Of a stretch of 52,978 nt of DNA, positions 1 to 52,978 are shown one piece after another (positions within the stretch are counted from its first letter, which is position 1; the number at the start of each line of letters is the position of its first letter). The notes below the pieces were generated by a model that was not told the origin of the DNA, made no database searches, and saw only the letters and a list, made by a program, of their open reading frames with translations. The position numbers and the translations under genes were made by a program. The DNA lies in assembly GCA_024244665.1 (NCBI GenBank), contig JAAEOI010000109.1:1-52978 (forward strand), written 5' to 3'. Source of the stretch: Bacteroidota bacterium. Lineage in GTDB: Bacteria; Bacteroidota; Bacteroidia; Bacteroidales; GCA-2748055.

Positions 1-5
1 CTGAC

Positions 6-1454
6 CTAGCGCCTCCAGAACATAGGGGAGAAGAGAACCAGCACTGTAAAGAGTTCCAGTCGCCCCACCAGCATCAGGAAGGAGAGAAACCATTTCCCCC
101 CTACACGGATCTCAGCGTAATTTGAGGCAGGCCCCACCTCACCAATACCGGGCCCGATGTTCCCCAGTGTGGCTGCCACTGCCCCTATTGAGGTGTTGAG
201 ATCATTGCCCAGTATTGACATCACCCCCATCGAAACCACAGCAATAATACCATAGAAGGCCATGAAAGCCAGTACATTGGTCACAATCCTCTCTTCAACT
301 GCAAACCTGTTCAGTCTCACAGGAATTACAGCATTGGGGTGAATCATCCGTTTGAGCTCCTGGGTGCTGTTCTTCAGCATCACCACCACACGCATAATCT
401 TTGGTCCGCCACCGGTTGATCCGGCCGAACCACCAAAAAACATCAGGATAAAGATAAGGACCCCCATCCAGGGAACCCATTGCAGGTAGTCATCAGTAGC
501 AAAACCGGTGGTCGTAATTATAGAGACCACCTGGAAGAGGGAATTGCGATAAGCCTCTTCAAATCCCCTTCCCGAGGTGAGAAAAAGCCCAAAAGTGATC
601 ACAAGGGCAAATCCCACTACAAATCCCATGTACCACCTGAACTCCTCATCCTTCCACACCTTATTCAGCTTACCGTGCATGACAAAATAGGCGAGGGTGA
701 AGTTGGTTCCGGCCACAAGCATGAAAAAGGTAATGACATAATGAATATAGGGCGAATCCCAGTAGGCAATGCTGGCCTGCTTTGTGGAGTAACCCCCGGT
801 GGCCATGGTTGTCAGCGAATGACAGACTGCATCGAAAAGTTTCATATCTCCGGCCCAGAGCAAGAGAGCCTCGGAAACCGTGAATACCAGGTAGATCAAC
901 CACAAACGTTTGGCAGTGTCCTTTACATGGGGATGCAACTTATCGGGAGTCGGACTGGGCACCTCGGCGGCGAACAGTTGCATACCGCCAATGCCCAGGA
1001 AGGGCAGCAGGATCAGGGTTAGCAGGATGATCCCCATACCACCCAGCCATTGGGTCAGGCTCCGCCAGAAAAGTACACCGTACGATAACTCCTCAATGTT
1101 GTTGAGTATGGAAGCCCCGGTAGTGGTAAATCCGGATATGGTTTCAAAAAATGCGTCGGTAAACGAAGTAATTGATCCGGTCAGAATAAAGGGCAGCGTT
1201 CCGAACAGTGAGAATAGAATCCAGCCAGCCGTCACGATCACATAGCCATCCCGGCTGTTCAGTTCAATTGCTCTTTTCCTGCCTGAGAAATATGCAAGAG
1301 CACCAATCCCTGATGTGATTCCCCCTGAAAGAAGAAACTGAAGAGAATCATACTCTCCATAAATCAGAGAGACCGGAATGGACAGCCACATGAAAAAACC
1401 CTCTGTGAAGAGGATCAAACCTATAATCCTGAAAATGGTCCGCCAGTTAAGCAT
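6..1454 (-). CDS. trkH: Trk-type potassium uptake transporter, membrane subunit TrkH
   Basis: This 482-residue polytopic membrane protein moves K+ across the inner membrane. The four pore-loop repeats of the TrkH/KtrB superfamily are visible: TTTGAS at about residues 110-115, MATGGYS at 217-223, TTTGFAT at 314-320 and NIGPG at 432-436. Each carries the glycine that forms the K+ selectivity filter. Length fits the family (about 480-490 residues). It lies 6 bases downstream of trkA on the same strand, so both are probably one transcript, with TrkA as the cytosolic nucleotide-binding gating ring. The start codon ATG follows closely on the trkA stop. The stop codon is 6 bases from the window edge, so the gene is complete. 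Family assignment is firm; Na+ versus H+ dependence cannot be read from the sequence. Confidence 0.95.
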   Translation of the reverse strand: MLNWRTIFRIIGLILFTEGFFMWLSIPVSLIYGEYDSLQFLLSGGITSGIGALAYFSGRKRAIELNSRDGYVIVTAGWILFSLFGTLPFILTGSITSFTDAFFETISGFTTTGASILNNIEELSYGVLFWRSLTQWLGGMGIILLTLILLPFLGIGGMQLFAAEVPSPTPDKLHPHVKDTAKRLWLIYLVFTVSEALLLWAGDMKLFDAVCHSLTTMATGGYSTKQASIAYWDSPYIHYVITFFMLVAGTNFTLAYFVMHGKLNKVWKDEEFRWYMGFVVGFALVITFGLFLTSGRGFEEAYRNSLFQVVSIITTTGFATDDYLQWVPWMGVLIFILMFFGGSAGSTGGGPKIMRVVVMLKNSTQELKRMIHPNAVIPVRLNRFAVEERIVTNVLAFMAFYGIIAVVSMGVMSILGNDLNTSIGAVAATLGNIGPGIGEVGPASNYAEIRVGGKWFLSFLMLVGRLELFTVLVLFSPMFWRR

Positions 1455-1460
1455 GGATGT

Positions 1461-2801
1461 TTAATTGAAAAACTTACCGATGGTGTTAATCACCCCCGGC
1501 AGAGCGAAGACCACTACCCGGTCGTATGGCTTTATCTTTGTATCACCATGAGCAATAAAGGCATTTTTACCCCGCATAATCCCTCCGATAATCGCCTCTC
1601 TGGGGAACTCAACCTCTGACAGTGTCCCGGCAGTTGCAGGCGCGTCCGGTTTGACCACAAACTCCATAACCTCTGCATCGGTTCCGGTAAGGCACTTGAT
1701 ACTTGAAACCTCCTCCGACATGGTGAAACGGAAAATGCGGCTGGCGGTGATCAATTTCTTATTGATAATGGTATCCACGCCGATGTTCTCGGCCAGCTGG
1801 ATATAATCCATATTCTCCACCTCTGCAATAGTCCTCTTTACTCCCATCTGTTTGGCAAGCAGGCACGACAGGATATTAGTTTCTGAATCGGCGGTAACTG
1901 CAACAAAGGCATCCATTTTTTCCAGGCCCTCTTGCCTGAGAAGCTCCATATCTGTACCGTCACCGTTGATTACCAGGGTATTGTTCAGTATATTTGAAAG
2001 CTTATAACTCTTCTGCCGGTCCTGCTCGATAAGCTTCACATAATGCTGCTTCCCGAGTGCATCGGCAGTTTTCCTGCCAATCCGGCTCCCACCCAGAATC
2101 ATAATATCCCGTACCTCAAACTGTTTCTTACCGGAATACTTATAAAGCTCCTTCAAACCGGTCTTACTGCTGATCACATAGACCAGGTCTCCCTGTTCAA
2201 ATTGGTCGTTTCCCGTAGGAACAATGGTATGTCCGTGCCTGGTAATGGCCACAGCCCTGTACTCCATCCCTTCATCGCCCGGGGAGAGGTCCCGCAAGGT
2301 TTTGCTGATGATCGGTGCATCCTGATCCAGGTGGATCACATACATGTGCAGCTTACCACCGGAAAACTCAACCACCTCCGTACTACCTGTCTCCGACAAC
2401 AATCCCACGATTTCCTTGGCAGCAATTTTTTCAGGATAGATCATATAATCCACACCCAGGTTGTCAAACAACTCTTTATTGGCCGGAAGCAGATACTCCT
2501 GGTTATCAATCCTTGCAATGGTTTTCTTAGCGCCAAGCCTTTTACTGAGGATGGCCGAATTAATATTTATATCCTCCGAATAGGTGACCCCGATAAAGAG
2601 GTCCGCCTTGTTTATTTTTGCCTCTTTCAGGTGGGAGATGGAATTGGCATTCCCTTCAATAGTTAGTACATCCATTACACTGCTCACCGCTTTCAGACGT
2701 TCCCCGTCATTATCGATGACCACCAGATCGTGTTCTTCACTGCTCAACATCTTTGCCAGATGTTTTCCTACCTCACCGGCCCCGGCAATTACAATGCGCA
2801 T
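1461..2801 (-). CDS. trkA: Trk potassium uptake regulatory protein TrkA
   Basis: This 446-residue cytosolic protein binds NAD(H) or other nucleotides and gates the TrkH channel. It has the usual tandem layout: RCK-N at residues 1-120 with the Rossmann motif GAGEVG at 7-12, RCK-C at about 140-220, a second RCK-N beginning near residue 231 (ILGGSRIG) and a second RCK-C to the end. The reading frame stays open upstream to 2981, but that extension is rich in Cys, Trp and Arg and overlaps the end of comEC. The ATG at 2799-2801 places the Rossmann strand MRIVIAG at the N-terminus as in known TrkA proteins, so I use that start. It forms a two-gene unit with trkH, which starts 6 bases after its stop. 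Confidence 0.95.
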   Translation of the reverse strand: MRIVIAGAGEVGKHLAKMLSSEEHDLVVIDNDGERLKAVSSVMDVLTIEGNANSISHLKEAKINKADLFIGVTYSEDININSAILSKRLGAKKTIARIDNQEYLLPANKELFDNLGVDYMIYPEKIAAKEIVGLLSETGSTEVVEFSGGKLHMYVIHLDQDAPIISKTLRDLSPGDEGMEYRAVAITRHGHTIVPTGNDQFEQGDLVYVISSKTGLKELYKYSGKKQFEVRDIMILGGSRIGRKTADALGKQHYVKLIEQDRQKSYKLSNILNNTLVINGDGTDMELLRQEGLEKMDAFVAVTADSETNILSCLLAKQMGVKRTIAEVENMDYIQLAENIGVDTIINKKLITASRIFRFTMSEEVSSIKCLTGTDAEVMEFVVKPDAPATAGTLSEVEFPREAIIGGIMRGKNAFIAHGDTKIKPYDRVVVFALPGVINTIGKFFN

Positions 2802-2871
2802 TTGGATTGAATAATTTTCAAGGGCAAAATAACAGATAATTGTCCAATTGAACGAATGGTTTCGCCTTTTT

Positions 2872-4755
2872 TTAATATTGCATACTGAAGCAGTTCCTGT
2901 TGTTCCCCACCAGCCAGACGCCCTGAGATATCTGAACTGTACTGCTGATCCCTCCTTGCTCCCGGTGGCCCGCACTAACATCCCTCATCCTGACAACCGA
3001 CACCTCGTAACACCGCTTTCCCCACACCGTGGAAAGATAACGGTCCATATAGGCCACTGTTTCGGGGTCATCGGTCAGGATGTAGTGATCCAACTTCAGG
3101 CCCTCCCTGATGGTTAGCAGCCTTCCCCCATAAAAATGAGAGAGATGTGTTTCGGTAGATTTACACAGGGCATTCCTTTTTCCGGCCGACCATAGCATCA
3201 GGAGGCAGAGCACCATCACAGCGAGGAAGAGCGTTATTCGTTTACGTCGGTTCAGGAAAAGAATAAGCAGGGATATCAGAATCATCAACAAAAGCATTGT
3301 AAAACGGTCAAAGGAAAGTCCGCCGACCACAGCACCCGGAAATGAAGCGATCACCTCAACGAGCCTGTTCATGGCCCCTCCTGCTATCATCAACAGGGAG
3401 TTTGAGGCACCGGCTCCGAATCCTGCAAGTGCCAGGGGCATTGAAACCACGAAAATGGTGATGATACAACTCAGCAGCGGTATAACAACCAGGTTGGTAA
3501 GGAGTGCATACACCGGTATCTGGTGAAAATAGAAGATGACCAGGGGGAGTGTCCCGACCTGGGCAGCGAGGCTGATCCCTGTGGCTTCCCATATCCAGCG
3601 GATAAGCCAGTTCCCGGGCCGCCAGATCCCACGGATCACCGGGTTGAGTGTTACAATGGAGAGGATGGCTGCATAGGACAGCTGGAAACCCACATCCATC
3701 ATTCTTCCAGGATGGATCAGAATCAGGATGAACATAGAGACCAGGATTGCATTAACAGAATGAGCCCTGTGGCTTATCATGCGTGACAGGGAGTAGAAGG
3801 TGAACATGGTCACCGCTCTGGCTACCGAAGATGAGAACCCGGTAATATAGGCAAACGACCATAGTATAAGCGCAATCAGAATTACCCTGTAGATCTCCTT
3901 CCTGCCGCGGAGGAGAAAAAAGAGAAGCTGGTTCAGTACCCACCAGATTAAACCGACGTGGAGGCCAGAAACAGCCAGTACATGCATACCTCCTGCCGTT
4001 GCGTACGATTGGCGCAGCTCCTCACTCAAGCCGGAGCGATCCCCCAGGCATACCGCCCTCAGAAGGGAGACAGTAGCCGGTGAACCCTCCCAGTACTCCG
4101 ATAGGATATTCCGCAGCTCTCCAGGGCCCCGGATTCGGGCTTCATCACCTGCCACCATCCGGTTCAGACCACCGCATGTATCACAATAAAACCTGTACCA
4201 GCAATTCTTCCTTCTCAGGATTGAGGCATAATCCACTTCACCATGATTTCCTGCATTCTTTACTGGGACCAGCCTTCCGCAGAGGATCCATACTTCCCCC
4301 ACACCAGGTGCATTCGCCGGAGATCCGGAAGGCACCGGCAAATAGGTTTTAAGCACATTGGGATCCTGGAAGATAGAGCCGCCTGTGAAAGCCATCCTGA
4401 GACCCACACTGAATACCAGCTTCCCGTTTCGTAACTCAGGTTCCTCCTCCACCCTACCCTTCACAACCACAATATCACCCGAAGGGATCCCCGGATCCTG
4501 CGGACGGTCGATCAGGCCAATACCAAATCCGGCAATAAAAAAGAGCGTCAGTATCTGGAGACAGAAGCACCCGGAAAAAACCTGCATCCCGCCTCGGGAG
4601 AGCCGGTAAAACAGGAAAGCAGTCACCCACAGGAGTAAACAAAGCACAACAAGCAGCAGAGGCCTCACCTCTATGAAACCTGTGTATCCCGCAAGTGATC
4701 CGCAGGCATAGGGGATCAATACCCTGACAACTGGAGCACGTCTGAGGTCAATCAT
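2872..4755 (-). CDS. comEC: ComEC/Rec2-family competence membrane protein
   Basis: This 627-residue protein resembles ComEC, the inner-membrane channel through which single-stranded DNA enters during transformation. The N-terminal third has membrane helices and an OB-like soluble region (DUF4131 type). The central part, about residues 215-490, is the polytopic Competence domain with the typical stretch AVSGLHVGLI near residue 260. After the last helices (near 540) only about 80 residues remain, so the C-terminal metallo-beta-lactamase-like domain of long ComEC proteins is absent; short forms are common in Bacteroidota as I recall. It lies 70 bases upstream of trkA on the same strand and divergent from the dihydroorotate-dehydrogenase-like gene. 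No other competence genes are in the window, so a role in transformation is inferred from the family only. Confidence 0.85.
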   Translation of the reverse strand: MIDLRRAPVVRVLIPYACGSLAGYTGFIEVRPLLLVVLCLLLWVTAFLFYRLSRGGMQVFSGCFCLQILTLFFIAGFGIGLIDRPQDPGIPSGDIVVVKGRVEEEPELRNGKLVFSVGLRMAFTGGSIFQDPNVLKTYLPVPSGSPANAPGVGEVWILCGRLVPVKNAGNHGEVDYASILRRKNCWYRFYCDTCGGLNRMVAGDEARIRGPGELRNILSEYWEGSPATVSLLRAVCLGDRSGLSEELRQSYATAGGMHVLAVSGLHVGLIWWVLNQLLFFLLRGRKEIYRVILIALILWSFAYITGFSSSVARAVTMFTFYSLSRMISHRAHSVNAILVSMFILILIHPGRMMDVGFQLSYAAILSIVTLNPVIRGIWRPGNWLIRWIWEATGISLAAQVGTLPLVIFYFHQIPVYALLTNLVVIPLLSCIITIFVVSMPLALAGFGAGASNSLLMIAGGAMNRLVEVIASFPGAVVGGLSFDRFTMLLLMILISLLILFLNRRKRITLFLAVMVLCLLMLWSAGKRNALCKSTETHLSHFYGGRLLTIREGLKLDHYILTDDPETVAYMDRYLSTVWGKRCYEVSVVRMRDVSAGHREQGGISSTVQISQGVWLVGNNRNCFSMQY

Positions 4756-4825
4756 CTGAAATAAGCCGGCCTTTATCGCTTAATGAGCCCGTTTCGGAAT
4801 TATCTGTCAACCTTTTTAAACATTT

Positions 4826-4855
4826 TTTGAACTTTTATCACCTCCCATAGTTTTA
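4826..4855 (+). promoter_or_regulatory. Candidate Bacteroidota-type promoter for the dihydroorotate dehydrogenase-like gene
   Basis: A TTTG element at 4826-4829 is followed after 18 bases by TAGTTTTA at 4848-4855. This is one mismatch from the Bacteroidota primary-sigma consensus TTTG-N19-TAnnTTTG. It ends 32 bases before the ATG at 4888, in the divergent gap after comEC. Assignment is by eye only. Confidence 0.4.
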
Positions 4856-4887
4856 TAGAGCAGAACAAAACCCTTAATCAACAACAA

Positions 4888-5886
4888 ATGGCAAATCTTA
4901 CAACACAACACATGGGGGTAAGCCTGAAAAACCCATTGATCCTTGGCGCCAGCAATCTTGTGAACAACCTGGATAAATTGAAACAGGCAGAAGAGGCAGG
5001 TGTAGCAGGGATTGTTTACCGTTCTCTTTTTGAAGAGCAGATACAGTTGGAGGAGTACGAACTGAGCAGCCAGCTTGAAGCTTATGATGACCGCAATGCA
5101 GAGATGATCAATCTCTTTCCAAAAATAGAGCATGGCGGACCCAAAGAGCACCTCCACAACCTGAAGCATGTACTGGACGAACTCTCTATCCCGGTATTTG
5201 CCAGTCTGAACGCCATCTACAAGGAGTCCTGGGTGGAGTACGCCAAATCCCTGGAGGAGCTGGGTGTAGCCGGACTGGAACTCAATTTCTTCTCGGTACC
5301 ACGCGATTTCGATAAATCGGGACACGATATCATCCTTCAACAGATTGAATTCCTGAAGGCAGTAAAAGCTGCAGTAAAAATCCCGGTCAGTGTAAAGTTG
5401 AGCCCATTTTATACCAATATTCTGAAGACCATCAAGGACCTGGACAATGCCGGTGCGGATGCATTCATCCTATTCAACAGGCTGTTTGAACCGGACATTG
5501 ATGTGGAGGCCGAAAAGCATGCTTCCCACTGGAACCTGAGTACCCACAGTGATCACAGGCTTTCCATCAGGTATATCGGTCTGACCTATGGTAACCTGGA
5601 TGCCAGCGTCGCAGCCAACAACGGGATCTATGAAGGGATCGACATTGTGAAGATGATCCTTGCAGGAGCTTCCGCCGTACAGGCAGTCAGCACTTTCTAT
5701 CACAATGGAGTGGGACATGCCACAACCATGCTGAAGGAGCTGGAAGAGTGGATGGACGGCAAAGGATATGATTCCATCCGGGCCTTCCAGGGAAAACTGA
5801 GCAGCAAATCCATCAACGATCCCTTTGTATACAAGCGCGCCCAGTACATCGATTTGCTCCTGAAATCTGACGAACATTTCACTTAG
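4888..5886 (+). CDS. Dihydroorotate dehydrogenase-like (PyrD-family) protein
   Basis: This 332-residue protein has the FMN-binding TIM-barrel pattern of class 1 dihydroorotate dehydrogenases. It opens with a strand like that of PyrD (LKNPLILGASNLV at about 14-26). Further matches are a substrate-region ELNFFSVP near 130, the barrel strand PVSVKLSPF near 167 and the C-terminal FMN-phosphate region AGASAVQAVSTFYHNG near 258. Members of this variant family are annotated as dihydroorotate dehydrogenase-like and are often found near pyruvate:ferredoxin oxidoreductase genes, as here. The true substrate is not known, and no pyrimidine genes lie nearby, so I do not call it pyrD. It faces the marR-hgc operon convergently, with a heptamer repeat array starting 5 bases after its stop codon. 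Confidence 0.85.
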   Translation: MANLTTQHMGVSLKNPLILGASNLVNNLDKLKQAEEAGVAGIVYRSLFEEQIQLEEYELSSQLEAYDDRNAEMINLFPKIEHGGPKEHLHNLKHVLDELSIPVFASLNAIYKESWVEYAKSLEELGVAGLELNFFSVPRDFDKSGHDIILQQIEFLKAVKAAVKIPVSVKLSPFYTNILKTIKDLDNAGADAFILFNRLFEPDIDVEAEKHASHWNLSTHSDHRLSIRYIGLTYGNLDASVAANNGIYEGIDIVKMILAGASAVQAVSTFYHNGVGHATTMLKELEEWMDGKGYDSIRAFQGKLSSKSINDPFVYKRAQYIDLLLKSDEHFT

Positions 5887-5890
5887 AATT

Positions 5891-5965
5891 CAGTAGACAG
5901 TACTCAGTAGACAGTACACAGTGCTCAGTAGACAGTACACAGTACTCAGTGGACAGTGCTCAGTG
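5891..5965 (+). repeat. Tandem heptamer array (CAGTNNN), copy 1
   Basis: Ten perfect-length 7-bp units plus a partial CAGTG fill the gap between the convergent dihydroorotate-dehydrogenase-like and marR genes. Units in order are CAGTAGA, CAGTACT, CAGTAGA, CAGTACA, CAGTGCT, CAGTAGA, CAGTACA, CAGTACT, CAGTGGA, CAGTGCT. CAGT is invariant and the other three bases vary as (A/G)(C/G)(A/T). The array starts 5 bases after one stop codon and ends 12 bases before the other. A second array of the same heptamers, in the opposite orientation, is at 45222-45284. There are no spacers, so this is not a CRISPR. Confidence 0.95.
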
Positions 5966-5977
5966 CGGGGTAGCCTC

Positions 5978-6418
5978 TTAATTATTTACCCGCAAGGCAA
6001 CCATTTTACAGGTGAGCTTTTCAAACAACCTGAGAAAATCCTCACGCTCCTTACTTGTAAAATCACTTAAAATCTCACTGATAAATGAATCATTGATATA
6101 ATGAATGGTTTTGCAAACATCCCTTCCCGATTCAGTAAGATTGATCATTGCTTTTCTGCGGTTTTCCTTCGGAATGACCCGATCTACCATTTTAATGTTG
6201 ACGAGTCCATCTACCGTCCGACTCACAGTACTTTTGTCCAGGGATAGTTTGTTAGCCAACTCGGAGACTGATATCTCACTGTTCTTCTCAATTTCCAACA
6301 GTGAGTGGCACTGGGCCATGCTGATCCCGTTGCAGCACGAGGCGCTGTTCTGGAAAAATACTTCCCGGTCGAAAGTCCGGAGTATCTCCCTGAAGTGACG
6401 TATGAATTCTTCGTTCAT
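5978..6418 (-). CDS. MarR-family transcriptional regulator with clustered cysteines, third gene of the hgcAB operon
   Basis: This 146-residue winged-helix DNA-binding protein has the MarR layout: an N-terminal dimerisation helix, a helix-turn-helix at about residues 50-72 (VSELANKLSLDKSTVSRTV), a beta wing with DRVIPKENRRK at 79-89 and C-terminal helices. Cysteines 28, 29 and 37 lie together before the recognition domain (SCCNGISMAQC), with more at 102 and 137. Such a grouping could bind a soft metal or thiol-reactive ligand, but this is inference. The ATG at 6416-6418 is chosen; the open frame runs up to 6538 but would overlap the end of hgcB. It starts 34 bases after the hgcB stop on the same strand, so it is probably co-transcribed and may be an autoregulator of hgcAB through the inverted repeats at 7782-7809. 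Confidence 0.85.
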   Translation of the reverse strand: MNEEFIRHFREILRTFDREVFFQNSASCCNGISMAQCHSLLEIEKNSEISVSELANKLSLDKSTVSRTVDGLVNIKMVDRVIPKENRRKAMINLTESGRDVCKTIHYINDSFISEILSDFTSKEREDFLRLFEKLTCKMVALRVNN

Positions 6419-6452
6419 GGTAAATTTCTTACAGATAGATAAATAAGATTCA

Positions 6453-6746
6453 TCAACAAGATCCCCCGGAATCGCATCCACATGTGGGTTCCGTTCCTTT
6501 AAAAAATCCTGAAATAACTGCAGCTGCACATCCCACACCTTGGTTTACAGTCAGAGCTCCCGTATTGCAATTCAATGCGCATGCACCACACTCTATGCAC
6601 CTGTCCCGGTCGATAAGCTCAGCTTTCCTGCCCGCCATGATAAACACATTGTGTGGGCAAACCTCTATGCACATGCGGCACCCATTACATTTGGAGGCAT
6701 CATAGTCAAGCGTAACGACATTTTTTATGTACTTCTGATTATCCAT
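6453..6746 (-). CDS. hgcB: HgcB, 2[4Fe-4S] ferredoxin of mercury methylation
   Basis: This 97-residue protein is a bacterial-type dicluster ferredoxin. The first cluster motif is CNGCRMCIEVCP (Cys20, 23, 26, 30) and the second CIECGACALNC (Cys50, 53, 56, 60); the C(M/I)ECGA sequence is typical of HgcB. Cys73 in the VGC motif sits where known HgcB has its essential extra cysteine. The tail ends CGCDSGGSC, giving Cys89, 91 and 97, in place of the vicinal Cys pair of the best-studied homologue. Known role: it supplies electrons to the HgcA corrinoid and may deliver Hg(II) during methylmercury formation. Its ATG overlaps the hgcA stop by 8 bases, which implies translational coupling. A generic ferredoxin is much less likely given the extra cysteines and the hgcA neighbour. 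Confidence 0.95.
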   Translation of the reverse strand: MDNQKYIKNVVTLDYDASKCNGCRMCIEVCPHNVFIMAGRKAELIDRDRCIECGACALNCNTGALTVNQGVGCAAAVISGFFKGTEPTCGCDSGGSC

Positions 6747-7761
6747 GTTGTATCAATCTTGAGATGAGAAAAAGGGCCAACCCGATGAGTACCAACGCCA
6801 GCTGAATGGGAACAAAGATTCGCATCTCTTTCCGGACCCCGCTCAGTGAAGTATAGGTACTCGCACCGGTAAAATTCATGGTCAGGTAGGAAGATACTGC
6901 TCCCGATATAAACAACCAGCCAAACAATTCATCAAGAGTTAACCCGGTAAATCTGAAAGATGCCATCAATCCAAATGTGACAAATCCTGTAATAAGCCCC
7001 TTCCCTCCGAAATACCGAAATGGGATCCAGGGCAAAAGCAAAGGGGCAATAAATGCTCCGCTCAGGTAGGCTGCCAGCAGGTATAATCCAAACCAGACCC
7101 CCTCCTTCCAGATAAGTTCCGGAGAATATCCGCCGGGGTGCAATCCGGACAAAGCCATAATGACAACAATGCTTAAAAAAAGATAGCGCAGACCGATTAC
7201 AAGTTCCACAGGTGTCAGGATCAGCCGATCCTTGAGATTAAATGAGACAGTACGAGTGGCTTCATTTTTTTTCAGTCCGGCCGATAAATAAGACTTAATA
7301 TCCTCTATCCTGACCGGACCAAATTTTACGGAAAACCCAACAGCCTCTTTCACCTGTTTTGCAGACACTCCAGGTGCTCCCAACTGAGGAACAATCAGTC
7401 GCCTGTGCGACACATACATGGATAGTTGTGACTCCTTTACCTGTCTGATGATTTCAGCAGTTCCAAAAGTCCCCTTTCCGGCCGCACACCACACATTGAT
7501 ACCAAAAGTCTCCAACACCAATATCCAGGCACTCAATCCGTCCAGGTTTCTCCTTACCAGGTCAAAACTCAGCTTGAAATTTGAGGTAACAATAACCTCA
7601 GAATCTTTTCCCGGTTGACCAAGTTTGTATAATCCGGGATCTACGCGGTATTTATTTCTCCCAATGGATAACCTGACGCGCAGCGCTCCCAGGTTATCTT
7701 TCCTGCTCCATGTTGAATTAATTTCCGGAGGTGAAATTAATGTGAGCTTGCTATAATCCAT
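6739..7761 (-). CDS. hgcA: HgcA, corrinoid membrane protein of mercury methylation
   Basis: This 340-residue protein has the HgcA two-part architecture. Residues 1-170 form a corrinoid-binding domain related to the large corrinoid iron-sulfur protein of the acetyl-CoA pathway. It bears the diagnostic cap-helix motif NVWCAAGK at 89-96, where Cys92 is the expected lower ligand of cobalt. Residues about 185-335 contain five membrane helices (about 186-207, 221-246, 255-271, 279-297, 313-336). The conserved loop MNFTGASTYTSLSGVRKEM lies at 295-313. Known role: with HgcB it transfers a methyl group from the corrinoid to Hg(II) at the inner membrane. It heads the operon hgcA-hgcB-marR, 77 bases downstream of def, with its own candidate promoter and operator. 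No Shine-Dalgarno sequence is seen, as usual in Bacteroidota. The identification is firm; actual methylating activity is untested. Confidence 0.97.
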   Translation of the reverse strand: MDYSKLTLISPPEINSTWSRKDNLGALRVRLSIGRNKYRVDPGLYKLGQPGKDSEVIVTSNFKLSFDLVRRNLDGLSAWILVLETFGINVWCAAGKGTFGTAEIIRQVKESQLSMYVSHRRLIVPQLGAPGVSAKQVKEAVGFSVKFGPVRIEDIKSYLSAGLKKNEATRTVSFNLKDRLILTPVELVIGLRYLFLSIVVIMALSGLHPGGYSPELIWKEGVWFGLYLLAAYLSGAFIAPLLLPWIPFRYFGGKGLITGFVTFGLMASFRFTGLTLDELFGWLFISGAVSSYLTMNFTGASTYTSLSGVRKEMRIFVPIQLALVLIGLALFLISRLIQHG

Positions 7762-7781
7762 AATTGTTTCGTATTAAAACT

Positions 7782-7815
7782 GTTGCAATATACAACTTTT
7801 GCATTACAAAACAAT
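7782..7815 (-). promoter_or_regulatory. Candidate hgcA promoter overlapped by two inverted-repeat operator boxes
   Basis: Read on the minus strand, box 1 is TTGTAATGCAA (7799-7809) and box 2 is GTTGTATATTGCAAC (7782-7796). Both consist of half-sites TTGTA and TGCAA, separated by 1 and 3 bases respectively, the kind of short AT-rich palindrome bound by MarR dimers. A weak core promoter overlaps them: ATTG (7812-7815), 19 bases, then TATATTGC (7785-7792), against the consensus TTTG-N19-TAnnTTTG. Box 2 covers the -7 element and box 1 lies in the spacer. The hgcA ATG is 20 bases downstream of box 2. Binding by the operon's own MarR protein is an inference. Confidence 0.5.
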
Positions 7816-7838
7816 AATTTCATGCTTCCAATCCCGGA

Positions 7839-8402
7839 TTATTTCTTAGGATAGATAATCTTGTAGTCGCAATCGACTCGTCCCCTGCCGATTGCCTTCA
7901 GGCGCGGTGCCAGTAATTTCCTGCGTATGGGGTTCACCTTATCGGTAAACAGTTTCCCTTCCAGGTGGTCATATTCATGCTGAATTACCCTGGCCCGGAT
8001 CCCGTCAAACTCCTCCTCATGAAGGTTCCAGTTCTCGTCGTAGTACTCGATGCTGACATTCTCGGGCCGGGAGACCTCCTCCCTTATGTTTGGCAGACTC
8101 AGACAGCCCTCCTCGAAGGACCATGGGTCACCCCATTCCTCCAGGATATAAGGATTGATAAAAACCTTCCTGAAATCCTTCAACTCGGGCTCATCCTGGT
8201 TATCAGCCATCGGGGTGGTGTCAACCACAAATATCCTCAGGGATTTACCCACCTGTGGGGCAGCAAGACCCACACCGTCGCTTGCATGCATGGTGTCAAA
8301 GAGGTCTCCAATAAACTGATCCAGTTCCTTAAAATCTTTAGGAATATCAGGAGCAATCTTCCGAAGTACTGACATTCCATTTACATATACCGGTAATACC
8401 AT
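7839..8402 (-). CDS. def: Peptide deformylase
   Basis: This 187-residue metalloenzyme removes the formyl group from the N-terminal methionine of nascent proteins at the ribosome. All three family motifs are present: GVGLAAPQVG at 43-52, EGCLSLP at 98-104 with the metal-ligand cysteine at 100, and QHEYDH at 141-146 with the two metal-ligand histidines and catalytic glutamate. The start MVLPVYVNG matches the usual N-terminus of Bacteroidota deformylases. It lies 32 bases after ruvX on the same strand, a pairing that is common in this phylum. The hgcA operon begins 77 bases downstream, so read-through from def into hgcA is possible because no clear hairpin terminator lies between them. Confidence 0.95.
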   Translation of the reverse strand: MVLPVYVNGMSVLRKIAPDIPKDFKELDQFIGDLFDTMHASDGVGLAAPQVGKSLRIFVVDTTPMADNQDEPELKDFRKVFINPYILEEWGDPWSFEEGCLSLPNIREEVSRPENVSIEYYDENWNLHEEEFDGIRARVIQHEYDHLEGKLFTDKVNPIRRKLLAPRLKAIGRGRVDCDYKIIYPKK

Positions 8403-8434
8403 TCTGATATTCTATAATCTGATCTAATTAACGC

Positions 8435-8866
8435 CTATCTGCCAAGATTGTTTTTCCTCTCCATCCATGACTGAAGGATCAGGGAAGCACTGATTTTATC
8501 GATATTTCCTTTTACCTTCCGGTCCGACTTCTTCATCCCCCCTGCCACCATGGCATCAACTGCCATCTTCGAAGTAAACCTCTCATCCATCCATTCCACA
8601 ACCATCGCTGGGAAGCGTTTCTTGAAAGCCTGAACAAAAAAACGTAAAGGTTTCATTGATTCCGAATCAGTACCATCTGTCCTGATGGGATGCCCCACAA
8701 CCATGGTCTCCACCTCCTCCTTCCTGAAATACTCCTCCAGGAAAACCATCAGTTCATGAGTGGCAACTGTCTCCATGGGTGAGGCAATCATCTGCCCGGG
8801 ATCAGTCACTGCGATTCCCGTCCGCTTTGTCCCGTAATCAATTGCTATAATCCTGCCCAAATTCAT
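8435..8866 (-). CDS. ruvX: RuvX/YqgF-family putative Holliday junction resolvase (pre-16S rRNA nuclease)
   Basis: This 143-residue protein has the RNase H-like fold of the YqgF family. The first acidic residue is in IIAIDYGTKRTGIA (Asp10). The conserved VVGHPIRTDGT follows near residue 97, WMDERFTS near 100-115 and the last acidic residue in NIDKISASLILQSW near 126. In Escherichia coli the family member processes the 16S rRNA 5' end, and a recombination role has also been proposed. It sits between the PFOR terminator and def on the minus strand and probably forms a two-gene unit with def. The length is typical (about 135-150 residues). The function is assigned from the family. Confidence 0.9.
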   Translation of the reverse strand: MNLGRIIAIDYGTKRTGIAVTDPGQMIASPMETVATHELMVFLEEYFRKEEVETMVVGHPIRTDGTDSESMKPLRFFVQAFKKRFPAMVVEWMDERFTSKMAVDAMVAGGMKKSDRKVKGNIDKISASLILQSWMERKNNLGR

Positions 8867-8893
8867 CCATTTGGGTGCAAAGTTAGCAAAATA

Positions 8894-8921
8894 AAGACCG
8901 CCCGGTTTCCCGGACGGTCTT
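8894..8921 (-). terminator. Intrinsic terminator of the PFOR gene
   Basis: A 12-bp stem (AAGACCGTCCGG with CCGGGCGGTCTT on the minus strand, one G-T pair) closes a 4-base loop. It is followed by the T-rich run TATTTTG. It lies 21 bases after the PFOR stop and just upstream of ruvX. Confidence 0.8.
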
Positions 8922-8942
8922 GAGAATATATGTAATTTTTAC

Positions 8943-11900
8943 TTATGAAGTAGGTGTGAAATCGAGGCTCGCCATCCGCACATAAGAGCTGTAACGCCAT
9001 TTGGCATTGGTCTGAGCAGCTTTAAACAGTTCCGCAGCTTCTGCAGGGAATGCTTTCTGCAGAGAGGTGTAACGTACCTCCGACTTCAGGAAGGACTGGA
9101 ACTCATCCCACTGGGGCTCCTTTGAATCCAGGATGAACGGGTTCTTACCATCTTCCTCCAAAGAAGGATTGTAGCGGTAGAGGTGCCAGTAACCACTCTC
9201 CACTGCAAACTTCGCCTGGCTCTGTGATTTACCCATACCTGAACGCAATCCGTGGTTGATACAGGGAGAGTAGGCAATAACGATGGAAGGTCCGGGGTAA
9301 GCTTCAGCTTCCCTGATTGTCTTCAGGTACTGACTCTGGCTGGCACCCATGGATACCTGAGCTACGTATACATAACCATAGGTCATGGCCATCATTCCCA
9401 GGTCCTTCTTACGGATCTTCTTTCCGGAAGCGGCAAATTTGGCCACAGCACCCACAGGGGTAGCTTTTGACGCCTGTCCGCCGGTATTGGAGTAAACCTC
9501 GGTATCCATAACCAGGATGTTCACGTCTTCTCCTGAAGCAATCACATGGTCCAGTCCGCCGAAACCGATGTCATAAGCCCATCCGTCTCCACCAAAGATC
9601 CAGACTGACTTTTTCACCAGGTACTGCTTCAGGCTCTTGATCTCTTCTGCTAAGGCATGAGACTCACTCTCAAGAGTGGTCAGCAGGTTTGCAGATGTCA
9701 CCTTGGAAGCATCCAGGTTCTCCATGCTATCGATCCATGCTGTGAATGCCTCTTTTGTAGCAGGCTTAACCTCATCCATGGCAGCGACCATCTTATTCTT
9801 GATGCGGTCGCGATTCTTGTTCACACCGGTTGCAAGTCCGAATCCATACTCGGCATTGTCCTCAAACAGTGAGTTGGCCCATGCAGGACCCTGACCTTCT
9901 GTATTGGCGCAGTAGGGAGTGGATGGAGCTGAACCACCATAGATGGAGGAACAACCTGTGGCGTTGGCCACAATCATCTGGTCTCCATACAGCTGAGTAA
10001 TCAACTTAATATAGGGTGTTTCACCACAACCGGCACAGGCTCCGGAGAACTCGAAGAGTGGCTGGGCGAACTGACTATTCTTCACGGTCTTCTTTTTATC
10101 CACCAGGCTATCCTTGTAAGATATCTCCTTGATCATGTGATCCCATCTTGGAATTTCAGCATCCTGGCTGGCCAGGGGCTTCATCTCGAGGGATTTGACC
10201 TTGGAAGGACATACATCGGCGCAGTTTCCACAGCCTGTACAGTCCAGAACTGATACCTGGATTTTGAACTCAAGACCAGCATAAGCTTTACCATTGGCTT
10301 TTACGGTTTCAGTTCCCTCGGGCAGAGCCTTTGCTTCCTTCTCGTCAATAAGGAAGGGACGGATGGCAGCGTGGGGACAAACATAGGCACACTGGTTACA
10401 CTGGATGCAATTGTCGGCTACCCACTCGGGTACGTTGACTGCAATACCACGCTTCTCGTACTGTGAAGTACCAGCAGGGAATGTGCCATCTTCACGTCCA
10501 ACAAATGCACTGACGGGAAGGTCGTCACCAGCCAGGTTGTTAATTGGCTCAACAACATTCTTGACAAATTCAGGAACAGGACGGGCATCAACTTTTTCTG
10601 CATCGGGACCCAGCTTGCTCCAGGCAGCATCTACTTCAACCTGGGTTACATTCCCACCCTTTTCAACTGCAGCAAAGTTCATGTTCACAACCTCTTCACC
10701 CTTTCGGCCGAAACTCTTGATGATGAATTTACGCATCTCCTCAACAGCCTGGTCGTATGGAATAATATCGGCAATCTTAAAGAAAGCTGACTGCATGATG
10801 GTATTGGTCCGGTTACCCAGGCCCAATTCCTGTGCCAGTTTGGTGGCATTAATAATATAGAAATTGATCTTGTGATCGGCCAGCTGCTTCTTCACCAGGT
10901 TAGGAAGGTGCTTGATGGTCTCCTCACCACTCCAGATGGAGTTCAGCAGGAAGGTTCCTCCATCTTTAATTCCCCTGAGCATGTCATATTTCTCCAGGTA
11001 GGAAGGAACATGGCAGGCTACAAAATCTGGCTTTACCACCAGGTAGGGAGAACGGATGGGATTATCACCAAAGCGCAGGTGAGAAGTGGTGATACCGCCC
11101 GATTTCTTGGAGTCGTAGGCAAAATATGCCTGGCAGTATTTATCTGTCGATTCACCAATAATCATGATGGAGTTCTTGTTGGCACCTACGGTACCATCGG
11201 AACCCAGTCCATAGAATTTTCCCTCAAATGTACTGTCATCACCCAGTGAAATCTCGGGGAGCAGCGGAAGGGAAGTGAAGCTAACGTCATCCACGATACC
11301 CACTGTAAACCTGTCTTTGGGCTCAGCCATCCTCAGGTTATCGAATACCGAGATCATCATGGCTGGAGTGGTATCCTTGGAGGAGAGTCCGTAACGTCCG
11401 CCTACGATCAGCGGAGCATTTTCCTTTCCATAGAAGAGCTCCTTAATATCCAGAAGGAGCGGCTCCCCGTTTGCTCCGGGCTCCTTGGTACGGTCAAGAA
11501 CAGAGATACGCTTCACCGATTTGGGAATTACATCCATGAAATACTTGGCTGAAAAGGGCCTGTAGAGATGAACTGAAAGCAAGCCTACCTTTTCGCCTTT
11601 GGCGTTTTGGTGGTCAACAACCTCCTTCAGGGTTTCAGTAATGGAACCCATGGCGATCACGATGTTCTCTGCATCGTCAGCTCCGTAGTATGTAAAGGGC
11701 TTGTATTCGCGGCCGGTCAGTTTACTGATCTCCTTCATGTAGGCAGCAACCTCATCGGGAATCACTTCGTAATATTTATTGGCTGCTTCACGTGACTGGA
11801 AATAGATATCGGGATTCTGAGCCAGACCACGTGTAACAGGGTGCTCAGGATTCAGGGCATTGTCCCTGAATGCTTTCAGTGCATCCATATCAAGCAGTTT

Positions 11901-12482
11901 AGCAAGCTCCTCTTCATCGAGCGCTTCCACCTTCTGGATCTCGTGTGAAGTACGGAAGCCATCAAAGAAATGAAGGAAGGGAATCCTGGTTTTAATAGAG
12001 GTCAGGTGAGCTACAGCTGCCAGGTCCATCACCTCCTGCACACTACCCGTTGCCAGCATTGCAAAACCTGTCTGACGGGTCGACATCACATCACTGTGGT
12101 CCCCGAAAATGGAGAGTGCCTGAGCTGCCAGGCTCCTTGCTGAAACGTGGAAAACACCGGGAAGCAATTCCCCTGAAATTTTGTACATATTTGGGATCAT
12201 CAACAGAAGCCCCTGGGAAGCGGTAAATGTGGAGGTAAGTGCGCCACTTTGAAGCGATCCGTGAACCGCACCTGCAGCACCTGCTTCGGACTGCATCTCG
12301 GCCACCTTAACGGTCTCCCCAAAAATGTTCTTTCTGCCGTTAGCCGACCACTCATCCACATACTCTGCCATGTTAGAAGATGGAGTGATCGGATAGATGG
12401 CAGCTACCTCACTAAACATGTAAGCAATATGCGCAGCTGCATAATTGCCATCACATGTCATGAAATTCCTTTTATTCGCCAT
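8943..12482 (-). CDS. nifJ: Pyruvate:ferredoxin (flavodoxin) oxidoreductase, single-chain
   Basis: This 1179-residue enzyme oxidises pyruvate with coenzyme A to acetyl-CoA and CO2 and reduces ferredoxin. It is the standard fused form with all domains in order. The N-terminal pyrimidine-binding domain contains YPITPSSNMAE near residue 35. A CoA-binding middle domain and a gamma domain follow (GSDGTVGANKNS near 425). Two ferredoxin clusters come next, CIQCNQCAYVCP near 690 and CTGCGNCADVCP near 745. The thiamine diphosphate domain contains CAGCGETPY near 820 and GDGWAYDIGFGG followed by NTGGQ near 970-1010. Full length matches the family (about 1170-1200). It is monocistronic, with an intrinsic terminator 21 bases downstream. 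Reduced ferredoxin from it can feed the Rnf complex at 33165-38246 and, plausibly, HgcB. This points to an anaerobic metabolism. Confidence 0.97.
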   Translation of the reverse strand: MANKRNFMTCDGNYAAAHIAYMFSEVAAIYPITPSSNMAEYVDEWSANGRKNIFGETVKVAEMQSEAGAAGAVHGSLQSGALTSTFTASQGLLLMIPNMYKISGELLPGVFHVSARSLAAQALSIFGDHSDVMSTRQTGFAMLATGSVQEVMDLAAVAHLTSIKTRIPFLHFFDGFRTSHEIQKVEALDEEELAKLLDMDALKAFRDNALNPEHPVTRGLAQNPDIYFQSREAANKYYEVIPDEVAAYMKEISKLTGREYKPFTYYGADDAENIVIAMGSITETLKEVVDHQNAKGEKVGLLSVHLYRPFSAKYFMDVIPKSVKRISVLDRTKEPGANGEPLLLDIKELFYGKENAPLIVGGRYGLSSKDTTPAMMISVFDNLRMAEPKDRFTVGIVDDVSFTSLPLLPEISLGDDSTFEGKFYGLGSDGTVGANKNSIMIIGESTDKYCQAYFAYDSKKSGGITTSHLRFGDNPIRSPYLVVKPDFVACHVPSYLEKYDMLRGIKDGGTFLLNSIWSGEETIKHLPNLVKKQLADHKINFYIINATKLAQELGLGNRTNTIMQSAFFKIADIIPYDQAVEEMRKFIIKSFGRKGEEVVNMNFAAVEKGGNVTQVEVDAAWSKLGPDAEKVDARPVPEFVKNVVEPINNLAGDDLPVSAFVGREDGTFPAGTSQYEKRGIAVNVPEWVADNCIQCNQCAYVCPHAAIRPFLIDEKEAKALPEGTETVKANGKAYAGLEFKIQVSVLDCTGCGNCADVCPSKVKSLEMKPLASQDAEIPRWDHMIKEISYKDSLVDKKKTVKNSQFAQPLFEFSGACAGCGETPYIKLITQLYGDQMIVANATGCSSIYGGSAPSTPYCANTEGQGPAWANSLFEDNAEYGFGLATGVNKNRDRIKNKMVAAMDEVKPATKEAFTAWIDSMENLDASKVTSANLLTTLESESHALAEEIKSLKQYLVKKSVWIFGGDGWAYDIGFGGLDHVIASGEDVNILVMDTEVYSNTGGQASKATPVGAVAKFAASGKKIRKKDLGMMAMTYGYVYVAQVSMGASQSQYLKTIREAEAYPGPSIVIAYSPCINHGLRSGMGKSQSQAKFAVESGYWHLYRYNPSLEEDGKNPFILDSKEPQWDEFQSFLKSEVRYTSLQKAFPAEAAELFKAAQTNAKWRYSSYVRMASLDFTPTS

Positions 12483-12629
12483 GATATTTTACTTAAGTAT
12501 TTAAATTACAACTAGTTAACTATTTGAACTAAAGTCACCCAAAATTAGCAATTTAGGCGTAATAGTCCCACCGTATCAGGAATTTAAAATCATTACAAAT
12601 AAATCCGGTCAGAAGCGCCCTGAAACAAA
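12483..12629. other. Leader region between rho terminator and the PFOR gene
   Basis: AT-rich non-coding stretch upstream of the PFOR start. On the minus strand it contains TAATTTTG (12540-12547), a perfect match to the -7 element TAnnTTTG, about 57 bases from the ATG. No matching TTTG is seen 19 bases further upstream, so the promoter call is weak. No other structure was recognised. Confidence 0.35.
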
Positions 12630-12657
12630 AAAAGTGACGGTGGTTGCCGTCACTTTT
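12630..12657 (-). terminator. Intrinsic terminator of rho
   Basis: A perfect 11-bp stem (AAAAGTGACGG with CCGTCACTTTT) and a 6-base loop are followed on the minus strand by seven T residues in total. It lies 19 bases after the rho stop codon. Confidence 0.9.
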
Positions 12658-12676
12658 CTTACTTCTGTATGACTAT

Positions 12677-14476
12677 TTAATCGCTGTTCATGGAGATCAG
12701 GAACTCCTCATTTGTGGATGTTTTGACCAGTCGGTCACGGAGGAATTGCATGGCCTCAACCGAATTCATATCGGATAGGTAATTCCGGAGGATCCAGATC
12801 TTGTCAAGCATCGGCTTGTCAAGCAGCAGATCCTCGCGGCGAGTGCTGGATGGATTGACATCCACAGAGGGGTAAACCCGCTTGTTGGATAGTTTCCTGT
12901 CGAGCTGCAGTTCCATGTTACCGGTCCCTTTAAACTCTTCAAAAATCACCTCGTCCATTTTGGAGCCAGTCTCGGTCAGTGCTGTTGCAAGGATGGTCAG
13001 TGAACCACCGTCCTCGATATTCCTGGCTGCACCAAAGAAACGCTTCGGCTTGTGAAGGGCATTGGCATCCACACCACCCGACAATACCTTACCGGATGCA
13101 GGCGAAATGGTATTATATGCCCGTGCGAGCCTGGTGATTGAGTCCAGCAGGATTACAACATCGTGTCCGCACTCCACCATTCTCTTGGCCTTTTCCAGTA
13201 CAATATTGGCAATTCTCACATGCCTTTCTGCAGGTTCATCGAAGGTTGATGAGATTACCTCGGCATTCACGTTCCTGGCCATGTCAGTCACCTCTTCGGG
13301 ACGTTCATCGATCAGCAGCACGATCATATATACTTCCGGGTGGTTGGCTGCAATTGCATTGGCCACATCTTTAAGAAGCACCGTTTTACCGGTTTTAGGC
13401 TGTGCCACGATCAGACCACGCTGTCCCTTTCCAATAGGAGAAAACATATCGACCACGCGGACCGAAAGATTGTGCTGGCCTTTTCCCACAAGAGTGAACT
13501 TCTCTTCCGGGAAGAGGGGGGTCAGGTAGTCAAAGGGGACCCGGTCACGAATGAAATCGGGACTACGTCCATTGATCGACTCCACCTTGATCAGCGGGAA
13601 GTATTTCTCCCCTTCTTTGGGCGGACGAATGGTACCGGTTACATTGTCCCCGGTTTTCAGGCCAAAAAGTTTAATCTGACTCTGGGAGACATAAATGTCA
13701 TCTGGTGAGTTCAGGTAGTTGTAGTCGGATGACCTCAGAAATCCATACCCGTCAGGCATAATCTCCAATACACCTGAATTTGTAATCAGGCCTTCAAAAT
13801 CGTATTTGTCAACTTCCCTTTCCCTGCGCTCAAACTGCTTCCTGCCGCGATCCTGGCGATCTCCGCGATTTTGGTGATCTCCGCGATTTTGATTATCCCC
13901 GCGATTTTGGTTATCCGCACGATTTTGGTTATCCGCACGATTTTGGTTATCCGCACGCTCCTGGCGTTCACCCTTGTCATAAGGCTTGCGCTGTGAATTA
14001 TCATCACCTTTTCGTCCGGCATCTCTTCTGGGTTGGCGTTCACCCTGGGCTTTGTTCCCGGGAACGTTCTCCTGAGCTTTCTCAGGTACAGCTATAGTCT
14101 CACTCACTTTCCCAACTGCTTCAGCCTTCACTGCAGGCTCAACCTTCTTCTCCTTTTTAGGCCTGCCGGGCTTTCTCTTTTGCGATGCCGAGGCAGCTGT
14201 GCCGGTCTCAGCAGCAGCATCTTTCCTGGCACTCTCTTTTTTGGAGGTCTCTTTCCTGGAAGTCTCTTTCCTGGAGCTTTCCTTTTTGGAGCTCTCTTTT
14301 TTGCCTCCCTCTATCTTGGCAACTTTACTTTCCGATACAGCAATGGCTTGTATATCGAGGATCTTGTAGATCAGATCCTGTTTTTTAAAGGACTCTACTC
14401 TTTTGATTTTTAGCCCTTTAGCAATATCCCGCAACTCAGCGAGAAGCTTTTGATTCAATTCGAGAATATCGTACAT
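12677..14476 (-). CDS. rho: Transcription termination factor Rho with long repeat-rich N-terminal insert
   Basis: This 599-residue hexameric RNA helicase releases RNA polymerase from transcripts. Residues 1-45 are the Rho N-terminal helical domain. Residues 50-225 are an inserted low-complexity segment. It contains five [10 protein letters not shown] repeats (59-83), an AT-hook-like RKPGRPKK (101-108) and six R(A/G)DNQN repeats (174-209). The RNA-binding cold-shock domain follows at about 227-305. The ATPase core has the P-loop AQPKTGKT at 359-366 and [10 protein letters not shown] at 387-396. E. coli Rho is 419 residues, so about 180 residues are extra. Such inserts are known in Bacteroidota Rho proteins and are thought to help RNA binding or phase separation. 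Its own transcript ends at an intrinsic hairpin (12630-12657). It is divergent from rpoD. Confidence 0.96.
13850..13957 (-). repeat. Six 18-bp in-frame repeats in rho
   Basis: Six tandem 18-bp units encode RADNQN three times, then [12 protein letters not shown] and RGDRQD (Rho residues 174-209). The first three units are nearly identical at the DNA level, so copy number may vary between strains by slippage. The frame is conserved. Confidence 0.9.
14228..14302 (-). repeat. Five 15-bp in-frame repeats in rho
   Basis: Five tandem 15-bp units encode the charged pentapeptides [20 protein letters not shown] and KKESA (Rho residues 59-83). They lie in the disordered insert between the N-terminal helical domain and the RNA-binding domain. 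Confidence 0.85.
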
Positions 14477-14638
14477 AAATATGTGATAATTAAAAAATAA
14501 TCCAGTAAGGAGATTGGTAATTCAAAATCGTTTGGAAATAAACAGAATAGAACAAATGTTCGTTAGAATGGAATTTGATGCAATATTACAGGAATTATGG
14601 TGAAATACCAAAAATAAATGGGATCAATCAGTCTTAGG

Positions 14639-14669
14639 TTTGCTATAATGAATAGTTTATATATATTTA
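14639..14669 (+). promoter_or_regulatory. Candidate rpoD promoter in the rho-rpoD divergent gap
   Basis: TTTG at 14639-14642, a 19-base spacer and TATATTTA at 14662-14669 match the Bacteroidota consensus TTTG-N19-TAnnTTTG with one mismatch, 86 bases before the rpoD ATG. In the same 279-base gap (14477-14755), the minus strand shows TATTTTTG (14609-14616), a perfect -7 match that could serve rho, but without a clear -33 element. Nothing else was recognised in the gap. Confidence 0.5.
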
Positions 14670-14755
14670 AGTTCTATTGAGCGAGTGCAGGTTTTAATCA
14701 TAAATCCTAAACAAACACTGCATTCTACATATAACGAAACCCCAGCAGTCGCGTC

Positions 14756-15619
14756 ATGAGACAGCTCAAAATCATCAAGCAGGTCACCAACAGGGAAACT
14801 CCCTCACTTGATAAGTATTTGCATGAGATAGGGAAAGTGGACCTGATAACCGCTGAGGAGGAGGTTGAACTCGCCAGGAGGATCAGAAAAGGGGATGCTG
14901 AGGCGATGGAGAAGCTGATCAAGGCCAACCTCCGTTTTGTGGTCTCTGTTTCCAAGCAATACCAGAACCAGGGATTGAGTCTTCCCGATCTGATCAATGA
15001 AGGGAACCTCGGTCTTATTAAAGCCGCCCAGCGATTTGATGAGACCCGTGGATTTAAATTCATCTCTTATGCAGTATGGTGGATCAGGCAGTCCATCCTG
15101 CAGGCCCTTGCAGAACAAGCCAGGATTGTCCGCCTTCCCCTGAACAAAATCGGCTCCATAAACAAGATCAACAAGACCTTTGCCGAACTGGAGCAGAAAT
15201 TTGAGCGTGAACCCACGGTTCTTGAGATAGCACAAACCCTGGAGCTGGCTCCCGAGGATGTGAAAGATGCCATCCGCAGTTCGGGAAGACATGTATCTAT
15301 GGATGCTCCTCTACAGGACGGAGAGGACGGGAACATGTACGATGTACTGCTCAATGGTGAAACGCCCTCCCCCGACCGCGGACTGCTCAACGATTCCCTC
15401 AGGAAAGAGATTGAAAGGGCACTGAGCACCCTCACATACAGGGAGGCCAGCATCATCAGGCTCTACTTCGGACTTAATGGGAAACACCCCCATACCCTTG
15501 AGGAGATCGGTGAAGAGTTTAACCTGACCCGTGAACGGGTCAGGCAAATTAAGGAGAAGGCGATTAAAAGGCTTAAGCACACAACCCGCAGTAAGATTCT
15601 GAAGAGTTACCTGGGCTAG
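14756..15619 (+). CDS. rpoD: RNA polymerase primary sigma factor (sigma-70, Bacteroidota type)
   Basis: This 287-residue protein directs RNA polymerase to housekeeping promoters. It has the short Bacteroidota form lacking region 1.1. Region 1.2 is near residues 14-45 ([12 protein letters not shown]). Region 2 is at about 53-125, including the core-binding [15 protein letters not shown] and the -10 recognition helix [15 protein letters not shown]. Region 3 is at about 130-210, and region 4 ends with the helix-turn-helix [17 protein letters not shown] near 256-272. This sigma is expected to recognise TAnnTTTG/TTTG promoters like those noted elsewhere in the window. Its TAG stop overlaps the stop of the opposing gene by four bases (CTAG, 15616-15619). 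Confidence 0.96.
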
Positions 15620-16341
15620 TCCTTCCTGACAATATCTCCTGCACTGGAAGTTGATGACCTTGTCACCTTTGCACCACCTTTATAATGGATGTTCCCGGCA
15701 CTGGACGCATTCATCGAAATTTCATCTGTGGCAGTTACCCTGGCATCCCCGGCGCTGGAAACATTCACTTTCACTGTCCCGGCCTCCAGATCGAAGGCAT
15801 GAAGATCACCTGCACTGCTTAGCGACACATCAAAAACATCAGTCTTTCCGGCCAGGCGGGCGTCGCCACTAGAGCTGATTCCCATGTCGATTCTTCTGGC
15901 TTCCACCTCCAGGGTAAGATCCCCTGCACTGCTGATTTCCATTTTCAGCTCCTCACAATGAAAAAGGGTTTGTCCCTCACAATCACCGGCACTGCTAATT
16001 TTCAACGTTGAAAGCTTTGGCAGGGTCACATGAACCTTTTTCGATTTGGCACTCCTGATATTAACACGATCGGTACCTACCTCAAGCAGACTCCCGTTCA
16101 GCGTTGTTTCGATCACTTCGAGAAGATTTTCATCGGCCTCTACCCTCACCTCGAAATGATCACCCTCACTGAGAAGAACATCAATTCCAGAACTGATAAG
16201 TACCCCTGTAAATCCTGAAATATCCCTGGTCTCTTCAACGACCTTGCCGTTACCGGTGATCCTATTTTCCCATGCTCCAATCACACATGAAGAGGTCCCG
16301 ATGGCCATGAGAGCAATTAATACAAATGTCATTTTTTTCAT
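15616..16341 (-). CDS. Head-GIN domain (DUF2807) putative adhesin-like lipoprotein
   Basis: This 241-residue exported protein begins with a signal peptide ending in a lipobox-like TSSC (Cys19), so it is probably a lipoprotein. The remainder matches the head-GIN/DUF2807 domain common in Bacteroidota ([18 protein letters not shown] near 31-48). From residue 115 on, a repeated SSAGD or SSSGD motif recurs every 18-23 residues seven times, the pattern of a right-handed beta-helix with one turn per repeat. The molecular role of the family is unknown; 'auto-transporter adhesin' is a database label rather than a tested function. It is convergent with rpoD and shares its final four bases with it. The gene upstream on the same strand is the RlmI-like methyltransferase, 68 bases away. 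Confidence 0.85.
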
Positions 16342-16409
16342 TGGTTCTGCACTTTAAAGGTTAGTAAACGGCTGGACATATCTTAATAGACGTTTCAAAG
16401 TTCAAAATG

Positions 16410-17597
16410 TTACTCCACTTCCAGAACAAGCCCTTTCAGGTACTCACCTTCAGGGTGATAGAGACTAATGGGGTGGTCGGCAGGCTGAGTCAACTGTTGG
16501 AGAATCCGCACATTCCGCCGGGCATTGGCAGCCGCAACAAAGACCGATTTCCGGAAATTTTCTTTACTGACCGCCTGCGAACAGCTGAAGGTAAAGAGGA
16601 CTCCGCCGGGTGCAATCACCTCGAAAGCTCTCTGGTTAAGCCGTTTATACCCCTGAAGTGCGTTATTCAGTACATTCTGATGCTTGGCAAAAGCTGGAGG
16701 ATCCAGGATAATCAGGTCATACTGGTCCTTAATCTCCCTGAAATAGGAGAATGCATCAACAGCATACGCCTCGTGCTTCTTGCTCCCTGGAAAGTTCATT
16801 TCCATGTGTTCGCGGGTCAGATCGATGGCCTTCCCCGAACTATCCACACTGTGTACCAGTTCGGCACCCCCGCCCAGTCCATAAACACTGAATCCCCCGG
16901 TATAACCAAACATATTCAGCACCTTTCTTCCCTCCGACCAGCTGCCGAGCATGCTGCGGTTTTCGCGCTGATCAATAAAAAAACCTGTCTTCTGCCCTTC
17001 AGTCCAGTTCACCCTGAAACGAAATCCGTTCTCCAGAACTTCACTATGGGGAGCATCGCCGAGAAGGAAACCCGAACGCTCCTCGATCCCTGGCTTTTCA
17101 GGGAGGGTGGACTGGCTCTTATTATATATGGTATGAATCCGGGCCCCTGCGACTGTCAGAAGAGAAGCTTTGATGGCCCCCAGGTTTTTATACATTCCAA
17201 TGGAGTGCATCTGGACCACTGCAGCCCCGTTGTAATAATCGACGATCAATCCCGGCATCCCGTCACCCTCGGCATTCACCCACCTGAAAACATTGGTTTG
17301 ATCATTATCAACCATTCCCAGTTTCTCCCGAAGCTTCCACGCTCTCATGATCCGCTCATCCCAGAAATCCTGGTTAAAGTCCAGCTGATCGAAGCTGAGT
17401 ACCCGTACTGCAATGGAACCCTGCTGGTAATGTCCCGAGGCAAGGAACTCATCCTTGTTGTCGTATATATCCACCATCCCTCCTTCCCTGGCAGGCCCGT
17501 GTATCTTCTTGATGGCACCAGAAAAAACCCAGGGGTGAAACCGCCTTAGTGATGAATCTTTACCCGACTTCAATACAATTTTTGTCCGTTCACTCAT
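16410..17597 (-). CDS. rlmI: RlmI-like class I SAM-dependent rRNA methyltransferase
   Basis: This 395-residue protein has an N-terminal PUA domain (about 1-75, with FHPWVFSGAI near 20-29), a linker domain, and a C-terminal Rossmann methyltransferase domain. SAM-binding motif I is VLNMFGYTGGFSVYG near 225, and motif IV is LIILDPPAF near 293-301. The sequence FSCSQAVS near 340 supplies the conserved cysteine region. E. coli RlmI (YccW) methylates C5 of a cytosine in 23S rRNA; the domain order and length (396 in E. coli) fit that family. Target specificity in this organism is inferred. It starts one base after the stop of the exonuclease gene, so both are likely co-transcribed. Confidence 0.88.
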   Translation of the reverse strand: MSERTKIVLKSGKDSSLRRFHPWVFSGAIKKIHGPAREGGMVDIYDNKDEFLASGHYQQGSIAVRVLSFDQLDFNQDFWDERIMRAWKLREKLGMVDNDQTNVFRWVNAEGDGMPGLIVDYYNGAAVVQMHSIGMYKNLGAIKASLLTVAGARIHTIYNKSQSTLPEKPGIEERSGFLLGDAPHSEVLENGFRFRVNWTEGQKTGFFIDQRENRSMLGSWSEGRKVLNMFGYTGGFSVYGLGGGAELVHSVDSSGKAIDLTREHMEMNFPGSKKHEAYAVDAFSYFREIKDQYDLIILDPPAFAKHQNVLNNALQGYKRLNQRAFEVIAPGGVLFTFSCSQAVSKENFRKSVFVAAANARRNVRILQQLTQPADHPISLYHPEGEYLKGLVLEVE

Positions 17598-17598
17598 C

Positions 17599-18186
17599 TC
17601 AATTGTTTAAGGCGTTTCTCAATTCGTTATATATCTCCAGGCAAATCCACGCATCGGTGGCCGCATACCTGAGCTGTGCTTCGGTGAGGATATCTGCATC
17701 CCAGTTGGATACCTGTTGTGATTTGGAGATGCGGTAGCCCAGCACGATGGCGCTCATCTTCTTCAGTCCCTTTTCCCATATTTTAAAAGCCTCCACATAA
17801 TTCTGAAGGTCAAGGAAACCACCCGGTTCGAATTGAAAATCGGACCTCATTCTTCGGATATCATCGTTCAGGCCCGTCCCCACCTTCATCACCTTCCCAT
17901 CGGAAAGCAGGTTCAGAAGTTGTCTCGGATAACCCAGTCTGCTCACCCTGATCAGCCAGGCGTGTTCCGGGGAGGAGAGCTGAATCAGGGAGGTGGGATA
18001 CATCTTCCCTTTCTTAAATGAGGGCTTTGTCTCTGTATCGAATCCCAGGATTGTTTGGGCCGAAAGGGCTTCGATCGCCTCTCCGAACTCCTCTTCAGTC
18101 TGAATCAATGTGATAGGGCCCTCAAACTGGATCAGATCCAGCGTTGCAACCTCCTCCTTGGTAATCTCGCTCTGAAATAGTTTCAT
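17599..18186 (-). CDS. RNase D-like 3'-5' exonuclease (DEDD superfamily)
   Basis: This 195-residue protein is a stand-alone 3'-5' exonuclease domain. The ExoI motif with catalytic Asp and Glu is LGFDTETKPSF near 48-58. ExoII is VGTGLNDDIRRM near 105-116, and ExoIII is YAATDAWICLEIY near 172-184, with Tyr and Asp in YxxxD spacing. No HRDC domain follows, so it is shorter than RNase D and closer to the small WRN-exonuclease-like proteins. Whether DNA or RNA is the substrate cannot be told. Its ATG overlaps the upstream DUF5063 gene's stop by four bases (ATGA), and the methyltransferase gene follows after one base, making a tight cluster with recQ further upstream. Confidence 0.88.
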   Translation of the reverse strand: MKLFQSEITKEEVATLDLIQFEGPITLIQTEEEFGEAIEALSAQTILGFDTETKPSFKKGKMYPTSLIQLSSPEHAWLIRVSRLGYPRQLLNLLSDGKVMKVGTGLNDDIRRMRSDFQFEPGGFLDLQNYVEAFKIWEKGLKKMSAIVLGYRISKSQQVSNWDADILTEAQLRYAATDAWICLEIYNELRNALNN

Positions 18187-18728
18187 TCTAATGTGGGATC
18201 AACTCCTGCAACATACAGGTCATGCAGCGAGGAGAGGGAGCGAAGCAATTTTTTGCCCCAGTGATCGGTAAACCTCACCTTCACCTCCCAGACTGCATCA
18301 TTCATAATCTCCTCCAGTCCTCTGCTGTATTGGGCGGTAAAGTCACGCAGCTCCTGGTAGACATCCGACTGATCTTCAGAGATGGTATGGGTAACCAGGT
18401 CTGAATCATCAAATTCACCCTCTTCGGCCGGACGAAGGAATTCGTTATGGGGCCCCAAAAGGGTTGCAATCCGCTGAAAAATCTCCGCCCAGTCCTGTTC
18501 AGAAACAGTGGGCTCTGATCCCGATTCTAAAACAGGCTCAGTATCCCCGACCTTAAGCATGGCATAATAGACTTCCGACAGGTGCTTCACTAACTCAGAA
18601 ATAAAAGTCCTGCCATCTTTCCCTTTCAACTCCTCAAAGAAAGTGGCTGTTTCGTTGGCAGCTCTGACAAAATCCACTACTTCTTTGGAATAGACAAATG
18701 AATGAAGTTGTTGCTGATCCTCTTGCAT
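18183..18728 (-). CDS. DUF5063 family protein of unknown function
   Basis: This 181-residue soluble, acidic, mostly helical protein matches the DUF5063 family as I recall it, with VVDFVRAANETATFFEEL near 16-33 and repeated Trp/Asp-rich motifs later. No catalytic motif or membrane segment is visible. I chose the ATG at 18726-18728; a TTG six codons upstream (18746) is possible. It lies between recQ (40 bases upstream) and the 3'-5' exonuclease (4-base overlap). Linkage to DNA repair or nucleic acid processing genes is suggestive only. No function can be assigned. Confidence 0.7.
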   Translation of the reverse strand: MQEDQQQLHSFVYSKEVVDFVRAANETATFFEELKGKDGRTFISELVKHLSEVYYAMLKVGDTEPVLESGSEPTVSEQDWAEIFQRIATLLGPHNEFLRPAEEGEFDDSDLVTHTISEDQSDVYQELRDFTAQYSRGLEEIMNDAVWEVKVRFTDHWGKKLLRSLSSLHDLYVAGVDPTLE

Positions 18729-18768
18729 GGGCGCAAAGATAATCAAAAGCCTCCAATTGTCCGGCAGA

Positions 18769-20703
18769 CTATTTAAGCCCGATCTTCAAATCCTTTCCAC
18801 GAATCAACACTCCCGATTCCAGCAGTTGTTCCGCCACAGTAATCACCTGTCGTGGTTCGGCATCAACAGCCTCAACAATGGCATCAAGTTCCCGACTTCC
18901 ATCAGCCAGTAAGTTCGCAAGCTCCTCGCTTATCACCCTGAACTCCTCGCTTCCCGGCTTTAGCTCCCTGTTCCCCAGGCAAACATCGCAACGGCCGCAG
19001 GCCCTTGTTTTTACCTGGCCAAAATAACCCAGGAGGAACTGGTTCCTGCAGAGGGTTTCAGAGGAGGCATAACGAATCATCTCCCTCAGCCTTTTTTCAT
19101 ATCGCTCCTTCCTGAATTTATAGCGTTCGGGGGATATCAACAGGTTTTTATCATCCAGCCGCTCCTCCAGGTAGGTAATTACGGGGACGTTTTTCCGAGG
19201 TATGTAGTTGATAATCTGCCTGGATGAGAGCGATTTCAGGAACTCATAAACTTTTTGGGGAGACAGCCCGGAACGTCTGGCCAGGGAAGCCTCATCAATC
19301 CTGACATAAGCAGTGAAGAGACCACTGTACGAACGCAGCAGCAGTTTAATGAAAGCATCGAATTCAGCATTTTTCACCTGGAATCCGTAGAGATCATCCC
19401 TTCTGGTCTGAAACATTATTCTCGAAGGGTTGTTGAAAGCTTCAGTGATTGCAATATAACCCTCCCTTGTCAGCAGGGTAAGGGAACTGTGTGCTAACAT
19501 GGAGTTCAGCCGGTATTGATGAAGGAAATCACCAAATTCAAAATCATACTGCTGCCCCTTCCCACTGCCCAGGGGAACCTGGAGGAAGTTCCCCAGTGCC
19601 GCATATACCTGCCGGATTTTTGGAATACCTGGGAAATTAGCATCAATGCGCTGCTCGGCCTTCCGGATATCGGCCGGACTGAACAGGAGGATGGCCCATG
19701 ATTTTTGTCCATCCCTGCCGGCCCTTCCCGCTTCCTGGAAATAGGCCTCAGGTGTATCGGGCAGGTCAACATGGAGCACAAAACGAACATCGGGTTTATC
19801 GATCCCCATCCCGAATGCATTGGTTGCCACCATCACCCTGAAACGATCCGCAACCCAATCCTGCTGCCGGCTGTCACGCTCATCCTGCTTCAGGCCCGCA
19901 TGATAATAGCCGGATGAAATCCCCTTTCCCTGCAGCAGTAGCGAGAGCTCCCTGCACTTCTTCCGGTTCCTGGAATAGACAATCCCGCAACCACCCAGTT
20001 TTCCGATGATCTGCACAAGCTCCCGGGCCTTGTTCTCGGTCTGCCGGACCACATATGCCAGGTTTGAACGATCGAAGCTTTTGGAGAGCAGATTCTTCTC
20101 ATGGAAACCAAGTTGCTCCTGTATGTCGGAACAGACTTCCGGGGTGGCAGTGGCGGTCAGTGCCAGAACCGGAACTCCCTCCATCACCTCACGGATCGAC
20201 TTGATTTCCAGGTAGGAGGGCCTGAAGTCGTACCCCCATTGAGATATACAGTGAGCCTCATCCACAGCAATCAGATTCACATTCATATCTTTTACACGGG
20301 TCATGAACAATTCGGTGCGTAGTCTTTCAGGTGAGATATAGAGGAATTTGAAGTCTCCGAAAATACAGTTATCCAGCGTAATTGAAATCTCATTCCGGGT
20401 CATGCCGGAGTGTATGGAGACTGCTTTTATTTTCCTCTTGGTCAATTGATCCACCTGGTCCTTCATAAGCGCAATCAGCGGTGTCACAACGAGACAAATT
20501 CCGTCCATGGCAAGCGAGGGAACCTGGAATGTTATTGACTTTCCTCCCCCTGTCGGCATCAGTGCCAGGGTATCGTTTCCTTCCATCACCGAGGCAATGA
20601 TCTCCTCCTGAAGGGGACGAAATTCTGAATAGCCCCAAAAACGGGATAAAATCCCCCTAATTTCTTCGAGATAAGCTATGCTTTTTTTTTGTAATTTTGC
20701 CAC
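18769..20703 (-). CDS. recQ: ATP-dependent DNA helicase RecQ
   Basis: This 644-residue superfamily 2 helicase unwinds DNA 3'-5' in recombination and fork repair. Walker A is TGGGKS (51-56), and the DEAH box is at 148-151 in AVDEAHCISQWG. Motif VI is QEAGRAGRDGQ near 310. The zinc-binding domain cysteines are in ETLCRNQFLLGYFG and CGRCDVC near 575-605, followed by a winged-helix-type RQC segment. A canonical HRDC domain is not obvious; the last 60 residues instead look like a small winged-helix tail. The start is at 20703, leaving only 27 bases to the divergent guaB start, so the two promoters must overlap each other's 5' coding ends. It probably leads the recQ-DUF5063-exonuclease-rlmI run. 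Confidence 0.93.
   Translation of the reverse strand: MAKLQKKSIAYLEEIRGILSRFWGYSEFRPLQEEIIASVMEGNDTLALMPTGGGKSITFQVPSLAMDGICLVVTPLIALMKDQVDQLTKRKIKAVSIHSGMTRNEISITLDNCIFGDFKFLYISPERLRTELFMTRVKDMNVNLIAVDEAHCISQWGYDFRPSYLEIKSIREVMEGVPVLALTATATPEVCSDIQEQLGFHEKNLLSKSFDRSNLAYVVRQTENKARELVQIIGKLGGCGIVYSRNRKKCRELSLLLQGKGISSGYYHAGLKQDERDSRQQDWVADRFRVMVATNAFGMGIDKPDVRFVLHVDLPDTPEAYFQEAGRAGRDGQKSWAILLFSPADIRKAEQRIDANFPGIPKIRQVYAALGNFLQVPLGSGKGQQYDFEFGDFLHQYRLNSMLAHSSLTLLTREGYIAITEAFNNPSRIMFQTRRDDLYGFQVKNAEFDAFIKLLLRSYSGLFTAYVRIDEASLARRSGLSPQKVYEFLKSLSSRQIINYIPRKNVPVITYLEERLDDKNLLISPERYKFRKERYEKRLREMIRYASSETLCRNQFLLGYFGQVKTRACGRCDVCLGNRELKPGSEEFRVISEELANLLADGSRELDAIVEAVDAEPRQVITVAEQLLESGVLIRGKDLKIGLK
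20692..20699 (+). promoter_or_regulatory. Candidate -7 promoter element for guaB
   Basis: TAATTTTG matches TAnnTTTG exactly and lies 31 bases before the guaB ATG, inside the first codons of the divergent recQ gene. A run of T residues precedes it and no clear TTTG is found at the expected spacing, so support is partial. Confidence 0.35.
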
Positions 20704-20730
20704 ATTTAAATTTAACCAAATTATTATACA

Positions 20731-22200
20731 ATGTCTTTCGCCCAGGATAAAATCACTTTTGAGGGTATAACCTTCGACGACGTGCTATTAATTCCGGCTC
20801 ATTCAGAGGTTCTGCCCAGGGAGGTGGATATCACAACCCCCTTCTCCAGGAACATCCAGATGAACACTCCCATTGTATCGGCTGCAATGGATACAGTTAC
20901 GGAAGAGAAAATGGCCATCACTATTGCCCGTGAAGGGGGGATCGGTGTGATCCATAAAAACATGTCTCTGGAAGAGCAGGCCAGCCAGGTCAAAAGGGTT
21001 AAAAGGGCTGAAAGCGTTATGATCCATGAGCCCATTACCATCAAAAAGGAAGGAACTGTCGGCGATGCCCTGAGCCTCATGAAAGAGTATAAGATTGGCG
21101 GCATCCCGGTAGTGGATGAGAATAATTTACTCACAGGGATTGTCACAAACAGGGACCTGAGGTTCCAGCAGGACATGAACCGGGCCATTGCCGAAGTAAT
21201 GACCGGGGGCAACATCATCACCACTACACGTAAGACCGACCTGGCAGAAGCGGCGAAAATCCTGCAGAGGCACAAAATTGAAAAACTACCAGTGGTTGAC
21301 AAGGATAACAAACTGATCGGGCTCATTACCTATAAAGATATTACCAAATCAAAAGACAGGCCCAACTCCTGCAAGGATGATAAAGGGAGACTCCGTGTTG
21401 CAGCGGCGGTTGGTGTTTCTTCAGATATCCTGGACCGGGTGGAAGCCCTGAACAAGGCCGGGGTGGACGCGGTGGTAATAGACACTGCACACGGGCACCA
21501 CATCGGAGTAATTGAGAGCCTTAAAAAGGTAAAGGCAAAGTTCCCTGACCTGGATGTAGTGGTGGGAAACGTAGGGACAGGTGCTGCTGCCTTAGCACTG
21601 GTTGAAGCGGGAGCTGATGCAGTGAAGGTTGGAATCGGACCCGGTTCAATTTGTACCACAAGGATCATTGCCGGCGTGGGAGTCCCCCAGCTGAGTGCTA
21701 TTTATGAAGTAGCCAAAGCCATTCAAGGGTCCGGAGTTCCGGTCATTGCCGACGGAGGAATCCGCTACTCGGGAGATATTGTCAAGGCCCTTGCCGCCGG
21801 AGCTCACTCGATCATGGCCGGTTCACTTTTTGCAGGTGTTGAGGAGTCCCCCGGAGAAACGATTATTTATAATGGAAGAAAATATAAATCCTACCGTGGA
21901 ATGGGTTCAATTGAGGCCATGCAGCACGGATCCAAAGACCGTTATTTCCAGGATATGGAAGACGACATCAGGAAGCTGGTTCCTGAAGGCATTGCAGCCA
22001 GGGTGCCGTTCAAGGGAAGTCTGACAGAGGTAATCTACCAGATGATGGGTGGGCTTCGTGCCGGCATGGGATATTGCGGCGCTGGTAATATCGAAGCTTT
22101 GCAGGTTGCAAAATTTACCCGGATCACCAATGCAGGTGTCCAGGAGAGCCATCCCCATGATGTAACTATCACCAGGGAAGCTCCCAATTACAGCAGATAA
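20731..22200 (+). CDS. guaB: Inosine-5'-monophosphate dehydrogenase
   Basis: This 489-residue enzyme oxidises IMP to XMP with NAD+, the committed step of guanine nucleotide synthesis. The TIM-barrel catalytic domain is split by two CBS domains at about residues 95-210. The catalytic loop GPGSICTTR (about 300-308) contains the active-site cysteine. The substrate-phosphate motif ADGGIRYSGD follows near 337, and the flap contains YRGMGSIEAM near 388. Length is typical (about 485-490). It is followed after 44 bases by the PpiC-like gene on the same strand, so co-transcription with the envelope genes is possible. It is divergent from recQ with a 27-base gap. Confidence 0.97.
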   Translation: MSFAQDKITFEGITFDDVLLIPAHSEVLPREVDITTPFSRNIQMNTPIVSAAMDTVTEEKMAITIAREGGIGVIHKNMSLEEQASQVKRVKRAESVMIHEPITIKKEGTVGDALSLMKEYKIGGIPVVDENNLLTGIVTNRDLRFQQDMNRAIAEVMTGGNIITTTRKTDLAEAAKILQRHKIEKLPVVDKDNKLIGLITYKDITKSKDRPNSCKDDKGRLRVAAAVGVSSDILDRVEALNKAGVDAVVIDTAHGHHIGVIESLKKVKAKFPDLDVVVGNVGTGAAALALVEAGADAVKVGIGPGSICTTRIIAGVGVPQLSAIYEVAKAIQGSGVPVIADGGIRYSGDIVKALAAGAHSIMAGSLFAGVEESPGETIIYNGRKYKSYRGMGSIEAMQHGSKDRYFQDMEDDIRKLVPEGIAARVPFKGSLTEVIYQMMGGLRAGMGYCGAGNIEALQVAKFTRITNAGVQESHPHDVTITREAPNYSR

Positions 22201-22244
22201 TATTAAGTAACACTATTCGTTCTAAATAAAACTTATATAAGAAG

Positions 22245-24200
22245 ATGAGAAAAAGCATGCTCTCCATGATCCTTGTTGCCGTTGCAACGATAGGACTTTA
22301 CAGTCAGGAATCACCTGTATTAATGACCATTGCAGATGAAGATATCTCCCTGCATGAATTTGAACGGATTTACCGGAAAAACAACAACGATGCTTCATTG
22401 AACAAACAAACCCCTGAAGAATACCTTGAATTATTCATCAATTTCAAACTGAAAGTGATGGAGGCAGAGTCATTGGGAATGGATACCACCACCAAGTTCA
22501 TTAATGAGCTGGAAGGGTACAGGGAGCAGCTGGCCAAACCCTACCTTATTGATGAAGAGACCCGTGAAATATTGATTATGGAGGCTTATGAAAGAGCCCA
22601 AACCGATGTCAATGCAAGCCATATCCTGATAAAAACGCCGGCCAATCCTACACCCGAAGATACACTTGCTGCCTACGAAAAGATACTAGAGATCCGCAAC
22701 AGGATTTTCAAAGGAGAGGATTTTGAATCGGTGGCAAGGGCCACCTCCGAAGACGGATCAGCTGGCCGGAATGGTGGCAACCTGGGGTACTTTACAGTAT
22801 TTTCAATGATCTACAGTTTCGAATCCATGGCCTACACCACCCCGGTGGGCAAGATCAGTATGCCCTTCAGAAGCAGCTACGGTTATCACATCCTGAAGGT
22901 AAATGACCTTAGGCCGGCCCGTGGCCAGATTAAAGTAGCCCATGTTTTTGTCCGCACGCCTGCAGAAATGAATGAGGGACAAAAAGAGGAAGCTTATGCC
23001 AAAGCACAAATGATCTATGACAGCATCAGCATGGGCAGGGATTTCGCATACATGGCCAGCAACTACTCAGAAGATCCCAGTTCGGCCAAAAATGGCGGAG
23101 AGATCCCCTGGTTTGGAACCGGCCGGATGATCCCCGAATTTGAGAATGCAAGCCATGCTCTTGAGAATAAGGGCGATTACACCAAGCCATTCAAATCATT
23201 CTATGGATGGCATATTGTAAAACTGATCGACCGCAAGGAAATCGGCACCTACGAAGAGTTATTACCCGACCTTCAGGAGAAAGCCAACCGGGGCGACCGG
23301 ATGCAGTTTCAGACAGAACTCTATGTTGAAAGGCTGAAAGCCGATAACGGTTTCACTGAGTATAGAGAGGGAATTGAGAAAGTTTATGCTGCCACAGACT
23401 CCTCACTGCTGATGGGAGCCTGGAAGGGCGGAAATCTTGAAAACGACCCCACTCCCCTGATTAAAACGGGGAAGCGTAATGTAAGCATCGGGGAGTTCGT
23501 GTCTTATATCATGGAGAAGCAGAAGCGGGGGAAATCACGCCACATCCAGTCTTACGTGGATGAGTTGTATACGACCTTTATCAGGGAATCTGTGATCGAC
23601 TATGAAGATTCAGTCCTGGCCGACAAGTATCCCGAATTCAGGTACATCTATGAAGAGTACCACGACGGAATCCTCCTGTTCGACATCATGGATCAGAAAG
23701 TCTGGTCGAAAGCCGTTTCCGATACACTTGGCCTGACCGCCTTTCATAATAGCCATAAGGGTGACTATATGTGGGAACAACGCTCCGATGCACTGGTGAT
23801 AAGTTGCGGTGAGGATGCCAACGTGGCAGGCATACGGAAAGCCTACAAAAAAATTATCAAAGGGCGGCTTGACGAGGCTGCGCTGAACCTGGCATACTGT
23901 GCCAGTGACACGGTTCCATGTGTGACTGTTGAAAACCTGATTGTTGTAGCCGGTAAGAATTCTTTGGTGGATGACATGAACGGTCAGACCGGCATGGGGC
24001 CTGTGGTCGCCGGCGACGGATCCAACAGTTTCGTAATCCTGAAAGAAGTAATAAGTCCCGAACCAAAGAAACTGAATGAAGCCAGGGGGCAGATTACGTC
24101 TGACTACCAGAATTACCTGGAGAAGCAGTGGATTGCAGAGCTGAAGACAAAATATTCGGTGGAAGTGGACAGCTCACTACTCTCAGGGATTAAAAACTGA
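22245..24200 (+). CDS. Periplasmic peptidyl-prolyl isomerase with two parvulin domains
   Basis: This 651-residue protein has a signal peptide (cleavage near LYS-QES, residue 20) and a SurA-like helical N-terminal region. Two PpiC/parvulin domains follow: about 122-222 (starting at ASHILIKTP, ending SYGYHILKVND) and about 227-330 (VAHVFVRTP to FYGWHIVKLID). A long C-terminal segment of about 300 residues has no recognised domain. Parvulins catalyse proline isomerisation and act as chaperones for outer-membrane proteins. It is the first of three consecutive SurA/PpiC-type genes that lead into an OstA-like gene, separated by 2, 8 and -4 bases, so the four likely form one envelope-biogenesis operon. 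Confidence 0.9.
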   Translation: MRKSMLSMILVAVATIGLYSQESPVLMTIADEDISLHEFERIYRKNNNDASLNKQTPEEYLELFINFKLKVMEAESLGMDTTTKFINELEGYREQLAKPYLIDEETREILIMEAYERAQTDVNASHILIKTPANPTPEDTLAAYEKILEIRNRIFKGEDFESVARATSEDGSAGRNGGNLGYFTVFSMIYSFESMAYTTPVGKISMPFRSSYGYHILKVNDLRPARGQIKVAHVFVRTPAEMNEGQKEEAYAKAQMIYDSISMGRDFAYMASNYSEDPSSAKNGGEIPWFGTGRMIPEFENASHALENKGDYTKPFKSFYGWHIVKLIDRKEIGTYEELLPDLQEKANRGDRMQFQTELYVERLKADNGFTEYREGIEKVYAATDSSLLMGAWKGGNLENDPTPLIKTGKRNVSIGEFVSYIMEKQKRGKSRHIQSYVDELYTTFIRESVIDYEDSVLADKYPEFRYIYEEYHDGILLFDIMDQKVWSKAVSDTLGLTAFHNSHKGDYMWEQRSDALVISCGEDANVAGIRKAYKKIIKGRLDEAALNLAYCASDTVPCVTVENLIVVAGKNSLVDDMNGQTGMGPVVAGDGSNSFVILKEVISPEPKKLNEARGQITSDYQNYLEKQWIAELKTKYSVEVDSSLLSGIKN

Positions 24201-24202
24201 TC

Positions 24203-25054
24203 ATGAGCAGAACCCTGGTCTACATATCACTGGTTCTCTTATCCACAACCGGCTGTTCGCTGTTCACAGGGAGTAATAATGAGGTTCCCGTGGCAAGGGT
24301 TTTTGACCGCTACCTCTATCCTTCCGACCTTGATGATGCCATCCCGGAGGGAACATCCGGCAAGGACAGCATGGTACTGGCAAACCGGCACATTAACACC
24401 TGGGTAAAGGAGCAGCTGATGTTGAGCCGTGCAGAACAGGCCCTCACGGAGGAACAGAAGGATTTTGAAAAGCAGATTGCCGAATATCACCGTTCATTGC
24501 TTATATTCTCCTACAGGCAAAAACTGTTACAGCAGAAGCTTGATACCCTTGTTAGCAGCGGGGAGATCCAATCCTATTACCAGGACAATATCAGCAATTT
24601 CATCCTGGGACATGATGTGATCAAGGGCACATATATCAAAGTCCCTCTTTCTGCACCAAGGCTCGATGAACTGAGGAGATGGTCCTACACCAACGGGGAG
24701 GATGAGCTTGACAATATTGAGAAATATTGCATAACCTACGCAGAAAAGTACAGCGACTTTAATGACCAGTGGATCTATTTCTCCTCCATAAAGCCGCAAC
24801 TGCCCATAACCATCTCTCAACCCTCCAGGTACCTGAGATATAACAAGAACATTGAAACCAGAGATAACCTCTCAAGGTATTTCCTGCACGTGAGCGATCA
24901 CCTGCCCGAAGGAGAGATGACTCCCCTGGAGATGGTCTCTGATGACATTAGAAGTATTATTCTGAATAAAAGGAAGATAGAGTTTTTCCAGGACCTGGAA
25001 CAGATGGTTTATAACGACGGAGTTACCAGGAACCAGTTTGAAATTTATCAATAA
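24203..25054 (+). CDS. SurA-like lipoprotein lacking a parvulin domain
   Basis: This 283-residue protein starts with a short signal peptide and lipobox-like TTGC (Cys18), so it is probably a lipoprotein. The N-terminal half resembles the helical chaperone region of SurA/PpiC proteins: a strand with VARVFDRYLYPSDLDDAI, then an amphipathic helix with NTWVKEQLMLSRAEQ. The rest is helical and charged. I see none of the parvulin signatures (no HILVK or GYHII-type sequence), so it is probably a chaperone without isomerase activity. It sits two bases after the two-parvulin gene and 8 bases before surA. The gene order suggests a joint role in outer-membrane protein transport. Confidence 0.7.
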   Translation: MSRTLVYISLVLLSTTGCSLFTGSNNEVPVARVFDRYLYPSDLDDAIPEGTSGKDSMVLANRHINTWVKEQLMLSRAEQALTEEQKDFEKQIAEYHRSLLIFSYRQKLLQQKLDTLVSSGEIQSYYQDNISNFILGHDVIKGTYIKVPLSAPRLDELRRWSYTNGEDELDNIEKYCITYAEKYSDFNDQWIYFSSIKPQLPITISQPSRYLRYNKNIETRDNLSRYFLHVSDHLPEGEMTPLEMVSDDIRSIILNKRKIEFFQDLEQMVYNDGVTRNQFEIYQ

Positions 25055-25062
25055 GTAAGCAA

Positions 25063-26400
25063 ATGAAGCGAATTATATATTTGATAGCAGGAGCCATTTT
25101 CTCCTTCACCGCAACAGCCCAGCCGGTCATCATCGACAGGGTAGTAGCTGTGGTTGGAGATTTTCATGTGCTTCAATCGGACATTGAACAGGCATACCTT
25201 CAGATGAGGATGCCCGGAGGGTATATTCCGCCCAATGCGAGGTGTGAGATCTTCAACCATCTGGTCGATCAAAAATTGCTGATGGCCCAATCCAAGATCG
25301 ACAGTGTTGATGTGGGTCCGGACCAGGTCGAACTCTCGATGGAGACACGACTCGACTACTTCATTTCCCAGTTCGGGGATGAAAAGGAGATGGAATCTTA
25401 TTTTGACAAATCGATCTACGACATCAAAGACGACCTTCGGGAGGCCATCAGGGAACAGATGATCACTCAGCAGGTAGGGGCCTCTATTACTGAAGGAGTC
25501 TCAACCACACCGTCGGATGTAAAAAGTTTTTTCAGGTCACTTGATACAGACAGCATCCCCTATATTAACACCCAGGTGGAACTTGCACAGATAGTTGCAT
25601 ACCCCTCCTATAGCGAGGAGGCAATCTTCGGGGTAAAGGAGCGCTTGCTTGAATTGCGCAAACGCGTTATTGAGGGAGAAGACTTCGGAACCCTTGCCAT
25701 TCTCTATTCAGAAGGCCCCAGTGCCTCCAGGCGGGGGGAGCTTGACTTCAAAATGCGCAGCGAACTCGACAAGGCCTATGCCACGGAAGCGTGGTCACTG
25801 AAACCCGCACAGGTATCCAAGATTGTTGAAAGCTCATTCGGTTATCATATTATCCAGATGGTGGAACGCAGGGGCGACAGGGCTAATACCCGCCACATCC
25901 TGATGAAGCCCAAAGCCGATGCCAACGCCAAACAGAAGGCGATCTATAAACTGGACAGTCTGGTAACGGTAGTCAGGGCAGACTCCATTGAATTTAGCAT
26001 GGCCGCAAAGATATACTCAGAGGATTCTCGGACCAGTGTTAATGGCGGACTGATCGTAAACCCGCAGACCCTTGCCGCTACTTTTGAACTGGACCAGCTT
26101 CCCACGAAAGACTACTATATGATCCGCAACATGGAGGTGGGAGATATGACAGAGCCCTACGAATCGGTTGATCATAACCAGAAGGCCTGTTACAAGATTC
26201 TTTATCTGAAAACCCGGACCGAACCACACCGGGCTAACCTGAAGCAGGACTACCTGTTGCTGCAGGAGATGGCTTTGAGTGTCAAAAATAACAAGGTGAT
26301 GGACGAATGGTATAGCAACAAGAAGAAGAATACCTACATCAGGGTAGACAACTCCTTTAAAAACTGCGCCCACTTTGGTGAAGAGACAAGTAAGAGATGA
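25063..26400 (+). CDS. surA: SurA-like periplasmic chaperone and peptidyl-prolyl isomerase
   Basis: This 445-residue exported protein has a signal peptide ending near TATAQP (residue 18). A SurA N-terminal chaperone domain follows at about 20-170, with DRVVAVVGDFHVLQSDIE and the helix CEIFNHLVDQKLL. Two parvulin domains are at about 175-275 (ends with FGYHIIQMVE) and 283-385 (starts with TRHILMKP). This is the classic SurA arrangement, where the protein escorts outer-membrane proteins across the periplasm. The last four bases overlap the next gene's ATG (ATGA at 26397-26400), indicating translational coupling with the OstA-like gene. Third of three adjacent SurA-type genes. Confidence 0.9.
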   Translation: MKRIIYLIAGAIFSFTATAQPVIIDRVVAVVGDFHVLQSDIEQAYLQMRMPGGYIPPNARCEIFNHLVDQKLLMAQSKIDSVDVGPDQVELSMETRLDYFISQFGDEKEMESYFDKSIYDIKDDLREAIREQMITQQVGASITEGVSTTPSDVKSFFRSLDTDSIPYINTQVELAQIVAYPSYSEEAIFGVKERLLELRKRVIEGEDFGTLAILYSEGPSASRRGELDFKMRSELDKAYATEAWSLKPAQVSKIVESSFGYHIIQMVERRGDRANTRHILMKPKADANAKQKAIYKLDSLVTVVRADSIEFSMAAKIYSEDSRTSVNGGLIVNPQTLAATFELDQLPTKDYYMIRNMEVGDMTEPYESVDHNQKACYKILYLKTRTEPHRANLKQDYLLLQEMALSVKNNKVMDEWYSNKKKNTYIRVDNSFKNCAHFGEETSKR

Positions 26401-27929
26401 ACGGATCCCGGCATAGGCGTGTTTCCCTGACATGCATGCTGTTGATCTGCACGCTGCTGATATCCCCCCTGCTGTACGCACAGAAAAAAACACGGCTCCA
26501 AATCATGAATGCGGAGCTTACCGCCTATGATATTAAATTGGGTAAGGATGCCAGGAAGCTATTGGGGGATGTGCAGCTGAAACATGAAGATATTGTCATG
26601 TCCTGCGATTCAGCATATTTCTACTCTTCTACAGGCTCTGTTGATGCATTCAGTCATGTTAAAGTGGTTCAGGGTGATACCCTGACACTGACAGGCGACC
26701 TGGCACATTATAACGGGGAGACAAAACTGGCGCGTGTTCGTAACAATGTTAAGCTGGTGAACAACGACATCACCCTGAAAACCGACACTCTTGACTATTA
26801 CCGGACCGAAGGAATTGCCACCTACCGGGGAGGCGGGATCCTCACACAGACTGATAGCCGCCTCACCAGTGGACGGGGTCGTTTCCTACTGAATTCGGAA
26901 ATCTTCTATTTCATGGACAGTGTTAAGATCGAGAACCCCGATTACTTCATCAACACTGACAGCCTGAAATACGATACACAGACGGAAATCTCCTATTTTT
27001 CAGGCCCCACAGAATTATTCAATGATGAACGCTACATCTATTGTGAAAACGGATGGCACAATATGCAACAGGACATCTCCTTTGTGACCGACAATGCATT
27101 TATGAAGGAGAACGGTCGCACCATTAGCGGAGACACTCTCTATTACGAAGCTGAATCCGGATTCGGGCGGGCCCGTTCCAATGTGGCAATGGTTGATTCA
27201 ACCGAAGGGATGACCCTGACGGGGAATTTCGGGCTCTACTACAGTGAGCAGGAGACAGCCATGGTAACTGACAGTGCACTGATGATCCTGATAGATGGTA
27301 CTGATTCCATGTATGTCCATGCCGATACGCTCCGTTCTATGCAGAACCCAGATACGACAGGCATCGGGCGTGTCATTAAGGCCTATTACAAAGTAAAAAT
27401 ATTCCGCCCTGACATGCAGGTGATGTGCGACTCCCTGATCTATATTGAAGCAGACAGTGCTTTTAACTTTTTTGGAGAACCGGTGCTGTGGTCGGACGAG
27501 AATCAGCTTACTGCCAGCGAGATGAAGGTTGTCATGAAGGACCAGAAGTTGCACAGAATGGATCTTACAGGCGTGGCGATGGTGATCAGCCAGAAGGATT
27601 CCACCAAATACGACCAGATGAGGGGAAAGGAGATGACCGGGTACTTCAGGGATAACCAGCTCACCAGGATCACTGTTAGAGGAAACGGTCAGACTATCAA
27701 TTATGCGGTGGACCAGGATGTAATCATCGGTGCCAACAAAACCGAATGTACTGATCTTGTTATTTACCTGAAAGACAATCAGATATCCAAAGTCAGTTAC
27801 ATGACCAAACCCGACGGCACATACTATCCTCTGGAGCTGCTGCCTCCCGCAGAAGCGCTCTTAAGTGATTTTAAATGGGTGGTGGAACGGAGGCCGGTGG
27901 ATTACCTGGATGTATTCAGGTGGAAATAA
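26397..27929 (+). CDS. OstA/LptA-like protein of the lipopolysaccharide transport family
   Basis: This 510-residue exported protein has a signal peptide with a hydrophobic core near 9-27 (LTCMLLICTLLISPLLYA). It is followed by repeated OstA-type beta-strand units: DVQLKHEDIVMSCDSAYFY near 57, VKLVNNDITLKTDTLDYY near 117, and further copies around 150-420. LptA and the N-terminal part of LptD use this beta-jellyroll to carry lipopolysaccharide across the periplasm. The Bacteroidota OstA-like proteins are longer than LptA (about 185 residues) and lack the LptD barrel. It ends an operon with three SurA-like chaperones. Its stop codon abuts that of the opposing DUF2795 gene with no gap. Confidence 0.85.
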   Translation: MNGSRHRRVSLTCMLLICTLLISPLLYAQKKTRLQIMNAELTAYDIKLGKDARKLLGDVQLKHEDIVMSCDSAYFYSSTGSVDAFSHVKVVQGDTLTLTGDLAHYNGETKLARVRNNVKLVNNDITLKTDTLDYYRTEGIATYRGGGILTQTDSRLTSGRGRFLLNSEIFYFMDSVKIENPDYFINTDSLKYDTQTEISYFSGPTELFNDERYIYCENGWHNMQQDISFVTDNAFMKENGRTISGDTLYYEAESGFGRARSNVAMVDSTEGMTLTGNFGLYYSEQETAMVTDSALMILIDGTDSMYVHADTLRSMQNPDTTGIGRVIKAYYKVKIFRPDMQVMCDSLIYIEADSAFNFFGEPVLWSDENQLTASEMKVVMKDQKLHRMDLTGVAMVISQKDSTKYDQMRGKEMTGYFRDNQLTRITVRGNGQTINYAVDQDVIIGANKTECTDLVIYLKDNQISKVSYMTKPDGTYYPLELLPPAEALLSDFKWVVERRPVDYLDVFRWK

Positions 27930-28151
27930 CTAGTATTCGTCTTCGTTAAAAAAGAAATCATCCTTGCTGGGATAATCGGGCCAGATATCCTCAATGCTTT
28001 CATACACATCTCCCTCATCCTCAATTTCCTGCAGATTCTCGATAACTTCCATGGGAGCTCCCGATCTGATGGCAAAATCAATCAACTCCTCTTTGGTGGC
28101 TGGCCAGGGTGCATCTTCAAGCTTAGAGGCTAATTCAAGGGTCCAATACAT
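27930..28151 (-). CDS. Small acidic DUF2795 protein
   Basis: This 73-residue acidic protein begins MYWTLELASKLEDAPWPATKEELIDFA and matches the DUF2795 family, which has two short helical repeats of unknown function. The second half (IEDIWPDYPSKDDFFFNEDEY) is strongly acidic and ends in aromatic residues. No signal peptide or catalytic residues are seen. It lies tail to tail with the OstA-like gene, the two stop codons being directly adjacent. The gene seems genuine because similar small proteins are widespread in Bacteroidota, but no role can be given. Confidence 0.75.
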   Translation of the reverse strand: MYWTLELASKLEDAPWPATKEELIDFAIRSGAPMEVIENLQEIEDEGDVYESIEDIWPDYPSKDDFFFNEDEY

Positions 28152-28218
28152 TAACGCGCAATTTTAATTAAACTTTAGGGCTTGTTCAGAGCCGCAAAAA
28201 TAATAAAAAAATTAAACC

Positions 28219-28779
28219 CTACAACCCACTTTTCCATGGTTGCTGTGGAACCCCCGTCATGACTGCAATCTTTCTTGATAATACAAAGAAATAATCGGAC
28301 AAGCGGTTATAAAAACGGACCATATCTTCCTGAATGTTCACCTCCTGGCCCAGTTTTAGTATAGTTCTTTCGGTTCTCCTGCACACGGTCCGTGCAATAT
28401 GAACCTGGGAAATGATCGGATGGCCCCCCGGAATTAAAAATGAGGTAAGTGGTTCAAGGGTGGCATCCATCTCATCAATCCGCCTCTCCAGAAAGCTTAT
28501 CTGCTCCTCCCCTACCAAGGGGAACTCCACAGGACTGTGATCCACATCGGCAGCAAGCACCGAAGCGGTGGCCATCTGAATATCCAGAATAGTCAGAAGG
28601 TCCTCCCGGATCCCGTCATCCTCCACCATGTCGCGTAACATAGCAGTCTGGGCCATTAACTCATCCACTGTCCCGTATGCCTCGATTCTTGAATGGAATT
28701 TATGTACACGCCGTCCACCGATCAACGAGGTCTTACCCTTATCGCCACCCCTGGTGTATATTTCAGATTTTTTCGACAT
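28219..28779 (-). CDS. Cob(I)yrinic acid a,c-diamide / cob(I)alamin adenosyltransferase, PduO type
   Basis: This 186-residue enzyme transfers the adenosyl group of ATP to cob(I)alamin, making coenzyme B12. The PduO-type motifs are present: the ATP-binding N-terminus YTRGGDKGKTSLIGG (8-22), the RRTER motif near 133-137 and NRLSDYFFVLSR near 158-169. Its length fits the family. It starts 20 bases after the ABC ATPase gene on the same strand. The presence of this enzyme shows that the cell handles corrinoids, which HgcA also needs, but the locus is 20 kb away and serves adenosylcobalamin enzymes generally. Confidence 0.93.
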   Translation of the reverse strand: MSKKSEIYTRGGDKGKTSLIGGRRVHKFHSRIEAYGTVDELMAQTAMLRDMVEDDGIREDLLTILDIQMATASVLAADVDHSPVEFPLVGEEQISFLERRIDEMDATLEPLTSFLIPGGHPIISQVHIARTVCRRTERTILKLGQEVNIQEDMVRFYNRLSDYFFVLSRKIAVMTGVPQQPWKSGL

Positions 28780-28799
28780 TTCACTGGCTGAAGGATCCT

Positions 28800-29498
28800 C
28801 TACTTATCCGGATTCTTATTAATCTCGATCTTATCAATCTCCCCGTCAATCAGTCGTATGATCCTGTGTGCATACCTGGCAATGGATTCCTCATGGGTTA
28901 CCAGGATAATGGTGTTACCTCTTTCATGAATGAGCCCAAACAGCTTCATGATGTCAATCGATGTTTTTGAATCCAGGTTACCGGTGGGTTCATCGGCCAG
29001 GATAATGGATGGATTGTTCACCAGGGCACGCGCCACAGCCACACGCTGACGCTGTCCCCCCGACAATTCATTTGGTCGGTGGTCCATCCGGTCTGCCAGC
29101 CCCACCTCATCCAAAGTCTTTTTGGCCATTTCGATCCGTTCGCTTTTCCCGATCCCGGCATAGATCAGTGGCAATGTAACATTTTCAAGGGCGGTATATC
29201 GGGGAAGCAGGTTAAAGGTCTGAAAGATAAACCCGATCTCCTGGTTGCGGATCTCAGCAAGCCTGTCGTCGTCCATTTTGCTTACGTCGGTTCCGTTAAG
29301 TATATACTCACCACTGGTGGGAGTATCCAGGGCACCCACCAGGTTCATCAGGGTTGATTTCCCCGAACCTGAAGGCCCCATAATGGCAACATACTCATTC
29401 TGACTAATCTTTAAATCCACCGAACGTAAGGCTTCCACTACGATGGAACCGATGTAGTAATTCTTGACAATTTTATCCAGGCTGATCATAGTTTCCAT
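28800..29498 (-). CDS. ABC transporter ATP-binding protein, LolD/MacB type
   Basis: This 232-residue ATPase has Walker [10 protein letters not shown] (41-49), signature [10 protein letters not shown] near 144, Walker [14 protein letters not shown] near 165 and the switch histidine in ILVTHE near 200. The overall sequence is of the LolD/MacB/FtsE-like class that drives transport of lipoproteins, macrolides or peptides with a separate FtsX-like permease. No permease gene lies next to it, so the partner must be elsewhere. METMISLD gives two possible ATG starts three codons apart. It lies upstream of the cobalamin adenosyltransferase on the same strand. Confidence 0.88.
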
Positions 29499-29557
29499 AA
29501 TCCAAAATGTTGTACACGAAAGTAAGCAATCTCGTGAAAATACATTTAAAAAAAAGC

Positions 29558-30343
29558 TTAAAACTTGATTTTATAATCTCCCTTGGCCAGGTCGCTCCGC
29601 AACAGCAGCAGCCCCATCTGATACAGATCAATGCTCACCATGACTTCCGGCCATGAGATCACTTCCCTCCAGGCGGCAAACATCTCCTTCGACCAGTAGA
29701 TATCATCCATAATAATAACCGACTCCCCTACCCCAGTATCCACCAGTCTTCGTAAATAAATCAGGGTAGGCTCATAACGGTGGTTCCCGTCCACGAAGGC
29801 CACAAAACGCCCCTTTATAAGTGGGATCAGGTCCTCCAGTTTCTCACTCATTTCACCCCAGTGAACCGAAGTGGAACCCAATTTGTTCCGGCAAATTAAC
29901 TGGGCTGCAAATGATGCACGGTCTGTATTTCCCTCAATTGAGTGCAGGGGGACTTCAGGGCTTCCCGATGCAAGATAGAGGGTACTGACACCCAGTCCCG
30001 ATCCCAGCTCAATAACGATCTCCGGTTCATTCCACCGGCAAATCCTGTGGAGAAGGGCTCCATACTTTTCTGTTACAGAAGAGTCACGCACAAAAGAGCC
30101 TACTGACCTCTCACCCGAGGAGTCCACATTGGATGTGGCCCCCAGCTTCCCCACCGGGATGATCGATTTATCCCTCTTCAACTCCCTGTGTTGCAGGAGA
30201 ATCTCCCCCGGCACTTTAACCTTCGATCCGTTAAATATCACACCGTTGACAAACTCAAACAGATAGGGTGAGTGAATCCCATGTCCCTTCCTGTGGCTCC
30301 AGTAAAAGAGGTGTTGTATGTACTTCCAGATTCGCCAGGTCAT
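29558..30343 (-). CDS. Class I SAM-dependent methyltransferase
   Basis: This 261-residue protein has an N-terminal motif with [17 protein letters not shown] that is typical of a Bacteroidota methyltransferase group. It is followed by a Rossmann domain whose SAM-binding loop is [16 protein letters not shown] near 133-148. The sequence [15 protein letters not shown] near 202-216 and IIMDDIYWS near 229 resemble O-methyltransferases that act on small molecules. The ATG at 30341-30343 is used; a longer frame reaches 30400 but would overlap recG, which starts divergently at 30392. The substrate is unknown. It lies 59 bases upstream of the ABC ATPase gene. Confidence 0.8.
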
Positions 30344-30391
30344 GTTTCGGCTTTGATCTAAAATGTTAATTTTACACAAATTGCTCCACGC

Positions 30392-32494
30392 ATGCAACAA
30401 TATTTAAAACAGGACATCAAGTTTTTACCCGGGGTGGGGCCCAAAAGGGCGGAGTTGTTGCTGCAGGAGCTGAGTATCACCACCTTCGAAGACCTGCTTA
30501 CCCACTACCCCTATCGCTATGTTGACAGGAGCAGGTTCTACAAAATATCAGAAGTTACGTCAGACATGCCTTTTATTCAGATCCGGGGAAAGATTATGGG
30601 CTACTCCTCGGTTGGCAAAGGAAGGGGGAAGAGGCTCACGGCCGACTTCAGGGATGATAGCGGGCGGATCGAGCTGGTCTGGTTCAAGGGGGCCAAATGG
30701 ATTCCTGAAAACTATCCTGTGGGAAAAGAGCTGGTGGCTTTTGGAAGACCCTCGGTATTCAACCGGAAACTCAACATGGTCCACCCCGAACTGGAGGACC
30801 CCGATAAAAAGCATGCGGTCAGTTCAAGTCTCCAGGCAGTTTACTCCACCACCGAGAAACTGAAGGACCAGTACCTCACCTCAAAGGCCATCAGCAAGCT
30901 CATGGCCAACGTGGTAAAGGGACTCCCCACCAAATTCGAGGAGACACTGCCGGCCTGGCTGCTACAGTCTCTCAACCTGGTGAACCTGGATACAGCCATG
31001 CGTCAGATCCACTTTCCCGACAACCCTTCCCAGTACAAACGGGCCGAACTGAGGCTGAAATTCGAGGAACTCTTCTACATCCAGCTGAACATCCTGCAGG
31101 GTAAGAGTGAGCGTAATAAAAGATTCCGGGGAAATGTATTTGAAACTGTGGGTGAATCCTTCAACACATTCTACCGGGAACACCTCCCTTTTGAACTAAC
31201 CGGCGCACAGAAAAAGGTGATGAAGGAGATCCGCCGTGACATGGGTTCGGGCCGTCAGATGAACCGGCTCCTCCAGGGGGATGTTGGAAGCGGGAAAACC
31301 CTGGTGGCTCTGATGTCCATGCTCATTGCAATGGATAACGAGTTCCAGACCTGCATCATGGCTCCCACCGAAATCCTGGCACAGCAGCACTTTGCAAGCA
31401 TCAGCAGCTTCCTGGATGGCATGGATGTCCGGGTGGAACTGCTCACCGGATCGGTTAAAAAGTCGGATCGGAAGCCCATTCATGAAGGTTTGCTCGACGG
31501 ATCGCTGAACATCCTCATTGGAACCCATGCCGTTATCGAAGATGTGGTTCAGTTTAAAAACCTCGGACTGGTGGTTATTGATGAACAGCACCGCTTCGGT
31601 GTAGCACAGAGGGCACGCTTATGGAAAAAGGCAGAAGTCCTGCCACACGTTCTGGTGATGACCGCCACTCCCATTCCCCGCACCCTGGCCATGACCCTTT
31701 ACGGTGACCTGGATGTTTCGGTAATCGACGAATTGCCCCCGGGCCGCAAACCAATCATTACCCGCCACTCATTCGATTCAAAAAGGCTGCAGGTATTCGG
31801 ATTTCTTACCAAACAGCTGGCTGCCGGTCGACAGGCCTATATTGTCTACCCGCTCATTAAGGAGTCGGAGACCATGGATTACAAGGACCTGCATGATGGC
31901 TACGAGAGTATTTCCCGTGCCTTCCCCCCTCCAAAATACCAGGTAAGTGTGGTTCATGGCCAGATGAAGCCCGAAGAAAAACAGGCCTCCATGAGGCACT
32001 TCGTGGAGGGTCGAACCCATATCATGGTGGCTACTACAGTCATTGAGGTAGGCGTGGACATACCCAATTCCACCGTCATGATCATTGAGAGCGCCGAACG
32101 CTTCGGGCTCTCCCAGCTGCACCAGCTCAGGGGCCGGGTAGGTCGGGGAGGCGAGCAGTCTTACTGCATCCTTATGTCAGGCTACAAACTTTCGAACGAG
32201 GGCCGCAAACGACTCGATACCATGGTGGCCACCACCGACGGCTTTGAGATTGCCGAAGTGGACCTGAAGCTGCGCGGGCCAGGCGACATTGAAGGCACCC
32301 AGCAAAGCGGTGTCCCCTTCAACCTGAAGATCGCCCACCTGGGCAAAGACTTCCAGATCCTGCAGCTGGCCCGCGATACTGCCGAAGCCATCATCACTGA
32401 AGACCCAAATCTCAACCTTGACAAAAACTGGCTCTTCGCCAAACACGTCAAAAAAGGCAACCCGGGACGCATTGACTGGGGGAGTATTAGCTAG
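30392..32494 (+). CDS. recG: ATP-dependent DNA helicase RecG
   Basis: This 700-residue helicase reverses stalled replication forks and branch-migrates Holliday junctions. The N-terminal wedge domain with its OB fold spans about 1-230 (begins DIKFLPGVGPKRAELL, then YPYRYVDRS). The helicase core has Walker A GDVGSGKT near 292, the DEQH box in VVIDEQHRFG near 394, TATPIPRTLA near 428 and motif VI QLRGRVGRG near 578. The length is typical. It is divergent from the methyltransferase with only 48 bases between starts. No obvious intrinsic terminator follows its stop codon. Confidence 0.96.
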   Translation: MQQYLKQDIKFLPGVGPKRAELLLQELSITTFEDLLTHYPYRYVDRSRFYKISEVTSDMPFIQIRGKIMGYSSVGKGRGKRLTADFRDDSGRIELVWFKGAKWIPENYPVGKELVAFGRPSVFNRKLNMVHPELEDPDKKHAVSSSLQAVYSTTEKLKDQYLTSKAISKLMANVVKGLPTKFEETLPAWLLQSLNLVNLDTAMRQIHFPDNPSQYKRAELRLKFEELFYIQLNILQGKSERNKRFRGNVFETVGESFNTFYREHLPFELTGAQKKVMKEIRRDMGSGRQMNRLLQGDVGSGKTLVALMSMLIAMDNEFQTCIMAPTEILAQQHFASISSFLDGMDVRVELLTGSVKKSDRKPIHEGLLDGSLNILIGTHAVIEDVVQFKNLGLVVIDEQHRFGVAQRARLWKKAEVLPHVLVMTATPIPRTLAMTLYGDLDVSVIDELPPGRKPIITRHSFDSKRLQVFGFLTKQLAAGRQAYIVYPLIKESETMDYKDLHDGYESISRAFPPPKYQVSVVHGQMKPEEKQASMRHFVEGRTHIMVATTVIEVGVDIPNSTVMIIESAERFGLSQLHQLRGRVGRGGEQSYCILMSGYKLSNEGRKRLDTMVATTDGFEIAEVDLKLRGPGDIEGTQQSGVPFNLKIAHLGKDFQILQLARDTAEAIITEDPNLNLDKNWLFAKHVKKGNPGRIDWGSIS

Positions 32495-32751
32495 CAATTA
32501 TGACAATAAAACTTGTAAAATATGGTGTTTTCTTACAATCAGGAGACAAATGAAAAAGTAGTCACTTTGCACGAAACTCTCTCAGACCTCAATCACCTGC
32601 CCGATGACCGCATCAGTCACGAGAATATCTATTTCCAACTTGGTTTCCTGTTTTGGATCGACTTATTTAAATCCAGAATAAATAACCTTGAAATCTCATT
32701 TATATGATCTGCAGCAAGTGAGAATCATCCAACATCAATAATTTTGTGCCC
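32495..32751. other. 257-base gap between recG and rseC, no confident gene
   Basis: An ATG-started 61-codon frame (32522-32707) is present but has no recognised relatives, no ribosome-binding site and no conserved composition, so I do not call it a gene. TAATTTTG at 32739-32746 matches the -7 promoter element exactly and ends only 5 bases before the rseC ATG, which would give a nearly leaderless transcript. No TTTG is present at the expected upstream spacing. No stable hairpin was found by eye. Confidence 0.4.
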
Positions 32752-33156
32752 ATGATCGACCACGACGGGATTATTGACCGCATTGAAGGTGACGTGGCGC
32801 ATGTTAAGATCAACAGCGAATCGGCATGTGCAGGCTGTCACGCCAAGGGTGTGTGCAGTGCGGCCGACCAGGAGGATAAATTCCTGGATGTCCAGTTGAA
32901 GGGTGAAGCATTCAGTCCCGGTGAAGTTGTAAAAGTACTGGTTGCGCGGCGTTTGGGTTTCAAAGCAGTGGGGTTGGGTTATTTTTACCCCTTTCTCCTG
33001 TTGATGACTGTTCTGATCGCTCTTACAATGGCGGGAACCGAAGAGCTGACAGCCGGGCTGTTTGCCCTGCTGTCACTGATCCCTTACTACCTGGCCCTAT
33101 ATCTGGCCAGGAAACGAATTGCATCTTCTTTTACATTCAGCATACAGAAAACTTAA
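32752..33156 (+). CDS. rseC: RseC/MucC-family membrane protein preceding the rnf operon
   Basis: This 134-residue protein has an N-terminal soluble part with clustered cysteines (ACAGCHAKGVC, about 26-36) and two membrane helices at about 68-90 and 95-113, the RseC/MucC pattern. Family members modulate sigma-E or reduce SoxR in proteobacteria. In Bacteroidota they commonly sit directly before rnfB, as here (8 bases). A GTG two codons earlier (32746) is the only alternative start; the ATG at 32752 is preferred. The cysteine cluster and position suggest a part in Rnf maturation or redox sensing, which is inference. Confidence 0.85.
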   Translation: MIDHDGIIDRIEGDVAHVKINSESACAGCHAKGVCSAADQEDKFLDVQLKGEAFSPGEVVKVLVARRLGFKAVGLGYFYPFLLLMTVLIALTMAGTEELTAGLFALLSLIPYYLALYLARKRIASSFTFSIQKT

Positions 33157-33164
33157 ACGGTGAA

Positions 33165-34031
33165 ATGAGCCAGATCATTCTATTTACAGTTGTCACACTG
33201 GTCGCCATTGGAGCTGCTGCAGCGATCATCCTCTATTTTGTGGCACAGAAGTTCAAGGTCTTTGAAGACCCCCGGATCGACCAGGTGGAGGAGGAGCTTC
33301 CTGCAGCCAACTGCGGTGGATGCGGATTTCCCGGCTGCAGGAACTTTGCGGAAAACCTGGTCAAATCTGATAAATGGGACGGACTGTTCTGCCCGGTGGG
33401 TGGAAACGAAATCATGGCAAAAGCAGCTGCGATCCTGGGCAAGGAGGCCATCGAACAGGCACCCAAGGTGGCCGTGGTACGGTGCAACGGCACTCCCGAG
33501 CACAGGCCCAGGCTCAATGTCTACAACGGTGCCCCTACCTGCACGATCATCCACAGCCTCTACATGGGTGAAAGTGGTTGTCCCAACGGATGTCTCGGAG
33601 AGGGCGATTGTGTTGTTGTCTGTGATTTTGATGCCATCCACATGGATCCGGTAAGCGAGCTTCCGGTGGTGGTGGATGAAAAGTGTACTGCCTGCGGTGC
33701 CTGCGTGGATGCCTGTCCGAGGAACATCATTGAGCTCCGCAAAAAGAATAAGAAAGACCGTAAAATATTTGTCAGCTGCATCAACACTGAGAAGGGTGCA
33801 ATGGCCAAAAAGAATTGCAGCGTGGCTTGCATCGGGTGTTCCAAGTGTTTCAAAGTTTGCCCCTATGAAGCCATCACCATGGAGAACAACCTTGCATTTA
33901 TCGATGCCGACAAATGCAAGCTCTGTCGCAAGTGTGTGGTGGTATGCCCCACTAGTGCGATCCTTGAATTGAACTTCCCGCCACCCAGGAAGACCGAGAA
34001 AACAGAACCAGCTGACGCAGAATTAAAATAG
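33165..34031 (+). CDS. rnfB: Rnf electron transport complex subunit B
   Basis: This 288-residue iron-sulfur protein accepts electrons from ferredoxin at the cytosolic face of Rnf. Residues 5-27 form one membrane anchor. The conserved first cluster is NCGGCGFPGC near 49-58 with a further Cys near 76. Multiple ferredoxin-like clusters follow: a Cys-rich region near 122-152, CTACGACVDACP near 175, CIGCSKCFKVCP near 222 and CKLCRKCVVVCP near 252. It is longer and has more clusters than proteobacterial RnfB (about 190 residues), as in other Bacteroidota and Clostridia. The likely electron source is ferredoxin reduced by the PFOR encoded at 8943-12482. It starts 8 bases after rseC. Confidence 0.95.
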   Translation: MSQIILFTVVTLVAIGAAAAIILYFVAQKFKVFEDPRIDQVEEELPAANCGGCGFPGCRNFAENLVKSDKWDGLFCPVGGNEIMAKAAAILGKEAIEQAPKVAVVRCNGTPEHRPRLNVYNGAPTCTIIHSLYMGESGCPNGCLGEGDCVVVCDFDAIHMDPVSELPVVVDEKCTACGACVDACPRNIIELRKKNKKDRKIFVSCINTEKGAMAKKNCSVACIGCSKCFKVCPYEAITMENNLAFIDADKCKLCRKCVVVCPTSAILELNFPPPRKTEKTEPADAELK

Positions 34032-34038
34032 AAACACG

Positions 34039-35373
34039 ATGAGTCATAAAACATTCTCAAGGGGTGGGATTCATCCTCCGGAAAACAAACTGTCATCGGG
34101 CTCCGCCATTCGGGAAATCCCTCTTCCCGATGTGGTTGTGATTCCCGTATCCCAGCACCTGGGAGCACCCGCAAAAGTACTGGTGAAAAGAGGAGATGAA
34201 GTAAAAGTGGGGCAACTCATTGCCAGTAGTGAAGGATTTATTTCCACCAACATTCACTCCTCTGTATCCGGCAAGGTATTGAAAGTGGATCTCTTCCCCG
34301 ATAGTTCGGGATACCGGAAAACGGCCGTTCAGATCCAGGTGGAGGGTGATCAATGGATGGAGGATGTTGACCGTTCGGATGATGTGGTACCTCACACCGT
34401 TCTGGAACAGGAAGATATTCGCAAGAAGATGCTTGAGGCTGGTGTCGTTGGACTCGGAGGAGCGACTTTCCCCTCCCATGTAAAGCTGATGGTTCCCGGA
34501 GGAAAAACAGCCGAATACCTGATCATCAACGGGGTGGAATGCGAACCCTACCTGACCGCCGATCACCAGCTGATGATGGAACGGCCCCAGGAACTGGCTG
34601 CAGGGATCAGGCTGCTCATGAGGGGACTGGGTGTAAAGAAGGCGATCCTGGGCATTGAGAACAACAAGCCCGATGCCATCGCAAAAATGAAGGAGATCAC
34701 TAACGATCCTGCCATAGAGGTCCAGGGACTTAAAGTTAAATATCCACAGGGAGGTGAGAAGCAGCTGGTTCAGGCACTACTGAAAAGGGAGGTCCCCTCG
34801 GGCGGCTTGCCCATTGATGTGGGTGTGGTTGTTTTTAATGTAGGAACTGCCTTTGCCGCCTACGAGGCTGTTATGAAAAACCGTCCCCTGATCGAAAGGG
34901 TGGTAACGGTCACCGGAAAATCGATGGAGAAACCCTCCAACTTCCGGGTCCGGATCGGAACCCCGGTTTCCTACCTGATAGAACAGGCCGGCGGAGTACC
35001 TGAAAATACCGCCAAGGTAATTAATGGCGGACCCATGATGGGCAGGGCCCTGTCAAACCTGGATGTCCCGGTAGTAAAGGGAAGTTCGGGAATTTTACTG
35101 ATCCCAGAGGGAGAGGCGGAACGGAAAAAATCCTTACCCTGCATCAGGTGTACCAGGTGTGTTGGTGTTTGTCCCATGGGGCTGGAACCCTACCTGCTGA
35201 TGACCGTCTCCGAAAAGACCATGTATGAAAGGATGGAGAATGAAAAAGTAATGGATTGCATCGAATGTGGCAGCTGCAGTTTCACCTGTCCGTCGTCCAG
35301 ACCCCTGCTCGACTATATAAGACTTGGAAAAGCAGAAGTCGGAAAAATCATGCGTTCCAGAAAAGCAGTTTAA
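34039..35373 (+). CDS. rnfC: Rnf electron transport complex subunit C (NADH-linked)
   Basis: This 444-residue peripheral subunit exchanges electrons with NAD(H). The N-terminal RnfC barrel-sandwich domain starts with FSRGGIHPPENK. The NADH/FMN-binding region has GLGGATFPSHVK near 141 and INGVECEPYLTADHQLM near 163. An SLBB-type domain lies near 260-330. Two cluster motifs, CIRCTRCVGVCP near 368 and CIECGSCSFTCPSSRP near 409, close the protein. It begins 7 bases after rnfB and is followed by rnfD after 26 bases. The length is typical for the short form without the alanine-rich tail of E. coli RsxC. Confidence 0.96.
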   Translation: MSHKTFSRGGIHPPENKLSSGSAIREIPLPDVVVIPVSQHLGAPAKVLVKRGDEVKVGQLIASSEGFISTNIHSSVSGKVLKVDLFPDSSGYRKTAVQIQVEGDQWMEDVDRSDDVVPHTVLEQEDIRKKMLEAGVVGLGGATFPSHVKLMVPGGKTAEYLIINGVECEPYLTADHQLMMERPQELAAGIRLLMRGLGVKKAILGIENNKPDAIAKMKEITNDPAIEVQGLKVKYPQGGEKQLVQALLKREVPSGGLPIDVGVVVFNVGTAFAAYEAVMKNRPLIERVVTVTGKSMEKPSNFRVRIGTPVSYLIEQAGGVPENTAKVINGGPMMGRALSNLDVPVVKGSSGILLIPEGEAERKKSLPCIRCTRCVGVCPMGLEPYLLMTVSEKTMYERMENEKVMDCIECGSCSFTCPSSRPLLDYIRLGKAEVGKIMRSRKAV

Positions 35374-35399
35374 AGAAGAATATTGAAAATTTATATCCA

Positions 35400-36404
35400 A
35401 TGAATAAGCTCATTGTTTCACCTTCACCCCACGCATCCACAAGGGAATCGGTCCCCTCGCTCATGTACGGGGTGATCATCTCCCTGCTGCCGGCACTGGG
35501 AGTATCGGTGTATTACTTCGGCATCGGGATGGTGATTATCACTGTAGTGTCGGTCCTCTCCTGCATCAGTTTCGAATACCTGATCCAGAAATTTGTCATG
35601 AAGGTCAAGGCCACCCATCTTGATGGCTCCGCACTCCTTACCGGCTTGCTGCTGGCCTTTTGCCTTCCGGCCAACCTTCCAATATGGATGGTTCTGATCG
35701 GAGCACTTGTGGCGGTAGGGATTGGGAAAATGACCTTCGGGGGACTGGGAAACAATATTTTCAACCCGGCACTGGTGGGCAGGGTATTCCTGTTTATCTC
35801 CTTCCCGGTTGCCATGACAGCCTGGCCAAAATCCTGGCTCGAGACCAAAAATTGGATGCAGTACATAGATGCAGCCACCGGAGCCACTCCACTGGGAGTA
35901 ATGAAAGAGGGACTGCCCATGAAGACTGTAAGCGAGATCATGCCTGAGCTCCCATCCTCCCTCAACCTCTTTCTGGGAAACAACATGGGTTCAGCAGGTG
36001 AGGTGGCTGCCTTTGCACTGCTCATTGGGATGATCTACCTGCTTTACAAAAAGATCATTACCTGGCACATCCCCGTATCAATTCTTGGGACAGTATTCCT
36101 GTTTACAGGCATTCTGTGGCTGGCCAATCCTGATCGCTTTGTCGATCCCCTGTTTCACATGCTTACCGGGGGACTCATGTTGGGAGCGATATACATGGCC
36201 ACAGATTATGTTACCTCCCCCATGACAGGCAAGGGGATGCTGATCTACGGCATTGGGATCGGAGTCGTCACCGTGCTGATCCGGGTATTCGGAGCCTATC
36301 CCGAAGGGGTTCAGTTTGCCATCCTCATATTCAATGGCTTTACTCCTTTACTGAACAAGTTCATCAAACCAAAACGATTTGGAAAGGAGGTGCCCAATGG
36401 CTAA
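35400..36404 (+). CDS. rnfD: Rnf electron transport complex subunit D
   Basis: This 334-residue polytopic membrane protein carries covalently bound FMN. The FMN attachment sequence is DAATGATPLG near 159-168, where the second Thr is the expected site. About ten hydrophobic segments are visible, ending with AILIFNGFTPLLNKFI. The reading frame is open upstream to 35256 inside rnfC, but the ATG at 35400 gives the conserved N-terminus MNKLIVSPSPH; the longer version is rejected. Related to NqrB, it is part of the ion-translocating core. Its stop overlaps the start of rnfG by 8 bases. Confidence 0.95.
   Translation: MNKLIVSPSPHASTRESVPSLMYGVIISLLPALGVSVYYFGIGMVIITVVSVLSCISFEYLIQKFVMKVKATHLDGSALLTGLLLAFCLPANLPIWMVLIGALVAVGIGKMTFGGLGNNIFNPALVGRVFLFISFPVAMTAWPKSWLETKNWMQYIDAATGATPLGVMKEGLPMKTVSEIMPELPSSLNLFLGNNMGSAGEVAAFALLIGMIYLLYKKIITWHIPVSILGTVFLFTGILWLANPDRFVDPLFHMLTGGLMLGAIYMATDYVTSPMTGKGMLIYGIGIGVVTVLIRVFGAYPEGVQFAILIFNGFTPLLNKFIKPKRFGKEVPNG
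36383..36390 (+). promoter_or_regulatory. Strong Shine-Dalgarno sequence fixing the rnfG start
   Basis: AAAGGAGG lies 6 bases before the ATG at 36397, at ideal spacing. Such a strong site is rare in this window and favours 36397 over the in-frame ATG at 36379, probably to ensure re-initiation where rnfD and rnfG overlap. Confidence 0.7.
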
Positions 36405-36969
36405 GACAGAATCCACATTCCTCAATATGACTGCCACCCTTGTGGTGGTGACCCTGCTGGCGGCTGGGATGCTCGGAACAGTATTTGCTCTTACCAAGGA
36501 GCCCATAAAACTGGCCGAACTGAAAAAGAAAAACGAAGCCATTGCCGTGGTGGTACCAGGATTTGACAATGAACCCTCTCTGGAGGTTGAGGGACTGTTC
36601 ATAGACGGAGACTCTATTTTTCTCTACACTGCCCGGAAGGGAGACGAGGTACTGGGGACAGCCATTGAGACTTTCACCAACAAAGGTTTCAGCGGGAACT
36701 TCAAACTGATGGTAGGCTTTGATCCCGATGGTTCCATCATCGACATCGCCGTGATTAAGCACGCCGAGACACCCGGACTGGGTGACAAGATGGAACAGCA
36801 TAAATCGGATTTTCATGTGCAGTTCATGGGCAAAGACCCGACCAACTTTAACATTGCCGTTACAAAGGACCGTGGTGAGGTGGATGCCATCACCGCATCT
36901 ACGATTACCTCACGCGCCTACTGCGACGCAGTGATGCGTGCATACGAGGCATTAAATCTGACTCAGTAG
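36397..36969 (+). CDS. rnfG: Rnf electron transport complex subunit G
   Basis: This 190-residue protein has one N-terminal membrane helix (about 9-32) and a periplasmic FMN-binding domain. The covalent FMN motif is DAITASTITS near 166-175; the family consensus is SGATxT/S, so the Ser-Gly of the usual motif is replaced by Thr-Ala and Ser replaces the usual Ala, while the flavin-bearing Thr is kept. The start is set by the strong ribosome-binding site at 36383-36390, overlapping the rnfD stop by 8 bases. It follows rnfD and precedes rnfE after an unusually long gap of 114 bases. Confidence 0.93.
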   Translation: MAKTESTFLNMTATLVVVTLLAAGMLGTVFALTKEPIKLAELKKKNEAIAVVVPGFDNEPSLEVEGLFIDGDSIFLYTARKGDEVLGTAIETFTNKGFSGNFKLMVGFDPDGSIIDIAVIKHAETPGLGDKMEQHKSDFHVQFMGKDPTNFNIAVTKDRGEVDAITASTITSRAYCDAVMRAYEALNLTQ

Positions 36970-37083
36970 AAAGAAGAAAAATGAAACGTCCCTGAAAATA
37001 ATAGCAATAAAATCACAAAAGGGAATGCAATTATTGTTAGTGTAAGTTACATAAGACCCATAGAATAGATATAATAAATACTT
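36970..37083 (+). other. 114-base gap inside the rnf operon
   Basis: All other junctions in the rnf run are between -8 and 26 bases, but rnfG and rnfE are 114 bases apart. The gap is AT-rich and contains ATGAAACGTCCCTGA (36981-36995), a four-codon frame MKRP after a purine-rich run. No convincing hairpin or promoter consensus is seen. Confidence 0.5.
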
Positions 37084-37671
37084 ATGAATCAGTGGAAAAA
37101 TTTTAGCAAGGGATTTATCAAGGAGAACGCCGTTTTTGCGTTGTTCCTTGGATTGTGTCCCACACTCGGGGTGACCACCTCTGCCACCAACGGGCTTGGT
37201 ATGGGACTGGCCACCACATTTGTACTGGTGATGTCGAACCTGGTGGTTTCACTGGTGAAGAACTGGATTCCCGATAAGGTGAGGATTCCCGCCTTTATCG
37301 TAATCATTGCGACCTTCGTAACAGTGGTTGAACTGGTCATGAGAGGATATGTTCCCGCCCTCTTTGATGCACTTGGACTCTTCATTCCGCTCATCGTAGT
37401 CAACTGCCTGGTACTGGGAAGGGCCGAAGCCTTTGCCTCAAAAAACACAGTCTGGTCCTCCCTGGTGGATGGTGCCGGAATGGGTCTTGGATTCACCATG
37501 GCACTTACCGTTCTTGGCGCTGTCAGAGAGATTCTGGGCAGCGGAGCCTTCTTTGGAATGAAGTTGATCAGCGGCGATGCCATGCTGCTTTTCATCCTGC
37601 CACCGGGAGCATTTATTGCCCTTGGATACCTGATCGTTCTTGCCAATATGATTAAAGAAAAAACCGCCTGA
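37084..37671 (+). CDS. rnfE: Rnf electron transport complex subunit E
   Basis: This 195-residue membrane protein is homologous to NqrD and forms, with RnfA, the membrane core that coordinates an intramembrane iron-sulfur centre. Characteristic sequences are LGLCPTLGVTTSATNGLGMG near 22-41 (with the conserved Cys) and LIVVNCLVLGRAEAFA near 104-119 (second conserved Cys). Six hydrophobic helices are visible. It is followed after 2 bases by rnfA. The 114-base gap before it may hold a processing site or secondary promoter. Confidence 0.95.
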   Translation: MNQWKNFSKGFIKENAVFALFLGLCPTLGVTTSATNGLGMGLATTFVLVMSNLVVSLVKNWIPDKVRIPAFIVIIATFVTVVELVMRGYVPALFDALGLFIPLIVVNCLVLGRAEAFASKNTVWSSLVDGAGMGLGFTMALTVLGAVREILGSGAFFGMKLISGDAMLLFILPPGAFIALGYLIVLANMIKEKTA

Positions 37672-37673
37672 TC

Positions 37674-38246
37674 ATGGAATACATTCTGATCATTATCGCC
37701 GCTGTATTTGTCAGCAACATCGTACTGAACCAGTTCCTGGGTATCTGCCCCTTTATTGGAGTATCCAGCAAAGTGGAGACTGCTATCGGGATGACCGGTG
37801 CCGTAACTTTTGTGATGGTAATCGCCACCCTGGTGACCTACCTGATCTACTACTCGGTACTGGTACCCATGGACATCGTCTACATGCGAACCATTACCTT
37901 TATCCTGGTGATTGCCTCCCTTGTGCAGCTTGTGGAAATTATCCTGAAAAAGATATCTCCCCCACTCTACCAGGCACTGGGGATCTTCCTGCCACTGATC
38001 ACCACCAACTGCGCCGTACTGGGTGTGGCTGTGCTGGCGGTTCAAAAAGACTTCAACCTCCTGGAGAGCACCGTATATGCCATCGGGAATGCCATCGGCT
38101 TCGGGCTTGCCCTGATCACCTTCTCTGGAATCCGTGAGCAGCTCGACCTGCTCAATGTCCCAAAACGGATGAAAGGGGTTCCCATCGCCTTTATTGTAGC
38201 CGGGCTCATGGCCCTGGCTTTCATGGGATTTGCAGGAATTGTTTAG
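37674..38246 (+). CDS. rnfA: Rnf electron transport complex subunit A
   Basis: This 190-residue protein is the NqrE-like partner of RnfE, with an inverted topology of six helices. The two conserved cysteine motifs are NQFLGICPFIGVSSK near 18-32 and TNCAVLGVAVL near 107-117. Together with RnfE it binds the intramembrane iron-sulfur cluster that carries electrons across the membrane. It is the last gene of the run rseC-rnfBCDGEA, which is the Bacteroidota order. A small GC-rich hairpin without a T-tract follows at 38251-38265. Confidence 0.95.
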   Translation: MEYILIIIAAVFVSNIVLNQFLGICPFIGVSSKVETAIGMTGAVTFVMVIATLVTYLIYYSVLVPMDIVYMRTITFILVIASLVQLVEIILKKISPPLYQALGIFLPLITTNCAVLGVAVLAVQKDFNLLESTVYAIGNAIGFGLALITFSGIREQLDLLNVPKRMKGVPIAFIVAGLMALAFMGFAGIV

Positions 38247-38250
38247 TTAT

Positions 38251-38265
38251 GCTTGCTGCGCAAGC
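38251..38265. terminator. Small hairpin after rnfA
   Basis: GCTTGC and GCAAGC form a 6-bp stem with a 3-base loop, 5 bases after the rnfA stop. No T-tract follows, so termination here is doubtful; it may instead end or stabilise the rnf mRNA. Confidence 0.35.
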
Positions 38266-38287
38266 GTAAGTGGGTAAGTGCTGAACT

Positions 38288-38938
38288 ATGTCAGATTCCA
38301 TAATCAGAAAGACCATTGAATTTGTAAAAGAGACCCTGGCTGATGCCGAAGGAGGGCACGACTGGTTCCATATTGAACGGGTATGGAAAACAGCGCGTTT
38401 TATTCATAGCAAAGAGGGGGCAGGCGACCTGCTGACCATAGAACTTGCCGCACTACTGCACGATATCTCAGATGCGAAATTCAATGGTGGGGATGATGAA
38501 GAGGGAAGCAGTATGGCCTGCGATTTTCTTCTGAAAAAGGAGGTGGATCAAGAGAAAGTGGAACACATCCGGGACATCATCAAACATGTTTCGTTTAAAG
38601 GGGGATTTCCACAGTACCACATTAATACTATCGAATTTCAGATTGTACAGGATGCTGACCGACTCGACGCAATTGGTGCCATAGGTATCGCCAGGGCATT
38701 CAATTACGGGGGGTTTAAAAACCGGCCCATCCACAACCCGGAGATGCCTCTTCAGGAGTACGAGGACTCCTTAGCGTATCATCTTTCAGATGCGCCCACT
38801 ATCAACCATTTTTACGAAAAACTGCTGAAGCTGAAAGACCTGATGAATACCCGGACCGGTATGTTGATGGCTGAGGAGAGGCACAACTACATGCTCCGGT
38901 TCCTGGACCGCTTCTACAATGAATGGGATCCCGAATGA
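38288..38938 (+). CDS. HD-domain phosphohydrolase
   Basis: This 216-residue metal-dependent hydrolase has the HD superfamily signature. An upstream metal-ligand His is in GGHDWFHIERVW (23-34), the HD pair is in ALLHDISDAKF near 56-66, a third His lies near 100 (IIKHVSF) and the closing Asp is in QDADRLDAIGAIG near 121-133. It resembles the YedJ-like group of nucleotide or phosphate-ester hydrolases. Substrates are not known. It follows rnfA after 41 bases on the same strand and is convergent with the Omp85-like gene at 29 bases. Confidence 0.88.
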   Translation: MSDSIIRKTIEFVKETLADAEGGHDWFHIERVWKTARFIHSKEGAGDLLTIELAALLHDISDAKFNGGDDEEGSSMACDFLLKKEVDQEKVEHIRDIIKHVSFKGGFPQYHINTIEFQIVQDADRLDAIGAIGIARAFNYGGFKNRPIHNPEMPLQEYEDSLAYHLSDAPTINHFYEKLLKLKDLMNTRTGMLMAEERHNYMLRFLDRFYNEWDPE

Positions 38939-38967
38939 ACCTCGTGGGAGACGATCAGTGTTACCGC

Positions 38968-40329
38968 TTAAAACAGGTAGTTCAGATTGATATATAAACC
39001 TGAATCTCCATCTGCCTTCTTGGCCGCCATTCCATAATCCACAGTTACTATAAAATTTTGGTTCAGGGCAAAGTGAATCCCACCACCGAAACCAACGTGT
39101 GGAACCTCTTTCGCATCCAGATCGAGGATTTGGCCGGGCAGATCAACCGGAAGCGGATCAGGCATTCCCGAAGCGTCAAATTCGTATTTCTGGGTGACCA
39201 TCCCCGCATCCGCAAATGCAGAGAGTGCAACATAGATATTCTGATTGAACACTGTGCCTTTCAGGATTTTTCCTCTAAGCTCAAAGTTTCCAAAGGCAAA
39301 GCCATCACCAACGATCCTGTTACGCTTCACTCCACGAACCGTTTTTGATCCTCCAACCCCGTCTCTTGTAAGTTTGGGGGCTGTCTGGAACATAAATGGC
39401 ATCATATAATATGGCATCTCGCCTGCGATCCTTCCCTGGTATGAGACCCTGTAAGCCAGGTTTATCCATTCAGGGACAAGTGTGAAATACTGCCTGTGGG
39501 TAAGTATAATCCTTGCATACCCATAATCTGTATTGCTTAAAAATGAAGGAACATAGTGCAATTGCAGTTCTGACCAAATTCCACTGAACGGATTTGGTTC
39601 ATTGTCTCTGGTATCGTAGATGAGTCCGGCCTTCAGGATGGTATGCTTTCCTCCCCTGGCCTGGTCTTCCTTGATAAATCCCCAATCAACATAGCTCCCA
39701 TAGAGCGAATTATGCGATAGCAAATCTTCAGATTTGCCTTCATTTAAACCGTCCACATCCACCGAATCGATGGAACTCCCATAATAGGCGATACCTCCCA
39801 ACCAGCGTAATTTTTGTCCTAGGATCTCTCCCTGGAAGTCAGCCTTGAGCCTCAACAGCTGCCTCGAATGCCTGTAAAAAAGTCTGTTGGCATTACCTGC
39901 CATATCTAAGCCATCCGCCTCAAAATCAAGGTCGTAAACGGCCTGATAACCATTAAAACCATAGAAGTCAAGCGACTTCTCAGTCAGGTAGCTGGCTTCA
40001 AAAAGCGACCTGATACCGGGAAGTAGTTTATCAGTTTCGTAGGTGATCTGGTTGATGCCATTACCCTTGGTGGTCCGTGACCATTCCACATAAACTGAAT
40101 GATCATACTGGGGATAACGCGATCCGTCACCAAACCAGTAGAGGTTCACAAGAGCACCATATTTAAACCCTATGTCCGAATCGTAGGCCACCACAGGAAC
40201 ACCCCCGAGGGAGAATCCATCCTTCACATTTTCCTCCCTTTTTGAGGATGTGGAGTCTGTATCCTGTGCACTTAAGGAGATCATAAAAGCAGCGATTACA
40301 CAGAGTGAAATCAGTCGCAGGGTTGTCAT
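38968..40329 (-). CDS. Omp85/BamA-like outer-membrane beta-barrel protein
   Basis: This 453-residue exported protein begins with a signal peptide cleaved near SLSA-QDT (residue 21). It continues with alternating beta-strand patterns through to the C-terminal aromatic residue (GLYINLNYLF), the signal used by the Bam machine. Segments such as VPVVAYDSDIGFKYGALVNLYWFG and GGSKTVRGVKRNRIVGDG near 325 resemble the surface-antigen (D15) barrel, including the conserved VRGF-like loop 6 motif in the form VRGVKRNR. No POTRA domains fit in the short N-terminus, so it is a barrel-only member rather than BamA itself. The ATG at 40327-40329 is preferred over upstream codons because it starts the signal peptide. 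Exact role unknown. Confidence 0.8.
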   Translation of the reverse strand: MTTLRLISLCVIAAFMISLSAQDTDSTSSKREENVKDGFSLGGVPVVAYDSDIGFKYGALVNLYWFGDGSRYPQYDHSVYVEWSRTTKGNGINQITYETDKLLPGIRSLFEASYLTEKSLDFYGFNGYQAVYDLDFEADGLDMAGNANRLFYRHSRQLLRLKADFQGEILGQKLRWLGGIAYYGSSIDSVDVDGLNEGKSEDLLSHNSLYGSYVDWGFIKEDQARGGKHTILKAGLIYDTRDNEPNPFSGIWSELQLHYVPSFLSNTDYGYARIILTHRQYFTLVPEWINLAYRVSYQGRIAGEMPYYMMPFMFQTAPKLTRDGVGGSKTVRGVKRNRIVGDGFAFGNFELRGKILKGTVFNQNIYVALSAFADAGMVTQKYEFDASGMPDPLPVDLPGQILDLDAKEVPHVGFGGGIHFALNQNFIVTVDYGMAAKKADGDSGLYINLNYLF

Positions 40330-40404
40330 AGAAGTTAGTTTAAGGGAGGGTAATATAGAAATAATTTCCATTTTTAGTACATTTAGTCTTTGAAGCCAAT
40401 CTCT

Positions 40405-41457
40405 ATGAAAATCTTACGAAAAGTAATGTATGCCCTCCTGGTTCCCATTGGGGCATTTCTTCTATTTCTCCTCTATGCTGAAGTGGATGACTACAAGCCT
40501 GATAAAAAAATCAACAAGTTCACAGCAACACAGACCAATGTCCTGTCCGACAGCTCGGTACTGAACCTTCTTATCTGGAATATTGGTTATGCGGGCCTGG
40601 ATGCCTCCATGGACTTTTTCTACGACGGAGGAGAACAAACAAGACAATCCAGGGAGGGAGTAAACTCCAACCTGGAAGGTATCAGGAGTACCCTCTCACC
40701 ATACAATGGGTATGACTTCATCCTGCTGCAGGAGGTCGATATCGATTCAAAACGCAGCTACCATGTGAACCAGGCCGGGGTAATCAGTGAAGATTTCCAG
40801 GGATATCAAACCTATACCGGGACCAATTATAAAGTGTTTTTTGTCCCTATCCCGGTCTCCAATCCCATGGGAAAAGTTGAGTCAGTAGTAATGACTATGA
40901 GCAGGCACACACCAACATCGGCAGACCGGTACAGTTTCCCCGGGAACTACTCCTGGCCCATGAGTCTCTTCATGCTCGACCGCTGTTTCCTGGTACAGAG
41001 GCACCCCGTAAGTGACGGAAATGAATTGTTGATCATCAATACCCACAACTCGTCCTATGATGATGGTTCATTGAGGAAACAGCAGATGATTTACCTTAAG
41101 GATTTCCTGCTGGATGAGTACAAAAGGGGCAACTATGTGATTGTAGGTGGCGACTGGAACCAAAGCCCCAACGGATTTGCACCGGAGCTGCCCGCCCACC
41201 AGTTCGACACCATCAACCTGACTTATGTTGAGAAGGACTTTCCCGAACCCGGATGGAACTGGGCCTATGATCCCGCTCTCCCTACAAACCGGAGGGTAAG
41301 TGTCCCTTATAACCGGTCCACATCATTAGCAACGGTAATCGACTACTTCCTGCTCTCTCCAAACATCAGGATTGAGGAGGTGAAAACATTGGATGAGGAG
41401 TTCAGGTTCAGCGACCATCAGCCTGTTCAACTGGTGGCAAGGATGAATCCCAAGTAG
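40405..41457 (+). CDS. Endonuclease/exonuclease/phosphatase (EEP) family protein, membrane anchored
   Basis: This 350-residue protein has one N-terminal hydrophobic segment (about 6-22) acting as signal or anchor. The rest is an EEP (DNase I-like) fold. Motifs in order are LLIWNIGYAGL near 50, LLQEVDID near 107 with the metal-ligand Glu, INTHNSS near 208, GGDWNQSP near 245 with Asp and Asn, and FSDHQPV near 338 with the catalytic His. The frame opens at a TTG (40390), but the ATG at 40405 is more natural. Family members cleave phosphodiesters or phosphate esters of nucleic acids or lipids; specificity is not visible. The penicillin-acylase-family gene follows on the same strand. Confidence 0.85.
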   Translation: MKILRKVMYALLVPIGAFLLFLLYAEVDDYKPDKKINKFTATQTNVLSDSSVLNLLIWNIGYAGLDASMDFFYDGGEQTRQSREGVNSNLEGIRSTLSPYNGYDFILLQEVDIDSKRSYHVNQAGVISEDFQGYQTYTGTNYKVFFVPIPVSNPMGKVESVVMTMSRHTPTSADRYSFPGNYSWPMSLFMLDRCFLVQRHPVSDGNELLIINTHNSSYDDGSLRKQQMIYLKDFLLDEYKRGNYVIVGGDWNQSPNGFAPELPAHQFDTINLTYVEKDFPEPGWNWAYDPALPTNRRVSVPYNRSTSLATVIDYFLLSPNIRIEEVKTLDEEFRFSDHQPVQLVARMNPK

Positions 41458-41471
41458 TACCCGGCAAACAT

Positions 41472-43916
41472 TTGATCCCAATAAGCACTGACTCCTTAAA
41501 ACACTTAACCCATTTACGTCCCTTGAAAACCCGGAAACGAATTCTCACAATTCTGATTGTAATTATTGCCATTGTCATGGCAATTGGTATGATCTTCCTG
41601 AACAACCTGAAAACAAGGGCTGTTCCCGATTACAACGAGGATGTGGACCTGGCTTACCTCACCGATAAGGTAACTGTCTACAGAGATTCCCTGGGAATCC
41701 CGCATATCTATGCTCAAAATGACCTGGACCTCTGCCGCACCATTGGATATGTTATGGCACAGGACAGGCTGTGGCAGATGGACCTGTTGAGAAGGATCAC
41801 CACAGGCAGACTCTCCGAAGTACTTGATCCCGACCTGGTAGATGCCGACCAGCTCTTTCGGGCTCTGCAATTCTCAAAGAAGTCTGCTTTGGTGATCGCA
41901 AAGACAGATCCCAAGGTCATTGAATGTCTGGAGGCATATTGCGATGGAGTGAATCAGTTTATTGACAGCCATCAAAAGAAACTTCCATTTGAGTTTGCCA
42001 TGCTGGGATATAAACCCGACCAGTGGGAACTTATCCACTCTATTAACCTGATTGGTTATATGCATTGGGACCTGGCCATGGGGTGGGGTACGGAGATGGC
42101 CCTGTTTAAAATGCAACAGGTGCTTGACAGTGCCCGTTTCCAGGAGCTTCTGCCTGACATGGAATACCAGAACACCCATGTTTACCCGGGCTTCAGGTGC
42201 AATGGAAAAAGCATTGAACTGCAGTCCGGTATGGATGATGCCATCCGGATTGTGAAGGACCTGGGATTGGAGGTTTTCCAGGCCTCCAACAACTGGGCAG
42301 TTTCCGGAACGAGGAGTAAGACCGGGATGCCTTTGTTGGCCAATGATATGCACCTGGGGCTCATGGCCCCGGGTATCTGGTACCAGATGCACCAGGTGGT
42401 GGAAGGTTCTCTCAATGTAAGCGGAGAAGTTTTGCCAGGTCAACCCTATGTGGTTGCCGGACACAACCAGGACATTGCCTGGGGATTTACCAATGTAATG
42501 GTTGATGATACCGACTTCTACCTTGAAACCGTGAATCCTGCTGACACCAACCAGTACAAACTGGATGGTCAGTGGAAAGAGATGGAACTGGTGGAAGAGC
42601 AGATTGTAGTCAAAGGGCTGGACGAACCTGTGACGCGTGTAAACAGGTTTACACACCGGGGACCAGTGATAAGCGGTTTCAAAGGTGTGGATGACAGGGT
42701 CATTTCCTTGCGGTGGCAGGGAAATGAATACAGCAATGAGTTCAGGGCTTTATACCTGCTCCACCGTGCCGCGAACTGGAACGAATTCAGAGATGCGCTT
42801 AGCACATTTTATGTGGGACAAAACGTCATTTATTCAGACCGTTTCGGGAACATTGGATTGCAGACGGTGGCTGGGATTCCCATCCGAAAAGGAGACCAAT
42901 TTTTGGTTTACCCCGGAGATACTTCACTGTATGACTGGACCGGGCAGGTTCCTTTTGAGGAACTACCTTACTCCCTTAACCCGGAGTGCGGCTATGTCTC
43001 AAGTGCTAACAACAGGACGGTGGATGATGACTACCCCTACTACATCAGTACATGGTTCGCGCTTCCATACAGGATCGAAAGGATCAGGGAGATGCTGGAC
43101 AGTCAGCCCGAGCACGGAGTGGAGGATTTTAAAAGGATGCTGCGGGATCAGACCTCCCATTTTGCAAAGAAGATGACACCGTTCTACCTGGAAGCATTAG
43201 AAGGCCATACCGATGGCATCTATGAGAAAGCTTTTACGGAACTGAAGCTTTGGGATTACAACATGGAAGCGACCTCTTCTGCTGCACTGATATTTGAGAT
43301 CATATGGCTCGAGCTTCACAGGGTCATGTTCGGTGATGAACTGGGCGAAGAACTATACCCGTTAATGATCGGCAACAGTAGTATCCCCCGCAACCTGATC
43401 AACAAGATAGTAAGCACCGGCGAATCGGCCTGGTGTGATGATGTTGCCACAGAAGGAGTTACTGAGACCTTCACGGATAATATACAAACTGCCTTCTCCC
43501 AGGCGGTGGATACCATCGCCTCCTTGTACGGGGAGGACCCGGAGAACTGGATGTGGGGTGATCTCCACAAGGTTTCCCTGATACACCCCATGGGAGGTGT
43601 TGCAATTGTGGACAAACTCTTTGGAGTCAACAGGGGCCCATTCCCGATAGGAGGTAGTTTCCATACGGTTTGCCCCTATAGCTATCCCCTGGGAAAATCT
43701 TTCGTCGCCAACCACGGAGCTTCAGAAAGACATATTTTCAATACGGCCAACTGGGATAAGTCCTTAACGGTTATTCCAACGGGAACATCAGGTGTTCCGG
43801 CATCGCCCCACTATCTCGACCAGACCGCTTTATACGTGAATAACCTGTTTCACAATGATCCTTTCAGCCGCGAGGCGGTTGAGAGCAGTATGAAATACAA
43901 AGCTGTATTTGAATAA
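41472..43916 (+). CDS. Penicillin acylase family (Ntn-hydrolase) protein
   Basis: This enzyme of up to 814 residues has an N-terminal signal/anchor (ILTILIVIIAIVMAIGMIF, about 24-42), an alpha-chain region and the autocatalytic cleavage site. The nucleophile is Ser272 in ASNNWAVSG, which becomes the N-terminus of the beta chain. The conserved beta-chain sequences AGHNQDIAWGFTN near 335 and SSANNRTVDDDYPYY near 515 are present. Relatives hydrolyse amides such as penicillins, acyl-homoserine lactones or other acylated compounds; the substrate cannot be told here. No ATG lies before the membrane helix: the start is TTG at 41472 or TTG at 41523 (which gives MKTRKRILTIL, a better signal anchor). 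Its stop directly abuts the stop of the opposing receiver gene. Confidence 0.88.
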   Translation: MIPISTDSLKHLTHLRPLKTRKRILTILIVIIAIVMAIGMIFLNNLKTRAVPDYNEDVDLAYLTDKVTVYRDSLGIPHIYAQNDLDLCRTIGYVMAQDRLWQMDLLRRITTGRLSEVLDPDLVDADQLFRALQFSKKSALVIAKTDPKVIECLEAYCDGVNQFIDSHQKKLPFEFAMLGYKPDQWELIHSINLIGYMHWDLAMGWGTEMALFKMQQVLDSARFQELLPDMEYQNTHVYPGFRCNGKSIELQSGMDDAIRIVKDLGLEVFQASNNWAVSGTRSKTGMPLLANDMHLGLMAPGIWYQMHQVVEGSLNVSGEVLPGQPYVVAGHNQDIAWGFTNVMVDDTDFYLETVNPADTNQYKLDGQWKEMELVEEQIVVKGLDEPVTRVNRFTHRGPVISGFKGVDDRVISLRWQGNEYSNEFRALYLLHRAANWNEFRDALSTFYVGQNVIYSDRFGNIGLQTVAGIPIRKGDQFLVYPGDTSLYDWTGQVPFEELPYSLNPECGYVSSANNRTVDDDYPYYISTWFALPYRIERIREMLDSQPEHGVEDFKRMLRDQTSHFAKKMTPFYLEALEGHTDGIYEKAFTELKLWDYNMEATSSAALIFEIIWLELHRVMFGDELGEELYPLMIGNSSIPRNLINKIVSTGESAWCDDVATEGVTETFTDNIQTAFSQAVDTIASLYGEDPENWMWGDLHKVSLIHPMGGVAIVDKLFGVNRGPFPIGGSFHTVCPYSYPLGKSFVANHGASERHIFNTANWDKSLTVIPTGTSGVPASPHYLDQTALYVNNLFHNDPFSREAVESSMKYKAVFE

Positions 43917-44306
43917 TCAGGCGAGATAACCATCCATCATATCAAGAAGTACTGAGGCCACAAGGGGTTTGGTCAGGAAGGCATCACAACCGGCATGCCT
44001 GGCCTGCTTATGGTCAACCGAAAATGCATAGGCTGTCTGTGCAATTATCACCACATTACGGGCAAATGTTTTTATCTCACGTGCGGCTGTAAACCCATCC
44101 ATTTCTGGAAGAAGCACATCCATAAGGATCAGGTCAGTTTCAGGATGTTTCCTCATGAAGGCTACCGCCTGCTCTCCATCCGATCTATAACTCACCATTG
44201 CCCCCGTTTCCCTGAGAAACTCACCCATGAGAAAGGCACTTGACTCATCGTCCTCGACAACAAGTATCTTTTTTCCATTCCACTGATAGTGATCCGGAAT
44301 ATTCAT
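43917..44306 (-). CDS. Orphan single-domain response regulator receiver
   Basis: This 129-residue protein is a CheY-like receiver. Acidic pocket residues are in LVVEDDES (about 15-22), the phospho-acceptor Asp is in LILMDVLLPEMDG (Asp62) and the conserved Thr/Lys are in AQTAYAF and LTKPL near 113-117. No output domain is attached. The N-terminal sequence DHYQWNGKKILVVEDD resembles receiver modules cut from hybrid histidine kinases. No kinase gene is nearby, so its partner is unknown. It is divergent from the ROK kinase gene and tail to tail with the acylase gene with no gap. Confidence 0.88.
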   Translation of the reverse strand: MNIPDHYQWNGKKILVVEDDESSAFLMGEFLRETGAMVSYRSDGEQAVAFMRKHPETDLILMDVLLPEMDGFTAAREIKTFARNVVIIAQTAYAFSVDHKQARHAGCDAFLTKPLVASVLLDMMDGYLA

Positions 44307-44421
44307 TTAGGCCATAAATGGTTTATTACTAGTTCATTCTAAGTTAGTACAATTATTCGTCAAAAAAAATTAAATTTATGGTTCCATACTAACAGAACTG
44401 AAAGCATAACCGGATTTGAAG

Positions 44422-45180
44422 ATGAAATTGAAGGAGATACTAGGTATTGATATCGGGGGATCAGGCGTAAAGGGAGCCATTGTAAATACTAAAAAAGGAG
44501 AGTTGATAACTGAGCGTTACAGGATCCCCACACCGCAACCGGCCACCCCCGAAGCAGTGGCAAAAGTCATCAAAAACATTGCACAGCATTTCGACTGGAA
44601 AGGACCCATTGGGGTTGGGTTCCCCGGAGTGATCCAACAGGGGATTGCAAGGACTGCTGCCAATGTAGATAAATCATGGATCGACAAGGATCTGAATAAA
44701 CTCTTCTCAAAAGCCACTGGATGTGTGGTGCACGTGGTAAACGATGCAGATGCTGCAGGAATGGCAGAGATGAAATTCGGGGCCGGGAATGGTAAAAAAG
44801 GAACGATCATGCTCATTACAGTGGGAACCGGATTGGGAACCGTGATATTTACCGATGGGAAGCTGGTTCCAAACCTGGAGTTTGGACACCTGATCCTGCA
44901 CGGCGCTGACGCCGAATTATACGCTTCAGATGCAGCCCGAAGCAATAATAAGTTAGACTGGGAAACCTGGGCAGGCCGTTTCAATGAATACCTGCTGCGT
45001 GTTGAAGAACTGGTCTGGCCCGACCGCATCATTATCGGCGGCGGTGCAAGTAAAAAGGGAGATAAATTCTTCCCCCACCTCACCACCAAGGCCCCTGTGG
45101 TTCCCGCCAAGCTCATGAACGAAGCGGGGATTGTTGGCGCAGCCATGGTCAGCAAATACTATAATAAGTTAGTTAGGTAG
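44422..45180 (+). CDS. ppgK: ROK-family kinase, polyphosphate glucokinase-like
   Basis: This 252-residue sugar kinase has the ATPase-fold phosphate-1 motif [15 protein letters not shown] near 7-21, the sugar-binding GFPGV near 71, the catalytic Asp in [11 protein letters not shown] near 107-117 and phosphate-2 ITVGTGLGT near 131-139. The length and the motifs resemble polyphosphate/ATP glucokinases (PpgK), which phosphorylate glucose with polyphosphate; the strict donor cannot be shown here. The ATG at 44422 is used rather than a TTG two codons upstream. A hairpin (45186-45218) and then a heptamer array (45222-45284) follow its stop. Confidence 0.8.
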
Positions 45181-45185
45181 TATAA

Positions 45186-45218
45186 AGAAGAGCCGGTCGC
45201 TATTGCGCCAGCTCTTCT
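45186..45218. terminator. Hairpin after the ROK kinase gene, possibly bidirectional terminator
   Basis: Perfect 8-bp outer stem AGAAGAGC/GCTCTTCT with a further partly paired inner stem (GG-CGC with GCG-CC). It begins 5 bases after the kinase stop. Only a weak T-rich run follows on either strand. Confidence 0.55.
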
Positions 45219-45221
45219 CTG

Positions 45222-45284
45222 TGTACTGAGCACTGTGTACTGAGCACTGTGTACTGAGCACTGAGTACTGTGTACTGAGTACTG
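45222..45284 (-). repeat. Tandem heptamer array (CAGTNNN), copy 2
   Basis: Nine contiguous 7-bp units lie between the convergent ROK kinase and VWA-protein genes. On the minus strand they read CAGTACT, CAGTACA and CAGTGCT, the same heptamers as at 5891-5965 but in the opposite orientation. On the plus strand the order is TGTACTG, AGCACTG, TGTACTG, AGCACTG, TGTACTG, AGCACTG, AGTACTG, TGTACTG, AGTACTG. A degenerate tail (TATTGTG, TACTA) continues to about 45296 and runs into the stop codon of the VWA gene. Confidence 0.95.
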
Positions 45285-45293
45285 TATTGTGTA

Positions 45294-47201
45294 CTATTTT
45301 TCAGCGGTCCAGTCTTTCAGGGTATCGGCCAGCTTCACCATTTTGATAAACTCAGACCTGTACCCTTCATCATCTTCACCTTTGGCAGCTTTGGCCATGG
45401 CAATCACATGATCCAGGGAGGCATCCTCTTTGTAGTCAGAATTGCGAAGAATCAACCCGAATTCAGCAATGGAGGCTGAAAATCTGAAACTTTTTGAAGT
45501 TTCATCCAGCTTCAGCACCTTTCCCATCACAGGGATTTCCACCTTTGTACTTGTGTTTCCATCGGGCTGCTTGTAACGAAGTTTAACGGTCATCAACTCG
45601 GCACCGAGATCAGCCTTCACCTTATCAACCCTCTTCACTTCACTGCGATCAGCCTGGTACTTCAGCGGATCAATGCTCTTCATCGACTCATCCGATCCGG
45701 CAGGGATAAGTTCATAGAGGGCAGTCACAGTGTGTCCGGCACCCATTTCCCCGGCATCCTTTTTATCATCGTTGAAATCCTCGTCATTGAGAAGGCGGTT
45801 CTCATAGCCTACCAGCCTGTATCCTTTTACACGGGCCGGATTGAACTCCATCTGGAACTTGACGTCCTTGGCAATGGTGAAAAGCGTTCCGCCGAATTCG
45901 GTGATGAAAACCTTACGGGCCTCCTGGATATTATCTATATAGGCGTAATTGCCATTCCCCTTATCGGCAATAATCTCCATCTTATCATCCTTGTAGTTTC
46001 CCATTCCGAATCCAAGAACAGTCATAAATACCCCTTTTTCTCTCTTCTGTTCAATCATTCGTTCCATCTCAGCGTTGCTGGAGGAGCCAACATTGAAATC
46101 ACCATCCGTGGCCAGGATAATACGGTTGTTGCCATCCTCAATGAAATTATCCTGCGCAACCTTGTAGGCCAGTTTCAAACCGGCACCACCTGCAGTGGAC
46201 CCGCCCGACTGCAAATTGTCAAGTGCGGCAATAATCTCTTGCTTTTCCGATCCATCGGTCGATTCAAGCACCAGTCCGGCAGCTCCTGCATATACTACAA
46301 TGGCCACCCGGTCTCCAGGCCTCAGCTCATTTACAAGCATCCTGAATGCCTGCTTCAAAAGGGGAAGCTTGTTGGGAGTGCCCATGGATCCTGAAACATC
46401 GATAAGGAATACCAGGTTGGAGGCGGGCAGTTCAGATTTATCAATGCTTTTACCCTTCAGTCCCACATGCAGCAACTGGTGTGCAGGATTCCAGGGGCAT
46501 TCAGAAATCTCGGTGTAGACAGAAAAGGGATGCTTTCCATGAGGTTCGGGATAATCGTAAGAGAAATAATTGATCATCTCCTCGATCCTTACCGCATCGA
46601 TCGGGGGCAGTTGACCCATGTTCAGGAAACGCCTCACATTGGAGTAGGATGCCTTATCCACATCGATACTGAAAGTAGAGAGCGGATTGTGCAGCACATC
46701 TTTGAACCCATTTTCATGGATGGCTGAATAACCTTCCGTGTTGTGCTGTATGTAGCCAGGCTCAGGAGCATAGGAATAACTTACATTAGACCTTTTTGCA
46801 TGTCCTCTGATCCTTGTACCTGACGCATATCCCTTGACTTGAACACCTGACATAGTCCTGGGTGAATGCTCCATATCTGCAACTACAATCTCCTCAAGCG
46901 CTACCTGGGAGAGCTGCATGGTCACATTGATCCGGTTGGTCTTCCCGATTTTGACTGTCTGAGTCTCAAATCCAATATAAGAGAATACAAGGTGGGTGGC
47001 TTCAGGGGCAACATAGATCTGGTAGACACCGTTCATGTCGGTTAGAGTACCGTTGGGTGTACCTTTTTCCACGATAGAGACTCCAGGCACAGGTGAGCCG
47101 GTTTCATCGCTTACCACCCCGTTGATCAAACGATTCTGCATCGGGGCCATCGTCGCTGCGCTGAGCAGCATTATTGCTAAAATTGAGATTATTGCTTTCA
47201 T
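45294..47201 (-). CDS. VWA-domain protein with CarboxypepD_reg-like N-terminus (YfbK-like)
   Basis: This 635-residue exported protein has a signal peptide (about 1-19), then a CarboxypepD_reg-like beta-sandwich (about 24-115, GVVSDETGSPVPGVSIVEKG) ending in a LEEIVV sequence like the start of SusC-type receptors. A von Willebrand N-terminal region follows at about 160-250 and a VWA domain at about 265-430, with an intact metal-site DVSGSMG motif. The C-terminal DUF3520-like domain has EFGLILRNSDYK near 590. The ATG at 47199-47201 starts the signal peptide; a GTG at 47228 is less likely. The gene is divergent from the ECF sigma gene, with 106 bases shared as promoter region. Role unknown; probably surface or periplasmic. 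Confidence 0.88.
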   Translation of the reverse strand: MKAIISILAIMLLSAATMAPMQNRLINGVVSDETGSPVPGVSIVEKGTPNGTLTDMNGVYQIYVAPEATHLVFSYIGFETQTVKIGKTNRINVTMQLSQVALEEIVVADMEHSPRTMSGVQVKGYASGTRIRGHAKRSNVSYSYAPEPGYIQHNTEGYSAIHENGFKDVLHNPLSTFSIDVDKASYSNVRRFLNMGQLPPIDAVRIEEMINYFSYDYPEPHGKHPFSVYTEISECPWNPAHQLLHVGLKGKSIDKSELPASNLVFLIDVSGSMGTPNKLPLLKQAFRMLVNELRPGDRVAIVVYAGAAGLVLESTDGSEKQEIIAALDNLQSGGSTAGGAGLKLAYKVAQDNFIEDGNNRIILATDGDFNVGSSSNAEMERMIEQKREKGVFMTVLGFGMGNYKDDKMEIIADKGNGNYAYIDNIQEARKVFITEFGGTLFTIAKDVKFQMEFNPARVKGYRLVGYENRLLNDEDFNDDKKDAGEMGAGHTVTALYELIPAGSDESMKSIDPLKYQADRSEVKRVDKVKADLGAELMTVKLRYKQPDGNTSTKVEIPVMGKVLKLDETSKSFRFSASIAEFGLILRNSDYKEDASLDHVIAMAKAAKGEDDEGYRSEFIKMVKLADTLKDWTAEK

Positions 47202-47307
47202 GATTTTGGTTTTTTTGTTTGACTTCACTCTTAGGATGCCACCTTTCCACTGATTCCATAAAATATTTTGCTTTTTTTCTTACTTTAGTCAATTCCACAC
47301 CCGGCAT

Positions 47308-47889
47308 ATGCTTACTATAAGCGAAAAACATCCCGAAAAAACTGACGAGGTCTTACTCGGACTTTATCAGAAGTCGGGGAACCTTGACCTGCTCGGGGAG
47401 CTCTATGCCCGCCATATGCACCTTGTATATGGTGTATCTCTGAAATACCTGGGCGATCCTGATGATGCCAGGGATACCACCATGCAAATCTTTGAAAAAC
47501 TGATCTCTGAACTTCCCGGACAGGAGATCCGACAGTTTAAAAGCTGGCTCTATGTGCTCACTAAAAACCATTGTCTGATGCAGATCCGGGCAAAAAAGAG
47601 CAACGACAGAAGGCTGGATGGATATAAATCTGAGGTGGAGTTTATGGAATCGGACCAGGAAATGCATCCTCTTGACAGAGAGGATCAATCCATTGAGCAG
47701 GCATTGAAGGAGTGCATTGACAAACTCAAAGCCGAACAGAAGCAGTGTATTGAACTCTTTTATAATAAGAAAATGTGCTACAGTGAGATTTCCGGTTCCC
47801 TCGGCATGACAGAAAAGAAGGTGAAAAGCTTTCTGCAGAATGGAAAACGGAATTTGAAAATTTGCCTCGAAAGTAAAAATGTGCGCTAA
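47308..47889 (+). CDS. ECF-type RNA polymerase sigma factor
   Basis: This 193-residue protein has sigma region 2 at about 25-95 (LGELYARHMHLVYGVSLKYLGDPDDARD, then FEKLISELP) and region 4 at about 130-185 with the helix-turn-helix CYSEISGSLGMTEKKVKSFLQNGKRNLK. Only these two domains are present, as in extracytoplasmic-function sigma factors. Its stop overlaps the start of the next gene, a membrane anti-sigma-like protein, by 11 bases, so the two are coupled. The trigger is unknown. The divergent VWA gene may be a target through the shared 47202-47307 promoter gap. Confidence 0.92.
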   Translation: MLTISEKHPEKTDEVLLGLYQKSGNLDLLGELYARHMHLVYGVSLKYLGDPDDARDTTMQIFEKLISELPGQEIRQFKSWLYVLTKNHCLMQIRAKKSNDRRLDGYKSEVEFMESDQEMHPLDREDQSIEQALKECIDKLKAEQKQCIELFYNKKMCYSEISGSLGMTEKKVKSFLQNGKRNLKICLESKNVR

Positions 47890-49255
47890 AAAGAGACATA
47901 GGAGCAGCAGCGATTTCCTGCACTATTTGAAAGATGAGCTTTCAAATCAGGAGCGCCATGACCTGGAGCGCGGACTGGAAGCCGATCCATTTGAAAAGGA
48001 GGCCATGGAAGGACTGGAAAGCATCTCACCTGAAAAGGCAGAAGATGATCTTCTCTCCCTCCAGGTATCATTGAGAAAACGGCTGGGACGCAGAAAAAGA
48101 GTTGCCTGGTACAGCATTGCTGCCACTGCTGCTTCCATCCTGATCGTAGGGACCATCTTCCTCAATATTTATGACCTGAATCCCGAAGACTCCCACAGGG
48201 AACCCCTGACCGAAGAATCATTCCGCACCCTGGATTCTGATGGTGAGAAAGCCGGATATGAAGAAGAAACACCCGTGCAAGTAGCTGAAGAAAAGCCCCC
48301 GGAAACAGTTCCAGCAGTCATGCCTGAAAAATCTGTTGAAAAAGCTGCTGAAGATATTGCCCTGACCAATGAACCCGCACCCTCTCCAGTGATGGCAGTT
48401 ACCCTTGAGGAAGAGCAGGAAATTGAGCAAGAGATAGTGGTGATGGAGTATGCCGTAACAGAAGAGGCTGACCTCGAAGTAGTGGCTGACCCTGAAGTTG
48501 TGGCTGGACTTGAAGTAGTGGCTGAAGCTGAACCCAAAATGGAGATCATGGCAAAAAAAGCTGAGCCGCCAAAAATCAAAAGGGATTTGGAAAGGCAGAA
48601 GATGGCAGCCCCAGCACAGGTGAGTATATTGAGTGGAGTGGTTGTTTCCTCGGAGGATATGGACCCGCTTCCGGGGGCAAGCATTAAAATACGAGGAACC
48701 AATTCAGGCACAGTGGCCGATATGGAGGGGCGGTTCACTCTTCCTGCGGATGACTCCCAGACCACAGTGACAGCCAGCTTCATAGGCATGGAGTCGGAAG
48801 AGTACCTTCTCGAGAGTGAAAAGGACAATATGCTGGTAATGCAGCCCGATGCGCTTACTTTGGATGAGGTTGTGGTGGTGGCCCATGGAGTCGAAAGAGT
48901 CAGTGCCGTTTCAACCCGCTCCAGGTATGACCCTGATCCCTCTGAGGAATATGAGGGCAACTCATATACCCTTGCGGAACCAGCAGGTGGATTCAAGGCC
49001 TTCCGGACCTACATGGAGGAGAACATGGTGTTCCCCGATGAATATTCATTGGGACAAAGGGAAGTTGTTATCCTGAAATTCACTCTCTCATCTACGGGGA
49101 AGATCAACGCTTTTCAAACCCTTCGTTCCCCGGGTGATTCTTATACAATGGAAGCTATCCGCTTAATCCGTGAAGGCCCTGAATGGGTTCCGGCAAGTAG
49201 GGAAAACGTACCCATTGAAGAGCAGGTCCGCATACGGATTGTTTTTAAGAAATAG
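47879..49255 (+). CDS. Anti-sigma-like membrane protein fused to CarboxypepD_reg and TonB C-terminal-like domains
   Basis: This 458-residue protein has a cytoplasmic N-terminal helical segment of about 75 residues (DFLHYLKDELSNQERHDLERGL), one membrane helix at about 80-99 and a long acidic Glu/Val-rich periplasmic linker (about 105-230). A CarboxypepD_reg-like beta-sandwich follows (about 246-330, PLPGASIKIRGTNSGTV), then VVVVAHG. The end resembles a TonB C-terminal domain (about 365-458, VFPDEYSLGQREVVILKFTL). The arrangement suits an anti-sigma factor that senses the envelope, but no classical zinc anti-sigma motif is seen, so that role rests on position. The gene overlaps the sigma gene by 11 bases. 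Confidence 0.75.
   Translation: MCAKKRHRSSSDFLHYLKDELSNQERHDLERGLEADPFEKEAMEGLESISPEKAEDDLLSLQVSLRKRLGRRKRVAWYSIAATAASILIVGTIFLNIYDLNPEDSHREPLTEESFRTLDSDGEKAGYEEETPVQVAEEKPPETVPAVMPEKSVEKAAEDIALTNEPAPSPVMAVTLEEEQEIEQEIVVMEYAVTEEADLEVVADPEVVAGLEVVAEAEPKMEIMAKKAEPPKIKRDLERQKMAAPAQVSILSGVVVSSEDMDPLPGASIKIRGTNSGTVADMEGRFTLPADDSQTTVTASFIGMESEEYLLESEKDNMLVMQPDALTLDEVVVVAHGVERVSAVSTRSRYDPDPSEEYEGNSYTLAEPAGGFKAFRTYMEENMVFPDEYSLGQREVVILKFTLSSTGKINAFQTLRSPGDSYTMEAIRLIREGPEWVPASRENVPIEEQVRIRIVFKK
48476..48529 (+). repeat. Three 18-bp in-frame repeats in the anti-sigma-like gene
   Basis: Three tandem 18-bp units encode EVVADP, EVVAGL and EVVAEA in the periplasmic linker. They differ at a few bases only. 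Confidence 0.8.
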
Positions 49256-49354
49256 TCTGAGGATTTCGAGGTGAAGTTCTATGCAAAACAGGGGGAGAAT
49301 AGGATAGGGGAAAATATAATTCCCCACGCTTTTGTAAGGAGGGTTGGGAATAAA

Positions 49355-49384
49355 AAACCCCTCTGCCAGGGCGGAAGGGTTTTT
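49355..49384 (-). terminator. Intrinsic terminator downstream of tRNA-Ser
   Basis: On the minus strand AAAACCCTTCCGCC pairs imperfectly with GGCAGAGGGGTTTT and is followed by a run of T residues. It lies 8 bases after the tRNA 3' end. It could also act on the plus-strand transcript of the anti-sigma-like gene. Confidence 0.65.
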
Positions 49385-49392
49385 CTGTTTTG

Positions 49393-49480
49393 CGGAGAGA
49401 AAGGGATTCGAACCCCCGGTGCCCGTAAAGAGCACAACGGTTTTCGAGACCGCCCCGTTCGACCACTCCGGCATCTCTCC
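49393..49480 (-). tRNA. tRNA-Ser(CGA)
   Basis: On the minus strand an acceptor stem GGAGAGA pairs with TCTCTCC. The anticodon loop CTCGAAA gives anticodon CGA, reading UCG. A long variable arm (GTGC with GGCAC) follows, typical of class II serine tRNAs, then a TTCGAAT T-loop. The discriminator base is G and the CCA end is not encoded in full. It is convergent with the anti-sigma-like gene and has its own terminator. Confidence 0.95.
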
Positions 49481-49541
49481 GGGCTGATGCAAAAGTATAA
49501 TTTTTTAACGATATTTGGCAAATCATTTAACAGTGTTGATC

Positions 49542-50447
49542 ATGCGGATATCTGCAACTTCTCTTCTCCTTGCCACTGTGGCTTTTATCCTGACCGGGTG
49601 CAACTTCCCGCAGCCAGTAATTGAGAATGAGGAGGCATATATAGAATCCATTGAAGAGTGGCAGGAATCAAGACTGGAGAGGTTAAAAGGGAAGAGTGGA
49701 TGGCTCAACCTGGCTGGATTATTCTGGCTCGAAGAGGGGGAAAACAGCTTTGGATCAGATCCATCCAATACTATTGTATTTCCCGAAAAGGCTGACGCTT
49801 TTTGTGGTACTCTGACTCTCGGGGATGGGAAAACGAGACTGGAGGTGGAAGAAGGTGTGGAGATCAGAAGCGATGGGGCCCTGGTGACAAGCCTGGAAAT
49901 GAATGATGATCAACAGAAGCCAACCACTCACCTGGAACAGGGCGACCTGGCATGGTATATTATCAAACGGGGAGATAAATACGGCATCCGTCTCAGGGAC
50001 CATAAACATCCCCGTTTGGAAGAGCTGGATCACATCCCTGCCTACCCGGTAAACACAGATTATGTGGTTGATGCTACCCTTGTTCCCTTTAGTGAACCCA
50101 GAACTTTTACAGTGGCAACTCCGGTTGAAGGTTTTACCGAATCGTACCAGTGCCCGGGTGAACTGCATTTCAGGATCAACAATGAGGATCTTGTACTCTA
50201 TCCCTTCACTTCAGGTAAAGGGTATTTCCTGGTTCTTGCAGACCAGAGTACCGGACTGGAGACATATGGCGCTGGCCGTTTCATGTATTGTATGCCCGAC
50301 TCAAGGGGTCGGATCCTTCTGGATTTCAATAAGGCCTACAATCCGCCCTGTGCATTCAGTCCTTATGCCACCTGTCCCATGCCTCCGAAGGAAAATTTTC
50401 TGCCCGTTGCCATTGAGGCCGGAGAACAGGCAGTCCACCTCCAATAG
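49542..50447 (+). CDS. DUF1684 family lipoprotein
   Basis: This 301-residue protein begins with a signal peptide and lipobox LTGC (Cys20), so it is likely membrane tethered. The mature part matches the DUF1684 family: EWQESRLERLKGKSGWLNLAGLFWLEEGENSFG near 39-72 and the closing signature AYNPPCAFSPYATCPMPPKENFLPVAIEAGE near 265-296. The two conserved cysteines in the last motif are present. The function of the family is unknown. The ATG at 49542 is used; the open frame extends to a TTG at 49515. It is followed after 5 bases by the DUF1460 gene, so the two are probably co-transcribed. Confidence 0.85.
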   Translation: MRISATSLLLATVAFILTGCNFPQPVIENEEAYIESIEEWQESRLERLKGKSGWLNLAGLFWLEEGENSFGSDPSNTIVFPEKADAFCGTLTLGDGKTRLEVEEGVEIRSDGALVTSLEMNDDQQKPTTHLEQGDLAWYIIKRGDKYGIRLRDHKHPRLEELDHIPAYPVNTDYVVDATLVPFSEPRTFTVATPVEGFTESYQCPGELHFRINNEDLVLYPFTSGKGYFLVLADQSTGLETYGAGRFMYCMPDSRGRILLDFNKAYNPPCAFSPYATCPMPPKENFLPVAIEAGEQAVHLQ

Positions 50448-50452
50448 AAGAC

Positions 50453-51352
50453 ATGATTTCCCTAAGGCTTTATCAAACTCTAATCCTCATTGCCCTGCTT
50501 TTCACCGAAGCATGTTCCTCTCCTAAAAGACCTGGACAGGCAGAGGCGGTAAATGTTGTAAGCCAGCCCCTGGACAAGAAGCTTCTTGAACAACTGTTCA
50601 CTTTACATTCAGAGGATCAGGGAACGTCCATATCCACATTGATGACAGAGGTGGGTGCTTTTTTCTCAGGGACTCCCTACGTGGCCCACACCCTTGAAAG
50701 GGAAGTAGAGGAGGTGGTGGTAAACCTGAGGGAGTTTGACTGCACAACCTTTGCGGAAAGCTGTCTGGCCATATCGAGAACCATCCGCTCCGGGAATCAT
50801 ACCTTTGAGCAATTTGTAGCAGAGCTGGTAAAGATCAGGTACCGGGATGGAGAAGTCGACGGCTATACCTCCCGCCTACACTATTTCAGTGACTGGATCC
50901 ATACAAACGGGCAGAAACAACTTATCAGGGATGTTTCCGGGGAAATCGGGGGGATCCCCTTTCCCAATCAGCTTAATTTCATGAGCACCCATCCCGGCTC
51001 TTACCGGCAACTTGCTGCAGATTCAACCCTGATTGAAATAATTGCCGGGCAGGAACAGGAGATCTCCGCCAGGGAGATGTACTATATTTCAGAAAACGAC
51101 CTGAAGAATACGGAATCCTCATTAATGGAGGGTGATATTGTTGGCATCACAACAGCTATCGGCGGACTTGACATCATGCATGTGGGAATCCTGATCAGTA
51201 AATCAGGCCGAATCCACCTGCTGCACGCATCCTCCAGGGCTGAAAAGGTGGTCCTTTCAGAAGAGACATTGGAAGAGTACCTTATGAACAGCAAAGCGGC
51301 CACGGGAATCATTGTTGCCCGTCCTCTGCAGGCAATTTCACGCACAAATTAG
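50453..51352 (+). CDS. DUF1460 family putative cell-wall amidase
   Basis: This 299-residue protein has a signal peptide with lipobox-like TEAC (Cys21). The body matches DUF1460, a cysteine-peptidase-like fold related to NlpC/P60 enzymes that act on cell-wall peptides (N-acetylmuramoyl-alanine amidase-like). The putative catalytic cysteine is in REFDCTTFAESCLA near 96 and the histidine in IMHVGILISKSG near 241. A typical Bacteroidota sequence NQLNFMSTHPGSYRQL lies near 172-188. It ends 3 bases from the stop of the opposing NhaC gene. The S66 carboxypeptidase next to NhaC is also a cell-wall enzyme, so there may be a loose functional link. Confidence 0.82.
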   Translation: MISLRLYQTLILIALLFTEACSSPKRPGQAEAVNVVSQPLDKKLLEQLFTLHSEDQGTSISTLMTEVGAFFSGTPYVAHTLEREVEEVVVNLREFDCTTFAESCLAISRTIRSGNHTFEQFVAELVKIRYRDGEVDGYTSRLHYFSDWIHTNGQKQLIRDVSGEIGGIPFPNQLNFMSTHPGSYRQLAADSTLIEIIAGQEQEISAREMYYISENDLKNTESSLMEGDIVGITTAIGGLDIMHVGILISKSGRIHLLHASSRAEKVVLSEETLEEYLMNSKAATGIIVARPLQAISRTN

Positions 51353-51355
51353 TTA

Positions 51356-52837
51356 TTATCCAATCGCAAATCCCAAAAGCAGATAAATCATCGTGGTCAG
51401 CAGACCGGTAAAAAGGGCATAAGGCAGTTGAGTCCGAACATGATCGATATGATCGGAGGCTGATGCCATGGAGGAGATGATGGTGGTATCCGAAATGGGT
51501 GAACAGTGATCCCCGAAAACGCCTCCTCCCATAGTGGCAGCAATGATCAGGAATACATTTGCATCATGAATCCGGGCCATCGGAACTGCAATGGAAATCA
51601 TAATGGCAAAAGTACCCCAGGAAGTCCCGGTGGAGAAGGCAATAAAGGAGGAGAGTACAAATACAACGGCCGGAAGGAGTTGTGGCGAAAGCCAACCTTC
51701 AGTAATGCCAGCCACGTATATCCCGGTACCCAGACTATTACACACATGACTGATTGAAAACGCCAGCATCATCAAAAGGGCCAGTGGCATCAATTCACTG
51801 ATCCCCTTCAGGATCAGTTCAATCATTTTTCGAATTTTCATGATCCCCTGGACCCGGTACATCACCATGGCTATCAGTATGGAGCAGGTCACTGCATAAA
51901 GTACTGCCGAGGAACCGGAGCCCTGTCCCATTGCCTTTGTGAAATGATTCATGAAAGAGGTGTATCCTGTCACCTCTCCCCAGCCCGTATAGGCCAGACT
52001 GACTATCATCATGACAATCATGGTGAGAAGGGGAATGATCATGTTCACTGCCCGCGGCCTGACTCCCGCTTTCATCTCGCAGGAGGTAATTTCATCCGAA
52101 ACCATGGGTCTGGAACCATCCTTCAACAGTTTCCCGGTTTCCCGGGTTCGTTTCTCAGCCCTTGCCATTGGCCCAAAGTCCTTCCGTGTTACAATTACCA
52201 GGAATACCATCAAAAGGGCAATCATGGGATAAAAGTTAAAGGCCATGGCCGATAACATGGCCGAAAAAGGTGCTTCAATACCCTGGGTAATCAGCAATCC
52301 CATAATAAATGCTCCCCAGGCATTAAAGGGAATCAGGATGGAACTGGGTGCTGAGCTGGAATCAGCAATATAGGCCAGCTTCTCTCTTGGGATTTTTAAG
52401 CGGTCAAATATCGGACGATAAAGGGTTCCTACTGTTAATGAACTGATGGATGTTTCAATAAACAAGAGAATCCCGGTAGCCAGGGCAAAAAGCTCCACCA
52501 CTACCCTGCTTTTGCCCATCCGTTTCCTCTCAAGGGATTGGAGCAATCTGTCAATCCTGAGGATAAAACCCTGTACTCCGCCGGAGTATTGAATGAAGAT
52601 CAAAAGGGCTCCCACAAGGGCGCTGAACATAATGGTACGCGTGTTCCCCGGATTCCTGAACACATCCACAAATCCCTCCAGGGTGGCTATGCTACCCTGC
52701 AATATGTTCCAGTCACTGATAATCATCCATCCCAGCCAGATACCCACCACAAGGGAAATATAAACCTGCCGGGTCATCAGGGCCAGGATAATAGCAACAA
52801 GTGGAGGCAGAACAGAAAGGAGTCCGAAATCATCCAT
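51356..52837 (-). CDS. NhaC-family Na+/H+ antiporter
   Basis: This 493-residue polytopic protein belongs to the NhaC ion transporter superfamily. Around 11 or 12 hydrophobic segments are visible. Characteristic sequences are LVVGIWLGWMI near 27-37, PFNAWGAFIMG near 175-186, FSTGTSWGTFAIMISIAVPMA near 405-425 and GGGVFGDHCSPISDTTIISS near 440-459, with the conserved Asp residues. It should exchange Na+ for H+ (or carry a related substrate such as lactate/malate in some members), helping Na+ balance in a cell that may use Na+-linked Rnf. The ATG at 52835-52837 is preferred over an upstream start overlapping the neighbouring gene. It follows the S66 carboxypeptidase gene by 22 bases. Confidence 0.9.
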   Translation of the reverse strand: MDDFGLLSVLPPLVAIILALMTRQVYISLVVGIWLGWMIISDWNILQGSIATLEGFVDVFRNPGNTRTIMFSALVGALLIFIQYSGGVQGFILRIDRLLQSLERKRMGKSRVVVELFALATGILLFIETSISSLTVGTLYRPIFDRLKIPREKLAYIADSSSAPSSILIPFNAWGAFIMGLLITQGIEAPFSAMLSAMAFNFYPMIALLMVFLVIVTRKDFGPMARAEKRTRETGKLLKDGSRPMVSDEITSCEMKAGVRPRAVNMIIPLLTMIVMMIVSLAYTGWGEVTGYTSFMNHFTKAMGQGSGSSAVLYAVTCSILIAMVMYRVQGIMKIRKMIELILKGISELMPLALLMMLAFSISHVCNSLGTGIYVAGITEGWLSPQLLPAVVFVLSSFIAFSTGTSWGTFAIMISIAVPMARIHDANVFLIIAATMGGGVFGDHCSPISDTTIISSMASASDHIDHVRTQLPYALFTGLLTTMIYLLLGFAIG

Positions 52838-52859
52838 TCCTCTAAAATAGCGATTGAGA

Positions 52860-52978
52860 TTAAATAACTGCTGCTTCCAGCAGCTCAAAACTGTTTTTGT
52901 CAGCATTCATGACCGCCCGGATACCGGTTGGAATGGTGAGCATTCTGTTGATATGACCAAAAGAAAGCCCGTATGAAA
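52860..52978 (-). CDS. C-terminal end of an S66-family LD-carboxypeptidase (partial)
   Basis: The last 38 codons before a TAA at 52860-52862 read in one open minus-strand frame, running off the window edge. The fragment contains GLSFGHINRMLTIPTGIRA and ends LLEAAVI, which resembles the C-terminus of muramoyltetrapeptide (LD-) carboxypeptidases, where a histidine in a G-H motif completes the catalytic triad. These enzymes trim the terminal D-alanine from cell-wall peptides during recycling. Only the C-terminus is visible, so the family call is tentative. It lies 22 bases upstream of the NhaC gene, likely in the same operon. Confidence 0.6.
   Translation of the reverse strand, partial: SYGLSFGHINRMLTIPTGIRAVMNADKNSFELLEAAVI

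Follow-up and report, generated by a model that had tools for sequence, protein, structure and literature searches.

A MarR-family gene and a predicted operator adjoin the mercury-methylation genes hgcAB in a Bacteroidota genome

Introduction

The genes hgcA and hgcB are the known genetic basis of microbial methylmercury formation, and what triggers them is largely an open question. Methyl transfer from a corrinoid to Hg(II) by their products is established for Pseudodesulfovibrio and Geobacter. The stretch of DNA analysed here in its entirety (52,978 nucleotides of a Bacteroidota contig; the window) carries the pair on its minus strand and poses the question of how hgcAB is controlled in such an organism. 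The first-pass annotation dealt with the pair (6453..7761) and missed what is the more novel part of the locus, which lies largely outside these limits: an adjoining regulator gene and a predicted operator. The hgcAB pair alone is ordinary in kind; in the company of regulator and operator it becomes a specific proposal for control, here and beyond. A named regulator with a named predicted operator makes hgcAB control testable, and the two together would allow the inducible type to be recognized by sequence in metagenomic data.

The hgcAB pair

HgcA (hgcA, 6739..7761, minus strand; 340 aa) is the corrinoid protein of mercury methylation, and scores 395.9 bits against NCBIfam HgcA_corrinoid (NF040863; curated cut-off 275) in a match that covers positions 2-324 of the 325-position model. 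Its sole cysteine, C92, is the cobalt-ligand residue of the NVWCAAGKG cap helix. HgcB (hgcB, 6453..6746, minus strand; 97 aa), a dicluster ferredoxin, scores 118.8 bits against NCBIfam HgcB_ferredoxin (NF040864; cut-off 99). Its cysteines, at positions 20, 23, 26, 30, 50, 53, 56, 60, 73, 89, 91 and 97, comprise the eight cluster cysteines of two 4Fe-4S motifs, C73, and a tail with C89, C91 and C97. The two genes overlap by 8 bases (6739-6746).

The first-pass annotation is borne out in its identification of the pair, both scores exceeding their curated cut-offs, and also in the NVWCAAGK motif with Cys92, the 8-base overlap, and the ferredoxin with Cys73 and a cysteine-bearing tail; the HgcA score that might have told against it lies above the cut-off. 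Its five-helix C-terminal membrane domain stands in part: MNFTGASTYTSLSG, which it had placed there, is found in HgcA, and five C-terminal hydropathy peaks are seen (187-205, 225-243, 256-274, 271-289 and 315-333), the third and fourth of which overlap. A further peak (76-94) falls inside the corrinoid domain.

The identity of the pair as hgcAB is supported. That HgcA is not a CdhD/AcsC corrinoid protein is judged by HMM score (68.8 bits against PRK04165, below the cut-off of 306), the HgcA tree being one without CdhD/AcsC rows; the Pfam CdhD domain does match HgcA (48.3 vs 24.8 bits). An HgcAB-like fusion (NF043039) is also rejected, at 196.9 bits against a cut-off of 285, hgcA and hgcB being separate genes. 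In a protein search, 7954 of the 7998 candidates scored (those with the most shared words) passed, so that the window pair itself merely adds to a large family already on record.

The pair resembles hgcAB of Pseudodesulfovibrio mercurii ND132 and of Geobacter in the cap-helix cysteine and probable membrane domain of HgcA, and in the two cluster motifs, Cys73 and tail cysteines of HgcB; the window proteins have the residues that PMC7305189 describes as required for activity. It differs from them in that the window HgcA belongs to a separate Bacteroidota clade, in the three tail cysteines (89, 91, 97) of HgcB, and in having a regulator that is MarR-type and downstream. Going by homology, the window HgcA and HgcB would transfer a methyl group from corrinoid to Hg(II). 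The remark that few if any Bacteroidota hgcAB have been tested agrees with the passages on the subject in PMC10504345, which count seven hgcA-bearing Prolixibacteraceae in NCBI, none of them cultured.

The MarR gene

The third gene of the run (marR, 5978..6418, minus strand) begins 34 bases past hgcB and encodes a MarR-family regulator of 146 aa, the predicted repressor. The protein scores 42.6 bits against Pfam PF01047 (gathering score 24.6) and has the winged-helix MarR fold; the first structure model (pLDDT 64.7) was replaced by one with a deeper alignment. A GTG start at 6538 (186 aa, inside hgcB) is rejected because aligned relatives start at or near the ATG at 6418. The best-scoring named MarR model, BilQ (NF045593), gives 59.2 bits, below its cut-off of 125. 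The zinc-dependent AdcR (NF038251) is comparable as a metal-responsive MarR fold; the window protein is unlike it in score (32.8 bits, cut-off 175) and in that cysteines are its conserved candidate ligands. Among its structural neighbours are AbfR, OhrR and SarZ, which are cysteine redox sensors. Another is a MarR of Clostridioides difficile whose crystal bears the label 'with Hg-bound' (PDB 8xt8); this may be a soaked crystal and is given no weight in what follows.

The window MarR has 402 relatives at E up to 0.001, and C28, C29, C37 and C102 do not vary across an alignment of 18 sequences, of which the window's is one. In a profile alignment position 29 is cysteine in 27 of 27 hgcA- or arsenic-linked MarR proteins and in none of 18 other MarR matches found in these loci and genomes (nine have another residue and nine are unaligned there); because 21 of the 27 went into the profile, the alignment is biased in their favour, but the residue is not. 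The 27 (duplicate copies and three fragmentary linked genes are not counted) are 10 of the downstream type including the window's own, 12 of the upstream type and five sisters, all described below. The 12 upstream-type proteins of the first survey all have Cys-Cys near the C terminus. A MarR tree of 46 selected rows unites the Cys-type proteins (support 85) to the exclusion of nine other MarR proteins, and the window type groups with the arsenic-linked sisters (93); one sister, L086, stands among the hgc-linked rows on a long branch.

The predicted operator

Two tandem 15-bp predicted binding sites precede hgcA on the minus strand. O1, GTTGTATATTGCAAC, is at 7782..7796. O2, GTTTTAATACGAAAC, is a degenerate second copy 16 bases on (7766..7780), which lies one base past O1 and ends 4 bases before the hgcA ATG. 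An imperfect inverted repeat spans both. The site is pseudo-palindromic and conserved, and may be bound by a MarR dimer. O1 is the only site in the window with at most one mismatch (chance mean 0.01); at three mismatches the count is that of chance (4 vs 4.21). A sigma-70 scan found promoter-like sites no commoner than chance.

A match to O1 (at most one mismatch, within 250 bp upstream of hgcA) is present in 8/9 MarR-linked loci and 0/71 others (Fisher 3e-10). The sole exception among the nine, L001, is one of the closest relatives of the window and has a linked MarR but no site before hgcA, which counts against the explanation favoured below. The tandem layout recurs in the linked loci and in sister marR promoters. 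In 14 whole genomes the exact site occurs ten times, never more than once per genome; seven of the copies immediately precede hgcA and three immediately precede a sister marR operon. Base composition predicts about 0.6 to 0.8 in 58.8 Mb. Sites with one mismatch are at target in G003 (before hgcA) and G147 (before marR-arsN2), and G001 and G135 have no site at target. Allowing up to one mismatch yields 47 matches in the 14 genomes, 14 at hgcA or sister-marR targets and 33 elsewhere; the latter number compares with 16 in a reversed-pattern control, so that a few further target genes are possible.

Occurrence in other genomes

The first survey started from 480 pattern matches in a genome collection, 473 of which encode HgcA relatives; MarR adjoins hgcA in 21 of the 80 loci retained (the best 80 of the 473). 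In nine of the first 10 loci a MarR match of 196-286 bits is directly 3' of hgcB, with hgcB between it and hgcA in all nine (the downstream type); in 12 more (the upstream type, from KSB1, Aminicenantes, Thermodesulfobacteriota and one unclassified bacterium) the match is weaker and is directly upstream of hgcA. Nineteen sizes are common to HgcA-match and MarR-match contigs, vs 1.5 by jitter, which is indirect support.

A 13-bp core, TTGYATNNTRCAA, is found within 800 bp upstream of HgcA in 12/12 upstream-type loci, all exact, a count that is in-sample because the core consensus was read from those 12 loci. The nine downstream-type loci have it five times exactly, twice at one mismatch, and once each at two and three; the 59 remaining loci have it three times at one mismatch and never exactly.

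The held-out set comprises 119 hgcA loci from four other samples: 17 of 20 from the order of G005 (broken, partial and low-scoring ones omitted), 90 of 103 places from the phylum of G018, four newly fetched from the family of G004, and all eight from the phylum of G016. Loci were sorted by the C-x-G pattern, which 18 of the 119 have; eight have a MarR-profile match without C-x-G, and these proteins carry (by eye) one or two cysteines there in other spacings. Six MarR-linked loci of the first survey were set aside. At up to one mismatch, the core is present in 10/12 held-out loci in which a C-x-G MarR adjoins hgcA (6 exact), 4/8 with other MarR matches (3 exact) and 2/93 with no MarR match (1 exact); Fisher 1.5e-10 for 10/12 vs 2/93. 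The two C-x-G loci that lack the core count against the explanation favoured below. Four of the 93 share the HgcA of a first-survey locus (2/89 without them), and the counts are not fully independent because some loci are close relatives (L218, L229). In L278, two exact copies of the core (at 1435 and 1971) flank a MarR gene without C-x-G and with no hgcA adjoining; the core therefore also occurs outside the Cys type.

Of the 28 genomes in the family of G004, seven have the MarR profile, in all of them beside hgcB. HgcA is found in 6/28 rather than eight because hgcA of G658 and G659 runs off the contig end; G025 is the only HgcA match of the family without MarR and is a partial match. The order sample (295 genomes) has HgcA in 20 (19 above cut-off) and MarR in five (E up to 1e-15), and the two occur together only in G005 and G147; they are linked in one of these and on different contigs in G147. 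Thus the majority of hgcA-bearing genomes in the 295-genome order sample are without this MarR, which counts against the explanation that is favoured below. The G018 phylum sample has the MarR profile in 29/345 genomes (E up to 1e-20); 10 of the 11 best matches (at least 123 bits) are directly beside hgcA, and that of G389 is not visibly so.

One locus, L009, falls inside the downstream-type clade (branch 95 with L008) and has neither marR after hgcB nor operator; regulator and site are missing together, an apparent coupled loss. L009 also has an ArsR-like gene, identified by eye, at 4961-5284 (-), about 690 bases upstream of hgcAB on the other strand; a regulator swap is possible.

Sister operons and arsenic

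Four MarR matches of the order sample are unlinked to hgcA (L083, L084, L085 and L086). In L083 and L084 the sister marR is accompanied by a MATE gene and by ArsN2, an arsenic-resistance acetyltransferase gene (147.1 and 144.7 vs 125 bits), in L085 by a MATE-like gene alone, and in L086 by a MATE-like gene and a divergent ArsN1-like gene below cut-off (MATE identity was HMM-tested in L083 only). Both tandem sites are present in the promoters of L083, L084 and L085. Only one of the three exact sister sites is in an ArsN2 operon; the other ArsN2 operon has the one-mismatch site. The arsenic link consists of two ArsN2 genes above cut-off and one ArsN1-like gene below it, and on this basis, which is modest in size, arsenicals or similar soft metals are proposed as the MarR ligand.

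In a further sister operon (G009/L081, 3607-5168, minus strand) marR is followed, behind the same operator, by a gene for a C-GCAxxG-C-C protein and a SAM methyltransferase gene. The methyltransferase scores below all named cut-offs shown; a metal or metalloid methylation operon is possible.

A proposal for control of hgcAB

The best reading of the locus is that of a predicted, dedicated thiol-sensing repressor of hgcAB. MarR likely represses hgcA-hgcB-marR through O1 and O2, and would be released by a thiol-seeking metal or metalloid at its cysteines. Judging from position, the head-to-tail genes (5978-7761) would form a single autoregulated transcript, and the two predicted sites would overlap the transcription start; MarR bound there would repress the run, and As(III) or Hg(II) on its cysteines would release it from DNA. 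These two ligands are put forward because of the conserved cysteines and because sister genes lie beside arsenic-resistance genes. Methylmercury production in such loci would then be switched on and off, probably by metals or arsenic. The wider generalization tips only slightly towards belief: a Cys-sensing MarR family with a common operator, TTGYATNNTRCAA, would control hgcAB in at least four phylum-level groups while its sisters guard arsenic resistance, and methylmercury would be an inducible answer to thiol-seeking metals and metalloids. With MarR, a second family of regulators would have a possible tie to arsenic, a point of consequence for what HgcAB natively does.

MarR might instead control hgcAB through O1 and O2 as a sensor of redox state, thiol stress or an organic ligand, with metals not the ligand. 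The structural neighbours AbfR, OhrR and SarZ would suit such a sensor, as would the MATE exporter genes that come after three sisters and face a fourth; the two sisters beside ArsN2 would not, nor would the C-terminal Cys-Cys of all 12 upstream-type proteins, which suits a soft-metal site, and ND132 is reported to have an arsenic-responsive ArsR-like regulator of hgcAB (PMC10349881, in the passages concerned). This possibility is doubtful but deserves to be taken seriously. It is unlikely, more so than the preceding, that the pair consists of HgcA/HgcB homologues whose native substrate is a different one and which methylate no mercury in this organism: the passages of PMC10349881 on the native role of HgcAB describe it as open, and the literature passages on the subject contain no methylation test of a Bacteroidota hgcAB, but the residues known as needed (C92, C73 and the tail cysteines) are all present and both proteins score above cut-off.

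Two further alternatives leave hgcAB outside the reach of MarR. That the site serves marR autoregulation only, with hgcAB under other signals, fits the sister operons, where marR itself has this site in front of it; in the Bacteroidales type, by contrast, it is hgcA that follows the site and marR is the third gene, so that hgcAB cannot escape the site, if it is functional, and such a limited role is quite improbable. Still harder to credit is that MarR and site are passengers of a conserved chromosomal block with no role in hgcAB expression. The gene order around hgcAB is indeed common to the window, L001 and L004, but other loci keep hgcA-hgcB-marR amid different neighbours, MarR and site recur in other phyla in another arrangement, and the association of the two in held-out loci already disfavours it.

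Relation to known regulators

The predicted thiol-sensing repressor has a counterpart in the ArsR-like regulator of ND132 (Gionfriddo et al. 2023, via the passages in PMC10349881), which is likewise beside hgcAB and linked to arsenic, and from which the window differs in protein family and gene order. One sentence in PMC10349881 concerns Dethiobacter alkaliphilus and Geobacter daltonii, in which a MarR-family gene lies upstream of hgcA; the likeness (a MarR-family gene beside hgcA) is one of description, not sequence, and the description, in the passages concerned, is without cysteine motif, operator or cross-phylum family. The relevant part of PMC7438021 reports a putative regulator, its family unnamed, upstream of hgcAB in 112 genomes of several phyla; this may overlap with the upstream MarR type. 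A full-text search for hgcA and MarR, with most subscription papers outside it, yielded that one relevant sentence in PMC10349881; PMC7862947 and PMC11308531 were rejected since 'marr' there begins other words. With the same restriction on subscription papers, the literature search found no MarR downstream of hgcB in Bacteroidota, no such Cys motif and no such operator. A 2025 survey (PMC12953829) remarks that hgcAB may be under alternative control in methylators whose arsR lies away from it.

Lineage and chromosomal surroundings

The Bacteroidota setting named in the first-pass annotation is supported by the nearest relatives, Bacteroidota MAGs in which the gene order is conserved. A 96-row tree places the window HgcA in an 11-row Bacteroidota clade (SH-aLRT 99). 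A 26-row Bacteroidota/Ignavibacteriota clade (SH-aLRT 90) and some other Bacteroidota rows stand apart from it; the root is unsure because of the great length (8.8) of the outgroup row, L106. Of the relatives for which gene context is available, two Bacteroidota MAG loci, L001 and L004, are nearest; they share with the window, to their contig limits, the order rho, nifJ, ruvX, def, hgcA, hgcB, marR, DHOD-like, comEC, trkA-like (the names rho, nifJ, ruvX and trkA are our presumptive assignments from sequence). Identities between the window and L004 are 98.8% for Rho (346 residues present), 91.8% for NifJ, 80.2% for Def and 68.5% for HgcA. Two neighbours provide context only: a peptide deformylase gene upstream of the run (7839..8402, minus strand; PF01327, 167.6 bits), whose product is 78-80% identical in L001 and L004, where it is the same neighbour, and a dihydroorotate dehydrogenase-like gene convergent with marR (4888..5886, plus strand; NF005741, 343.6 vs 303 bits), whose product is 87-89% identical in both.

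In at least seven loci of the 26-row clade (L035, L039, L042, L047, L059, L061 and L073) hgcAB is located, by eye, between genes that we take to be low-molecular-weight arsC-like and acr3-like. Arsenic genes near hgcAB have been reported (in passages of PMC7438021 and PMC10504345). An HgcA-like frame with internal stops in L104 (1327-2082, plus strand), between arsC-like and acr3-like genes, is to all appearances a broken or misassembled copy. An HgcA match in L105 (1324-2133, minus strand; 299 bits, over the cut-off) extends over model positions 1-199 only in a 269-aa frame; flanked by sequence on both sides, it is possibly an HgcA without membrane domain.

Elsewhere in the window, a cobalamin adenosyltransferase gene (28219-28779, minus strand; PF01923, 169.9 bits) is about 20 kb from the corrinoid-dependent hgcA. 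An RNF-type electron-transport cluster (33165-38246, plus strand) has RnfC-, RnfD- and Rnf-Nqr-like domains and a polyferredoxin. Together with what is presumably a pyruvate:ferredoxin oxidoreductase-like gene (8943-12482), it suggests a ferredoxin-based anaerobic metabolism.
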